A stretch of 64,000 nt of DNA, from contig JACTVC010000019.1 of the NCBI GenBank assembly GCA_018417955.1, forward strand, positions 1-64,000. Direction: 5' to 3'. The position numbers and the translations under genes are program-made. The notes under the pieces were generated by a model. That model ran no database searches, was not told where the DNA came from, and saw only the letters and a program-made list of their open reading frames with translations. The DNA comes from Laccaria trichodermophora (taxonomy: Eukaryota > Basidiomycota > Agaricomycetes > Agaricales > Hydnangiaceae). Positions 1-64,000 of this stretch are shown here, piece after piece; position 1 is the stretch's first letter, and every line of letters starts with the position of its first letter.

Positions 1-350
1 GGGGTTACCATGCCCACACGGGGAACTTGTGCACCAAAAAGTCACCCCCGCGACGAATTTATCTGTTGCTCTTGAGTAAATGACTCGGATGTAGATATCT
101 GATCGTGGACGTACCGAGTGTATACGGCTGTGTTCTTCGTATTTGCTCTCTTTGAAAACCTAGGTGGGTGATTTGATTGGTGACGGTGAGATGATGGCGG
201 ATCATGAGGCTCACTGGGCTTAGGTACTCGCGTACGGCGAATATGTTACTAGACTGGATTGGTTATGTCTGGATAAGTTGGTAGGAGATGAATGACGCGA
301 TTGTGGACTTACTAGGAGGGTGCATGGAGGTTGGGTTGACAGAGAGCTGT
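1..350 (-). pseudogene. Decayed 5' fragment of ATG3
   Basis: This stretch aligns by eye along its length with 23,700-24,050, the first three exons and two introns of the intact ATG3 gene. The exon-2 core coding [10 protein letters not shown] is kept around 225-255, and the exon-3 segment FLV.KFPVW is recognisable at 10-45. In the exon-3 counterpart (near 45-55) one base is missing relative to the intact gene, which shifts the frame in the EEFVAAGDF segment. The copy continues off the left edge, so how much of the gene was duplicated cannot be seen. Similarity fades near 350, just upstream of the start-codon position, where an unrelated repeated block begins. A translated partial gene is unlikely because of the frameshift and the drift around the first exon. 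Confidence 0.82.
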
Positions 351-409
351 TTTTGTATAGAACCTCCTCAAACAACTGCGTGGTGCCGAAGCAGAGGCGC
401 CCCTACAAA

Positions 410-3400
410 CATAAAACGTTGAGACAAAGGTACGTCTCTCGAATCTTGAGCTTCTTTTTACAACATAAAATGGCCATCCTCAGATGCGCGTGATGATCAA
501 GTGCCGCTCAAGGCCTACTTACAGGCCACGACTCTAGGAACACACACGAGTGCTCGTACGCGACCAGTCGGTGTAAACAAGGACTCCTTAAAGCATTATC
601 CGACACCCCTCACATAAACCCAACATAAGCACATGGCTTCGACCCTCCTTCGCACTCCCTCGCCCCATCAGATCTTCAGATCCTAAGTAATTTCGCCATC
701 CGAGTTTACATGGCCCACCCCGCCAGCATCCATCCCCAGTGCGTGCAGAGCCTTCGCAAAGAACCCCCTCGGCTCTTCCTAAAAGTGATCCTCCAAACTT
801 TTCCTTCCGCCTCAATCCCCCATTCCACTACGAAAGCCTCGTCTTCCGCCTCAACTGCCTCCCCCCCACTTCAAATCTTCATCCCAACCCTCATACAAAC
901 TTCCCTCGATGTGTCGGACAACACTAACTCTCCCTCGTCACTTCCACGTTCTCCTTCTATTGTTAGAATGTGTTCGATGCTGGGTGGGCGCAGCGTGCGG
1001 CTGAGGGTGATCAGTTTCCAATGGAGAAATGCCAGGGTTTCTGTGGGACTGAATGCGTGAAAGGAGGGTGGGATTCAAAAAGGAACTTCGGACACAACCT
1101 TTACTCCACGCAATACGCATATAACGAATCACCAGCTGGTTGTGCTTCTCATGCCCAATCTCAGATGGCGGACGCGAACGATTGTGTGGCGCATTTTCGT
1201 CAGTTAAACCGTTGCCCCTGTATCGCGCCTGGTATGGGCATTGTTCCCTCTTGGGATTCTTCAACGTCGACTTCATCTTCGAGGGTCCCATTCACTCCTG
1301 CTACCGTTTGCCGAGTTTGTCTTCGACCCCCCCACCCCGTCGAGTTGAACTTTAGATTCTGAAAAATGGAAATCAGCATAGCCGGACGACCACGCCTACA
1401 AAGCAGCCACCACCGGCTTCATCTACCTCTCTAGTTCTCCACCATCTCTGAACACGATCTGTACTGCCACTACGTCCCGGGTCGTCGGCAAGCGACGGTT
1501 GTACTTCCAGCGTGTTCGAAGTCCTTCGTCCCAGCCGTGCTTGAGTGGATGGTGAACCTGCGTGATCCTTTCATTCTCAACTTCAGCTCAGCAGAGCTTC
1601 GGTTCTGGCTTGTACTATGAGGTGTCAGCGCGCTTGCGGAAAATTAAGGGGTTTTTACCAACGATTTTGGCGGAAGCGTTGACATTTCAGACTGATATCC
1701 GCATTTCAATAGGTTTGAGTACGGCATTCAGGCGTCGTTGGTCGTAGGTGGTTCAAAGCGACTGTTCTTTCGCTTCAGTCGACTGGCGTGAAGAACAATG
1801 CACGAGTCCAAGCTTGCCACCATCGCTTGAAGAGGCATGGAGTTGGAGATCAGTCCGTTTTTCAACGTATGTCCTTTACTCACACTGTGTTTTTTCTGTC
1901 TCATCAAAAGGTCATCATTTAGATAATATTCTGCGCCGAACTGGGCATGCGTCAAAGAAGCACTGATATGGCTACAACCGCGTGGTGTGGGGCTCCAGTC
2001 AGGACTCTAGTAAGTTCACATCAATCATTGGTAGAAGTTCACGGCGCTAAACTGCAAACTGTAACTCTAAGCCGTCATGCTGCTCCATCGTCGAGTCTGG
2101 CGCCTGACCAAGTCAGTCGTAATGAAATTTTACACCAATAAGCAGATACTGGAAGTTAGCTGCCTCCCTCTAAACACCTGCCTTTGCTGGAGTAGCGGTA
2201 AACAACTTTCCAGGTTTGCCACTGTCTAAAGCACCTCATGAGGGCACTTAGATAGCCCGTTCCTCCCCCCCCCCCGAGTGTGCGGAGATTTCGATCTCGC
2301 GCCCTTCACGGTGAGTTGTTTCTTGCGCTTCGTTTTTTTCTGAAGCTGACTGTTCTTACCGTTAAGGACATCGTGGCGCTCACCACCATCTGCTTCTTGA
2401 CCACTACGCGTGACATATCCTTCCCTCACAAAAGTTGGCCTTCGGTTCGAATGGCAGGTGTGAAAGCGGTGGGCGCCTGTAAGGTTTTATGGTTTTTACC
2501 GAAGTTGTTTGATCTGATTATGAATTGAAAAGTGAAGTTGTGCGTCTCGCCAACATCAAGGCCACCAGCAAAGCACTCTTCGGTGTCATCAGAAGTTGCC
2601 TAGGACGATATAAAATCTCTCTAGAGTGACAATGTTTCTGGGTGCCGGGCTCAAAATGAGCGCCCTTTCCTGTATCCCAAGACACACCAGAAATAGTAGG
2701 ATGCTGCCCAGTGTAGAACCGATAGTATACGCGAATGACAGGTTTTCCCGTGGCGACACTCATGCAAACTAGCATCTTCACTCAGTACGCATTGCTTGTC
2801 AGTTCTTTTCGAGCTTTTCACCTCGTACGAAGCTGATTATTCTTAATATAAAGAGCCACCTCAGCTCTCACGCACTCCCTGATAATCAGTCGTGACAAAT
2901 CTTCACCCCAGAAGGAATGTACAACTCGTTACTCGATGTCCATGATCGGCTCAGATTGCGGGTTCCGTATGTAAGGGCCTATGCAAAAATGATGTGTCCA
3001 ATCAGAAGGCGAACTCGTGTATCTCATCACCGTCATAGATCCTACTTTTACGAGCAGGACATCGACGTTTCAAGTCGAGGTGGGTGTGTTATATCTGTTC
3101 TCACTTGTCTGTGACCTTACCAGAACAACAGACTCAAGATTACAACGACGGTCACGACACCCAATTGTTCGGACAGTTCAACGTGCTGAGATGGTAAGCC
3201 CTCATCGACGGGAGCTCTTCATATCTGATTTATCAATCAGTTGCCAGGAACGCGCTCCTCACTGTTCAAGATCGACCCAATTTCAAGACGGACTGACAGA
3301 CCCAATTTTAACGAAGGGTTTCTCACCGCCAGCTTCAGAACCAGCGCCCAGAACTACGCAAGAACTACGTAGACGTGCGGTGCTGCTTAGCACGGAACGG

Positions 3401-3740
3401 AAGAAGCTGGTCTGTGCGGTTATGCGGGTCGAGTGTGATGTACGAACTATGCATACCCATCTTGGGTTTTCTATTAGGGCAACGGGAGACGACACAATGG
3501 AAGGTCGATTTTAATGCAATCACCCCACCAGCTACAAAATCTTCTGGTTGGTATAACATCTGGACCCCTACAAAACAGTCAGAATCGCAATTGGTACGTC
3601 GTCTATGCCTGTGTCGCATTTCCATAAACCCTTCCTGCACAGATCGGCCCTACAATCGCTGTGTGATCACGTACAGCGTTTTCCGCTCAACTTCAGATTG
3701 CAAGGTCGCAGTCATTCTCGTTTGCGGGTGCGCAGCATAA
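410..3740. repeat. Diverged duplicated block, copy 1
   Basis: Long collinear stretches match 10,010-12,720. Clear pairs are 420-540 with 10,020-10,150, 600-990 with 10,235-10,700, 2,280-2,780 with 11,155-11,620, and 2,830-3,740 with 11,690-12,700. Copy 1 has extra sequence at about 1,370-2,250 that copy 2 lacks. Both copies contain runs that resemble exons with GT-AG junctions, for example around 3,180-3,520, but the frames are interrupted and I recognise no protein family. I see no terminal repeats or target-site duplication. It could be a decayed unidentified gene or transposon that was segmentally duplicated. Confidence 0.75.
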
Positions 3741-4967
3741 GAGCTCAATTACCGTAAATTCGAATGACATCTAACTTGCGACTTTCAAGATCCGCCGTAG
3801 AGAAAGTCCGCTTCCAGAGGGACGCCACGACGTGCTTCAAACCTGGGTAGCTCCCTGGGTCCTTGCTGGCCCTGTGCCGTACTTCGACAGCCTGAAAAGG
3901 AATAGCATGAGCGACGGCAAGTATCATGGCCACGGAGCTTACCACACCCGCCCCAACGTGCTCCTTGCCCGCCGTAGATCAACCAATATATTCTTCATTG
4001 AAAACCTACACCAAGATAGAGACCCGAGTTGCGAATTTCAATGAGATGTTGTTCCTCGAGAAGTCGCTGTCATTTGCGCATTCCGCCATAGCTGAATCTG
4101 CGACCTTTGAGGAAGGTGCATGGAGGAAAGAGACACGATCACACAAATCTACCAAAACGATCACCTGACGAGCACCCAGCGAACACCCACAAAACCAGCA
4201 ACAATCTCCCACAAACCATTTCGAGCCTTGCAGTGTCCTTTACAGCTGCGAACAAGACGAGGAGAACAGGAAAATCTACAACACTGGAGCCTGAGGACAT
4301 CCATGACGAGGTCAACAACTGGAGAGACTCACAAAGAGCCAGTGTCCGGCCATCCCACGGCGACCCCCACAATCTTCACGTTACGAGTCCGTCCTTCACG
4401 TCCAGGTTCTTGAGATATAGTTTGTTTACTTGGGTGTTCCCCACTTTTCACCACCTTTCTGGATCAGTAAACAAGAGTTCACAAACGTCCCTCAATGGGA
4501 TACATCATCGGATTCACCTCTGAGCCTTTTCCTGGGGTTTTTCTCGCAATAGTTGCACAGAGCGGTCGATGAACTTATCGAATACCTCATCATCTACAGT
4601 CGATACTCGTCTTTTGACTACGATGTTCTATTCACTCGGTCGTCACACGAATCAGCGGACTGCTAGGGACCCTAAGGGCTCTTCAACCATGTCATCTGCC
4701 GCGTTCAGAAGGGAAACATTTTTGGTCGAGAGCTACATGCCCGCATTAAAAGGAAGCTGTGTTACTGCCTTTCGCGTATATCCTCCATTTAACCATCACA
4801 CCAGCTCTATACACAATTCATTCTACTGGCTTCTCTTCGTTCAAGTTAGTGGCGCACTTGTATTCTTTCTTCGACACATCAGCTTCGCGGTTCATTTTTG
4901 TTCGGATTAGGGCATGTGTATACAGACATTGAGACAACAAAGTTACACAGGGAATCAAACGATTAAG
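3741..4967. other. Gap without a supported gene
   Basis: Short open frames occur on both strands, the longest being 138 codons on plus at 4,107-4,523, but none shows a domain I recognise. A run near 4,255-4,275 reads RRTGKST and superficially resembles a P-loop, but the surrounding GTPase motifs are absent. The right end is probably the 3' flank of the minus-strand GTPase gene. Confidence 0.5.
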
Positions 4968-7076
4968 TCATGTTTTGCCTACGCCCCAATCCTCGTCTTC
5001 ATTGTTCTCGAAGGCCTTAGCTGCACTTTGTAGCTCCTCCATAATCTCGGGTTTCATCTGATACTCCTTGATCAATTGGATGATCTTCGCCAGAGCTGCA
5101 TCCTGGTCAAAGCGGCCTGCCAGCTTCACATGTTCCTTAATCTCCTTGTGAACTTTGCTCCTTTCGTCTGAAATGCTGTAGGCCTTGAAGACGAGCTTGA
5201 TCAAGCGGCGGGAAAGGCGCAGATGGGCGTTCACCACCAAGCCAAAAATTATTTGCATAATAATCGTGAAGTCGACGATGTACGCCATCAAACGTTGTAG
5301 CATGAGTGCCCTGAGGTTTTTCCGCTTAGCATTTTGACATGGCATAGTGAGGAAGACATACGATTGCTTGTACACATCGAAAATCCATTTTGCCAGCAAG
5401 AGAGACGCAACAATAGGAATCACAATGGGAGCAGCAGGTGCAGTCAAACCCCCAATTAACGTAGTCAAGGCACCAAGTAGCGAATAAGCACGGGGACTGA
5501 CAACTTGTAAAAAATGAGGTGGCACAGTCGACAAAATTGACTTACAATATCGTGTTGGGATCTGACGGCTCGTCATATTGATTCCCAACAAGTTCGAACA
5601 TTAGTTTTTTCAGTTCCTTGCTTTCCAAATACTAACAGCACAGTTTCCATAAGTGTGAGAAGATGGAATGATGTTAAAGTATTTACCCCGCAACCATCTT
5701 GAATGTTCCACACTTCAACGATATCAGTATGTAGAACCCGTAGGCATTCTTCTATAGTTTTTCCTGGAAAATTCACGCTAGCTGCGAGACCCATCCAATA
5801 ACCTGACAAAAAAAGGGGTAGCTTAGTTTAACTTTCACTGAAGGGCATGCCGAAAGATTCATACGCTTCTTCCCAACCCTTGAAATAGGTGTCAGCATGA
5901 CATCAAGAGAAGACGAACGTTTGAATGCTCACGCAATCACCGCATCGATCTTTACAGCTGGATTCACGCGTTGGGCGATGGCAGAGACTAGCGCAACATC
6001 TTCAGCAACGTCAACTGCCAGGGTGTTTTTAACACAGTCAGCAGTGAGACGGACAAGCTCGTTCAACATCTTTCTGGTATCCTTGTATTCTTTATTGGCT
6101 GTGTTGGCAAGTATAAGCACAGGCCCAAGATGTCTCTTGTAGCTTACTTGAGACGGCAATGTGCGGAATGTCTATACCGACGACCTTTTCAAAGGGACCA
6201 ACACACAACTCTTGGAACTGTGCTGCTGTCTCCTCAGCAAGACGTGCATTTCGGGTTTCCCGATCCAAATGTTTGTTGCGTTTGTGGAACTCTAGATTGT
6301 TACCGTATTCAACCTGCTCTACCAACTTATCATATTTGGTAAAAACGGTGATCATAGGAACTAAAGTGAACAGTGAGCCATCGTCGATCAGAAAACACCA
6401 AGAACATACCAGGGCCAAGGTCTCCGTTGGACTTCATACAGAATAACTCCTCCACTCCAGCCTCGAACAAACGGTCACCTCTAGACAAGGACACTGGGAA
6501 ACAGAGCCTGCACAACACCTTCATCATCTTGTTCACTCAGGTGATCGAGGGAGCAGTAACCATACCAGACAGCATGTACCTGATCCCTCACATTGGGCAT
6601 GTCCTTCCGAACTTTCAAAAAATCAACGACTTTCTTGAAGTTGTCACCCTCCCCATGCTCGAAGCCCTGACTGTCGTGTAGAACAAATCTTCCATTTTCG
6701 CTGGCTATAATCGGAGTATTGATATCCGACACGCCAGCTTCTGAATGAGCCACGGTCTGGGGAAGGACAGGCTTTAGCAGCGGATCTTCAGAAGACGGGG
6801 AAGTGACCTCACAGCATCCTTGACGCCGAAGCATTCGTTGATAAGGGAAGATTTCCCTACACCGCTCTGTAAAAAACAAACTGTAAGCTAATCCCTGAGA
6901 ATACAGGGATAAGAGAGCTACTTTGCCGATGACCAGGACTCGGAACCTAGCAGTAAGGTAAATCAGAGTAATCAGGGATTAAGCAGACTAACCGTTCGAC
7001 CAACTTGAATAACTCATCCGTTGTAGGTTGTAAGTCGCCACTCGTCGGAGGTTCTGCCTTGGTTAAAGCATTCTAA
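4968..7076 (-). CDS. P-loop GTPase-like protein with membrane tail (gene A)
   Basis: This is a multi-exon minus-strand gene. Reading through GT-AG introns gives ...ELFKLVERFRVLVIGK, then G1 GKSGVGKSS (split by an intron at about 6,865-6,925), then INTPI...FVLHDSQGF (G3 DxxG, about 6,690-6,740), HAVW, and VFTKYDKL (G4 TKxD, about 6,330-6,350). A conserved helical region ending AQRVNPAVKIDAVIA follows (about 5,935-6,110), then YWMGLAASVNFPGKTIEECL and a hydrophobic stretch with two likely membrane segments (about 5,370-5,470 and 5,220-5,290). The stop is at 4,968. It belongs to the expanded MMR_HSR1-like GTPase families of Agaricomycetes. GTP binding is expected, but the cellular role is unknown. 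All exons joined without a stop, so it looks intact. The true start is unresolved: a further in-frame exon may lie upstream, up to about 7,409. Confidence 0.82.
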
Positions 7077-9949
7077 GATCGATAGTACCTGCATTAGGCG
7101 GACGCTTTTGCGTTTGGGGAAGAAGTGCACACACCCCCACGTATCGGCTAAACTTCAGGACGACATCGAACTTGTCAAATGATTTTGACCATTCTAGAGT
7201 AGAAAGTCCTGCATCAGCAAGACAGGAGCGATTGCGGAAAGGAGGCACTTGCCTTGTTTTCCGGAGAAGTGGGGGCCGACTTTGCTTAGCAGTTCATCGA
7301 GAGGTATCTTGCTCTTCGCCGCAGCACGAAACAATCCGCGGAATCGGACTTGCAGATAGAGGGGCTCTAAAGGCGAAAGTTGACTGCGTTGATTAGGTTT
7401 GTCGTTCAATGCTACACATGGTCATCGGCTCACCAGGGGGATGACAACTCAAATGCGTGAGTCTTTGCATCCAATAGACAAGGTGATTCCCGCTCGAACG
7501 ATCCAATCGAAAGTTGGACCGATTTGAGGATGTGCTGGGATGTAACGCGGATTTCTAGTCAATGGGTGTCAGATATTTGACCTGGGGGCAAAAACCTGGG
7601 AGGTTACCTGTAATCTCAATGCTAGGGCTTCCCGTTGAGCCACCCATCGCGGTAGACATGGTTGTTTTGGTGAAAGGATTGTGCTTAGCGCTCGGAACAT
7701 GCTTTGTCTGATAAGGCACTCGGTGTGACTGTCAGAGGATGTGACGGTATCACCTGCGAGCGCTTGAGCAATAGCTGGTTGCTATTGAATCCGTTGAATG
7801 AAAAGCGAGGAAGACGCGACATTGAACCCGTACAGGCCTCTGCCTTGAATTCACAGCACGGAACAGAAGGTTAGTAGTGTCATCAGTTGTTCACGACCGT
7901 CCTCAAAAGGGGGGTTGAGGTGGGGATCGCCTCGAGAAGCGTCCGCGGAAAATAATAAAGGGTGATTTGGGTATCCGAAGTGAGTACAGGGTGTGCCCTA
8001 TGACTTCCGCCACGCTGTCGGAGGCCAGTGTTTAGGAAGGGCATCGCAGGATGGTTGGAAGTTCTACAAAGTCCACAATTGTGCCAGCGCACGCCAAGGT
8101 CTTTCGGTTGCAAACGTACTGTTGACCAGGCTACGTTGCGGCTAGTTGATAATCTAGATACAACTTACGTTAGAGGCGAGAGAAAATGGGAATATTAGAA
8201 AAGTAGTGTCGAGCTGCGGAGCCATGTGTGCTCCTCCTCCGGTCTCCATAACCTACGGCGTGCATTGACTTTGTGAAAGATGAAATATGACTTTGTAAGG
8301 GCATGTTAGAAATTTGTGCGGCGCCACCCCTAGATATGAAATTGAAGCCCTCAGTTGCGGACGTGCTTCTGGATTGAAAGAAGGTGAAATTGCGACTTGA
8401 ATGGAAACAAACGCTATGTAGGCATAACGAATAGTCAGTAGATAGAATTTTGACGTGTCGCCCCAGCTCACCTGGACGACAATAATCCCAAGTTATCATG
8501 AAGATGCGCGTCGACGTGGTTCATGCCCGCAAATGTCGTTGCAGTGCTAAAAGTCGATGTTCCAGTTGCCAGCACTCGTTCTGGCCAAAATGAGCAGAAG
8601 CTTTCTTTAACATGTTGACCAAAAGTTTAACCCAATATGGGTGTACCACCAACCCAAAAAAAAGAAAGAGCGTGCGTGTTGGGTTGTGTTGGGTGAAAAA
8701 CGCCCTCTCAGCACAAAAAGACTGTATCAGGCCAAGTGGCCCAAGTCACCACGATAACTACCGACTCACTCTATAATCCTGGTCATGTTACATTTATAGC
8801 AAACCGTTGAGCGTATTGTGAGGTCGCCCCGTGCTCGTTCCTCCGAAGCATCGCAATCCAACCACTAGGCGTCTTTCTGAAACGTGACACGACGAAGTTC
8901 CACGGCGCAGTACGGAGAATGCGCTTCGCGACAACATGTGCCGGGGTGGCATTGGAATTTTTTGAAAGACAAGCATCGGTTGTAGATGACGAGGCACATG
9001 GAAAGTTCGTCGACCTTTTCCTGAGGAATTCTGCAAGACGTAGGTCCGAGCGTGGACGTTCCGCGAAACAGGTCATTCCTTGTGCCAACACCACACGATG
9101 GAGCTTCGCACCCGCTGTAGTAAGGGTTGAAAGTCATGACAGTCGTGAGAGGCGGCCGGCACTCTTCCACAAAATAGCAGTAACCTAGTTCGCCAAAGTG
9201 ACTCAACAAGTCTTCACACTAAACTCTGGGTGAGCATCTTCGCCAGTAGAATAAGCATGGCGGAACTCACAATCTCGGTAAGAGCCATCCCCAAGATTTC
9301 GTAAACCTTCCATCCTCCCCTTGAAGCCCTTCGGCTCCTCTTGAACGAGGTAGTGAAACCCCAACTTACGTTCTTTGGCTGGACTACTACTGGCATCTAG
9401 TTGATACTTGCGACTGTTCGTCATAAAATCAATCTAATAAATTGGTTGAAGACCCACCTCATAAAGCCTCAGGTAAATTGGCAGTCAATTTGAGTGTAGC
9501 TCAAGACTTGGCACTTGCGTAGTCAAGCTGATCACGGCGTCGCTGGCGTTTCTGACCGGGCCAAAACCGAGCTTCGTTAAACATCGCCACCTCTCCCATT
9601 GAACCAGCTGTTGAAATTAACGTTAATCGCTACTTACCGAGAGAATATCGTTGAAGAGCGTACTGGAATCATTGGGTTGAATAAAACGGAATCTGCCTCT
9701 GAGTGGGACTACCAGGCGAAACATTGCCGACTCTTATGGGCAAAGAAACTTGGAGAACGACACAAGTACGCCGGATCCAAGATACCGCTCGCTCCTTTCC
9801 TCTCAACGCCTTGATCGGCGAGCATGCGCAACACCGTCTTGCTGAAATCCCACGTTCACGGCGAAGAAGGCAACATTCGGACCTATGGTGGTAGTTGGGT
9901 GGTAGTTTCGAACAGGTGAACGTTATGTATACTAATCAACAAACACTGT
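7077..9949. other. Gene-poor gap with minus-strand coding-like debris
   Basis: No gene could be assembled. A minus-strand open frame at 7,194-7,409 (MNDKPNQ... PLYLQVRFRGLFRAAAKSK) may be a missing 5' exon of gene A or an independent remnant. Minus-strand frames at 8,783-9,424 contain protein-like stretches, such as RTAPWNFVVSRFRKTPSGW and KGFKGRMEGLRNLGDGSYRD, with possible intron borders between them. I do not recognise the family and could not find one continuous reading. The rest shows no coding signal. Confidence 0.4.
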
Positions 9950-10009
9950 ATGGCACACATTACGACTCCTTCCTCCTTATCATCCACTCCTCATCTAACG
10001 TTCCATCCA

Positions 10010-12720
10010 CAAACAGAAAACTTCGAGACAAAGGTACGTCTCTCGAATGTTGAGCTTCTTTCAAATTCTTACAATGTAATATTGCTACCCTCAGAAGCGC
10101 GTGATGATCAAGTCCTGCCAAAGGCCTATTCACAGGCCATCACCCCGGAAACACGCACAAGTGTTCGTATACAAGTACGTCGGCGTAATCCAGAACTCGT
10201 TGAAGCACTATGCGACACCCCCCACATAAACCCACCATAATCGCATGGCTTCTACCCTCTTTCGCACTCCGTCGCCCCTTCAGATGCTAATCCCGCCATC
10301 CGAGCTTAGATGGCAGACCTCACCAGCATCTCTGCGTGCAGACAACCTCCTCGATCAGCTGCATGGTGTCGAAGCAGAGGAGATTGAAACCTCACTGAAA
10401 TCTCGACGAGGACGTTTCGATTTGATTCCCAATTATGACTGGCACTCGGCCCTCCCTCAACAAAGTAACTCTCCAAAGTTTTCCTTCTGCCTCAATACCC
10501 CATTCCATTTCGAATCCCGCGTCTTCCACCTCAACTGCCTCTTTTCCCACTACAAATTCTATCAACCCCTCATCCAGACCCTCATCCAACCTTCTTTGTG
10601 CGCATCGGACAACATTAACTCTGCCTCGTCATTTCCGCGTGATCGCCCCGCGAAGTTTTTCCTCCACTACTAGAATCGACGTGTTCGATGCTGGGTGGGC
10701 TGCTTGATTTCAGGTTTCCGGTGAGCAGAAGGCCAGGGTTTCCATAGGCCTGAATGACGTGTAGAAAGGTTGGACTTGGGACACAACCTCTACTCCACGC
10801 AATACAGGATGCCATTCATTACCTTCAACCCCTGCAATAATGACCTTGGCCTTGTCGAGTTGGTCTTCAAGCCCCCCTCTTGTCGAGTTCAACTTTAGAT
10901 ATCGAAAAATGGACACCATCATCGTCGGCAAAGGCTTCTCCTGCATCTCCTCAGCCTCAACAAGGAAGATCCCTGGCTAGGCTCCCAACTCCTACTCTCA
11001 AACTCCATGGGCCTCCGTGACGTTCGTGAAGATGTCGATCAGCAACGGTATTTCTGGCCCGAGAGAAGGAGAAGTATGGGTTCAAGAGATAAAGGACTCT
11101 TCTGAGCCAGCGGCACTGTAGACAGCGACGTGGGTGCAGAGTGGGGTGGCCCTAAGTGTGTGAAGATTTCGACCTTACACCCTTCACGGTGAGTTGTTTC
11201 TTGTGCTTCGTGCCTTTTCTGGAGCTGACTGTTCTTGCCGTTAAGGATATCGTGGCGTTCAGCACCATCTGACTTCTTGACCACTGGGTGGGACATATTC
11301 TTCCCTCACTTCAGTCGGCCCTCAGTTCAAATGGTAAATGCGAAAGTGGTGTCCTGTGGAAACTTCTTGATCTCAATTATGAATCGAAAAGTGAAATTGC
11401 GCGTCTCGCCGACATCGAGGTTGCTAGCAAAGCCCTCTTCGGCGTCGTCGGTTGCCTGGGATGATATAAAATTTCTACAGTGACAAAGTTTCTGTGTGCC
11501 AGGTTCAAAACCGAGCACTCTTCCCTGTATCCCAACACGCTTAGGAATAGCAGGTTGCTGCCCAGTGTGGAACCGATGATCTACGTGAAGGAAGCAGGCC
11601 TTCTCTTCCCATAAGCCGTGGCCGCAACTTGCTACGTGTTAGGCCCTGCCAGCCTGGCGCTCTACAGACTGTACCCACTGCTTGTAAGTTCCTCTCGAGC
11701 TTTTTACCTCGTACGAAGCTGATCATTCTAGATAAAAAGAGAATTTTCCCCCCCTACTTCAACTCGCACACACTCCCTGGTAATAAGTCGCGATAAATCT
11801 TCACGCTAGAAGGGACGTACAACTCGATGCCCATGATCGGCTCAGATTGCGGGTTCGTCGTATGTAAAAGCCTACGCCCTTTTTAAGTGTTTCACCAAAA
11901 TGACGTGTCCAATAGGGGCAAACTCGTGCATCTCATCGCTGTCATAGAATACATGCAGTACATCGACGTTTCAAGTCGAAGTGGGTCTGTTATATCCGCT
12001 CTCACTCTGTGTGCTAACCAGAACAACGGACTCAAGATTATGACGACGGTCACGACGCCCAATGGTCCGGACAGTTCAATGTGCTGAGATGGTAAGCCCT
12101 CATCGACGGGAGCACTTCATGTCTGATTTATCAATCAGTTACCTTTCAGCTTCCAGGAAAGCGCTACTCATTGTTCAAGACGGACTGACTACCCAAATTC
12201 AACCAAGGGCTTCTCACCGCCAGCTTCAAATCTACGGAGACGGGCAGTGCTGCTTGGCGCAGAACGGAAGAAGCTGGTCTGTGCGGTTAGGTGTGTCGAG
12301 TACCATGTATACTCATCTTGGCTTTTCTATTAGAGCAACGGGAAACATTAAATGGAACGTCGATTTTGGTGCAACCACCCCGCCGGCTACAAACCCTTGT
12401 CTGAGACTGGTTGGAAGGACTTCACCAGCCATGACGTCGGCAAACTGGAACCACAAAACCTTCGCATTTAGGACTTGAATTGGATTTCCCTGTTTGTTTT
12501 GAAGAGTCGGAATCGCGCTGGTACGTTGTCTATTACGCCTATGTCGCATTTCCCCAAACCCTTCCTGTACAGATCGGCCCTACAACCGCTGCCACTCTAA
12601 TTGACAGGAAGGTCTGTGTAATCACATACAGCCCGAACCCAAATTGCAAGGTTATTGTGAATGGTAGTCATTCTCGTTTGCGACTATCTCTATTGTAACT
12701 CATGTAATTACTGTTTTCTA
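10010..12720. repeat. Diverged duplicated block, copy 2
   Basis: This is the second copy of the block at 410-3,740, in the same orientation. It is shorter and lacks the 1,370-2,250 segment. Two stretches stay open for a while: 10,245-10,673 (142 codons beginning MASTLFRTPSP) and 12,062-12,478 (containing NGRSWSVRLGVSS and FSIRATGNIKWNVDF). In copy 1 the same stretches are interrupted. I recognise no domain. The two copies flank gene A and its gap, so the repeat could have arisen with a local duplication that included the neighbourhood. Confidence 0.75.
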
Positions 12721-14054
12721 TTCTAGAACGCAGGCAAACGACGACCCGATTTATACAGCTTTCAACGTTTCAACGAACAGCACCACTCTGACTCCTCAAA
12801 ACCGAGGAATAGCAGCTGCCAGCCCTGTCCGGATTCATGTCCGTTCGAGTTTATATCGCAGGGGTATTCATGCGGCATCCCAGACATGGGTGCTTCGAAC
12901 GTGGGGAAGTTGGGTTATGAAGCAAGCGTCATTTGCTGCTCACCGTCGTCGGTCTTCAACGGTGCAAATGCTCTTTGGCCGTGGAAGACTGAATGCTTGA
13001 AACGAACCGGGTGAAGCCGTTAACTGTACACTAACAAAGTCTCGTTGAGAACTTGCTGGTCCAACTGCTGTCCAAGGGGGTGAAAGGCAAGTGAACATTC
13101 ACATCTTGGGGTTGTACGGCGTAGTTCTGGCATTTCTCTGGGGCTAGCTTTCTTTTAGACGGTGGAACGACTCGCTAGCCGTGACGGCAATGAAGAAAAG
13201 GACAAACATATTTTGGTAAGGACAACATGAGTTGTGTCTTCGATGCGGATGCACATTGCTCACAGGCCTTGATGCAGCGCTATCCCCTGATGGTGGGGAG
13301 CATTCAAATGGAAGGTACGGTTTCAGGCAACCAATGAACGTGGAAACCTACACCGACATCGCGATTCACGGACAAATTAGTAGGGGGTGTGAGAAGGGAA
13401 GATGGGGGAGAACAGTGGCTGTGGCGATTCTTGGTTGACACGGGGACTTCATTGGCAAAACGGGATGGCACATCATGATAGAATTGTAGCTGATAATCGT
13501 ACCAAGTAGGATTTAGTTTCATACTGCTCAAGCGCTCATGTTACAGCCACTTCTTCAACCTTCCAGGTCTTCACACATAGTCTGAGTCCTCTACGTGGTC
13601 AATGAAGGAAAATGACCTCTTAGAAAGAAGCCCGCTGCCGAGGGGACTTGTCTGTGCTAAGTGGCGAGCTCATGCCAGTGCTGGAGCTCGAATGGCGACT
13701 CGAAGGGGCATTCACCTGAACTGTAACAAAACTTCAGGGAAAGTTAACCTGGAGTTTGTACTCACCCTCTCCCTCGCCGCTTGGTTGATGTTCAGATCTG
13801 GCAACAAACTTGCGCGCTTTCACGATCGTTGTGGGCAGATTGAAAAGCTCAGTTGGGGAGCCAATGATGTGTGTATATATTGGAAATTGAGTGAAGGGAA
13901 TAAAGTTGTGCGACGGAAGAACGAAAAGCTGGGAGAAGTTCGGAGTCAGTGACGTCACTCGAATGGTTGACCCAGCATAACCAAACAATACAATGCCCAC
14001 CGCGCTTATCTTGATTCTTCACCACTTCCACCATCTCAGGCATCCCAGCGACAA
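12721..14054. other. Intergenic region upstream of gene B
   Basis: No supported gene. An open frame of 116 codons at 13,602-13,952 has no recognisable domain and is probably chance. The last 100 bases before 14,055 are pyrimidine-rich with short CCACC-type motifs, as expected for a promoter and 5' leader. Confidence 0.45.
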
Positions 14055-17000
14055 ATGTCTCTTTCCAATGTTGAATCCCAGGCCGCAGAGGATATAGAAA
14101 GACAACAGAGACGAGCAGACAGAGTTCGAAACCTCACCAAGCGCTTTCGCGTCCTCATCATTGGCCGCGCCAACGCGGGGAAGACAACCATCCTCCAGCG
14201 AGTTTGCAATACGACAGAACAGCCGAAAATTTTCAATCGGGGGGGTCATGAGGTATTCCATGTTCTATTAATCATCATCTATCATTAATTGATGTGAAAA
14301 AGATTGACTCATCCAAGCTTGATCCAACTGCACAGGTAATGTAAATCTACACTTCCTCTTGCATTTTACTGAAGGTGTGACAGAGAGGGGAGCATGATAT
14401 TGAGAATGAAATGATTTTCCAGAGTAATACGGCATTTGTCTTTCATGACTCACGTGGCTTCGAAGCAGGCAGAACATCTGAGCTGGATCATGTCAAGGAC
14501 TTTTTGCAAAAATGTTCAACTGCCAAGGAGCTCAAGGATCATCTGCATGTGATTTGGTGAGTGACTGAATTGTGACATTGAAGTGCATCTGAATACATTC
14601 TGTGTAGGTACTGCATCCCAATCAATGATGAAGCCAGACCATTTACAAGGGCAGAGATAAATTTCTTTGATGAGTGTGGGACTGGTAGAGGTGTGTAAAT
14701 TATTGATAATCTCTTGAATTTCACCTTTTCTTTTTGTGCACAGTTCCTGTTATTGTCCTGTTTACAAAAGCAGATATGCTTGATGCCCAAACCATCAAAC
14801 ACCTGGTTGATACTGGAATGGATGTTGAAGATGCTGCAAATAAAGCTCCAGAAGAGTCAGTTGCCAGGTTCGAAGAGAAATTTGGCCAGCAACTCTTCAA
14901 GAGAAAGTATCCTCCCAAGGATCATGTGTATTTTCGAGGTATAACAAACTCATTTACTCATTGACAATAGATTAATTGCATTTTACAGATATGCAAAATC
15001 CCACAAGTGACTGCAGTGAACTGCTGAGGAAGACAGCAGCCACCTTTTCAGATGATACACTCTTACAGCTGTTTCTGACAGTGCAGCAAAATAATGTGGC
15101 TCTGTCAATTGAATATGCAATTATAAGGTAGTTACTTTATTTTGAATTATATGCTGCTAAATTGCTGATTATCTAGAATAATAGAGTTGTGTTTCCAAGT
15201 TGGAAAGTATTCAAAAGAAAGAGAGAGTGGAGGGAGATGGTTGAGGACATATTGTGTTATTTTCCACATATGGTATGTGAACCTTACTTGACTATACAGC
15301 TGTAGAATAAAATAAGATATTTAAACAGGAGGTAAGCCAACATCCAGTGGGTCTCAACTAGATGCTAATGGGAGCATGCTCTGGTTTTTGAATAGAATGT
15401 AAGTCAGGATCTGGCTGGCCCTTCCTGCTTTTGCTGACAAGAGCATGCTCTGGGTTTTGAACAGAATGTAAGTCAGGATCTGGCTGGCCCTTCCTGCTTG
15501 TTGCTGACTGGAGCATGCTCTGGGTTTTGAACAGGCTGTAAGTCAGCATTTTACTGGCTATTCCTGCTTGTTGCTGACAAGAGCATGCTTTGGGTTTTGA
15601 ACAGATGGTAAGTCAGGATCTGGGTGGCCCTTCCTGCTTGTTGCTAACTAGAGCATCATCTTGGTTTTGAACAGCAAGTAAGTCAGGATCTGGCTGGCCC
15701 TTCCTGCTTGTGGCTGACAAGAGCATGCTCTGGGTTTTGAACAGGATGTAAGTCAGGATCTGGCTGGGCCTTCCTGCTTGTTGCTGACAAGAGCATGCTT
15801 TGGGTTTTGAACAGTATGTAAGTCAGGATCTGGCTGGCCCTTCCTGCTTGCTGCTGACAAGAGCATGCTCTGGGTTATAAACAGCGGGTGAGTCAGGATC
15901 TGACTGGCCCTTCCTGCTTGTTGCTGACAAGAGCATGCCTTGGGTTATAAACAGCGGGTGAGTCAGGATCTGGCTGGCCCTTCCTGCTGGTTGCTGACAA
16001 GAGCATGCTCTGGGTTTTGAACAGTATGTAAGTCAGGATCTGGCTGGCCCTTCCTGCTGGTTGCTGACAAGAGCATGCTCTGGGTTTTGAACAGGGTGTA
16101 AGTCAGGATCTGGCTGGCCCTTCCTGCTTGTTGCTGACAAGAGCATGCCTTGGGTTTTGAACAGAAAGTAAGTCAGGATCTGGCTGGCCCTTCCTGCTTG
16201 TTGCTGACAAGAGCATGCCTTGGGTTTTGAACAGGATGTAAGTCAGGATCTGACTGGCCCTTCCTGCTTGTTGCTGACAAGAGCATGCCTTGGGTTTTGA
16301 ACAGGAAGTAAGTCAGGATCTGGTTGGCCCTTCCTGCTTGTTGCTGATGAGAGCATGCTCTGGGTTTTGAACAGATTGTAAGTCAGGATTTGACTGGCCC
16401 TTCCTGCTTGTTGCTGATGAGAGCATGCCTTTGGTTTTGAACAGAAAGTAAGTCAGGATCTGGCTGGCCCTTCCTGCTTGTTGCTGATGAGAGCATGCCT
16501 TGGGTTTTGAACAGATTGTAAGTCAGGATTTGACTGGCCCTTCCTGCTTGTTGCTGATGAGAGCATGCCTTTGGTTTTGAACAGAAAGTAAGTCAGGATC
16601 TGGCTGGCCCTTCCTGCTTGTTGCTGATGAGAGCATGCCTTGGGTTTTGAACAGAAAGTAAGTCAGGATCTGGCTGGCCCTTCCTGCTTGTTGCTGACAA
16701 GAGCATGCCTTGGGTTTTGAATAGGCTGTAAGTCAGGATCTGGCTGGCCCTTTCTGCTTGTTGCTAACAAGAGCATGCCTTGGGTTTTGAACAGGAAGTA
16801 AGTCAGGATCTGGCTGGCCCTTCCTGCTTGTTGCTGACAAGAGCATGCCTTGGGTTTGAACAGCAAGTAAGTCAGGATCTGGCTGGCCCTTCCTGCTTGT
16901 TGCTGACAAGAGCATGCCTTGGGTTTTGAACAGGCTGTAAGTCAGGATCCGGCTGGCCCTTCCTGCTGGTTGCTGACAAGAGCATGCTCTGGGTTTTGAA

Positions 17001-20000
17001 CAGCAAGTAAGTCAGGATCTGACTGGCCCTTCCTGCTTGTTGCTGACAAGAGCATGCCTTGGGTTTTGAACAGGCTGTAAGTCAGGATCTGACTGGCCCT
17101 TTCTGCTTGTTGCTGACAAGAGCATGCTTTGGGTTTTGAACAGGATGTAGGTCAGGATCTGGCTGGCCCTTCCTGCTAGTTGCTGACAAGAGCATGCTCT
17201 GGGTTTTGAACAGGATGTAAGTCAGGATCTGGCTGGCCCTTTCTGCTTGTTGCTGACAAGAGCATGCCTTGGGTTTTGAACAGGATGTAAGTCAGGATCT
17301 GGCTGCCTCTTTCTGCTTGTTGCTGACAAGAGCATGCTCTGGGTTTTGAACAGGCTGTAAGTCAGGATCTGACTGGCCCTTCCTGCTTGTTGCTGACAAG
17401 AGCATGCCTTGGGTTATAAACAGCAGGTGAGTCAGGATCTGGCTGGCCCTTCCTGCTGGTTGCTGACAAGAGCATGCTCTGGGTTTTGAACAGTTTGTAA
17501 GTGGCTGGCCCTTCCTGCTTGTTGCTGACAAGAGCATGCTCTGGGTTTTAAACAGAATGTAAGTCAGGATCTGGCTGGCCCTTCCTGCTTGTTGCTGACA
17601 AGAGCATGCTTTGGGTTTTGAACAGGAAGTAAGTCAGGATCTGGCTGGCCCTTCCTGCTAGTTGCTGACAAGAGCATGCTCTGGGTTTTGAACAGCTTGT
17701 AAGTCAGGATCTGACTGGCCCTTCCTGCTTGTTGCTGACAAGAGCATGCCTTGGGTTTTGAACAGCGTGTAAGTCAGGACCTGACTGGCCCTTCCTGCTT
17801 GTTGCTGACAAGAGCATGGCCTATATTTCAAATAGAAAGTATGTCTCAGCCTTCTTCTCTTTTCATTTTGCTAAGAATGATGAGATTGTGAGTTCAGTTG
17901 TAGAATTTTAGAAAAATATTCATGAAACTCTACTTCTTCAAATAGTATGTGAGTATTATATTTTTCTTCCCATCATTTTTTTAAAACTAGTATTGACTGA
18001 ACCACATACTATTTTTAGGTGAAGAATGTCCCCAATCATACTGACTGGTCCTTGGTAAACCCTCACCACATAAATGCTATTCAGTATTCTGACCACAACA
18101 TAATTCTATGTAGATTCACAATACCAAATCCTTCAATCACATTGCCTTTCTCTGTATTGGTGTGTCTACTCTCATTTCTGACTGCTCTATCATAACTACT
18201 ATTTTACTGCTCAGTGACTGCTATCATTGCAGAGCACTCTTTTTTTCTCTGGAAACAGAAACCTTCAGCTTCTGTGAAGCGTTCACTCTGAACTTCTCGC
18301 ATAGCTGAAGCCAAGAGGGAAGGAGGAGGCAAGAATGGGTGGATCTGGGATCAACACCCATGAGTGAGCAATGAGCAGTTACAAGATACTCAGCTGGCCC
18401 AACATGATTATGCATACTGTAGGAAGTACAGTTATACAAAGCACTACATGTAGTGCAAGAGGATGGCAAGACTGCTGACAAGGTGGTGGTTCAAGACAAA
18501 AGATCAATATATTATGTAAGATATCCAAATCTAGCTATATACCACTGTTTGACTATGGCCTCTGGGCATTCCCTGCCAATCCTATATCACAAAGCCCCCC
18601 AATGTCCAGAGGGCATGTAAGGAAAACAATGGTGGGGAAGAATAATAGAATAGAAATCCTCTTGCCCCCAGAGTGAATATCAGGATAAAATGAGACCAAA
18701 AGGTAGCAAAGCAAAGAAGATGAATAAAAGAAAGAAAAAATTTGGCCCCAAATAATTTACTATCTGGAAAGCTGGTCACTGTAAGCTCCCAGCTTAACCC
18801 AGAAATACCCATATGATCCTCCCATTCTCTCTTCAGTGATGTATAACCATGAGTACTGGGAAACCATGCAAGTGGATGGCTTCCAGGTCATCCATCCCAA
18901 CTCCATTGCCTTTCCCCATCAAGATGGTGTAGCATGCTTCCATCATACTTGTGGTCTGGGTATAAGACATGTATAGTGTGATAGAGGCTTGCGCCTCTCC
19001 ACTCAGATCGTTGATCCCAACTCAACTCCCTTTACCCATCAAGATGATGTAGCTTGCTTCCATTGTGGTGTGTCATCTGGACGTGGGGAGTGTGTAATGG
19101 GATAGAGGCTTGCGCCTCTCCTCCCATCTTCCACCTATACTCCCCTACAGCCCCCCACTTTTCCAGTGTGCGAATCTCAAGAATCAAGCCAGGGAGGATA
19201 GAGGCGAAGAGATCGTGCAGTGGAAAATTACAAGCCGTGATCGTAAGTTGGTGTCAGAGTAGGTAGAGGTGGTGCCAGTTGGGTAGGAATGATGAGAGGT
19301 TGAAGGAAAGGGGGAGAGAAAAAAAAAAAAATGTTGTCATAAATCTTGCCCCCCAGAGTGGACACAGGCCATGCAACACACAAGCAGCAATCTATAAGGT
19401 TACCATGATTGAAGAAGAGTCCGCCGCATAATGTGCGAGCAGCAACTCCTCAACACTGATCCGCCGCAAAACATGCGAGCTGCAATCAGGAGCCAGAAGG
19501 TTACCATGATTGAAGAAGAGTCCGCCGCGTAATGCGCGAGCAGCAACTCCTCAACACTGATCCGCCGCGTAACTCGCGAGCGGCAATCAGTACTTCTGAG
19601 GGACTCAGAAGGTTACCATGATTGAAGAAGAGTCCGCCACGTAATGCGCGAGCTGCAACTCCTCCACACCGATCCGCCGCGAAATGCGCGAGCAGCAATC
19701 AGCCTTCTGAGAGAGCCAGAAGGTTACCATGACTGAAGAAGAGTCCGCCGCGTAATGCGCGAGCAGCAACTCTCAACCAGTTGAGGTGTCTCCCCTGCCC
19801 ATAAGAGTCCTCCAATCAAGTCTTAATGCCCCAAATAGAGGGGAGATCCTGAGGTAGCCAAAAATGTGTTTGAGCATAGCGTAGTGATTTCTGGCCCGTT
19901 CCTGGAGATCAAATACCCGTTCGAAAGCTACGAACGACACCTTTCCAACGGTATAATTCGCGTATCGTGACGAGCCGTGGTCGTTGAGATAGAGAGGAAG

Positions 20001-22035
20001 TACCCAGAAACTGCAGTTCTGGAGTAAATGCATACTGCAGACCAGGCTGTTGTCCGTTATCAACGTAAATAGGTGCGTCGGAAAGGTACGAATCCAACGT
20101 CCAAAACGGGCTATAGAACGTCCGATGCGAGCGGGTTATGACAATAGGAATGGGGAAATGGTTGTTGAAGAGATGGCACTGTAACACAAGGACCGCTCGT
20201 CCATTTGATGCGTATGAGGGCTTCCCAGAAGCGCATTGACCGTGGCTTCAAAACGAACCAAAGAACGAAAGAGGCGACCGAGATCTCGCCGAGAACGGAC
20301 GAAATATGTTCATCTTGGTCATACCAGACTGAACTAGGCGAAGCGCCGCCAACAGGTGACCGTTTGGCGAGTTCAGGGAGTCCAAAGGAAGGTGTGGATC
20401 AGGGCTTTCCAACGCAAAAAGGATGAGAGCGATACGACCGTCAGTTGGCGAGATATGACATGAACAAGTCACATGCAAATGGTTGTTGGAGGGATGGTGC
20501 TGTGACACGAGAACCGCTTGTCCGTTTGACGCGTATGAGGGCTTCCCAGAAGCGCATTGACCGTGGCTTCAAAACAAGCCAAAGAACAAAAGGAACGACG
20601 AGGTTCTCGCCGAGAACGGACGAAATATGTTCATCTTGGTCATACCAGGCTGAAGTAGGTGAAGCGCAGCCAATACGCGACCGTTTGGCGAGTTCAGGGG
20701 GTCCAAAGAAAGGTGTAAATGAGGGCTTTCCAGCGCAAAAGAGACGAGAGCAATCGGGGCGTCGGTCGGCGAGATATGAGGTGAATAAGTCCCATTTTGA
20801 TGTCCCATCAACCCCATCCAACCCAAAACCACTCCAAACCCTTCTAACCATTCAGAAACCAAGAAGAGCCATTCCAGGGAGTTCATAGAGAAGAAAGGAG
20901 GATGAGAATACTCATTCCTCAAGCAAGAAAAGCAGCAAAGATTGGGAGAGAAGCATAGTAGGGCATAGCACATAATTTCCAGAGCAGCAGACTGAACTGG
21001 AGGGATGTCAATGAACATCTGGCTGTTCTTGAGAGGCCTAGATGCTAAAAGACAAGGGAGATGGTTGAGGAACAGGTGGAGTCTGAGAGACAGTGAAGCA
21101 GCGCAAAGCAGCAGGCGACACTGGTTGCAGGCGACCTCCTCACCAAGTCAATGGCCGCATAGTCGCGAAATCCAGACATAGGTGAGAGGAACTCTCCTCA
21201 CAGTAGACTTCAGGCCGCGTAGTCGCGAAATCCCAAAGCCCAGCTGCTCAGAGTCAGCGCAGCACCCCAATCGAACAAACCTCAACCAGCTGTGCAAGCA
21301 CAAGCTAAAGTCAATGGTTCATCCAACCGAAGGATGGATGAGCCCTTTCACATGAAGTAGTAAGCCCGCCGCGAAGTGCGCGAGCAGCAGCTACCATCCA
21401 TGCTAAGGTTCCTCCTGTGATGAGCTGGTGCATTCCCACAACTCTCCAGCTCTCCCTCTACCAAGAAATGCAGACTTCAACCATGCTTTGGTGAAGTCCG
21501 CGGTGCCCCCACCATTGTGAAGCGTTCACTCTGAACTTCTCGCATAGCTGAAGCCAAGAGGGAAGGAGGAGGCAAGAATGGGTGGATCTGGGATCAACAC
21601 CCATGAGTGAGCAATGAGCAGTTACAAGATACTCAGCTGGCCCAACATGATTATGCATACTGTAGGAAGTACAGTTATACAAAGCACTACATGTAGTGCA
21701 AGAGGATGGCAAGACTGCTGACAAGGTGGTGGTTCAAGACAAAAGATCAATATATTATGTAAGATATCCAAATCTAGCTATATACCACTGTTTGACTATG
21801 GCCTCTGGGCATTCCCTGCCAATCCTATATCACAGCTTCCCCTGCCCCCTACAAATTAGCCATTCAAAAGTTCAACTTGTCTGCTGACATGGCAAAAATC
21901 AACACTGCCATTGAGGAGGCCTCTCATATGAAGACCAAGGAAGAAAAGAAACAGGCTCTTGTAAAGATTGCTATGGACAATCGTCTTCGTGAGTATCAAT
22001 ATTCCAAGTCTTCCAAGGTCTTCTCATTTATTTGA
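14055..22035 (+). CDS. P-loop GTPase with single-codon exon array, 3' end split by LTR element (gene B)
   Basis: Seven ordinary exons read cleanly: 14055-14252, 14303-14335, 14384-14556, 14608-14690, 14744-14938, 14989-15127 and 15185-15272. They sum to 303 codons and end in phase 0. Motifs are G1 GRANAGKTT, RGEHDIENEM, G3 FHDSRGFEAG, HVIWYCIP, G4 VLFTKADML, then LLRKTAATFSDDTLLQLF and a last exon with FPSWKVFKRKREW. This is the large Agaricomycete G-domain family, distinct from gene A. The exon array at 15329-17838 follows directly. Probable later exons are 17946-17948, about 18019-18054, 18115-18154 and 18214 onward, the last reading ...SFFLWKQKPSAS. That exon is split at 18272 by the retrotransposon and resumes at 21840 with PAPYKLAIQKFNLSADM, ending near 22035. 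Exons 3 to 7 use AT-ending codons, unlike the GC-ending neighbours. The G-domain part is firm, the downstream chain less so. Confidence 0.78.
15329..17838 (+). repeat. Array of 37 single-codon exon candidates separated by near-identical introns
   Basis: Three-base units begin at 15329, 15396, 15465, then every 70 bases to 16795, at 16864, then every 70 to 17494, at 17556, then every 70 to 17836. Each unit is preceded by ACAG (or ATAG) and followed by GTAAGT (GTGAGT three times; GTAGGT, GTAAGC and GTATGT once each). Between units lie about 67 nt with CTGAC, CTAAC or CTGAT some 27 nt before the AG, so each spacer has a full set of fungal intron signals. The upstream exon ends in phase 0, so each unit would add one codon. 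Units 15329-16097 read E-N-N-A-M-Q-D-Y-R-R-Y-G. Units 16165-16936 read K-D-E-I-K-I-K-K-A-E-Q-A. The rest, from 17004, read Q-A-D-D-D-A-Q-F-N-E-L-R-K. No stop codon occurs. Sixteen or so different triplets occur while the introns are almost uniform. The alternative is a minisatellite inside one long intron. Confidence 0.8.
18268..18272. repeat. Target-site duplication, left
   Basis: GCTTC lies immediately before the left LTR and is repeated immediately after the right LTR. Five-base duplications are usual for LTR retrotransposon integrases. Confidence 0.88.
18273..18591. repeat. Left LTR (319 bp)
   Basis: It begins TGTGAAGCG and ends TATATCACA, giving the TG...CA termini of an LTR. By eye it is identical in sequence and length to 21516-21834. 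Identity suggests a recent insertion. Part of a minus-strand open frame overlaps it, but the frame simply repeats in both LTRs and is not a credible gene. Confidence 0.9.
18870..19115. repeat. Two tandem copies inside the LTR element
   Basis: A unit of roughly 130 bp containing CCATCAAGATG.TGTAGC and GATAGAGGCTTGCGCCTCTCC occurs twice in a row (about 18,885-18,998 and 19,005-19,120). The second motif is a short inverted repeat (GAGGC..GCCTC) in each copy. No coding potential is seen. Confidence 0.7.
19395..19780. repeat. Four-copy tandem repeat inside the LTR element
   Basis: Units of about 100-115 bp start near 19,398, 19,497, 19,610 and 19,723. Each begins AAGGTTACCATGA.TGAAG followed by AGTCCGCC.CGTAATG.GCGAGC. 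The CCGCCGCG..CGCGAG motif recurs within each unit and again near 21,365. Units differ by a few substitutions and short insertions. Confidence 0.78.
20200..20780. repeat. Two ~316-bp direct copies inside the LTR element
   Basis: The segment with TTTGA.GCGTATGAGGGC through GAGATATGA occurs at about 20,190-20,460 and again at about 20,515-20,780, with scattered substitutions. The open frames over it on either strand are shadows of the repeat and show no domain. Confidence 0.75.
21516..21834. repeat. Right LTR (319 bp)
   Basis: By eye it is identical to the left LTR at 18273-18591, and it is followed directly by the second GCTTC at 21835-21839. Confidence 0.9.
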
Positions 22036-22509
22036 TTTTAGCTTTATAAAAGTTTCAGCCCACCTTCCCAGAATTTCATAAATGCAGCACATGTCTATAG
22101 TTACCACCCATTATGATGCACCTTTTGCCTTGTCATTCCCAAAAAAATAGATTGTGTCATTTGAGCAAAAGTAAGTCAAGGATGGTAATTTTTTTTAAAG
22201 TCCACAAGTTTTTCATGTTCTCAAGCTTCCACAGCTTGAGGGTGCCCTTGAGTTGTCTTCACAGTGTATGTGTATGGGAGCTCAAAGAGTTGTTAGAGGG
22301 GGGTGAGATAATACATGATTTATGTATTCTCCAAAGTCTGTCAGAAAAACACGAAAGATACAGATACATATTCCAAATTGCAACGTATTCACAAAGAAAG
22401 AAGACCTCTAAGTACCAACAATGGTAGAAAAAATACAGGTAGAAGAAATGACGGCTTAGCAATGAGGGAGGACTGGGGAGGTACAGATGAAGGGAGAGTG
22501 GCATCAAAC
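22036..22509. other. Region between convergent genes
   Basis: This is AT-rich non-coding sequence between the presumed 3' end of gene B and the stop codon of ATG3. It should hold the two 3' untranslated regions. No gene or repeat is seen. Confidence 0.5.
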
Positions 22510-24026
22510 TCAAAAGGACGTAGTCGAGTCAACCTCAATAGTCGGCACGATGCTCGCAATAAACTTGAGGAAAACAACCAGATAAAAGTCAACCCTCATC
22601 CCCTCCACCTCCTCTTCCTCAGCCCCAACTTGCAGCTGTTGAACGTCCTTGACGCTCCCAGACGACTTTCGGCTGAACGGCCATTTCTTCTCTTTCTTGG
22701 GGGTGTCCTTGCCTGACGAAGAAGAGGATTTACCGCGCTGTGCGAGCTGTTCCTCGACAACGCTATTGTTCATCCGTTCTATGACTTTCTTCATGACGCT
22801 GGCGTGTTTGCATGGATGCACAGAGGCAGCTTGGAGAGAGGCGGAGTGGATGAAGGGCTCGATCGTTACTGTTTTCTGGGCGTGGTCTGCTGAGATGTCT
22901 TGGAAGATTTGGGAGGGGGTTAGTGGGGTGCGGTTCTGTTGTTTCCGTTCAGCTAGTGTAGAACAAAAAAAGGAAGAAAAGGGGAGGCAAACCTCGTCGT
23001 AGCCGATCAGCCAAACGCGTGGGGTCTGGTAATACTTGTCGTATGTGATCATTACGTCGTACGTGCGGACTTGAAGTAGATTGCCCTTTGCGACTTCCAC
23101 GTTAGCGCTACAAAGAAACCATCAGCACTCTTTCAACTTTCTCAGAAAACCCAATAAAGATACCTAGCATCAACCCCGGCAGCAGCAGCGGGTATAACGG
23201 CCGTCTTAGGCGCAGAAGCCGTAGCCTCATCATCCCCCTCCTCCAAATCATCCTCCTCCATATCAGGGATATCATCCAAATCAGGCGTCTCCGGCCCAAC
23301 GCCCTCACCCCCAGCTAACGACACGCCCCCCAACCCCCTCACAATCCTCTCCTCATCCTCATGCGGCCCATCCCCATCCAAATCAGGGATATCCGCAATC
23401 TCACCCGCGTTCGTCGCAGAGTCCGTTCGATGCGCCTGCCGACCCGCGTGCGTCTCGACCCACTCGTCGCCGTCTGCAGAGGGGGAAGAGGAATCAGCGA
23501 AGGAGAGGAGACGCTCGGCGTCCTCGTCTGCGTCTGTGTAGGCTAGGGAGGTGGCGCGCCGGAGGCAGGGGACGCCACGCGTTACTAGGTATTGTTTGTC
23601 TTGTGGGAGGAAGTCGCGGGATTTGGATGCGTCTCCTTTTTCCCTGTTTACAAGTCACTCAATCTTCGCGTAGAGAGGAGGAGGAAGGAATGGAGGAGGA
23701 CTTACCATGTCCATACGGGGAACTTGTACACCAAAAAGTCGCCGGCAGCGACGAATTCCTCTGTTGTTCATTTCACGGTGAGCAAAGAGGAACGTGATAG
23801 ACGATCGTGAAACGTACCGGGTGTAATACGGCCGTGTTCTTTGAATTTACTCTCTTTGAGAACCTAATAGATGGGTTTGACGGTGAGATGATGCCCAGAT
23901 CGCGGATAATAAGGCTTACTGGGCTTAGGTACTCGCGCACGGCGAACAGACTGGACTGGTTGATATTATGATTAGGAAGGTGGAGGCGAACGACGCGGTT
24001 TGTGGACTTACTTGGAGAGCTTGCAT
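22510..24026 (-). CDS. ATG3: Autophagy-related E2-like conjugating enzyme ATG3
   Basis: ATG3 is the E2-like enzyme that transfers Atg8 to phosphatidylethanolamine on the growing autophagosome. The minus-strand gene starts at 24026. Short first exons read MQALQ, then [13 protein letters not shown] (acceptor near 23,960), then an exon ending [19 protein letters not shown] near 23,710. Next come [15 protein letters not shown], a long acidic variable region with [19 protein letters not shown], and the E2 core [23 protein letters not shown]. The catalytic cysteine lies in [15 protein letters not shown] (about 22,795-22,835), and the tail has [20 protein letters not shown]. Between core and tail is a Ser/Lys-rich insert. 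All family landmarks are present, so it is the intact copy. It follows the LYAR-like gene on the same strand after about 155 bases, which must hold its promoter. Confidence 0.96.
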
Positions 24027-24181
24027 GGGGGTTGGACTTGAGTTGAGGGAAAGCTGTGGACGTGGTTGACAATGATAACCCCAATCGATTTCGATTTCGT
24101 CACGAGGGTCGAGTGGTATCATATGACCCAAGCGGCATAGAAACCCAACAGCAATATCTCTACGGTATAAATCGAATAAGA

Positions 24182-25475
24182 TCATGACCCAGCCATTGAC
24201 CGTTTCTTCTCCTTCTTCTCTTTACGCTTTTTCTCCCGAACCTCAGTTTCTTTCCCCTCCTCTGAAATCATCTCAACGTCCGCGTTGTTGGCCTCCGAGT
24301 CGACCTTTGCCTTTTTCGATTTCTTCTTCTTCTCTCTACTGCCAACTTCCGCCGTGACCTCTTCCGTATCCTCCTCAACCCGTTTCCGTTTCTTCTTCTT
24401 CTCCCCACCATGGCCATTGGTTTCGGTTTCAGAAGGAGCCTCTTCTTTTTTCTTCTCCCGAATTTTGTCAGGCTTCTCCACCTCTTTAACCTCCCGTAGT
24501 TTCTTCAAAGCCTTCTCAGCCTCTTTCTCTTTCCGTCTTTTTTCCTTCTCCTTCATCTTTCTCTCTTCCTCTTTTTCCTGACCTCGTTTCCTCGATTCCG
24601 CTCTCTCCGCCCTCCTCTTCGCCTTCTCTGCCTTTTTCTTCTCTTTCTCTGCCTCCTCACCCTCACCCTCACCCTTTGCAGGCGACGATGGAAGTGGAAC
24701 AACAGCAGCAGCATCCACGGCCTCCTTCGCTTTCCCATTCGTCTCTGGGACTTTCACCGAAATCTGTTCCTCAACTCGATCAGAATTATCTTCACAATTG
24801 GACGCACGACGCTTACCTCCGGTACCACAGGCGCGACAGGAGACGCCGCCCTCGTCGGCGTACCCAACGGCGTATCATTCGCACCAGTTCCATTATAGAC
24901 GGGCCGACCCCAGCCATTCCCGCCTCCACCTCCCCCACGTCCTCGACCGCGTCCACGAGCACCAGAGAACCCGCCACGGCCCGAGTAGCTCTGGTTCCAG
25001 CTGCCTCCTTCTGGAGCTGCCGGTACAGGTGGTTGTGGTGGATAATTGTTTTTAGGCGCTGATGTACCCTTCGAAAAAAAAAAGTCAAGTTCAGTTGAGG
25101 ATGGACGTAAGATAAGGAGGGAGAAAGGAAGGAACATACAGTCTTAGGTCCCTTATACAAACTCTTCTGATACTTCTCCGCTTCGCTTATACACTGCGTA
25201 TGGCCTTTATATTCCGCTGGGGTATTGAAAGTCGTTGAACAGTCTATACAGTCAAAACCGCCATGACATCTTGATCTGTGTGTGTCCAGTTTGGGCTTTT
25301 TGACGACGTCGCCGCATGCTGCCACCAGAGAGGGGTTAGGATTTTATTTTTTAGAGAAAGTGGAGATTCGAGATGTGTGGAGGGTTTGGGAGGAGAGGAC
25401 TGACTGTGACATCTGTACGTAGTCGGTCAGAATTGGAACAATCGAGGGAAGTAGTACTCACTGAAAAGAAACCAT
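24182..25475 (-). CDS. LYAR-type zinc-finger nucleolar protein
   Basis: The gene encodes a C2HC zinc-finger protein of the LYAR family, which in other eukaryotes is nucleolar and linked to ribosome production. The start at 25475 gives MVSFQ. An 8-nt exon (about 25,423-25,430) completes MVSFQCHTCGDVVKKPKL, which matches the family start. Then come THRSRC and CIDCSTTF...YKGHTQCISEAEKYQKSLYKGPK, with the zinc ligands visible. The next exon (about 24,825-25,065) is Gly/Arg-rich (GRGRGRGGGGGGNGWGR), an RGG-like RNA-binding stretch. The last exon is a very Lys/Glu-rich tail with several nuclear-localisation-like KKKRKR runs, ending at 24182. It is head-to-head with the V-ATPase subunit e gene and shares a 148-base promoter region. 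Confidence 0.9.
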
Positions 25476-25623
25476 CCCTTCCACTCACTCACTTTCTAAG
25501 TTTCTATCTACAAAGACAAGAAAGAAAAAAAGCTGCGTTTACGGCGGGCTATATATATCCAACTTCCCACGGCCTTCATCTTTCTCAAACCCGTCATCGT
25601 CTCCGAATCCAACATCTCAATAA
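25476..25623. promoter_or_regulatory. Bidirectional promoter, LYAR-like gene / V-ATPase subunit e
   Basis: Only 148 bases separate the two divergent start codons. A TATATATA run lies at about 25,550. No specific factor site can be assigned. Confidence 0.5.
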
Positions 25624-25962
25624 ATGTCCTCCCTATTCCCCGTGTTCCTCCTCCTAGTGATAACAGCAGGCCTAATGACCGCCTCGGCGCTGTTCATTCC
25701 AAAAGGTCCTAACCAAGTGTCCGTCGTCTTTTCCAAAATCTCTTTCTCGAACTGCGCATATCTCATTGGATGGGATGAAATAGTGTGATTCGAACGGCCC
25801 TCATGGTTGGACTAGCGGCGTTTTATTTGTTGTGGATGATCACGTATATGGCGCAGCTTCATCCTCTTATTGGTGAGTCCCCTCCTTCACGGTGGTTGAG
25901 GTGCGTGTGTCGATGGGATCGTGTTTTGTATAGTGCCTGTAAGGACGGTTGGGAAACTTTGA
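25624..25962 (+). CDS. VMA9: V-type H+-ATPase subunit e
   Basis: This is the small hydrophobic V0 subunit e of the vacuolar proton pump. Three exons, 25624-25718, 25784-25872 and 25934-25962, give 70 residues, the usual size. The protein reads MSSLFPVFLLLVITAGLM (first membrane helix), then the family signature FIPKGPNQ, IRTALMVGLAAFYLLWMITYMAQLHPLI (second helix), and the short tail VPVRTVGKL. The first intron uses the donor GTCCGT, which is needed to keep the spacing PNQ-V-V-I-R seen in the family. It is small enough to be easily missed by gene predictors. Confidence 0.93.
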
Positions 25963-26146
25963 GTTTGAGGTGTTTAACTACGGAGGGGAAAATGGAGTGG
26001 AGTAGTATTTTATACCAGGTATGATGATTTTGTCTCCTTCAATACGAGCCCAGTAGGCTAACCACGAAACCAGCTTTTGTTGTATCAATAATATCTGCAT
26101 GCATGCATACATTCCAAGTTTCCCAAAAGAATGTGCCGAAAAAAAA

Positions 26147-28008
26147 TCACGAAGTAGTATCACTATCACTACCATCATCATCCCCATCCCACCCAGCAGT
26201 CGAGCTGCTCGCACTAAGCGGTATAACACCCGCACCGTGACTTTGCTGCTCACCATCCGAGCCCCAATCACCCAACACGCTCCCCCAATCACGTACGTCC
26301 CCTTCTCCCTCCCCTTCCTCCTCTCCTTCTCTCCGCTTGAACTTGTACTTCCCCCAACCACGCAAACCACCCCACCCAGGCTCCCCTTCTTCCTCTTCCT
26401 CCCCTGAATCACCCCACGAAACATCCCCCTCCGCACCCGTCGACTCTCCCTCATAATAATCATACTCATCACTAGTACCCCCACCCGGCAACTCATGTGG
26501 TCCTTCACCTGGAGTCCAATCCCCCGGAACCAAGCCATCTAAACTTCTATTCCCCTCATCAGCATCAGCCCAAAGATCCCGATCCCGACGAGGGATATCA
26601 GCACCAACGAGCTCAACGACCCAATTACTCCTCCTCGTAGTCCCCCCATCACCCTCATCCCCTTCTTTCTTGAGCACCAACTCGGAAGACTCCTCAATGG
26701 CACGTACGAGCACCTCGATAAACCCACCACACCCAACGCAAACATCACGCTCGAACCATATTTCCTCCATACGCATGAACGCTTCTCTATATTCCTCCAT
26801 CTTCGCTTTGACGCGTTGTGCGATGATGGGGAGGGGTAGGGGGTGTTGCGAGGATGCGTGCGCGGGGTGGTTGTGTGTTTTTAGGAGGGTGTGTTCTCCG
26901 CTGGACAGGTTTAGAGAAGCGATGAGTGCTCGTGCGCGTTGTTCTCTTTCCTCTCTACCCCCACTATCCAGCCGGCGGAACTCAGCAACGCACGAAGCAC
27001 CACCCAATTCCTCCTCCCTCCCCCACGGATCGACTTCCACCGCTCGGCCAACGGTAGTTACCTTCACTTCGTATCCCCATTCTTCCGCTGCGCGGTTACA
27101 CCATTCAGAAAATTCTGCAAAGGTCCATTCGAATTTATGATCGTGGTGTCTGAAGATCCTATCTGTCCTCTTAGTTGGGTCCGGGAAACCTTTACGAACT
27201 GAGGGAAGGGCGGTGGGTGAGGTGAAGCGCGCGTTGTAGGTGTATGACGGGGTTGTGATGAGGAGGAAGAGGGGGTGGTAGACCCCCAAGAGCATTGGTG
27301 CGAATGCTGGGAGGGTTTCGGGGTGGAGATGTTCGATCCTATGCATGCGCCAGATCAGCTATGTGGTACGAAAGATCCAGCAGAAGAAAGGGCTTACACT
27401 TCGGTGCTGACGATACATTCGACGCCTACGAACGCCTCGTTGACCGTCTCCAAGCCGCCTTTCCAGATCTTGACTTGGAGATCTTCCCAGCGCTGGACAC
27501 CGGTCGAATACGTCCTGTACCCCGTCCCCGTTATGCCTTCTTCAACTTCAGGTTCGGGAGGAGGTGGTTGGGTACGTTCAATCGCGAATTCTAGATCGCC
27601 CGCGGATATATCTAGTCCGTGGAGTGTGGATATGTGGAGGTTGGGTATGTCGTCTTCTGTATTGTATGTTGGTGATTCTGGTTGTCCTGTTGGGGATGTG
27701 GTGGAAGGAGAAGAAGGAGCAGAAGGAGAGGGAGGTAAGATGGAAGTAGGGGGAGCAGGGAGCCATGGGGCTGGTTGGCAGAGGACTGTGAGGAGTTCGC
27801 CTTCTCCGCAACCTGCGTCTAGGACTTGGGTGATGGATTCGCGTCTTAGGACGTTCAGGATCCAGATGCGCCGTTGGAGGAAGAGTTCGGGGTAGAATGT
27901 TACTTTGAGCTCTTCTTCGTCTTGAGATGTGTCCATTGGTATTGGTATGGAGAGACGGGGTTTGGTATAGATGGATGTAAGAAAAGACTCGGAGTCCTGT
28001 TCAATCAA
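26147..28008 (-). CDS. HEN1: HEN1-type small-RNA 2'-O-methyltransferase with WG/GW-rich tail
   Basis: HEN1 methylates the 3'-terminal ribose of small RNAs and protects them from decay. Two exons, 28008-27398 and 27338-26147, join with phase 2. Exon 1 has FYPELFLQRRIWIL and the SAM-binding motif VLDAGCGEGELLTVL, then LHGLDIS. The splice junction creates STEV-IEHLHPETL, containing the HEN1 metal site E-x-x-E-H. Then come PMLLGVYHPLFLLITTPSYTYN and FRHHDHKFEWTFAEF, the second conserved metal/His block. The last ~120 residues are acidic and contain about eight W residues next to G (VSWGD, PGWGGLRGWGK, RDWGSVLGDWGSDG, AGWDG). Such WG/GW motifs in acidic context can bind Argonaute in other proteins. 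It is divergent to TYR1. Confidence 0.93.
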
Positions 28009-28386
28009 AGTTTCTTGTTCTTATTATGTACGTGTACAATAAGTACAAGGAATGCCTTGAGGCTTTTTTGATTTTTCCCTGGGCACGCGTATGAATCGTG
28101 TATAATCAATCGTATGTGTGCAGTGCCCACGTTTGTGTCGAGGAATTATCTGATCCCTAACGATCGCTGAGTACTGAGTCCTCATGTCCTCGAGAGTAAT
28201 TAGTATTTGTCCGATCCGTCTAAACTAAACAACCAATTCGTTCTCCTTCTCAACCCCCGTCGCGTGCAATTCTTATCCAACAGCACCCTTGTTCCGTCCG
28301 ATCCTATTACATATATATCTTCAAGGTCAAGTCACGACTAGGACTACAACAACTCGACCCCACCCAGGGCCTGGCACACAACCACA
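28009..28386. promoter_or_regulatory. Divergent promoter region HEN1 / TYR1
   Basis: These 378 bases separate the two start codons. There is a TATATAT run near 28,310 on the TYR1 side and pyrimidine-rich sequence before the TYR1 start. No gene is seen. Confidence 0.45.
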
Positions 28387-30250
28387 ATGGCAGACCCTAA
28401 ATTGCCGATCAACGTCGACCCCCGCGTTTCGCCAGGTTCACCAGCAGATCAGCAGCCCACAATCGGTTTGATAGGGATGGGAGCGATGGGGAAGATGTAT
28501 GCTGATAGACTTGATGAAGCTGGGTGGAAAAAGTGCGTTCTCTCTCTTCCGCATTTCCCCCCAACTAACGGGATTTGGGTAGGATTCACGTATGTGACTT
28601 GCCGGAGAAATACGGCGCTTTACAACGGCTTTATTCTGGTTCGCTTTCTCCTCTAACAAGCGGCTAGTTATTGAGGAATACTTTGCAGAAAAACCAAATA
28701 TCAGCGTACTACAAGACGGACACGCCGTCGCCCGTTCCTCCGATTTTATTATCTACTCGGTCGAAGCAGAATTTATAGACCGCGTCGTTGCCCAATTCGG
28801 TCCTTGTACGTTCCCCCTGCCCCTTCCCCTTCCCCCTCCCTTTGCCTTCTCCTTCTAACACGCGAAAACGGTAGCAACAAAAGTGCACGCAATCGTAGCA
28901 GGCCAAACATCCGTCAAAGCTCCTGAAAAAGCAGCATTTGAAAAGTATCTCCCCAAAGACGTGCATATCGTGTCATGTCACTCGTTACATGGGCCGAGTG
29001 TTAGTCCGCAAGGACAACCTTTGGTAGGTCTCTCTTTTCCTCTCTTTTTCTTGTGTGACTTATAAAATGAGGATGTAGGTTTTAATAAAACATCGAGCAT
29101 CAGACGACGCGCTCCTCCTAGTCGAAACCATCCTCTCCCCTCTCAAATCGCGATTCGTTTATCTGTCATATGACGAACACGACTTGGTAACGGCAAACAC
29201 GCAAGCCGTAACACACGCCGCTTTTCTCAGGTACCTTCCTTCCTTCCCCCCCTCGCCCTTCCTCTCCTTCTAACTATAATTTTCTCCCTCAGCATGGGAA
29301 CAGCATGGGCCTCCGCACGCTCCTACCCCTGGGAACAAGGCCTCTATGTCGGGGGCATCGAAACCGCCAAAGTGAACCTAGCATTACGGATATACTCCAA
29401 CGCATGGCACGTCTACGCCGGCCTCGCCATCCTCAACCCCAGCGCGCGAATCCAGATCGACCAATACGCGAGTAGCGCGACGGAGTTGTTCAAGTTGATG
29501 ATTAGGGGAGGAGAGGAGGAGGGGAGGAAGGTGTTTAGGGAAAGGGTGATGTGGGCTAAGAGTGTTGTTTTTGGGGATGGGGGTGCTGGCGAGGAGGATG
29601 GGAAGGGGAAGGGGAAGAAGAAAAGGGGGAGGAAACCGATCTTGCTTTCTGCGGACGTGTTGGATAGGTTTAGTCTCGCTAAAATGCCTCCTTCCCCTCC
29701 TACCTCGGATGGCAGCAACTCACCACTGTCACCTAACGGACCCGTATTATCCCCGCCTAGCAGGTACAGACCCAACTCGCACCTGTCGTTATTGGCGATG
29801 GTAGATTGTTGGGCACATCTAAGGATAAACCCATACCACCACCTCTCGGTGGCGGCTACGCCTATATTTAGGTTATTCCTTGGCGTAGCGGAACATTTGT
29901 TTCTTTCCCCTGCTTCCCCTTCCTCCCCTTCCCCATCCTCATCCCCATCCCCATCCTCCCCCTCTTCCCCGTTTCCCTCAACACAACCGCAATCACCACT
30001 AGACCAAGCCATCCACTCATCCCTGCACGACACATGGCACCGCGCAGACGACCTCGAGTTCGTCATAGCTGCTCGCGGGTGGAGTCAGTGTGTCTCGTTT
30101 GGGAGTTTTGAGGTTTATAAGAGGCGGTTTGATGAGACTAGGGGATTTTTTGAGGCGCGGTTTGAGGAGGCTGGACGGTTGGGTGGGGAGATGATTAAGG
30201 CGTTGATGGAGAGTGAGGTTGAGAGGGAGGGAGAGGGGGAGGAGGCGTGA
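28387..30250 (+). CDS. TYR1: Prephenate dehydrogenase
   Basis: The enzyme oxidises and decarboxylates prephenate to 4-hydroxyphenylpyruvate in tyrosine synthesis. The start is at 28387. The NAD(P)-binding P-loop-like motif IGLIGMGAMGKMYADRL is in exon 1 (ending 28532). Then come IHVCDLPEKYGAL, DFIIYSVEAEFI, IVAGQTSVKAPEKAAFEKYLP, HIVSCHSLHGPSV, LIKHRASDDALLLVE, YDEHDLVTANTQAVTHAAFLSMG, and a large last exon from about 29,293 with YPWEQGLYVGGIETAKVN and LRIYSNAWHVYAGLAILNPSA. The C-terminal half carries two low-complexity inserts: a Lys/Gly-rich one at about 29,590-29,640 and a Ser/Pro-rich one at about 29,910-29,990. A broken copy of its 3' end lies at about 35,330-35,512. Confidence 0.95.
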
Positions 30251-31234
30251 GGTGCTCGGAAGGCAATATAGGGAGGGGTTTTTGGCTTTTGGGGATGATC
30301 AACCTGGAGTACTCCCAGCACTTAGTTGGAGGGTCAGATGAGCCATTTTAATGTTGAGCTTTGGACTCTGGAGATCCAAAACGTTCAACGTTTATGCATT
30401 TGGCTTGCTTGAAGTGCGTTCAATTCAGGAAGAAGTTTATATCGTTCTTTTTCGTTTTGAAGGTACCCTGCTAACAACCCCTGAGAACCGGCGGGGTATT
30501 ATTCATTTACAGCCCGTCCGAATCTTCCGAGGTCGCATCCATGTTTCAGAGAAATAACATATACATAGTTTAACATCTACTGTGCACCGTGTTCAATCTA
30601 TATAAAAAAATTAAAAGAGGCTCCTCGAACGTCGCAAGATTCTAAAATCTTGAAGATCTTGGAAACGAAATCCACTACTTCTCCAAGTTGCCAACGCTCA
30701 CAGAGGCAGTCCGACTTGAGGACCCGGTGCATGGATTTTAACAATTTTGGGCCAGTCTTATCCAGTTCATGAGTAGGAATGACATTATTCCGTCCCGAGT
30801 CGTCCTGAAGCGAAGGTCGTTCAATCTAGTGAATGAAGGAATTCGTGCGGACTTGAAACTTGAAGAGCGCAATGAACTTCTGGCGCTGTCAAACGTACAA
30901 CCAAAATCTACGCTCAGACTTCGACATGGCTAACACCTTTAGGTTCTTTTTTGGCAGAGTCAGTGACTCTCAGTATATGAGGATAATTCTCGTTTTCCAC
31001 GCGCAGAGGGTGGGTGAGGCTGGAAAACATTGAAAGGTCTCCGACCTCCGACATCATCGTCCATGGCCAGCGAGATGGACATAAATATGACAAATACGAT
31101 TGCTGGGTCGTGGTTACTCGTTTTTAGCTGTCACTATCAGCATGGGTGGATGACTGAAAAAAGTCGATCTGAAAAGAGGTCGCAAGACGTCGAATTCATC
31201 AAAAAAGCTGAGCTCAGTGGTCGAGAGTCGAGGC
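30251..31234. other. Gap between convergent genes
   Basis: The first part is the 3' flank of TYR1. From about 31,000 rightward there are decayed remains of the kinase-tail repeat on the minus strand. No independent gene is supported. Confidence 0.45.
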
Positions 31235-31475
31235 CTATTGCAAAACTCCCCGCGGAACGAACACAGGAACGGATGCATCGAGCTTGCGTTGTGCACCCTG
31301 AGAAACCGATGGCTTTACTGGGGCAGCCCCTGTAGGTGATACTCCCACCTCTATAACTGGGCTCGGAGCTGTCGAACGTCTTGAAGCCATTGGAATAAAC
31401 GCATCGGCCTTAACAGATAATTTCCTGATCCCAGATCCCGTATTACTGTCAATAAAAGTAGTTTCTAAATGGCTG
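31235..31475 (-). pseudogene. Third kinase-tail repeat, out of frame
   Basis: The unit reads TTFIDSNTGSGIRKLSVKADAF... to ASVPVFVPRGVLQ on the minus strand, clearly homologous to the two in-frame units of the adjacent kinase gene. One extra base near 31,465-31,475 (CCATTTAGAAACTAC against CCATTAACAACTAC in the sister unit) throws it out of frame, so the kinase reading stops at 31449. The unit itself still has an open frame, so the shift is probably recent, or is a sequencing or assembly error. Confidence 0.65.
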
Positions 31476-34400
31476 CGATAGGGGTTCTGCGCCCGCGGCT
31501 GCAGATATTGGACCGTCGGATGGCAAAACTCCTCGTGGAACGAACACAGGAACGGAAGCATCGAGCTTTCGTTGCACACCCTGAGAAGTCGATGGCATTG
31601 CTGCCACTGGGGCAGTCTCTACTTCCACCTCCATGACAAGGCTCGGAGCTGTCGAGCGTCTTAAAGCAATTGGAATAAACGCCTCGGCCTTGTCAGATAA
31701 CTTTCTGACCCCAGATCTCGTATTGCTGTCAATGAGAGTAGTTGTTAATGGCCGCGATATGGGTTCTGATATTGGAACGTCGGATGGCAAGACTCCCCGT
31801 GGAACGAACACAGGAACGGAAGCATCGAGTTTGCGTTGTACACCCTGAGGAGTCGATGGCATTACTGGAGCAGCCCCTGCAGGTGATGCTTCTACCTCCA
31901 TGACAGGTCTCGGAGCTGTCAAGCGTCTTGAAGTTGGAAAAAACGCCTCGGCCTTGTCAGATAACTTTCTGACCTCAGATCTCGTATTGTTATCAATGAA
32001 TGTAGTTGTTAATGGCTGCGATAGGAGTTCTGCGCCGGCGGCTGCAGATATTGGAACGTCGGATGGTTCCTGGTTTGAACGACGGGATTGTTCACGATTT
32101 TCGGCTAATTCCCCGGAGGGGGAATAAGTCGTCAAAGAGGAACAGAGAGCAGAACAATTGCAAATCACGTCATCTTTTCGAGAGGTTGTTGTCGTTGACA
32201 CAGGTGTTGGTGGATGAGGTTGAAGAATGTTTGATAAAGGTGTAACAGGAGGGATATCGATGCTCCAACTATTATGATTGAATCCAGCTGAGGAAACGAA
32301 TGCCGGTGAAGTTAGTCGAGGTTGGATCTGGGTCTCTAATGGCACAACCACGGATGGTGTAGATGGTACTGCATGTCGATTCAAAGGCAATGGCGAGGGA
32401 CTAATAGGCGTCGCCAGTCCATGAGTATAACGTGCATTTCGGAGATCCAGATGCATAAGGGAAGGTGCCGAAGGAGATGCCCTGGGAGGCCCTTTGCTAT
32501 TCAGATCTTGGCTTTCTCGTCGTTCAAGACAAAGCTGAGGTAGACTTCCAAGCGCACTTGATTCACGAGTGTCTCGGCAGTCTTTAGTTTCTACCCTCTC
32601 CCCGGTAAGTGAGGTGAAAGGCTCAACAACAGCATCTCCCATCGGAGGATTAGTGAGCTCTTCCTCCAGCCAGGCCTTCGCGTTAACGATGTTTTCATTG
32701 TCTGCGATAAGTTGACGACCCTCGTCGGCTACTGTTGGTCTAGATTCTTCAAGGGATGTACGAGCACAAATTCCTTGAGGTCCTTCAGTATTTCTGTCGC
32801 AGACAAGGTCTTTTAAGAAGTTCTTGATCTTCCTAATTTCATATCGCTCCTCAGGATCTTCAGCCCATGATTGCCCAACCAGAACCCATAATTGCTGCTC
32901 TTCGTAAGTCCACGTCCCCTCCGGCGGTAATGGAGCCCTATGTTTTTCCATTAAGACTTTGCGCATGACAGCAATACTGTTGGCAAGGTCCGAGAGAGGA
33001 GGTTTCCCGGTGTATATCTGATTGACAGTGAGGTCGGCTTAGAGCCATTTAGATAGAACAGCGATACTTGCCTCATAGATAGTGCAAGCCAGTGCGTATA
33101 TATCGCCGGCTTTCGCACTGTGAGCTGATGGGCGGCCTGGCTGCATGAGCTCAGGCGCGAGCCAACATATCGATCCCTGAAGTCCAGGCTCGGTCTTATC
33201 CACTCGTTGCGAATCAAAGATAGAGGAGAGGCCAAAGTCCGCCAGACAGCAGATACCTTCGTCAGTTACGAGCACGTTGGCCTAGTTGAAAGCTTAAAAA
33301 AAGGTTTTGATTGGGAGTTGGTTGAACGCACTCCTTTGATGTCCTTGTGTGTGACGGGAGGATCAAGGGTGTGCAGATATTCTACTCCATCAACAATTTG
33401 ACAGACCTATATCATACCAGTGTTGAGAAGAATACTCCTCCATGTAGATTAGCGTACCGCAGCAAATCGATCGTGGTGGGGGTTTTGTTTCAAATACGAC
33501 ATGATGTCACCCCTGTCCATCCAGAGAGAAATGAAGCAGAATCGGGGAGAAAACAATTCTGTGCTTGCTCCTATGAAAGGGAGGATATTTGGGTGCTTAA
33601 GTTGTCTCCAAACAAGAACCTCTGAACAAAATTCCTAGAGACACCTTTAGCGCTCGTATTGATTGATGATCAGCCACGAAAAAAGTTACTTTGTATAGTT
33701 TTTCGCGTTCTCCGAGTGCCTCGGCTGTGACAAACATACGCAAGACACGGAAACAAAAAGCAGTACCCTGAATGCGATCCTTGTAAATGTCCTGACATTA
33801 AGACTCATGAGAAACGGCCCCTCAAGACCGATGATACAAAGCTCACGGCAAAGGCTCCTCCCCCCACCGCATGCCCATTACTATCTTCACGCTTCAGGTT
33901 GTTTAAGAACAATGACGGTGGCAATATGGACCGCTTTATCGCTAACTGTCGGAGAAATCGTAATGCCTTGCGCCTACATCGAGAAGATGTTGCAGGATCC
34001 GTATCCGTGGCAGTGTCGTCCATGATCTAATCGGATATCAGCGAGTAAGCGCCTCAAAATACAATGCCTCACAAATTGTAAGAGTTGAGAGAGGCATGTA
34101 AGATACTCGTCCTCATACTTTCCATGTTCCAACTCCAGTAGTTCCTCCAGCTCTTGGTCTAAAGAAAGCAAACCCCGAAGATCTGCGGCAGAGCCGGGAT
34201 ACGGTACATTCGACTTTGAGAGAGACTGTATCGTTGCGGCGGCGGGAGTTGCCCACACAAAGAGATCTACAATCTCAACTTTGTTGGAAAACTCAATTCT
34301 GTAGCCCTTCTTGAGCAGAGAATTGAACCCCTGTAACAAAGGAGGACTGGTCCTCAATGTACGCGCAATGGCAATAGCTGATTGCTCGAAATCAGGGTTA

Positions 34401-34603
34401 GTGCTCAATTAAAAGGATTCAGCCAGGAGTTGCAGGGTAACTAAGGTCGATCACCTTTCGTTCTCGATCCAACTGCGGAATCGACGCAATAAAGTAGACA
34501 ATGTCACCGAATCGCCCGTAAAGTGCTGTTTGACACGTTTGAGATACTCAGCTGCGTCCGGCGCATCGAGGAAACGAGCTTGTCGAGCAGAGCCCCAGGT
34601 CAT
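31449..34603 (-). CDS. TKL-type protein kinase with N-terminal PAH-like region and repeat tail
   Basis: The minus-strand start at 34603 (MTWGSARQ) begins a region resembling a Sin3 paired amphipathic helix: AAEYLKRVKQHF...LLRRFRSW, then PPLLQGFNSLLKKGYRIEF (about 34,290-34,350). The kinase follows: glycine loop VGGGAFA-DIYKDR, FCFRVLRMFV (beta-3), EVLVWRQLKHPNILPFIG, WMDRGDIMSYL, VEYLHTLDPPVTHKDIKGANVLVTDEG (catalytic loop, split by introns), ADFGLSS, and ICWLAPELMQPGRPS. The position that is usually Lys in beta-3 reads Arg, and HRD is HKD, while the catalytic Asp and DFG are kept, so activity is doubtful. The tail (31449-32900) is Ser/Pro-rich and ends in tandem units of about 85 residues containing RKLDASVPVFVPRG. 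Substrates are unknown. The family is common in Agaricomycetes. Confidence 0.82.
31510..32020 (-). repeat. Two tandem in-frame repeats in kinase tail
   Basis: Two units of about 250-290 bp encode roughly 85 residues each. The shared core is NTRS.VRKLSDKAEAF, then RR.TAP, then QGVQRKLDASVPVFVPRG and SD.PIS. A third unit lies downstream out of frame. The VPVFVPRG core is the best conserved part. Confidence 0.8.
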
Positions 34604-35920
34604 CTGACATAAAGATAGTTTGGAGATGGAGTTGAGATACGAGAATATCGTCCAACTTGAGGGTGGAGGAGGAATGGAATGGGAATCGCAGGTCGAGGGT
34701 TTTGAGTATATGCCTATCACAGAAGTCCTCATGTGATGCAGACCTCGGCGCGTGTGTGGCGCGCGTTAGATACTTTTCCAATCTGTTCCAATTCGTCACA
34801 TCCTGTGGCGTGTGACCGACGCGACGAAATTTTGCTTCACCGAGCAAGGTGCCAGAAAATTTTGTCGAAATGACGATCAGCCGTGGGCTGTAGAGAGGTT
34901 TCATCGCTGCCCCCTGTGACCAACGAATTGATTGGATTAGTACAGTATCCTTTGAAAAAAGGTAGGTCATTGAGCTGGAGAATTGAAAGAGCTCGATGCT
35001 AGCCCGGGCAACTTGACCTAGCATGTTCGCCTTCAGTTCCGTTCTCGATGTCAACAAGTACTGGCATTGAGCTTATACAGATCATTCGGCCATGGATGGG
35101 CTCTGCCTCGAGGTTACCTTGGAAAGGGTTCATGACATTGACAGGAACGTTGAATGTTGTGGAAGCCTGGGAACACCCTAGAGTGTATCTGATAAGATTG
35201 CGACGCGCGCTCAGCGGCATCCATCTTAAAGGGATCTTGAAAACTGAGGTGAGGTACAGAAATGTTGTGGACTGTCCCACGTGGGATTGTCTTCAACGAG
35301 CTGAATCGAAGCGGGTGCATTGGAGAGAGTCATGGTTGCTTCGTAGTAGCAGCCCGGGAATGGAGCCAGTATGTTTCGTTGAGAGGTTTAAGGTTTATCG
35401 AAGGAGACCAGCCGTTTCTTTGAGGCAAGCTTCGAGGAGGCTGGACAATTGGGTGGGGAGATCATTTGGGCGTTGATGGAGAGTGAGGAGGAGGAGAGGG
35501 CGGGGGGCCGGAGTGCCTCATGATATGTTCAAGATATGTTACGCACCGGGCTCCAATATTAATATTCGATAATCGGATTCCTTGTACGAAGTATGTATTA
35601 CGCTTTATTACTCACCTCCTGAGTACTCGGAGTACGTATGTCATATACATTGACAGTGGGCGAATGTGAGGACAGGGTTAAGTACATACATGGATGATGG
35701 AGAGCCTAGAGGTGTCTACTGTGCACACCGAGCAATTCCCGAAGGTGTTAGGCGCCGTACGGCCTAGGGGTTGATTCTATTATACGTAAAATCATTCGAT
35801 ATACATATTCAAGGGTTGATTGGATATAAAGTCGCTGAAATCGTATACCCATAAGGACACTCAACCCATCTGCATAAATAGGCCTAGCCTAGCACCTACC
35901 ACCCATCAATCACCTGCACC
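34604..35920. other. Gap containing a TYR1 relic
   Basis: A minus-strand frame of 169 codons (34,548-35,057) has no recognised domain. It could be a 5' exon of the kinase gene or a decayed neighbour. The TYR1 fragment lies at 35,330-35,512. The rest, 35,520-35,920, is AT-rich and probably the promoter of the SDR gene. Confidence 0.4.
35330..35512 (+). pseudogene. Decayed 3' fragment of TYR1
   Basis: It matches 30,068-30,240 of TYR1: CGGGAATGGAGCCAGTATGT against CGGGTGGAGTCAGTGTGT, then GAGGTTTA.GGTTTAT, and a long run GAGGAGGCTGGAC..TTGGGTGGGGAGAT followed by GCGTTGATGGAGAGTGAGG. Small insertions and deletions break the frame. Only the last ~60 codons are present. Confidence 0.8.
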
Positions 35921-36855
35921 ATGAACGTCCTCGAAGGAAAAGTGGGGTACACTCCTCCCTATGATGATTCGAAATCTGAACTTTTCTCGCCAGGTAGCAA
36001 TCGTAACGGGCGTATCCAGCGGAATCGGACTCGAAACCGCCATAGCCTTCATCTCAGCAGGCTGCAACGTCCTCGGCGTCGACCTCTCAGAGACCCCTTC
36101 AGGTCTCCAAGACACCCACTTCTCCTTCCACCAAGCGGACCTCGCCTCGCCTGCCGCGCCCTCCCTCATCGTCAAGGCAGCCAAAGAAGCGTTTGGTGGG
36201 CGTATTGATGTATTGGTCAACGTGGCTGGCATTATAGACCGAAATGAGGGTGTGGAGACGTTGAGTGATGACGTGTGGGAGAAGGTGATGACCGTGAACT
36301 TGACGGCGCCTGTGAGGCTTATGAGGGAGGTGATTGGGGTTATGAAGACCCAGGGCGACGGGGAGAAGGGGGGGAGTATAGTGAATGTGTCGAGTAAGGC
36401 AGGAATTAGTGGGGCAGTTGCGGGTGTTGCGTACACGGCGAGTAAGCATGGGTTGGTGGGTGTTACGAAGAACACAGCGTGGTTGTATAAGGATGATGGA
36501 GTGAGGTGTAATGCTGTTTGTCCTGGGGGTGAGTGGACAAGCGAGTTGTTGAATGGTTGCTGATTGATTCGCCACTAGCCGTGAAAACGAATATTGCCAA
36601 AGGCGCGGACTTTTCAAAGTGGGATATGGGTGCGATGCTGAAGATGAAGTAAGTCTTCTTTCTTTTTTTGGGTTGGACAGAGCTGATTCGGTACACAGGC
36701 CTGTATTAGATGTCCATGTCAAAGATGTGCTGACGGATGAAGGTGTCGCTGAGCCGCGATTATGTGCAGATGTTATATTGTTCCTTGCTTCTGACCTTAG
36801 TCGCGGTGTGAATGGGGCGATTATCCCTGTCGATCAAGGGTGGAGTGTTATTTGA
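35921..36855 (+). CDS. Short-chain dehydrogenase/reductase
   Basis: This is a classical SDR of about 255 residues with unknown substrate. A 21-nt first exon (35921-35941, MNVLEGK) joins exon 2 at 35994 to give [19 protein letters not shown], the cofactor motif TGxxxGIG. Later come [14 protein letters not shown] (NxAG), [12 protein letters not shown] with the catalytic Ser, and [16 protein letters not shown] with the YxxxK pair. Exons 36579-36648 and 36699-36855 complete it with [31 protein letters not shown], the usual SDR end. No targeting signal is visible. Confidence 0.93.
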
Positions 36856-37796
36856 AGGGCCTGTATTAGTCTTAACAAAAGTCAAAGGTCGATATCAGGT
36901 TACATATCTTCAATGCATGACAGATACCTTCTCGCTGCTTCCCTTCAACCTCGAAGGGCAAGGGGTCATGTGCGAGCACTGGGGTAAGAAGGAGATCCGA
37001 GTGTTTGGCGCAAGTCTTGTCGAAGCAAACTAGTCATAGGCGAAATTCGAGATGTCCGCCAGAGTTGGTGGGATGCTTCACGACTTCAAGATACGCAGTG
37101 TTAATGTGACTATCATCCTATCGAGGATTGAAGGCAGACGTAGGTCAGCTCGTCCGAATTTCCGTGAAAGACACAAATTTCATGGCCTGGATAGTAGAAA
37201 CATTGTTAGCTTTGAGAAGGGGAAGAGACGTTGATTTGCACTGGATGTTCGATATAAAGTTTAGATGGCTGATAACAACCCAAAAAGTTTACAGTCACTC
37301 GATAGGAAGAAAAAAAAAGATAATTTGAGCATTCAAACAACAAAAAGTACAGAAAACATCACGTAGGTATTTGTAGGTTCCATCCAAACCCAAGACACCC
37401 TCTATCACGTCCCCGCTCCCATCATGAGCACCAGCAGCGAGGCGATGCCTCCAACGAGGGAGAGCGCAATGAAGCGAGAAAATCCTGAGCAGAACAAAAC
37501 CGAGCGCCTGTAGCACCTTGGTATAGTATAGGGGACGGGAACGCGGACAAGGAGGCGGAAAAGCTTATACCGAGTCCGAACTTTTATGTCCACAGTGTTT
37601 TGTTCTAAGGTTCAAAAAAATTGGGAGAAGGTTTTTATACAATCGTTCGGGTTACGTAATTACTTCTCACCGGCACATCAGGAGTTCGAGTTATCACAGG
37701 CGTCCTCACAGAAAGATAAATGTTGACGGCTATCTGTGAGCCTTTCCCTCCCATCTTTTCTTCCTTCAAACTGATTACACCACGCAGAGATAGAGA
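36856..37796. other. Gap with one small candidate frame
   Basis: The minus strand has an open frame at 37,405-37,593 that would encode about 62 residues ending in a hydrophobic helix (SRFIALSLVGGIASLLVLMMG). It could be a tail-anchored microprotein, but no homologue comes to mind. Otherwise this is the flank of the SDR and PEX11 genes. Confidence 0.35.
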
Positions 37797-39010
37797 ATGG
37801 CCCAGCCACCAAAAGTGATAACTCTAGCTCGGTTGAACGACGCCGTCTTGGGCGCTTTCGCTCATGTTCAGCCTTCAGAGACCCTCAACCATTTAGTGCG
37901 ATACCTTGGGACGTGGAGTGGTAGCGAGTTGCGTTTGTTTCACATCTAAAGTCAATGTCGAGTCTGACCTGATTCTTTACAGCAAGCTGTTCATGGTTGG
38001 TTGACTCACCTTAGAACCATTTTCGATGATGCAAATGAGTACTGAAGGTCATACAATACGCCGTGAAGCTTATCGTCCCACTTCTGCAATTACGCGCGCG
38101 TCTACAACACCGCGCAGGCCTTCGTCAGACGCCTAATAGCCGTAGTGCAGAGGCGTATGCGAAGCTCGGGGGTCTTATAGCCGACGGGCGCACTTTATGG
38201 AGGATCTGGGGTCAGCCTCACTCTAAACTCGTTCTTACACGCGATCTAATCATTTTTTACTAGGTCTTTTGCCCATCTTCCAATGGTTAATATCATTGGA
38301 ACGAAGCCCCCCATCTACACGCAATCTACTCACCATCGAGCGTCTACAAGGATGGTCAATGCTCGCCTACTACCCCCTCGAACACCTCTGGTATCTCCTC
38401 TCACACGGGATCATCCCCTCCACCGTCACCTCCCCTTTGTCCTTGTTCTCTTCCAAGATCAAGAAAGTTAAACTAGACGCCGATAGATTGGGAATGTGGT
38501 CATGTCGATTCTGGGCTTTGTATGTTGTCCTGCATTTCGCACACCTGGTGGAAGATAGGAAGATTTTGCAGCAGAGGCAGTTGATGATGAAGAAGGCGAA
38601 AGGGACTGGGTTGACACAGACCGAGAAACAGGAGTTAAGGCAGAGATGGGATGCGTTTTGGTCAGAGGTTGTGATCAATGCTGGATATCTCCCGTTGACT
38701 ATTCATTGGTATGCTATCATGATCTCAGTGGTACAATATACTCATCACCGACTGCTGCTTCAGGTCACTGGAACAAGGACTATTTAAAAACGAGGTAAAA
38801 CATCAGCTGTCTTCCATCCCTTTTTGCCGTTGACTTGGGGGTTGGCAGGCTTGGTTGGGTATTTTCGGCCTCATTGCAGCCGTCGCGTCCTTTAGGACTG
38901 GGTGGAAGGCCACTGCTCTTCCCCCTCCACCTCCTACCGTTTTGGAAGCACCAGAGCAGTCGGAAAAACAAACGACTGAGTATGATGTATCTACTAACCA
39001 GTCTCCGTGA
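37797..39010 (+). CDS. PEX11-family peroxisomal membrane protein
   Basis: PEX11 proteins shape and divide peroxisomes. The start at 37797 gives MAQPPKVITLARLND, then LNHLVRYLGTWSG. A 13-nt exon (about 37,983-37,995, SKLFM) joins VIQYAVKLIVPLL. Then come EAYAKLGGLIADGRTLWRIWG, LPIFQWLISLE, LQGWSMLAYYPLEHLWYLLSHGII, RFWALYVVLHFAHL, WDAFWSEVVINAGYLPLTIHWSLEQGLF, and the last exon AWLGIFGLIAAVASFRTGWKAT with a Pro-rich tail, ending at 39010. This matches the PEX11C-like branch of fungi. An alcohol oxidase gene lies 1.3 kb downstream. Confidence 0.88.
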
Positions 39011-40342
39011 TGTTGTCTCGTATGCTCAACCTCTCTACTTTTGCAATCTTGGATATTTAACACTTTGTGAAATGTTGCGATGTAGAAATGATATGTGGTA
39101 TGTCATTGTACTTTTCGATGCTTCCCCATTTGACGTTCTCTTCTCGATAGCTTATTATCTCTGAGCCAGAAGCGCTCTGTTCATGCAACTTAAATGGACC
39201 AATCTCACAGAGGGTCGGCCAAAATCCAATGCAGAAGAAGTATCCGCTAGTGCTTCTGACAGCGCCATGACTACTTCAGGACGGTTGCTGTCGTATGTTC
39301 ATATCGATGCCAGACTGGTTTACGCTCACTACTTTTCTAGTACCTCTGAAAGCTAGTTTAGCGCGACGTGGTTATCGGGTCCAGTCATGTATCACTGCTC
39401 TGGACCACCCTGCTACTGCTTAAGACATTCAGTTAGTTGCGCGGCGATTATGTCACCCTGGTGTTTTTGTCAGCAGCAGCAAACCCTTTGTCCTTCGCAC
39501 GTTATGGATTGCTATAGACAGAGGGATATGGTACACTTTGATCTCGATATCGACTTCACGCTGACGTTCGTCCAGGCTATCTTTGACTCTCATATAATTC
39601 TTATCTTTTGGTCCGTGGTCAATGGCAATCACCATTTATCTGGTATTGGCCACCGGACCACGTTTCTTTGTGCGAACGTTGCTATGCCTTTGTCACTGAT
39701 CATAACCATTGCAATGCAACATCGAAGAAGTCGAAGAAACCGGTCCTACACTGGAGCCAACTCGATTCTGCTCCTTGTCCGACTGCTACTAAAACTCAAT
39801 TTGTCTCAGATTCTGGGCACCCTGAGACGGGCGTGCAATCACGTCTCACGCAAACGGTACCGTCTACCACCGATCGTGAAGAACGTACGAAACCTCGTCA
39901 CTTACGCAAGACTTCCATTCTGAACGGCCCGCAAAACTCACATGCCGATAGCTAGGCGCTTGGCAAGCCTAGCTGTATGATCCTCGATGGATAGTACCCT
40001 ATAGTATCGCATTAATACTCGGGCCTTCACGCCTCTTCAAACTCGATTTGAACATCTAGGCTTTGCATCGTAAAGGGTCAGCTGATTCCGGTATCTTCCA
40101 CCCGAGTTCCAGGGGACTGATAGAAAGGCGCCTTTAGCGGAAGATGGCTGTAGTCATTTGAGTTCCCTTCCAGCACTTCTATTGAAGGTATTACACGTGG
40201 AAAGATTGATATCTTTCCAAACATTTGCCTGGTAATTACTAGGTTCTGATCAGGGTTTTTTCATCGATAACAATCAGTTTGACAGATAAATAAGTAGGGC
40301 GGGGCATTGAGAAAACGATCTGGTCCCTGTTCTCCTGACAAC
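39011..40342. other. Gap with unassigned coding-like pieces
   Basis: Plus-strand stretches such as SLARRGYRVQSCITALDHPA (about 39,357-39,415) and CERCYAFVTDHNH (about 39,670-39,710) look protein-like and lie near plausible splice sites, but no continuous gene could be built. It may be a decayed gene. The right end is the promoter of the alcohol oxidase gene. Confidence 0.35.
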
Positions 40343-43023
40343 ATGTCTTCTGCGCAATCTGAGACCTACGATATCATTTTTGCTGGAGGTAAGTGCTCAT
40401 TAGACGTAATGTTGCAGGTCTGTTCCAACGCTGAATATTCGCGTCAGGCGGTGCTACGGCGTGTGTTGTAGCTGGTCGCCTTGCAGAGGCAGACCCGTCC
40501 TTGAAAATTCTGGTGATCCCTCTTTGTTCGAGGGCTGCGTGATAGACTGACGGTGACTCCAGATTCTTGAGGCTGGCCCGCACACTCGCGAAGTCGAAAC
40601 ACACATCCAGCCTGCGCGTTACTTCAGTAACCTCGCACGAGGTGGAGAAACATTTACGTACCATGTCGGCAAGCCGAGCAAGTCTTTGAATGGACGATCG
40701 CCTATAGTTCCCTGCGGACGAGCTCTCGGCGGAGGATCTAGCGTCAATTGTAAGTGGGTTTATGCTCAGAGATACCGGGATGCTTACACAGTGGTATAGT
40801 TATGGTATACACTCGTGCTGCGGCTTCGGACTACGATGACTGGGAAACACTCTTTGGTAACAAAGGATGGGGCTCGAAAGACCTTATACCTCTGCTGAAG
40901 AAGGTTCAGCCCGTTCGTTCATCGCTTCATTACTTGTCTCAAACTTCGTGTTAGGCTGAAACCTTCGAACCTGAAGTGAATGACATTTCCGTTCATGGGA
41001 AATCAGGCCCCATCAAAGTATCGCTTGCCAGCAGCCAGTTTAACATTGGCTCTCAATTCCTTGCAGTGGCTGAAGCTTACGACAAAGAGCGGGGTCAGAG
41101 CGATGACATCAATGATTTCCGCAACGTCAATGTATATGCGGTGCGTCGCTCTCTTTTTTCCCTTTTTGCCTTGGGACTTTGACGAATAGGGTTCTTGCAG
41201 AGATGGCCAAGGTAATCGTGATACCTGTCTTCGTCTTCTTTTCAACTCATGGCGAACCTGTCAAGGTACATCGACGGAAAGTCCGGCAGACGTTCCGATG
41301 TACCTCATCACTACATCTACACGCAGGATGAAAACAAGAATTTGACGGTCTTGGATAGGCAGCGAGTCATTCGGGTCATCTTTGAGTGAGTTTGACCGGA
41401 CAACATAATAACAATTCTTACGATGTTCTGCAGGGGAAACAAGGCAGTCGGGGTAGAGTACGTGGGTGACAAGATCGGAAGAGCCAAAGGAGAACAAGAA
41501 CCATCTGTAGCTCGGGCATCTCGCCTCGTCATCCTTTCCGCGGGTGCCTTTGGATCACCTTCAATTCTGGAAAGATCCGGAATCGGAGCCAGTGAAATTC
41601 TGAAGAAGAATGACATCAAGGAGATCGTTAACCTCCCAGGAGTTGGTGAACATTACATGGGTGAGACTATAGTTTGCTTCAATTCCGTTATGTCCTGATG
41701 TTAGGTTCAGATCACAACCTAATGTTTACGCCTTTTGTTGCGGCGGAAGATGCGGATACCTTGGATGATATCTTTCATGGGACACCAGACGAGATTGCAC
41801 GTAAGTGTATGGATACGCCTGGGTAATCATAACTGACCATTGATTTTCCACTGACAGCCTATGCCACTCAATGGCTCGAGGGTGGCAAGGGCTTGCTGTC
41901 CCACAAGTGAATCATTTATGGACCCTCTACGGTTTTGAAAACGCTAACGTGTCATCCAGTGGAGTCGATGCTGGCATTAAGCTGAGGCCCAACGCAGAAG
42001 AGCTCGAAGAGATCGGACCTGGGTTTGAGAACAGGTGGAAGACCTACTTTGCGAATGCACCCGACAAGCCTGTCATGTTATCAGGAACCCTAACTGCGTA
42101 AGCTGTTCAAGTACTCCCTCGCCTGCTTACAAGAGCGCCCTGGTTAGCTACCTTGGTCCAAACCCCAATGTTCCGAGAGGCAAGTGCTACAGCATGGTAT
42201 ACTTCTCAGTAAGTGTAGCAAGCTCTCTTTTTCATGTGATGCTTAGCCGTGACAGGGTTATCCCGTGTCGACTGGGCATGTCCATATCACCTCTGGGCTA
42301 GACCCCTATGCTCTGCTCGATTTTCATCCTGGGTACCTGGACGAGTAGGTCCCTTTCTTTGCTCCTCACCCAAGTGTTGCTGATGTTGGGTTGTTATGAT
42401 AGCCCAGCTGATTTAGGCATTCTAAGATGGTCGTACAAGTGGACTCGCGAGTTTGCCCGCCGCATGGACTCATATCGTGGCGAGCTGGCAGCTGGACACC
42501 CAGAATTCCCCGCAGGTAGTCAAGCTGCGGTGAAAACCACCGCCTCTGGGCCTGACCCGATCGACTCACCAAAGATTGTCTATACGGCTGAAGACGATGC
42601 AGCCATTGATGACTTCCATAGAAACACTGGTTCGTCTTTGCTTGCCACTCGCTGTTCCTCACTGAAGTGTTTTATGTTAAACAGTTGCAACCACTTGGCA
42701 CTCGGTGAGTGGGGTCGCTCGTAGTCCGTCATAACAGTTCTTACAAGTCTTTCAGATTGGTACTTGTGCCATGAAACCACGTGAAGAGGGTGGAGTCGTC
42801 GATTCAAGACTCAACGTTTATGGGGTCGAAAATCTCAAGGTTGCAGGTGAGGATTGAGGTACTCTCAGATATTTGGGACCCTCTGACCCTGTTTGCTCTA
42901 GATCTCAGCATCACACCTGAGAATGTAGGCGCAAATACCTACAACACCGCTATCGCTGTGGGCGAAAAAGCAGCTGTCATAATTGCGGAAGACCTGGGTA
43001 TTCAAGGAGTGACGGCGTTCTAA
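40343..43023 (+). CDS. Alcohol (methanol) oxidase, GMC family
   Basis: This FAD enzyme oxidises short primary alcohols to aldehydes and produces hydrogen peroxide. The start at 40343 gives MSSAQSETYDIIFAGGGATA, the Rossmann GxGxxG-like motif split by an intron. Then come ILEAGPHTREV, the GMC signature VPCGRALGGGSSVNFMVYTRA, YDDWETLFGNKGWGSKDLIPLLKK, LVILSAGAFGSPSILERSGIG (second GMC signature), NLPGVGEHYMGSDHN, YFSGYPVSTGHVHI and LDPYALLDFHPGYLD. The C-terminal [33 protein letters not shown] holds the active-site His, followed by GANTYNTA. About ten introns are needed. It ends GVTAF, without a clear PTS1. The closest relatives by motif are fungal methanol oxidases (AOX). Confidence 0.93.
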
Positions 43024-43250
43024 ACTCAATGGATTGCTACGCGAGATTAACGAATCGACTTGTACTATCAGTTTCTCCCATTCTGCTTCCGTAGCTTGTA
43101 CTTTTACATCTTCCTGTTCGTACCACTGCCTACTGCTGTGACAACCAGAACGCGTTATGTCACGCGAACGTGATTGACCTTCTGCCTTTGACCCTCATCA
43201 TCCCGTTTGAGTTATAGCGACCACTTTCAAGGCGCAGTTCTCATTTGAAA

Positions 43251-44910
43251 ATGTCACTCTGGGTTGACGAGGTATTTGGAAACGCTCTATTCTTCTTTCT
43301 ATACTCAAGACCTCATCGCAGTACCGACCTAGAACCCTTGATGCATTGCACTACCATAGAGGACTTTCAGAACGCCTCAAATCTCTTGTATGTCGCCCGT
43401 TCATGATGTATTGTCCATCTAATGTTGTAATAGGCTTCCTCAGGCGACTTCCCGCATATGCTCTTCTATGGACCTTCAGGTGCTGGCAAAAAGACCCGTA
43501 TAACTTGCACTCTGCGGCAGCTATTCGGAAATGGAGTAGAAAAGGTGAGTCACCATAGACGCTATGAGATTGTGCAAGGCTAACATTTGCCTTTACAGCT
43601 GAAAATCGATCAAAGAATATTCCTCTCGCCTTCCAAGCGGAAACTCGAAATCAACATTGTTCAAAGTAACTTCCACATAGAGATCACGCCCAGGTACTTT
43701 CGGAGCATTTCTCGAACTCCTCTACCGTCGGCTGATCAAGTTCCGTTGTTTTAGTGAGGCTGGAAACTACGACCGACTTGTGATTCAAGAGTTACTCAAA
43801 GAAATTGCGCAAACACAACAAGTTGATCTCAATGCTAAACAACGTTTCAAGGGTAAGTACGCCCTTCATTCTTTTGCTGAATTGACTTATAGCGACGACA
43901 ACTTACTTTCAGTCGTCATTATCAACGAAGCGGATTCGCTGTCGCGTGATGCACAAGCCGCTCTGAGAAGAACAATGGAAAAATATATGTCGAACATGAG
44001 AATCATCCTATGTGCGAACAGTACCAGCAAACTGATTGCCCCTATCAAAAGTCGTTGTTTGCTCATGAGGGTTCCTGCACCTAGCCCAGAGGAGGTACGA
44101 GCATTGTTATAGATTGAATATCTCTTTGACGTTCACCGTTGTATAGATGCTAAACGTTCTAGAGCTCGTCGCTCGAAGGGCAGGCTTTGATCTTCCTCCA
44201 GAAGCTGGCATGAAAATCGTGGACGACTGTGGGGGGAACATGCGGAAAGCCATTCTTGTCCTGGAAGCTCTGAAGATGCAGTCGTGAGTAATCTGTTTAA
44301 TGAGCCCTGTTTGACCTTGATACCCAAACCAATTGGTAGACCAGACCTGACAGGCCCTCTTACAATCGCAAAACCTGACTGGGAGACCTATTGTCATAAG
44401 GTGGCTGACCTCATCGTCAGTGAACAATCTCCCGCTCGGGTGATGGAGGTTCGGGCGAAATTCTATGAGCTTTTGAGCCATTGTATACCGCCAACTGTGA
44501 TACTCAAGGTTTGTTTCGGGGTTCGTGTCTCCCGGCGGTTACTTATCTTCCAATCTCAGACTGTAGCCGAGCGTGTCGTGGAGAAAGTGGACGAGAGCCT
44601 GAAAGCGGACGTCATGCATTGGGCAGCTTTTTATGTGAGTGTGTCCCTCTCGTTTTTAAAGTGATAGCTGATTGCTCGTTCGACAGGAGGTCCGAATGAG
44701 AATAGGAAGCAAAAAGATCTTTCATCTAGAAGCTTGGGCCGTAAAAGTAATGAGTCTGTATAAAGTGAGTTCCTACTTCACCTTTCCTTCCCGATTCCCG
44801 ACATATCCCCCCCCCAACGGTCACGTGACGTCCCGCACGAACTTTTACTGAATCTTCTTTCACTCCCTTAGCATTTCTTCTATGATATTGATATGTCGGC
44901 GTTTGACTAA
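43251..44910 (+). CDS. RFC5: Replication factor C subunit (yeast RFC5, human RFC3 type)
   Basis: This is a small subunit of the clamp loader that places PCNA on DNA. The start at 43251 gives MSLWVDEYRPRTLDALHYHRGLSERL. The Walker A motif GPSGAGKKT, with the Lys-Lys typical of this subunit, is at about 43,470-43,495. Then come EAGNYDRLVIQELLKEIAQTQQ, the Walker B-like VVIINEADSL, RDAQAALRRTMEKYMSNMRIILCANSTSK, and the SRC motif IKSRCLLMRVPAPS. C-terminal exons read MKIVDDCGGNMRKAILVLEAL, and HFFYDIDMSAFD ends at 44910. All landmarks are in order. Confidence 0.94.
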
Positions 44911-46504
44911 AACACGGGCAGCATGAACTCTTGTTTTTGCATTCTATCTTGGTTCCATACTGGTATTTGGCCACGAAGGTGTGTTGTTGTAATACTATCG
45001 AGAAGGATTATTGTTGCCGGATCCTCATGTTCAGAGTGGGAGTTGTGAAAGGTCGGGGAGTCTATTTGCATCGCCTTGAGTCTAAAATTTGGCACTTCCA
45101 TTCATGATGGCTTGATGGCGACTGATATCCAAGAGTCTGTGCCTGTTTCTTGGATGTGATACTTATCTCAAGGAGGACGTCAAGTGTCAAGTGACATCCT
45201 GCAACAACTTGTCATGGAAAGTCGCATGGTTGTTGGTGTGCTGGTCCAAATTTGTGGTCAGAATGGGGTCGTTGCCGTCCCCAATGGCACATGTGTTGTC
45301 CAAATGTAACTGCACATCCGCAGGCGGCAAATGCTTTGTTCACCATGCGTCCTGTGAGGCAAGTGACGACCACCTCAGTGGCCGACGATGGCAGCGTTAG
45401 GCAGCGTTGCAGCGCCTCCCATAACCGCCGGCCCCTTGATCGACCCTTATCACCTCATCGATGTGGCCTATCTGTTGCTGTTCACTTTGGGAATTATGGA
45501 GCCAGCCTTTTGGTACAAAAGCCTTAACACTATCACTTGCTTTACGGGCATCTGGGTACGAGTTGCTTTTTCTGAACAGAAAACATTTCCGCATTTGTCC
45601 TTTGCGAACCAATTCTCAGTGTTCGGAGCCAAATGGCCACTCTGGGAGATTGACTTATCAGCGATGATCACCGTGAACAAAGGAACACTTGGGCTTCCTG
45701 TCAACTTCCTGTTCTTTTGGGGGACGCTGCGGAAACGCTACGCGTCAAAACGGGCTAAGACGGAGTTGGGACCTTATAGGATCATGAACGGATAGTGATC
45801 CTTTTGATATGGAGCGCGAAATAGTCGGGCGCACACACTGTTTCCTAATGGATACGAACGATTGTAATTTCGTTAGTGCGGCAAGAAGCCTCGTTCAGGG
45901 TATATTGGATTTCCCGAGTTAACGGAGACGAAGTGAACGAGATTCAGCGCTTCATATGTTGTGCCTTTCCTGAATATGGGCAAAACGGCCCACTATCACT
46001 GAACCGATTCTAAGCTCATGGCCTGTAAGTTTAGACTTTAGATTGCCTTAGTCTTGCTATGAAATCGGCTAGTGACAGAGTAGCGGCACGTTGAGAATGC
46101 GAGAACGTAGATTGTCACCTCGGCTCACCCGTTAATTGTTGATAGGCCATTCTAGAGATGGTCGACACCCTCGTCGATGGGGCCCTCCAAAACCCGTAAG
46201 TCATCAGGATTTCATCAGGGCAAATCCGCTTATTGATGGGTATGGCCGTGCGATCATGATCAGGGGGATAAATTCCATCTAAGCTGTGTTGGGCTGGAAA
46301 GACCAGACGAAGTGTTGTGAAGGTCACTAAAGTGGTATAGATTCCGGGTATTCAACGGTCAATTAGGAGGCTGGTATTTGGTTATATGGCCTGACATCTA
46401 GGGTATGGTCTTCTAACGATGTCGCAAGCTCATCTTCCACGGAAGCGAGAAAAGCGATCAACTATGAAGGATCGGGTGTGACTGTCAAGAAAAAAGTTGC
46501 GAAA
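44911..46504. other. Gap with one hydrophobic open frame
   Basis: See the separate entry at 45388-45795. The remainder shows only short frames, and 45,800-46,500 has no coding signal. Confidence 0.4.
45388..45795 (+). CDS. Possible small membrane protein, unrecognised
   Basis: A single open frame of 135 codons starts MAALGSVAAPPITAG and has hydrophobic stretches (VAYLLLFTLGIM and LGLPVNFLFFWGTL) and a basic end (LRKRYASKRAK). No family is recognised, and there is no obvious intron. It may be part of a longer gene whose other exons I cannot see, or chance. Confidence 0.3.
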   Translation: MAALGSVAAPPITAGPLIDPYHLIDVAYLLLFTLGIMEPAFWYKSLNTITCFTGIWVRVAFSEQKTFPHLSFANQFSVFGAKWPLWEIDLSAMITVNKGTLGLPVNFLFFWGTLRKRYASKRAKTELGPYRIMNG

Positions 46505-47394
46505 TTACCGACAGATCGAACTCACTACTTGATGTCGTTTGTCCCCCAATTTCTTGCCAGGTTCTGTCTTAAGTCTTTCACAGATATGGACTAATTTGTC
46601 GTGGAAGTGCTGGATCGCTGTATGTTCATGTTCGGGGTCGTCGGTTGGTGTGTGTAGCGGCCTACAATGAGGTTAACCTTCTGTCGTAGCCATGAGGATA
46701 ATCACGCCTCGAGGCTTTTGACTTCACCGGTTTGTAACAGTGCTGTACGCTGCGCAGCGCAAAATGCCTAAACTCATGTAGATCAGTCATCAGCAGCACG
46801 TTCTCAACAGAACCCAACGCACCAAAAGCACCAATAGCATCAAGTCTATCCGCGTCCTGGACACAATGTAATTCTACGCAAGAATTGTGCCATTCATTCC
46901 AGAGGCCATTCGCTCTAAGCTTCTTTTCGGTCGACCAGGAGACATTGTCAATAATTTTGGTAATCGTGCGAGCCCGGCCATTTTCTATCATATTGAGGCC
47001 GTGCAAGGAGGCCATGGATTCGAAGAAGGGGAGAAAGAATGTATAAGGATCGGAAGCTTCCTCTGGGGTGACATATTTTTTGTCAAGAACATCGTGGAGC
47101 AGAGCGGCTAAAATGGAAGCAATGTGACGAAAGATTGGTTGAAAATGTTGGCTACAAACCCAATTCGACGACAAGGAGGTCCGGTTTGCTGGGGAGACTA
47201 CGAGCCAGTGCGAGCGCGGTTTTGCGGACACGTTGAACTGCAGAAAGGCATTCATATGTCGACCAAGGCGAGTTGCGATAGTATCGATGCTCACCATGAT
47301 ATTTATCATGCGAAGGATCGTATCTCGCCATCGTTTCTATCATAATCTTCTCAGCCGTTTGAATGACTTCCTGCTCTTGGGCTGTGGGATACAT
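46505..47394 (-). CDS. HD-domain metal-dependent phosphohydrolase
   Basis: This is a YedJ-like HD hydrolase; its physiological substrate is unknown. Exon 1 (start 47394) gives MYPTAQEQEVIQTAEKI and DPSHDKYH. The next gives VQRVRKTALALARSL, then LAALLHDVLDKKY with the metal-binding HD pair. Then come FFESMASLHGL, ITKIIDNVSWSTEKKL, and ELHCVQDADRLDAIGAFG with the distal Asp. The following exon is ILRCAAYSTVTNR. I placed one more intron after TNR (donor GTGAAG, acceptor near 46,672) because the next stretch, PLHTPTDDPEHEHTAIQHF followed by HDKLVHICERLKTEPGKKL, continues the family's C-terminal helix. The exact end (46505 or beyond) depends on one uncertain intron. Confidence 0.88.
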
Positions 47395-48516
47395 GGCAGT
47401 CGAAGGGTAGGTCGGACTCGCCTCGCTGTTCCATCGTTTGACGAGGACAAGATTGGCTTACATCAGATTTTATCTCTCAAAATCGTATCTTTCATGAGAG
47501 TACGTTGGGATTACCCAGCTTCGCTCTAGTTTCCGTTTTGTTGGGTGCAAGTCATCTTTTACAACAGAACTCGTAAACATTTGTCGATTATGTGAGCTCT
47601 TTAATACTACTTTTTCGTGATTCCATCCTCTCGTGTACTTGTACTTGGAGGACCCCGCAGCGCCTAATGGCACACTTTCCACCCATCGAGGGCCTCATTT
47701 AGGTCTGCACGTCCCACGAGGCAATTTTGTCCGCTCTCCGTCGACTCTATTTCAGTAAAGCGATCCAACAGGCTGCCTCAGGAGGGCCTCCATTCGCTTT
47801 TTTAACTCTGCAAACTTCACTTTGGATGTGGCTAGGTATCGTCAGGTAAAGGAAGCTGGTGACGTCGGAGAGTAGCCCGATGTAGAAGACATTTCAACTG
47901 GCATGAGAAAAATGGTAAGCCGCATGCACTGGATTGCGGGGTGCACACGACAACCATGGGTTCTTATGGGTGCGTCGTGTCAATGAGTGTGATCGATTTC
48001 AACCAGGTGGGTTGCTATCTCAAGTGTTGATGTATACCTCACAGCCCTTCCTAAGATGCGGCCCTGGTCGAGGAAAATGTCAGATATAAATGAACTTGTC
48101 GAGGCATTATATGTCAATGACCCTCGTTATGTCCGCCCTCACCCTAAAAACCCTCTTTATCTGAGTTTGATCTGGGCTACATGGATGCGTATGTATCCAC
48201 AGTTCCAGAAAGCAGTTGAGGCTGCTGAAGCATTTCTCCGTGCAATCGAAGCAGAGAAAGCTAAACGCGAGTCCAAGAGTTAGCTGTACATTCTGACAGG
48301 TCACAGGTTGTATCCAAACCTGTATCCTGCTTATTAAAAGCAGCCAACGTGTGCTGCCAATTATCTCCATGTATAGGAGGACACTTTCGACGGTCCGAGG
48401 TGTTTTTGCGAGAGAGGTTTTGCGAGTCTCACGTGATGGCTCTTTTGAAATTGCCACGGCCAATAAACGCGTTGAAGGCTTTCAAACGCCCAACGACTTC
48501 ATTGTCGACCACTGCT
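47395..48516. other. Gap upstream of the zinc transporter
   Basis: Mostly non-coding. One 75-codon frame at 48,056-48,283 (MSDINELVEALYVNDPRYV..., Ala/Glu-rich helical end KAVEAAEAFLRAIEAEKAKRE) looks protein-like but has no recognised family and may be an exon of an unseen gene. Confidence 0.35.
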
Positions 48517-50711
48517 ATGTTCTCTCGCAATACCCGCCTACTCGTTATAGTCACTCTTTTAACTGTCTTTCTAGGAGGAAAGAACAATGTCTTATCCCAA
48601 GTCACAGGGAAGCACAGCGCCAAAGGAGTGCTCTCGGTTTTCGTGCGTCTGGCGGCTGTATAACTCAATCAGAACGCTGCCTAATCCACGTACGGGCATT
48701 TAGGAGGCTGACATACAAGAATGCTCGCCTGTGAAACAGCTTAGCGCGCTTAAACACGCCATTGAGGACCAGGAGTCGCCTATTATGCGCCAAATCTTCT
48801 CCTGGCTCTTCCCGTTTGGGCCTGCCTGGAACTCTATCCTTGGAACGTTTTACATCAGTTCGTGAGTGCAAGGCGTGATCCCCGCTGTTGTCATCAACCT
48901 GGCTAATTGTACAGGCAGCGTTCCCAACTTCATTCTTGCTTTTATCCCTGCTCAAATCAATGGGGATACCCTCAACACCATGACTGCGTTTGCAGTACGT
49001 GTCATTGTCTATTTTAAGGTTACCTTTGAATCAAGCCATAAATTTACAGACTGGTGGCCTTCTATCCGACGTTTTTCTGCATCTGGTACCACATTCCTTC
49101 ATGGGTGAAAACCAAGGGTCGGGAGTACACTTCGTAATGGTCGAAGAAAAACGGAACATTCTTATAGGGTCAGCCCTTGATCATCTGACATGCAGTCGTG
49201 TGGTACTCACTCGAACTTTTCGTCCAGTCTCGGCATATTCGTGGGGTTTGCGGCTTTCTTTTTCATGGAGAAGACTCTCCGCGTTCTCAGCAGCGATGAT
49301 GAAGGATTAGGACACTCTCACTCGCATTCCCACGTCGAGCCTACAGCTGTGAGAATTTCAGGCGTAGAGCCAGTTTCTACGTCATCTCAAGGCGGAGCAC
49401 GAGCCCGAAATCCGGAGAAAACCACCGCAGGGTCAAATACGAGCGAAATGGAGCCGGCAAAACGGGATAACGGTCCTTCCAAGCTGTCCGCGTACTTGAA
49501 TTTGTTTGGTGACTTCGTGCACAACATGTAAGACTGTTCATTTCGTTCCTTTTCATGTATAGTTGACTGATCCGGTCTACCTTCCCTAGCACGGATGGCC
49601 TGGCGTAAGTGTTCGAACCGCATTACAAGCGACACACATTCGTCGGAGAGTCCCTCACCGTATTTCTTTCTAGCATGGCCGCTTCCTTCTACGCTTCGCC
49701 TCTTATCGGTGCAACAACAACGTTGGCATGCTTTGCGCATGAGATTCCCCACGAGATTGCCGATTACTCGATCCTGATAAGAAGCGGTTTTACGAAGAAA
49801 CAAGCTATGCAATCACAGTTCCTCACCGCGATCGGAGCATTTGTGCGTCTCTGTCTACTCTCTTCGGACGTTGTGGGCTGTTCCCACTTCTCCTTTCGAA
49901 TGTAATTTGCCAAGTGATCTGACTGGCCTCATGTAAACAGGTTGGGTATGAACGTTCTTTAAAATAATCAGAGAAGTTTTTTGCTGACCATTTCTTTTAA
50001 CTGGAAATAGGACTTTTATTGGTATTGCCGTACACACTGCAACCGTCACAGACTCCGAACAACAATTGAAAGACCTCGCGGCAGGAGTGCGACAGGACGC
50101 CGCGGGCCTGCTCGGCACTACCGTGCATTTATCTGATCTTGTGAGTCACATGCCCAATGATATTCCGAGGATCTCTCGCTGGTCCTGAAAAAAATGATTT
50201 GCCTGCCAGGTTATTCCGTTCGTCGCTGGCGGGTTTCTGTACATCGGCGCCGTTGCCGTTCTACCAACGTACGTCTGTCCTTCTTTTCATTTGAACATGA
50301 GAAATACATTCCCCGGGGACATTTCATGGGAAGTGCGACGTAACCTCTAACACAACGCAAGTTGTGGTGATGTCACTGATCTGGACTAGCAGATTATTGA
50401 TACTGTTCCGCGTTCCTAGTTTCTTCTTCCGCGAATTTGATTTTCAGACATGTGTTGAAATCATATTGTCTTTTCTAGACTGCTTGCAGAAAGCAAGAGC
50501 GCGAAACAGGCCATGCGTGAGGCAAGTAAATTTTATTCAGAACTTGGAAGGAGATATCCTTGTTCCTGGCGTTGTACTGATGGGGGTTTCTTTCGCAGTT
50601 TGCTGCGATGGCCTTTGGTGTTGTGTGTATGTTTTTGGTCGCGTGAGTACTTTCCTGTTGGATGTGCGTAGGTTATTCCTAATTTATCATCCGTTGCAGT
50701 TGGAATGAATA
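48517..50711 (+). CDS. ZIP-family zinc transporter (KE4/ZIP7 type)
   Basis: The protein moves zinc across an internal membrane, the ER or Golgi in yeast and human relatives. The start at 48517 gives a signal-like MFSRNTRLLVIVTLLTVFLG; an upstream in-frame ATG at 48436 is possible. Exons then read ALKHAIEDQESPIMRQIFSW, NFILAFIPAQ, and TGGLLSDVFLHLVPHSFMGE (first conserved helix). Next comes LGIFVGFAAFFFMEKTL and the His-rich loop GHSHSHSH. The two metal-site helices are HNITDGLAMAASFYAS and CFAHEIPHEIADYSILIRSG, with the KE4 signature HEIPHE. The last exons are FVAGGFLYIGAVAVLPTLL and FGVVCMFLVAWNE, stop 50711. Confidence 0.92.
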
Positions 50712-51569
50712 GCCTCAGTATGTCCATTATGATATGTCATAGTGACCGACTTCAAGTCAGATTCTATTAGACGTGTTATCTTGCGCGTTTGTTCAGCATC
50801 GGATCTCAAAAGTCGGGCCTCATCTTCCGCGCCTGTAGAGTGCATCTGATCCCCGAGTGACGTATCTTTTTGCACCTTGCAGCTTAATGTGAATGTTGAA
50901 CTTTTCGAGAAAATAAGACTGCGTGTTGGGGTCCTCTTGCTTCGTGGTATCGAATGTGCGCTGCAATGTGGAAGCCAGCCCTGTTAATAGCAGAAGCAGA
51001 GTATTTCGGAGGACGGACTAGATAAGGTAACTCTCCGTGAGACACTGTGAGAGACGGTGGTTCCGGCAGCAGGAACCGGAGGTAAGCGGAGTGGCCGGCG
51101 GCATGGGCAACGAACGTGCGTCAAATAATTTGTGTGGCGGACGACCCTAATATGGAGGTTAATTTTACTCGCCTCCAAGCATCGAACCCTTTTCTTTCCT
51201 TAACACTCTTGTGACTGCGACTATAAAGCACCTAATCCACCCACACACCCTTCTCCCTCTTTTCTATTTCAACAACGACCACGCCGGCTTCGCTTTGACC
51301 CCAAGTCTAGGTTCGATCACTTGGGTTTCTCTTCTACACCTCTCTGACTCTTCTTGACCACCACCTCTAGACTACAAATATCCGTCTCGCAGACCTAATC
51401 TCTCCTCACACTCACAAGATCCATCCCCCACAAGTTATCGGTCGTCAGACTGGTGAAATTCACTGTCTCGTTCATTAGCTGATGAAGAATTCATAAACAC
51501 GTCAAGAAAGCCGCTCTTCGTCAACGTACCAACCCGAATAAACCGCCCACGTTACTTTGATCCTTCCAC
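50712..51569. other. Gap upstream of the Nudix gene
   Basis: No gene is seen. 51,230-51,480 is rich in C and T with many CACCCT/TTCTCC runs, as expected for the 5' leader and promoter of the next gene. A short inverted repeat lies at about 51,030-51,080 (CTCACAGTGTCTCAC-like and ACCGGAGG/GGTTCCGG pieces). Confidence 0.4.
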
Positions 51570-52203
51570 ATGGGAACCAAAGGCCGTTCCGTGCCTCGCA
51601 TTGTGTGCTGCGCTATACCCATCTCCAGAGCAGCTGGAAAAGTTCTCGTTGTCACAAGTCGCAAACGACCTGACAGCTGGGTCTGTGAGTGCTTTAGCTC
51701 CGTATTCATCTAAACTTCCAACTCGTCAACCCTTCCACGTCACTCCTTTTTTTTAATTTTTTCTTCTTGAGTCAAGGGTGTCTCAGACGCTGACTAGTTT
51801 TACGTCACGACCTTTTAGTACCTAAAGGTGGTTGGGAGCCATCGGATGTGCAGTTGGAGGCTGCAGCCTCGAGAGAGGCCCTGGAAGAAGGTCCTACCCT
51901 CTGCTCTCTTCCTCTCCTCACCTCCTGATTCTCGTCCTCTCTGTTCTTCCCCCATCCATCTGTTGTGTGTCCTGCAATCCAACAGCTGGCGTACGCGGAA
52001 CAATTACACGTTATGTGACCACAATCCCAACACCGTCAGCAACGTATCACTTTTATGAATTGGACGTGGAGGTCCTGGAACCGGATTGGCTAGAACGCAA
52101 AGAACGACGAAGAGAATGGGTCGACTACCACGAAGCCGTTAGAAGATTAGAGTGGAAAGCCGAGTTAGCCCAAGGGCTGCGATCTTCGTCCTTGGCGCGG
52201 TAG
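51570..52203 (+). CDS. Diphosphoinositol polyphosphate phosphohydrolase (Nudix)
   Basis: The Nudix hydrolase family (yeast Ddp1, S. pombe Aps1) cleaves inositol pyrophosphates and diadenosine polyphosphates. The start at 51570 gives MGTKGRSVPRIVCCAIPISR, then KVLVVTSRKRPDSWVLPKGGWE. The Nudix box follows: GGWEPSDVQLEAAASREALEEAGVRG, with REALEE as the metal-binding core. Introns lie between 51,686 and 51,820 and between about 51,891 and 51,986. The C-terminal exon has YHFYELDVEVLEPDWLERKERRREWVDY and ends at 52203. Length is about 135 residues, usual for the family. Confidence 0.93.
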
Positions 52204-55200
52204 ATGGATGAAGAGACGAATATCAATTTTCGGCTTAACTCATCCCGACGCAATAAAACACCTGGACATATACGCGATTAACAATCGTTTCACGTCATCT
52301 AGACTCTTGATTCTCAACATCGCATCCCAACCCACCTACTTTACTGATCCTATCCATTTTACATACCCATCAGTTTGTCACCAACCACACGTCTCGTAAA
52401 ACTTACCATTCAGCATTGGCAGTCAGCCATCCATGCATAGTCACCTCATCCTGTCCCGGTTTCTCTCCCCTCACTCATGTAAAACTCACTTGGTTGCTAC
52501 ACTGATATAGAACCACCCATTTCTTGGGACCCTATCCGCCTAGATGTAGCACTATAATATCCATTGCACAGCAGCACTTACGTTCCATCCTGTGTTCTTA
52601 CGCCATGTCGGCATTGGCATCGGAACAAAAGAAAAACATAACCACAGTTTTTTTTTTCGGCATGATCTTTCAAATGCATTCGCTCATCTTGCATGGCCAA
52701 ATATCCGTTTGCCTCGGCGCCTCTCGAGAGACGAACCCCTTCAAGCATCGTAACAGGGACCATCAGCGAGCGCTATGCCATATGGCTTTTACATAATAAC
52801 CTTCTGATGTGACAGGTTTCCGTCTGCTTCCGTGTGTTCCGTCCGATGCTTAGTCAGCTTAGTCATCCGCAGGTTGTCCAAGTCACGCACAAGCAACGCG
52901 AATAAATTTTGAACTTGAGTATGGACTCTGGACTCTGGAAGACCCTTCCTTCGAGGCTTCGAACACGCGCCTAACATGTGCCAAACCCTCCAACATCGAC
53001 ACCCAATTATTCGCGAGTACCCTTGACCTATAGCATCATATTGTATTCACAATTGATCGATTCATCACTCAGGAGCAAGCTCAGGAGAATTTGTATATTG
53101 CTCTGGGAAGCGGATTTCGCAAACTTGCGCTCTCAGATATTCTTCTTGTTCACGGAAGCTCGGTCCTGCACAAATCCTGCAGCACAAAGGGCACCTGCCC
53201 TTGCTTGTTTCAGTGGCTTATTTGCTTTTCCTGCATCCTTTCGGTGATTGCCCAGCTAGCCTGAACAAATTTTTGCGATGGTTGCTTCAGGACTTCGCCG
53301 CGCTCAAATTGGAGAAGCGAAGGGGAAAATCTACGAATCTGAAAATGATCCAGTTAGAACGCCGCTGCCTGAGCCCATGCCTTATCTAGGCCGAGGCGCT
53401 GCCCAAATACGGTTGACGGTGGATGACATGAAGCGCTGGACCCACAATCCCGTAAGGTGCGCCTGCCTCAAGGCTACGAACCTATACAGTGAGTGCTGCG
53501 CCTGTGCTTAACTCTAATACACAAATAATACACCTGATATCCTTTCCCATCCCCTGCGTCATTTGACCTCACCTTTTTGAAATTTCCGCAACTTCTTCTC
53601 AAGCAAATGCCCCTGCTGAACTGTGTCTCACGACACAATTCCCAGAGCCCTTTCCTCCAATTCAGTATTATGCACCCTCACGATCACAAAAGGTACGCTC
53701 TCTGCAGCGCCGTCACACGTGGACAAATGATCACCGGTCAAGATGGCGGCCCTGATGACGGTTATTGCCATGTTCTTCGCGGGATGTCTGAACCACCTCA
53801 AGCCAGCCTCACGATTGAGTTCGCTTTGGCTTGCTTATTACAGCATCTGGTTCGGGTTGCTTCGAACTTCGAACTTTTACCGGCAGTGAATGCTTCAAAC
53901 ATTGGCGCGGAAGCAACTGTCTCATATATCCGCTAGGCGACCTTATTCTTCGAGTATACCCACCAAGTTCTGCAACTTAGGCGACATGAGGTTTAACAAG
54001 CGAAAATTGGCTCTGGATAATTCCCGAACTCACGATCTTAGACTGACCGACATTAACGATGCTGGGATTCTTATCGCCATGCCATCGTGCTCGTCTCTGG
54101 TTATCACCTCCTTGGGTACGAAAGCTAGTCTAATACTGCGGATAACCTTACTTGACGGCATCGGAGCTGCAGACTACTTGATCGACAGTTGGAATGTGCC
54201 GAGGCTATCCCTAAAGTCGTCGCTTGCTCCTACATTGATCCATTCATCGTTCTAGGATCTCCGACGCATCACTGAGCGATAGATTACGGTGAAAAAGGAC
54301 ATATGAGGACCTCGAGGTTTGCGCATTTTTGTCGCAAGTCGCAGGTGCCGCCCCAGGATGCGGAGTGTTCTTTTATCTATCCGCTGCGCAGACTCAATTA
54401 GCAAGAGGATACGAACGTGCGGTATTTATCCCGGTGATAAATAACGACTGGAATGTGCCGCTACCATGTCGGCAGTGGTGAAGACCTTCCCTCGGCCAGA
54501 CGGGAACGATCGACCTTGGTCATTCTAGTTCAAACTCCTCAATTACACCTTGCAAGGTCATTAACGGACAGTCGGGGATAAACAACTCGTCCAGTGTCAA
54601 TCTAGAGAAATTAAAACTTGCAAGGACAGTCGCTTCCTTGTAAGCATGTATGACCCGTTTGTCTCTATTGTTTTACAAAGCCAAAAACTTTGCTGATTTG
54701 GCACTAAGCTTTTTGGTATGATAGCAGCATGCCCAAGCTTTGCCCAACTACTTATGCTCTAAACTCGTCTACAAACGGCTAAATGTCGTCGTTTGATTGT
54801 TCTTGTAGGACTCAAGACGTTGAACTCGATTGTCAGGTGGCCTTGGTGATAATCCCATACGCCCCGAAGCCACCGCCTCCGCCTGTCTCCGCTCGGATCT
54901 TTACCAGCAGTCTGTCAACGTCGAGTTTTGGAGTGAGTGCGGATATCGGGCTGTTCACTAGTTCACTCCTGGCGTACTTTCCGGCAAGTTTCAATGTACC
55001 GTGGACCCTACACGCCCCGCTATCGCTTATCCATCAGATCCCGCCAACGCATTGCTTGACTAGACGCCCAGGTCGCTGTGCCACTTCTCCACGTTTTCTT
55101 GATGCGTAACGGCATTCTTATCGTTGTCTTAGCGTGCTGTCAATCCCGTCACAAAACACCTTTGCTTCAACCTCCAGTTTTGTCCCTGTGACTAAGAGAA

Positions 55201-56498
55201 CACCTGGCGTTTAGTCGCGTGATGACGGAGACCTTGCTCGCCTGCTGTTTGCAACAACTATGACCTCGGATCCTCTTCGTATCTCTCCCTATTGTGGTTT
55301 TCTTGGGAACTTCGGCAACCCAAAGTTCCTGTCCTCCGTCGGAACATACAGCCAATTTAAATACCTTCTCTAAAACGAGAGCCTGAAGTCCTAGCAAACT
55401 ACTTGAAGAAGACCGAATTGCTCATGTGACATGTCCAAACGCTCTGGCGTACACTGTATGTCTGCAGCCAATCTGCAGCTGGCTACCCTGAGCAGTACTA
55501 CGTTATGATATGATATCACCTCAAGTTTTCCTCTCTGATGACCGTTTGTCCGAGTCCAACGCCGTTCAGGGCGAAAATCTGTGTTTGCAAAATATATCTT
55601 CTCTTGGAGTGTACCAAAAAGTTGGCGCTTTAAACGAGTTCTTCCGGAACGGCGATCATTTCCAGTAGGTCCTGCACGGTCTGTAATCAGTAACCGACTG
55701 CACCGCTCGGTTTTCTGGCTCCACATAACTCGCTCATACATATTTACCATTGACAGAGCGTTAAGTTCAACCAATCGTCCAAATGTTTATAGTCGTCCAG
55801 TATCTACTCAATGAGCGGAATATTTGGCAATTTTGCTGACTGCTGTCAAGTTACTTACTTGGGGTGCAGTCACTGCAGTGTCAGCAATATATGTAGTCGA
55901 TTGAAGCAATGACCTCAATTTTTTTTTGTATCTTAAACCCCAAAGTACTTTTTCCACTGATCGTTTTGACTAATGATGCTACTGGTGTGCGATGCTGCAC
56001 ATAACCGTTTCATCCCCCGGTTACATAGAGGGTGGTCCTGGTGGAAACGGAAAGTCAAGTTAAGTCGTCCTCAAGGCCTCAGTCATGAAAAGATGTGAGA
56101 TATGGGGTACAGCCTTCATGCAGAGCTCATGGATCTGGATTAAACCGGTTTGATTGTGTTGACGATCTGTTCCTGATTTCCTAAAGGGGAAATATCACAC
56201 TTCGCCCAAAAAGCAATTCTGCCATCGAGGGATCGGCCACTCGGTCTTCGAGAACTGCTATGAAGATCGACGGCTTGCCCGATCCCCTCAATCTGGCGGA
56301 CAGGGAAACGTGGTTAAACTGAATCTCAACGTTTTTTTTTGTAACAACCCTCAAGATGCCATCGGCACCCTCATTGTTAGGTCCCCCGTCGGGCACTAAT
56401 ATACCGAGTTTCTTTTAAATGCGGTCGTCAATCAAGCTGAACTTCCCAACTTTCTGTCGGACTCCTAACCACCTCCTCCAAACTTCACATTTGACAAT
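52204..56498. other. Long gene-poor stretch
   Basis: 4.3 kb without a gene I can name. The most coding-like part is plus-strand 53,278-53,940, where GEAKGKIYESENDPVRTPLPEPMPYLGRGAAQIRLTVDDMKRW (about 53,305-53,445) reads like real protein and is followed by possible exons to about 53,936, but the family is unknown. 54,783-55,109 has a Pro-rich frame with no domain. 55,100-56,450 shows nothing on either strand. Confidence 0.4.
53278..53940 (+). CDS. Possible gene remnant or unrecognised gene
   Basis: An open frame starting MVASGLRRAQIGEAKGK runs to about 53,455, where a GTAAGG donor is possible. Later frames include FALACLLQHLVRVASNFELLP. I recognise no domain and could not establish a full exon chain. 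Confidence 0.2.
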
Positions 56499-58207
56499 AT
56501 GTCCTTCGCAGATTGGCATTCTGGAGTCCCCGTTGCCACAACCGACAGCCAACATGGGTTTATCAACATGTCCACCGTGGACGACCTCTCTTACACCCCA
56601 TCCGAGGAAGAGAAGTACCGCGACGCTGCCCAAATCGCTGCCACTGGCCGTCGCAGTTGGAAAACCCTTAGAGGAAAGGGCGAAGCGGTTTGGCCACCCA
56701 ATTTGTTAGTGTGATTCTCCAACGACCGACTAATTGAAACTGACTCTAATTTTTTGTAGGGAGGCCGCTCTGATCGAAGGCAAGCCACGCTTTGAATTGG
56801 TTTCACGGAGACTGTGACTAACGCCGTTTCATTAGCCCTTGAAAAATATCAGCCAGAGGGAACGCGGCCGAACAAACTTCTTGGTCGCTTTCCGATGCGG
56901 AATCGCTTTATTTCGGATTATATCTTTGAGGTTACTGGCAAGCAGAGGACCCCGAAACAAGTAGGCAGTCGCCTTCAGCAGATGCGAGATACTTGTAAAG
57001 GCGGACCCAGTATGTCTAATTCCCCTTGTTTCATCATTATTGGCTCACAAGTCATGTCAGTACTGGAGTTAATCTCCCGTCGATTCTCGTCCGCAGAAGC
57101 CGAGACCATGACAGAATCCTCTGGAACCGCGTCGGAGGGCAGTCGGCACGCCTCTCAAACGCCTTACGATAATTCTCCTTCCAGGGACCACCCCACCGTT
57201 GTTTATGTCGAAATTTCCGTTCAACCCTTTCAACCCTCAATGTCTCCCATTCCGACAGTTCACTTCGTCTCGAACGACATCGCAAACCCCCTCATCATTT
57301 GTTTGGCCCCTTCGGCTGTCCCGGCCTATCAAGGACACAGCGTCTCTCGTAATTCCCGAGGCTCTGTGCTGCGTACCTTATCAAACACTGTCGAATTTGC
57401 GTCGCCCTGCGCTCTTGCCCTGCGCTCGGTTTTCGATGTTTACCGCGATGGTTCACACTCACCGATCCATACGGAGGACGTTCCACTCAAGTGCCTTTCA
57501 TCACCGGTGCAAAGTTCTGGATGGCTTTACAGCACTGAAATCACTCCGGCCTTTTGGAAAACGCTCTGCGAGAAAAAAGGTAGATAATATCTTCCCCTCC
57601 TCGATTTATTTTTTTAACGAGTACCCGCCTTACCAGACCCGACGCGATACACGATCCTGCAGCGACTAACCCCAATTCAGTCGTGCCGAACCCCGAGCGT
57701 CGCCCGTCGCTCCTCTGCTCCTCCAGAATTGGCTCCATCCTCTCAAGAAATTTCCATAGTGTATCACTTCGATGTTGTCGACGAACCTGACGTTAAGGTT
57801 CTCGATACCTCATCCTATTATCAGTCTACAAGCTCCCATAACGATGTGAGAATTCTCCCTCTCCGGGTTAGTTAATCGTTTTGATCATCTAAATCTAGTT
57901 CGTCGCCCCCTCCCAACAACATTCATCGGCGGACTACCGTCAATGGGATTCAGGCAGGGAGCATACAGCAGACTGGTCGTATCACCAGACTCAACCCGCG
58001 GACCAGCATTATTCCACTTCAATGTCAACGGCTCCCCGGTACACGCAAAACGACTATACCTATGATCACCAACATAGTCATATGTCGGCCGATTCCTCGT
58101 TCAAATACGGGAGTTCCCAATACGAAACTGGTTATGGTGTACCGGGAATCAGTTCTTGGCCTAACCAGCACGCACAAGTGCCCTCTCTCCACTATGCCTA
58201 TTCATAG
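56499..58207 (+). CDS. TEA/ATTS-domain transcription factor
   Basis: This DNA-binding regulator is of the TEAD/AbaA/Tec1 class. The start at 56499 gives MSFADWHSGV. The TEA domain spans the first introns: TGRRSWKTLRGKGEAVWPPNL, EAALIE, ALEKYQPEG, then LGRFPMRNRFISDYIFEVTGKQRTPKQVGSRLQQMRDTCKGG. The second intron begins GCAAGC after GAAG and ends CATTAG with a CTAAC branch site, so it is a GC-AG intron needed to keep IE-ALEKY in frame. The large last-but-one exon carries a YVEISVQPFQPS segment typical of fungal TEA proteins, and the tail is rich in Gln, Tyr and Ser. The stop is at 58207. Confidence 0.92.
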
Positions 58208-58371
58208 CTAGTTTGAACTCGTATTCAATCTGCTTCTCTTATGTTTCTTCTTAGGACCCATGGATTATGGATTGTTGGACACTTGCTTAGAAGTCGCGCT
58301 ATTGACGGGGTCGTTATGTGTATTGATATAGGGAGGGGCTGCGGTTGGCTTGTAGCAAATTCTATTGTACA

Positions 58372-59650
58372 TTAATCATCGTTTGTAATACCAGCTCTTC
58401 CTTTACTAGCTGCGCCGCCAGTTGTCTGAAATGCTCCGCCTTCATCTGACTTGTCCATATTCTTCTTGCTTGCAATCTCAGCGACGTTGAATTTTTGCAA
58501 GCGGTAGTAATCTTCGACGATAGAGATGCCACAGACACTCTGCAAATAATTAAATTGAGCGGCAATGAGGGAGTAATATTGCCCTACCTTGAAAACCTCG
58601 ACGAGAACGAAGATTTCTGGATTAGCCAAGGAAACATTGTGACCTTCCGGGATACATTGAGCAACATGTTGGATGAGAGCCTGGCGCGGTATTGTCGTGT
58701 GGTTCCTCATTCGCAATTCAATTTTGTACTGGATACCGACGATTTCAATAAGAGAGAAAATCTAGAAAGTGAGAGAGAAATACCGTAAACTTTCTTTCCC
58801 CATGTTTGTCGAAGAAAGGCTGAAAGACTGTGCGACACAGTGCGTCAATTTCAGGAAGGTTAGCGACACAATTTCCTGACACTGGAACGAGGCGATGAGT
58901 ATATCTGTATGGTGAGTAGTCAAACGTTCAAAGGTCAGGAAAAAGGCGACAAAGCGAACCTTGTTCGAGATACACCCGTTGTTTCAACGCTCTTAATGAA
59001 CTTAACCACAAGCTCAACAGGATCCACAGGTGGTTTGCACGAGATGAATATTACTGAAACAACAATGAGGGATAGAAGGGTCAGATGGAAATTAATAGCC
59101 ACCGCATGGCGTGTTTGTTTGGCAATTCGCTGAGCAACAATCAGTGAACTCATTTACGGCATGCGGAGGCACCACACAGCACCAAATCTTTGTTCCGTCG
59201 TTGGGCGTTTAATGGCAGAAACTTCGTTGGCAATCTGAGCCTCTATGCTGAGGTTCGTGGTATCAACGTCAGAATCAGCGTCTCCTGAATCGACATCCGT
59301 TATTGGCCAGACTTCAGCGGCTATCTGGAAAGAAAATGAGCTGGCGGGGCTCAGAATTTAGATAGGGCGCACGGATTCGAATATATCGTATATTTCTCCG
59401 ACTGTCTTCTTTTCCTTTCCCTTCACGCCTATCCAATCTATGAGTTCTTGGGCGTCTGTCGCACTAACCGATACACACAGCTAACCCATACTCCAGGTCC
59501 ATCGATATGTCGTTTGCCCCAAATGGGGGTGCCATCCTTTCGCGTTAACCAATCAGTAAAAGAAATCAGACGGAGAACCGTGCGTCTCACAGATCGATAT
59601 TTCTTCTTTCTTGTATCGGTTGATGGTGCTTTGCGCTTCGAATTTGACAT
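58372..59650 (-). CDS. TAN1: THUMP-domain tRNA acetylation factor TAN1
   Basis: TAN1/THUMPD1 acts with the Kre33/NAT10 acetyltransferase to make N4-acetylcytidine in tRNA-Ser and tRNA-Leu. The minus-strand start at 59650 gives MSNSKRKAPSTDTRKKKYRS, then DGTPIWGKRHIDGPGVWVSCV, VKGKEKKTVGEIYDIFES, and an acidic linker DVDSGDADSDVDTTN. Then come ISCKPPVDPVELVVKFIKSVETTG, HRLVPVSGNCVANLPEIDAL, MRNHTTIPRQALIQHVAQCIP, PEIFVLVEVFK, and CGISIVEDYYRLQKFNVAEIA near 58,490-58,560. The domain order and the THUMP motifs match the family. The last residues are Gly/Asp-rich. Confidence 0.92.
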
Positions 59651-60686
59651 GGTCAAGATGAGTTGAGTCGCAAGAATATTGCGAAGTTGCCGCTTTGGGC
59701 TCACACGTGATCAGCGTTAATCTTATCTGATTAATTGCAGCAACCTGGGAGTCCCAAGTCTACTTCAGCCAACCTTGAAGCTTCAAGATCGGAACTTCGC
59801 CGCATGGTATTGCGGATTTTTTTTTGTTAAATCTTAATGAGTGATGAAGATGCTTTCCATGAGGTTTGTGCCATGTATCGTTAACTGGAATGTGTAGACA
59901 ATTTGAAGGTTCCATCGTGTATGATGCATTCCCTTGTGGGAGACTATTTCAACTTTGATGGATTCTAATTTCTCTCCGATGAGAATTTGAAGAAAGGAGA
60001 GATGTCAACCTGAGCCCAATCTCCACCGGCATTTTACCTGTCATTTATCATCTACCTCGGCTAACAGCGAGGGTCACTCCGAGTTTATGGACGAGTTACT
60101 GGTCCCATTGCACCCCAATTCAAGCGTTCAGATCCTGGGGGTATTGTTTGACAAGCGCGATCCCCAACGATGATAGCGCTACAAGTGCAAGGAAAGGCAC
60201 GCGAAGAACATGAGGTCGCGCTTTAGAAATGCGATGTGCCTACGTTTGATGCAAATTTTCAAGGCCTAACTCCAGAAGGGCGAAGGCTGAAATATCACTG
60301 TGATCTTCCTTCCAGTTTATGGCGTTAGATGGCTGGAGCTCGTAACTGACGCCAAGCCCATGAAATTGGCGGAATTTCCGAAGGTCTGCCCTTGAAGGTT
60401 CCATTCTTAGGCCTTCACTGCTTCCTTTGTAGGGTTGATAATGATCATGATGAGGGATGCAAAGTACGTCAAGGCGGTGGGTCGAGGGAGAGAGCGTATC
60501 CCGGCGCGCTCCCGATGAGGATTAGTAACCGGCTCAGCTGAGTTGCAGATGGGGGAACGGCAAAGTGGCTGCTCACCAAGACAGTCGACTTTCAGAAATT
60601 AGCTAGGTAGAAGTTTATTAACGGTAAAAACCGTCAGCTGTTCATGATCATTATTGGCGACACATCGAGATGTGTAGCAAAAATGT
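59651..60686. other. Intergenic, nothing recognised
   Basis: No open frame above chance and no repeat seen. Confidence 0.5.
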
Positions 60687-60758
60687 TGCCACGTACCCGG
60701 ATTGAACGAATGACCTTCTCATTACAAGTGAGACGCGCTACCACTACGCCAACGCGGC
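60687..60758 (-). tRNA. tRNA-Thr (anticodon UGU)
   Basis: The 72-nt minus-strand gene folds as a cloverleaf. The acceptor arms GCCGCGT and ACGTGGC pair (one G-U) with discriminator A. The D arm is GCG-TAGTGGTAG-CGC, the anticodon arm TCTCA-CTTGTAA-TGAGA with TGT at 34-36, and the T arm ATTCG-TTCAATC-CGGGT (weaker, with G-U pairs). There is no intron. A TTTTT run a few bases past the 3' end would stop RNA polymerase III. Confidence 0.93.
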
Positions 60759-60899
60759 TTGTTACATAGCATTTTGAACGGGGTCATATATTGGGGGCGG
60801 ATGCGCACCTTTATGCGATGGCCGTCTTTGCGCGTTACTTACTTACGTCTCAAGCCGAAGAATTTGTGGGGAAAGTTGGATGTTTAAAATGCCACTATC

Positions 60900-61110
60900 A
60901 AGGGCGCCTCAGCCCCGGGAAGCCCGATTGCGATACATGCATATTTTTGGCTGTTGAAGAAAGGTCTCCTCATTTATTGAAGAATATAACTCAGGAGTCA
61001 CATAACTTAGAAGATCTACGAATGAATTTGATTTCAAGGCAAGGCTGCCTGTCCGGGAAGTCCGATTGCGATAGACATTCGGGCTGTTCAAGAAAGGTCC
61101 CCGCTTCAAT
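60900..61110. repeat. Diverged tandem pair
   Basis: CCCGGGAAGCCCGATTGCGATA...GGCTGTTGAAGAAAGGTC and CCGGGAAGTCCGATTGCGATA...GGCTGTTCAAGAAAGGTC are about 140 bases apart. Confidence 0.7.
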
Positions 61111-61359
61111 TGAAGTTGATTTGGCGCAATTCCGTACCCTTGCGCTCGATGGAAGGGCGGAGCACTCCGATCCAATACATATACAAATCTTCGAGCTGGA
61201 CCTTCTAGGACAACCCTGAAAGGCGGCGAAGTTATTTAGATTTTAAATGAGGGTTGCCTCCATCAATCAGGACCTTGACGAGCCTGAAAGGGAACAGAAA
61301 TAGGGAGAATTCTCCCATTAAGCAACAACGCTCTATAAGGGTAGGCGGAAAGTAGTGAG

Positions 61360-61515
61360 CGTCGGCTCAAATACATGTGTACGTGTATCTGGCGGTGACC
61401 GTTAGTATTTTGAGAGACTGGCAATGAAAAAGACAAAGACAGGGATGAACGTCGGCTCAAACACTTGTGCACGTGCATCTGGAGGTGACCGTTAGTATTT
61501 GAAGAAACTGGAATT
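61360..61515. repeat. Diverged tandem pair
   Basis: Units of about 80 bp start CGTCGGCTCAAA and include TCTGG.GGTGACCGTTAGTATTT, with both copies adjacent. Confidence 0.75.
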
Positions 61516-61554
61516 GATTGACGATTCCGGAAGAAATGAAGGTGTATTTGCATT

Positions 61555-61740
61555 GTAGGCTTCTAGAAAGCCAGGCGAGCTGTACCATGTGAACAGCTGC
61601 GTTAGTTTGAATACGAGCCGGAATTTTACAAAGGCGGGGATGTTCGCTTTTGCAGGCTTCCAGAAAGCCAGGCGAGGTGTATCATGAGAACTGCACTAGT
61701 TTGCATTCAATACGATGCAGGCTCACAAAGGCGAAGTAGT
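61555..61740. repeat. Diverged tandem pair
   Basis: Two copies start GGCTTC.AGAAAGCCAGGCGAG.TGTA.CATG and continue with GTTTG.AT and ACAAAGGCG, about 95 bp apart. Confidence 0.7.
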
Positions 61741-62166
61741 GGCGGGCTTGCCAGTGTTGTTTCAACCATGGGCGCGCGGAGCAGGGGGAGTTTGACAGTT
61801 AGTCCCTGACAGCGCCCACACCCGTTTGCCCAAACCGATTTTTTCCAAAGCTGTCATGAATAAAAATAATTCGTCATACCGCACTCGGGTCAATAGCATA
61901 CAGGGGGGGGTCATTCTGAATTCAACCACACATACATACAACTCACGCCGGCAACGGTGCCTTCCTACTCCTCGGTGGGACTTTCTGCCTATAGAAGTGG
62001 GCAGCTATCGCCTCCGTATGGGTCATTGTCAAGTTCGAGATCGGATGCGTGGCGTTCAGTCTGTTCGCGTGACCTCCGACAATCCTGGAGGGACTGGTGC
62101 TTTCGTCTTCTGTCCACGACAGAATAGAGGTGAAGACACGTTTACGGAGGGCTTCGTTGGGTGTGG

Positions 62167-63726
62167 CTAGGCAACTGGGTTAACTGCGTGAGCCGTAGAT
62201 GGCAGGAAGGAAGTACCTGGAGAGGCTTCCCAGGCGGATTCGACTTTTTGTCGTTGAGCGGTGGAGGGGAACACATGATGTTGAGCCGAGGAAAGGCCGG
62301 ACAGACAGTACAGGGTGTGGTATGCGTCAGCATTCCTGTGCAGTAAGGTATGAGCGCGACTTCTAGGCAGAGAGCCGAAAAGCTTACTTGGGTGGTTTAT
62401 CTCGTAGACCCCCGGCAGGATGTTGACCAGCGTACAAGATGTACTCTTGCAATGCTTTCTCATTGTAAAGCCCATCTATGCATCGTATTAGCGCAAGGAG
62501 GGGGACTCAGTCGGGGTGATCACCATCGATATCATCCCATGGGTCATCAGGATCGTCAATCGGTACTTCTTCAGAATCTGCGTTCTGGATCCCCCCAACA
62601 CCCAAAGCCTCCAGAAGCGCGAATGAACCTCCACACCACCAAGAGTAACACCCATCAACAAGTTTGTTCGTCCGTCCTCTAAAGCCGCCCAGCTCAATCT
62701 CGGTCCCTTGCATCTGGACGAGCCAGCGTAAGAGGTTCTTGGTATTTATCGTTGGTTTCGTCGGCTGATCCACGATGTAAGGCTGGAGAAGAACCCAGGA
62801 CGCCAAAGCGCAGAATGTGTACCCTCCATGGGCCTCACCCAGTGGGGGACGTGGAGATGAGAGGAGCTCATCCTTGAGGGTGTATGATGGATGCGAGGCG
62901 GACGCGAAACCGCCTTCGTAGGTTTGGCATGAGGATATGAACTCAGCTGTTCCCGCTACAAGTTCGGGAGTGATAAGGTCGAGGAGGGAGGCCACCACAA
63001 GGAGGCAGTAGATACCACTGTAGTTCAACGGTCAGCGTTTAGGTCCAAGCACGGATGGATCGCAGGAGACGAACCGAACATCGACCTCTGCGTGATGTGA
63101 TACTAAGAATGACCCGTCTTTCTGCTTCAGAGACATGAAAAACTTGTACAATTTCTCTCTGTACTGCTATCGTTAGTATCCATAAAGTAAAATAAGGTAT
63201 GGATGCACCGATCGATTTGATCCCAACCCCCACCGGGACCAGGACGTCCGACGATAGCGAGGGAACATACAGCAGCATAAGTAGGCAGTAAATGCGCCGC
63301 TTGCTTTGGTCCACCACCAAACCCCCCATCTGGGTGCTGCCACGCCATTATGGTATCTATCGCCCTTGCAACAAACACTGAGCTCGATGTTGTGCCAGAA
63401 AACAACAAGACAACATACCTCTGCTTGTTCCCTGGGTCCAACCCAACCTGCAAGACGCTGAACGCCTGTATAGTCCAGAACATCAGCCACGGCTGGCTCG
63501 CATCCTGGCTGATGTATCGCGTGGGGAACCCTTGCACAAGATTCCGGATAAGGAACTGCATGTGTGCGTTCTTTTGCAGTCCTGGGAGGGGTTCGACGCC
63601 ATCGGGGATGTGTTTGAGCAGAACGGCCTCCGTCTCCGCCTGGGTCTGCGATGTCAGCGTTGGGAAAGAGTCTGTGGGGGATGGGGATGGAAGGCTGCTC
63701 ATTGTGGTGGTGATGGTCAAGGGCAA
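62167..63726 (-). CDS. RAM1: Protein farnesyltransferase beta subunit
   Basis: This is the catalytic subunit that attaches farnesyl to CaaX-box proteins such as Ras and mating pheromones. The minus-strand start is at 63726, or at 63702 (MSSLPSPSP). Early exons give HMQFLIRNLVQGFPTRY, QPWLMFWTIQAFSVL and MAWQHPDGGFGGGPKQAAHLLPTYAAV. Then come KQKDGSFLVSHHAEVDV and GIYCLLVVASLLDLITPEL...CQTYEGGFASA, the prenyltransferase alpha/alpha repeats. Next are EAHGGYTFCALASWVLL and GGFRGRTNKLVDGCYSWWCGG with the zinc ligands Asp and Cys, CIDGLYNEKALQEYIL, and DAYHTLYCLSGLSSAQ with the zinc-binding His. The stop is at 62167. It is head-to-head with a gene that starts at the right edge. Confidence 0.94.
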
Positions 63727-63989
63727 ATTGCAATTGTTAGCTGGTAATGTGAAACAAAAGCAGCGAGAACAATAACAGCATCTTCAACGATATTTCTGGC
63801 TTAAGAGACGCGACTTGAGAGGATCTGAGCGCTGAGCAACTGGTAGGTATGCTGCGGGGAGAGGTGTTGTGAACGTATTTGGCAGGGAGCTCAGGTTCAG
63901 ATATCTCCTTCAGCTTCTGCTTTCATCGTCCCTCAGGCTTATCTCACGTTCTCCATCGCCATTCGTTTTGCTAGATATCACAGCTCACC
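63727..63989. promoter_or_regulatory. Divergent promoter region RAM1 / edge gene
   Basis: 263 bases lie between the RAM1 start and the next plausible ATG. No specific motif is assigned. Confidence 0.4.
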
Positions 63990-64000
63990 ATGGGCGATCT
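63990..64000 (+). CDS. Probable start of a further gene, cut by the window edge
   Basis: CTCACCATGGGCGAT gives a good start context (ACC before ATG, G after it), and the pyrimidine-rich stretch before it resembles the leaders of the other genes. Only three full codons are visible, so identity is unknown. Confidence 0.35.

Follow-up and report, generated by a model that had tools for sequence, protein, structure and literature searches.

The window, a 64,000-nucleotide stretch of Laccaria trichodermophora DNA taken as a whole, carries a gene of the P-loop GTPase family on its forward strand. Exon 1 (14055-14252) contains the start codon and the P-loop GRANAGKTT, and it is followed by exons 2 (14303-14335), 3 (14384-14556), 4 (14608-14690), 5 (14744-14938), 6 (14989-15127), and 7 (15185-15272), the last of which ends in ..CYFPHM in phase 0. 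Joined together, the seven exons form 909 stop-free nucleotides encoding 303 amino acids. The P-loop and 1748 relatives at E<=1e-3 support the relatedness to Agaricomycetes P-loop GTPases (G domain-containing). A profile search of the product gave only matches below the cut-off, mostly to GTPase models (Arf, 21.9 bits; MMR_HSR1, 20.5 bits), with no ankyrin repeats, and NACHT scores 12.5 bits in the Laccaria gene model P0018, below the cut-off of 26.7. All eight weak matches in a profile search of solved structures are P-loop GTPases.

Three further forward-strand exons lie downstream, where the first-pass annotation had placed an exon near 18,120. Exon A (18019-18054) consists of 12 codons, VKNVPNHTDWSL, and a similar exon is found 3' of the array described below in the paralogues aligned. 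Exon B (18114-18159) encodes IHNTKSFNHIAFLCI, and exon C opens at 18215 with a 5' part, (V)TAIIAEHSFFLWKQKPSAS, that runs to 18272. Exon C is interrupted by an LTR-type insertion (18273-21834) flanked by a 5-bp target duplication, GCTTC, and resumes at 21835-21993 with ..APYKLAIQKFNLSADMAKINTAIEEASH.., where tblastn aligns 21838-21993 to a composite query at 73% identity. The two 319-bp LTRs (18273-18591 and 21516-21834) are identical at 319/319 positions, and the element is therefore young. Because it sits in the last coding exon, the window copy may be a pseudogene with an array left over from functional paralogues; the youth of the insertion and the open GTPase exons and array weigh on the other side, leaving the chances about even. 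Such a status would be compatible with the reading of the family preferred below.

Between exons 7 and A lies an array of 37 AG-NNN-GT triplets on the forward strand (15329-17838), with introns between neighbours of mostly 67 nt. The triplets begin at 15329 (GAG), 15396 (AAT), 15465 (AAT), 15535 (GCT), 15605 (ATG), 15675 (CAA), 15745 (GAT), 15815 (TAT), 15885 (CGG), 15955 (CGG), 16025 (TAT), 16095 (GGT), 16165 (AAA), 16235 (GAT), 16305 (GAA), 16375 (ATT), 16445 (AAA), 16515 (ATT), 16585 (AAA), 16655 (AAA), 16725 (GCT), 16795 (GAA), 16864 (CAA), 16934 (GCT), 17004 (CAA), 17074 (GCT), 17144 (GAT), 17214 (GAT), 17284 (GAT), 17354 (GCT), 17424 (CAG), 17494 (TTT), 17556 (AAT), 17626 (GAA), 17696 (CTT), 17766 (CGT), and 17836 (AAA). 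To these 37 units, already counted in the first-pass annotation, a 38th is added: a TAT at 17946-17948, after a 110-bp step that spans a divergent intron of 107 nt. In 10 of 16 other array pieces, too, the chain closes with a 110-112-bp step. The spacing, first given as 70 bp, holds that value in 32 of the 36 steps between the 37 triplets, the others measuring 69, 69, 67, and 62 bp. Nor does the array start directly at the exon end at 15272, as first described: its first triplet follows a gap of 56 nt, and this gap spans 52-62 nt in 12/12 copies measured, the window included. Tandem Repeats Finder (TRF) reports a period of 70, with 35.1 copies and 90% matches. The branch-point motif YTRAY occurs in 35/35 window introns examined, and in 34 of them it lies 27 nt from the 3' splice site.

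The 38 triplets are probably single-codon exons spliced consecutively, a prediction from sequence that would insert ~38 hypervariable residues after the GTPase domain, ahead of a predicted-helical C-terminal region. Their behaviour as codons supports this. Across the GTPase family, none of 430 triplets from 17 array pieces is a stop, whereas shuffling within arrays gives 7.37 on average and reaches zero once in 5000 trials; the set leaves out two false units inside exon 7 (in copies C1 and C34), and its triplets are not independent observations, as units duplicate. For the 38 window triplets alone, having no stop says little, and the weight lies in the paralogues. A purine occupies the third position in 36/198 triplets beginning with AA, CA, or GA and in 0/34 beginning with TA (P 0.0011). 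Codon counts are likewise skewed, with GCT found 64 times vs TCT twice and CCT five times, and GAT 89 times vs GGT three times.

The layout recurs throughout the 59-Mb genome. A search with exon 5 detects 16 copies of the gene, the window's included, and 3-nt units lie 3' of the GTPase exons in 16/16; one copy, C23d, retains just three units before an insertion, and another, C16, lacks the GT donor after exon 7, while C59, C19a, and C18 are among the arrays free of insertions. Runs of three consecutive GTRAGT / AG-NNN-GTRAGT units match 646 times genome-wide (291 + 355), compared with three matches (2 + 1) for the same pattern read backwards, and a chance origin of the layout is rejected on this basis. 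A variant with two purines after GTRAGT matches once. Bearing on dispersed introners, near-identical introns at unrelated single sites, a search limited to one exact core intron string gave 104 matches, and the 100 listed all fall within GTPase-family arrays. Two further intron types share the layout, in a 71-bp array on C6 and in 63-bp and 69-bp arrays on C12, and they resemble the GTPase-array intron no more than shuffled sequence does. The C6 chain comprises 58 units at loose spacing and 24 under stricter chaining, and 0/64 of its CAG-NNN-GTG triplets are stops; the 28 triplets of C12a, with 0.64 stops expected, are uninformative alone. An alternative in which the C6 exon is longer was rejected, since a donor at GTGAGT would leave the branch motif ~10 nt from the donor and create a 28-nt exon out of frame.

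Triplets and introns diverge at different rates. Triplet diversity exceeds intron diversity 8.1-fold in the window array and 38-fold in C19a, with ratios of just 2.2 in C18 and 1.8 in C6. Among the 376 unit pairs whose flanks diverge by <2%, of which C19a alone supplies 241, the triplet difference is still 0.48 per base. The three most variable columns of the window array are the three triplet columns, so variation there is not spread evenly over the unit as in a non-coding minisatellite; certain intron columns are equally variable in C11b, C18, and C6, among other arrays. At C77 and C16, TRF detects no tandem repeat at the array site, yet 3-nt units between splice sites remain though the introns are no longer alike.

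These observations bear on the possibility that the array is a minisatellite within one large intron removed whole, its AG-NNN-GT appearance having arisen incidentally as a short intron was duplicated in tandem. Tandem arrays of such size are common, and the codons are missing from the Laccaria gene models examined. Such an origin is very unlikely, given that variation is concentrated in the triplets, that the 3-nt spacing and splice sites survive decay of the repeat, that unrelated introns share the layout, that stops are absent from the 430 triplets, and that the related protein P0019 has residues at the junction. A plain minisatellite is rejected on two of these grounds, the triplet-centred variation and the units outlasting repeat decay.

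Codon order is not conserved in the intron-guided unit alignment, where 0/9 paralogue pairs share triplets significantly above shuffles (best, 78/500). Peptide-level similarity at <=3 of 300 shuffles is confined to 5/105 pairs. Targeted mutation or recombination, acting in place of selection on ordinary mutations, might diversify the triplets: 31 unit pairs in C19a, not independent of one another, share the same intron sequence on each side, and yet in 26 the triplets are unlike, with two or three bases changed in 17. This explanation appears improbable, as the choice of residues seen in the codon counts is non-random, which together with the absent stops indicates selection at the amino-acid level.

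P0019, a 362-amino-acid protein, may offer a view of the junction without introns. It derives from a contig of 1312 bp, which cannot accommodate the array introns and is on that account taken as cDNA, so that P0019 is apparently a spliced relative. Between its exon 7 and exon A homologues lies a 27-residue D/F/N-rich segment, YHNDFFNFDFFEFCDDFDAIDELNCIP, whose final residues, IP, correspond to the microexons ATT and CCT that close the array of paralogue C16. Two region searches for relatives yielded four and three proteins, query included. Of 16 jgi or lgn proteins among the relatives, just six show low-complexity sequence beyond the FPH motif, and in two of the six, P0037 and P0074, its residue make-up is unlike that of Laccaria; P0074 forms a Pisolithus pair with P0073. 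The structure model of P0019 (pLDDT 74, pTM 0.59) has low confidence over the segment and linker (39-59 across ~residues 241-280), and Foldseek returned no match for it with E <=0.001; for these reasons no function is drawn from it.

One-codon exons in the GTPase gene, the central claim of the first-pass annotation, are thus supported by their position and phase, splice signals and branch-point motifs, the absence of stops and the codon bias, recurrence in 16/16 copies, the decoupling of triplets from introns and persistence after intron divergence, and the P0019 segment. Weighing on the other side are the interdependence of the units, the lack of shared codon order among paralogues, the low triplet-to-intron ratios of C18 and C6, the missing donor of C16, the scarcity of the segment among the jgi or lgn proteins, and the split last exon of the window copy. 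Each ~67-nt intron would be recognised by intron definition and then removed, probably 5' to 3', with the upstream exon gaining 3 nt per step. Because each unit is one phase-0 codon, skipping any subset of units would keep the frame. The triplets could accordingly be spliced mostly alternatively, with a varying subset in each mRNA providing a post-transcriptional repertoire as in truffle NACHT-ANK genes. The shorter segment of P0019, at 27 residues, fits this idea, as does the truffle precedent, described as alternative splicing; array lengths vary among genes anyway, and the strong, uniform splice signals favour constitutive use. Prevalent alternative splicing is a tentative possibility, compatible with consecutive one-codon exons.

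Under the one-codon-exon reading, unequal exchange of units may alter array length and order without frameshift, the introns may act as near-identical recombination spacers evolving in concert, and the codons would diverge under strong diversifying selection. By analogy with the hypervariable proteins of fungal nonself recognition, the variable stretch probably serves as a recognition surface. If the array is read out one codon at a time, the spliceosome removes tens of successive introns 3 nt apart, a system that would probe how far intron definition and ordered splicing can go, and every residue of the region can change, be gained, or be lost without frameshift.

Schistosome micro-exon genes likewise have many small exons and variable proteins. 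Their exons span several codons each and are not known to form a tandem single-codon run with near-identical introns. Long runs of one-codon exons, initially considered unprecedented, have been reported in the NACHT-ANK (nank) genes of Tuber melanosporum, which hold microexons of one codon (3 bp) by the tens (Iotti et al. 2012, as cited in PMC4986451, PMC3689799, PMC10197012, and PMC9815663), described as alternatively spliced and diversifying the recognition domain. Laccaria shares with the truffle the tens of consecutive 3-bp exons, here as sequence layout, and their presence across an expanded paralogous family (16/16 copies) of a mycorrhizal fungus. It differs from the ascomycete NACHT-ANK receptors in that the family is one of basidiomycete P-loop GTPases with neither NACHT nor ankyrin matches above cut-off, the array is mid-protein, and further intron types occur at other loci. 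One-nucleotide exons reported in Arabidopsis (PMC4674806) and Fusarium CYP621A (PMC12940212) illustrate splicing of sub-codon exons in a plant and a fungus; these are single exons, unlike the Laccaria arrays. In the Podospora hnwd WD-repeat genes, similar repeats are exchanged and reshuffled, diversifying a recognition domain (PMC9815663); there the repeat backbone is coding, whereas the conserved part of the Laccaria unit is intron.

Codon-sized microexon arrays are thus known and rare, and what is new here is likely another phylum, another protein family, and several intron families. Finding them in both a truffle and a mushroom suggests that recognition proteins have come to this solution more than once. 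More speculatively, and with the odds somewhat against it, Laccaria may possess a genome-wide one-codon-per-intron device that arose independently of the truffle's, in which unrelated introns were multiplied and homogenised by recombination and scrambled codons, perhaps read in varying combinations, supply nonself-recognition surfaces. Since gene callers can miss one-codon exons, hypervariable parts of fungal proteins have probably been overlooked in annotated genomes. The Laccaria gene models P0017, P0018, and P0055 contain translated array intron at the array site, and the gene-model peptide FLHDADNGLLWVLNR matches the array introns of C18.

The three-base units carried by this GTPase family, each lying between AG and GT, probably function as codon-sized exons that are spliced into the transcript. 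In the window copy, exons 1-7 (14055-15272) join into 909 nt encoding a 303-amino-acid P-loop GTPase and end in phase 0 at 15272, as the first-pass annotation had it. Pfam matches to the product are weak GTPase-type ones only, with none above the Pfam cut-off, and its closest protein relatives are in Laccaria bicolor (92%) and L. amethystina. The array that follows exon 7 is real. All 37 of the flanked triplets originally claimed are present between 15329 and 17838, and one more, the 38th, lies at 17946; the proposed 70-bp spacing proved less regular, occurring in only 32 of 36 steps. Translated in sequence, the triplets read ENNAMQDYRRYGKDEIKIKKAEQAQADDDAQFNELRK, then Y. Most array introns start with GTAAGT or GTGAGT and end with AACAG, and all 35 examined contain a YTRAY motif, placed 27 nt from the 3′ splice site in 34 of them.

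Three exons follow the array: A at 18019-18054, B at 18114-18159 and C starting at 18215. They encode, where matched, a C-terminal region common to paralogues. A young LTR-type element (18273-21834), whose 319-bp LTRs are identical and which has a 5-bp duplication, GCTTC, interrupts exon C, the last coding exon; the remainder of the exon lies at 21835-21993, so that the predicted product of the window copy ends early. Despite this insertion, the GTPase exons and the array are still open. Inner tandem repeats (112 and 321 bp) lie within the element, whose longest stop-to-stop frame is 192 codons.

Triplets of the GTPase family bear a coding signature. None of 430 is a stop codon, whereas within-array shuffles of the three columns average 7.37 stops and reached zero in 1 of 5000 trials. 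The third base is T in 34/34 triplets beginning with TA, and A or G in 36/198 of those beginning with AA, CA or GA (P 0.0011). Because units duplicate, these counts overstate independence; in the uncleaned set, 394 of 432 units are distinct and the TA test again gives 0.0011. Residues are unevenly used (D 90, A 68, N 54 and Y 34 vs five each for S, P and G). The third base is mostly T where the residue permits, the main exception being arginine, mostly CGA.

The triplets also vary independently of the introns around them. Triplets exceed introns in mean pairwise diversity by a factor of 8.1 in the window array, 8.9 and 38 in the arrays C59 and C19a, and 3.4-5.8 in four others. The factor is 2.2 in C18, where the introns are older, and 1.8 in the C6 array, whose 91 units include false matches. 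Across ten pooled arrays (260 units), all intron-divergence bins of at least 20 pairs give triplet differences of 0.45-0.59 per base; this includes the bin below 2%, 241 of whose 376 pairs lie within C19a. When units were aligned by their introns, triplets in common were not significantly above shuffled expectation between paralogues (0/9 pairs tested). The few peptide blocks that paralogues have in common include DYRRYG, found in the window and C1 copies with both arginines CGG vs CGA. TRF detects no repeat among the introns of C77 and C16, yet 3-nt units between splice sites persist there.

With exon 5 as query, the genome assembly (77 contigs, 59.03 Mb) yields 16 gene copies, counting the window copy, and all 16 carry units: a chain of 3-nt units in 15, and three units followed by foreign DNA in C23d. 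Exon 7 is matched in 13 of the 16, and the distance from it to the first unit is 52-62 nt in the 12 copies measured. The three without an exon 7 match (C16, C18 and C77) have units at the expected distance. In C16, the exon 7 position is followed by ATAAGT in place of GT; the copy may therefore have decayed or splice at a different junction. From their position and strand, C11c and C11b look like two halves of one gene separated by insertions, as do C23b and C23a. Several paralogues also have in common the roughly 2 kb 5′ of the GTPase (window 12001-14050), indicating that the duplicated block exceeds the gene.

Among 120 relatives listed, 16 are jgi or lgn proteins, whose source contigs, judging by their lengths, appear to be cDNA. 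One of these, P0019 (362 aa, 1312-bp contig), continues unbroken where the window copy has introns 2 to 6 and the array; the segment that separates FPHV from the exon A homologue reads YHNDFFNFDFFEFCDDFDAIDELNCIP. Only 0.0011 of 5451 control windows equal or exceed the first 25 residues of this segment in how well their composition fits the Laccaria arrays. The final two microexons of C16, ATT and CCT, encode IP immediately 5′ of exon A. P0024 (458 aa, 1727-bp contig) likewise covers both domains. Low-complexity segments, picked by eye, follow the FPH motif in six of the 16 (P0019, P0024, P0025, P0037, P0074 and P0104); three run on without a clear one (P0036, P0058 and P0071), four stop within about 30 residues of the motif (P0022, P0031, P0042 and P0085), and three fall short of it (P0057, P0077 and P0096). 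The fit to Laccaria residue make-up is strong for P0104, fair for P0024, weak for P0025 and absent for P0037 and P0074; the picked segments, these last two included, are lower in complexity than all or nearly all controls. P0074 is near-identical to the Pisolithus tinctorius gene model P0073 in the GTPase, and the two diverge exactly at WFPNTK. Past this point, contig-derived P0074 has a Q/E/Y-rich segment that is absent from the model. In the gene models P0017, P0018 and P0055, from L. amethystina and L. bicolor, translated intron sequence occupies the array position, and FLHDADNGLLWVLNR, from Laccaria gene models, matches many C18 array introns.

Splicing of such arrays would probably proceed by intron definition on the 60-70-nt introns, with removal in order, so that the growing exon would be the sole upstream exon. 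Every unit is neutral to the reading frame. In a model of P0019, with low confidence in between, the variable segment is predicted to join the GTPase to a C-terminal part made of helices. By analogy with fungal nonself-recognition genes, the segment is likely a recognition surface.

Codon-sized exon arrays are an already known, rare kind of structure. Four papers describe tens or dozens of codon-sized microexons in NLR (NACHT-ANK) genes of T. melanosporum, three crediting Iotti et al. 2012 (PMC4986451, PMC3689799, PMC9815663) and one a numbered reference (PMC10197012). Two others report single-nucleotide exons in Arabidopsis (PMC4674806) and Fusarium (PMC12940212). The literature searched, which covered few subscription papers, yielded no such arrays in Basidiomycota.

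Arrays also occur elsewhere in the L. trichodermophora genome. A pattern of three consecutive units has 646 matches vs 3 in the control, 353 of which, by our own count, belong to the GTPase-family and C6 loci. A second pattern, with no C after GTRAGT, has 275 matches (100 listed) vs 1. Since the genome-wide patterns covered GTRAGT donors and only part of the matches was listed, the arrays counted here are a minimum. The C6 array (C6:742394-745735, period 71) has 58 triplets in a loose chain, rich in R, E, L and D, and no stops among 64 triplets. Within the region C6:738500-748400, it runs into an open frame whose sole match is a sub-threshold DDHD one. An array at C12:1184285-1185926 (period 63) has 28 triplets and no stops. 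Introns of the C6 and C12 arrays resemble window introns no more than shuffled sequence does, and the layout is identical. The third-base T bias of the GTPase-family arrays is absent from both. Two further arrays, at C12:1255293-1260746 (period 69; at least 67 rows, none a stop by reading) and from C23:527873 onward, resemble the period-63 array in form; their one-codon units are separated by introns of GTGAGTTGGCCTGG..TTTCAG type, which are likewise no closer to the window introns than shuffled sequence.
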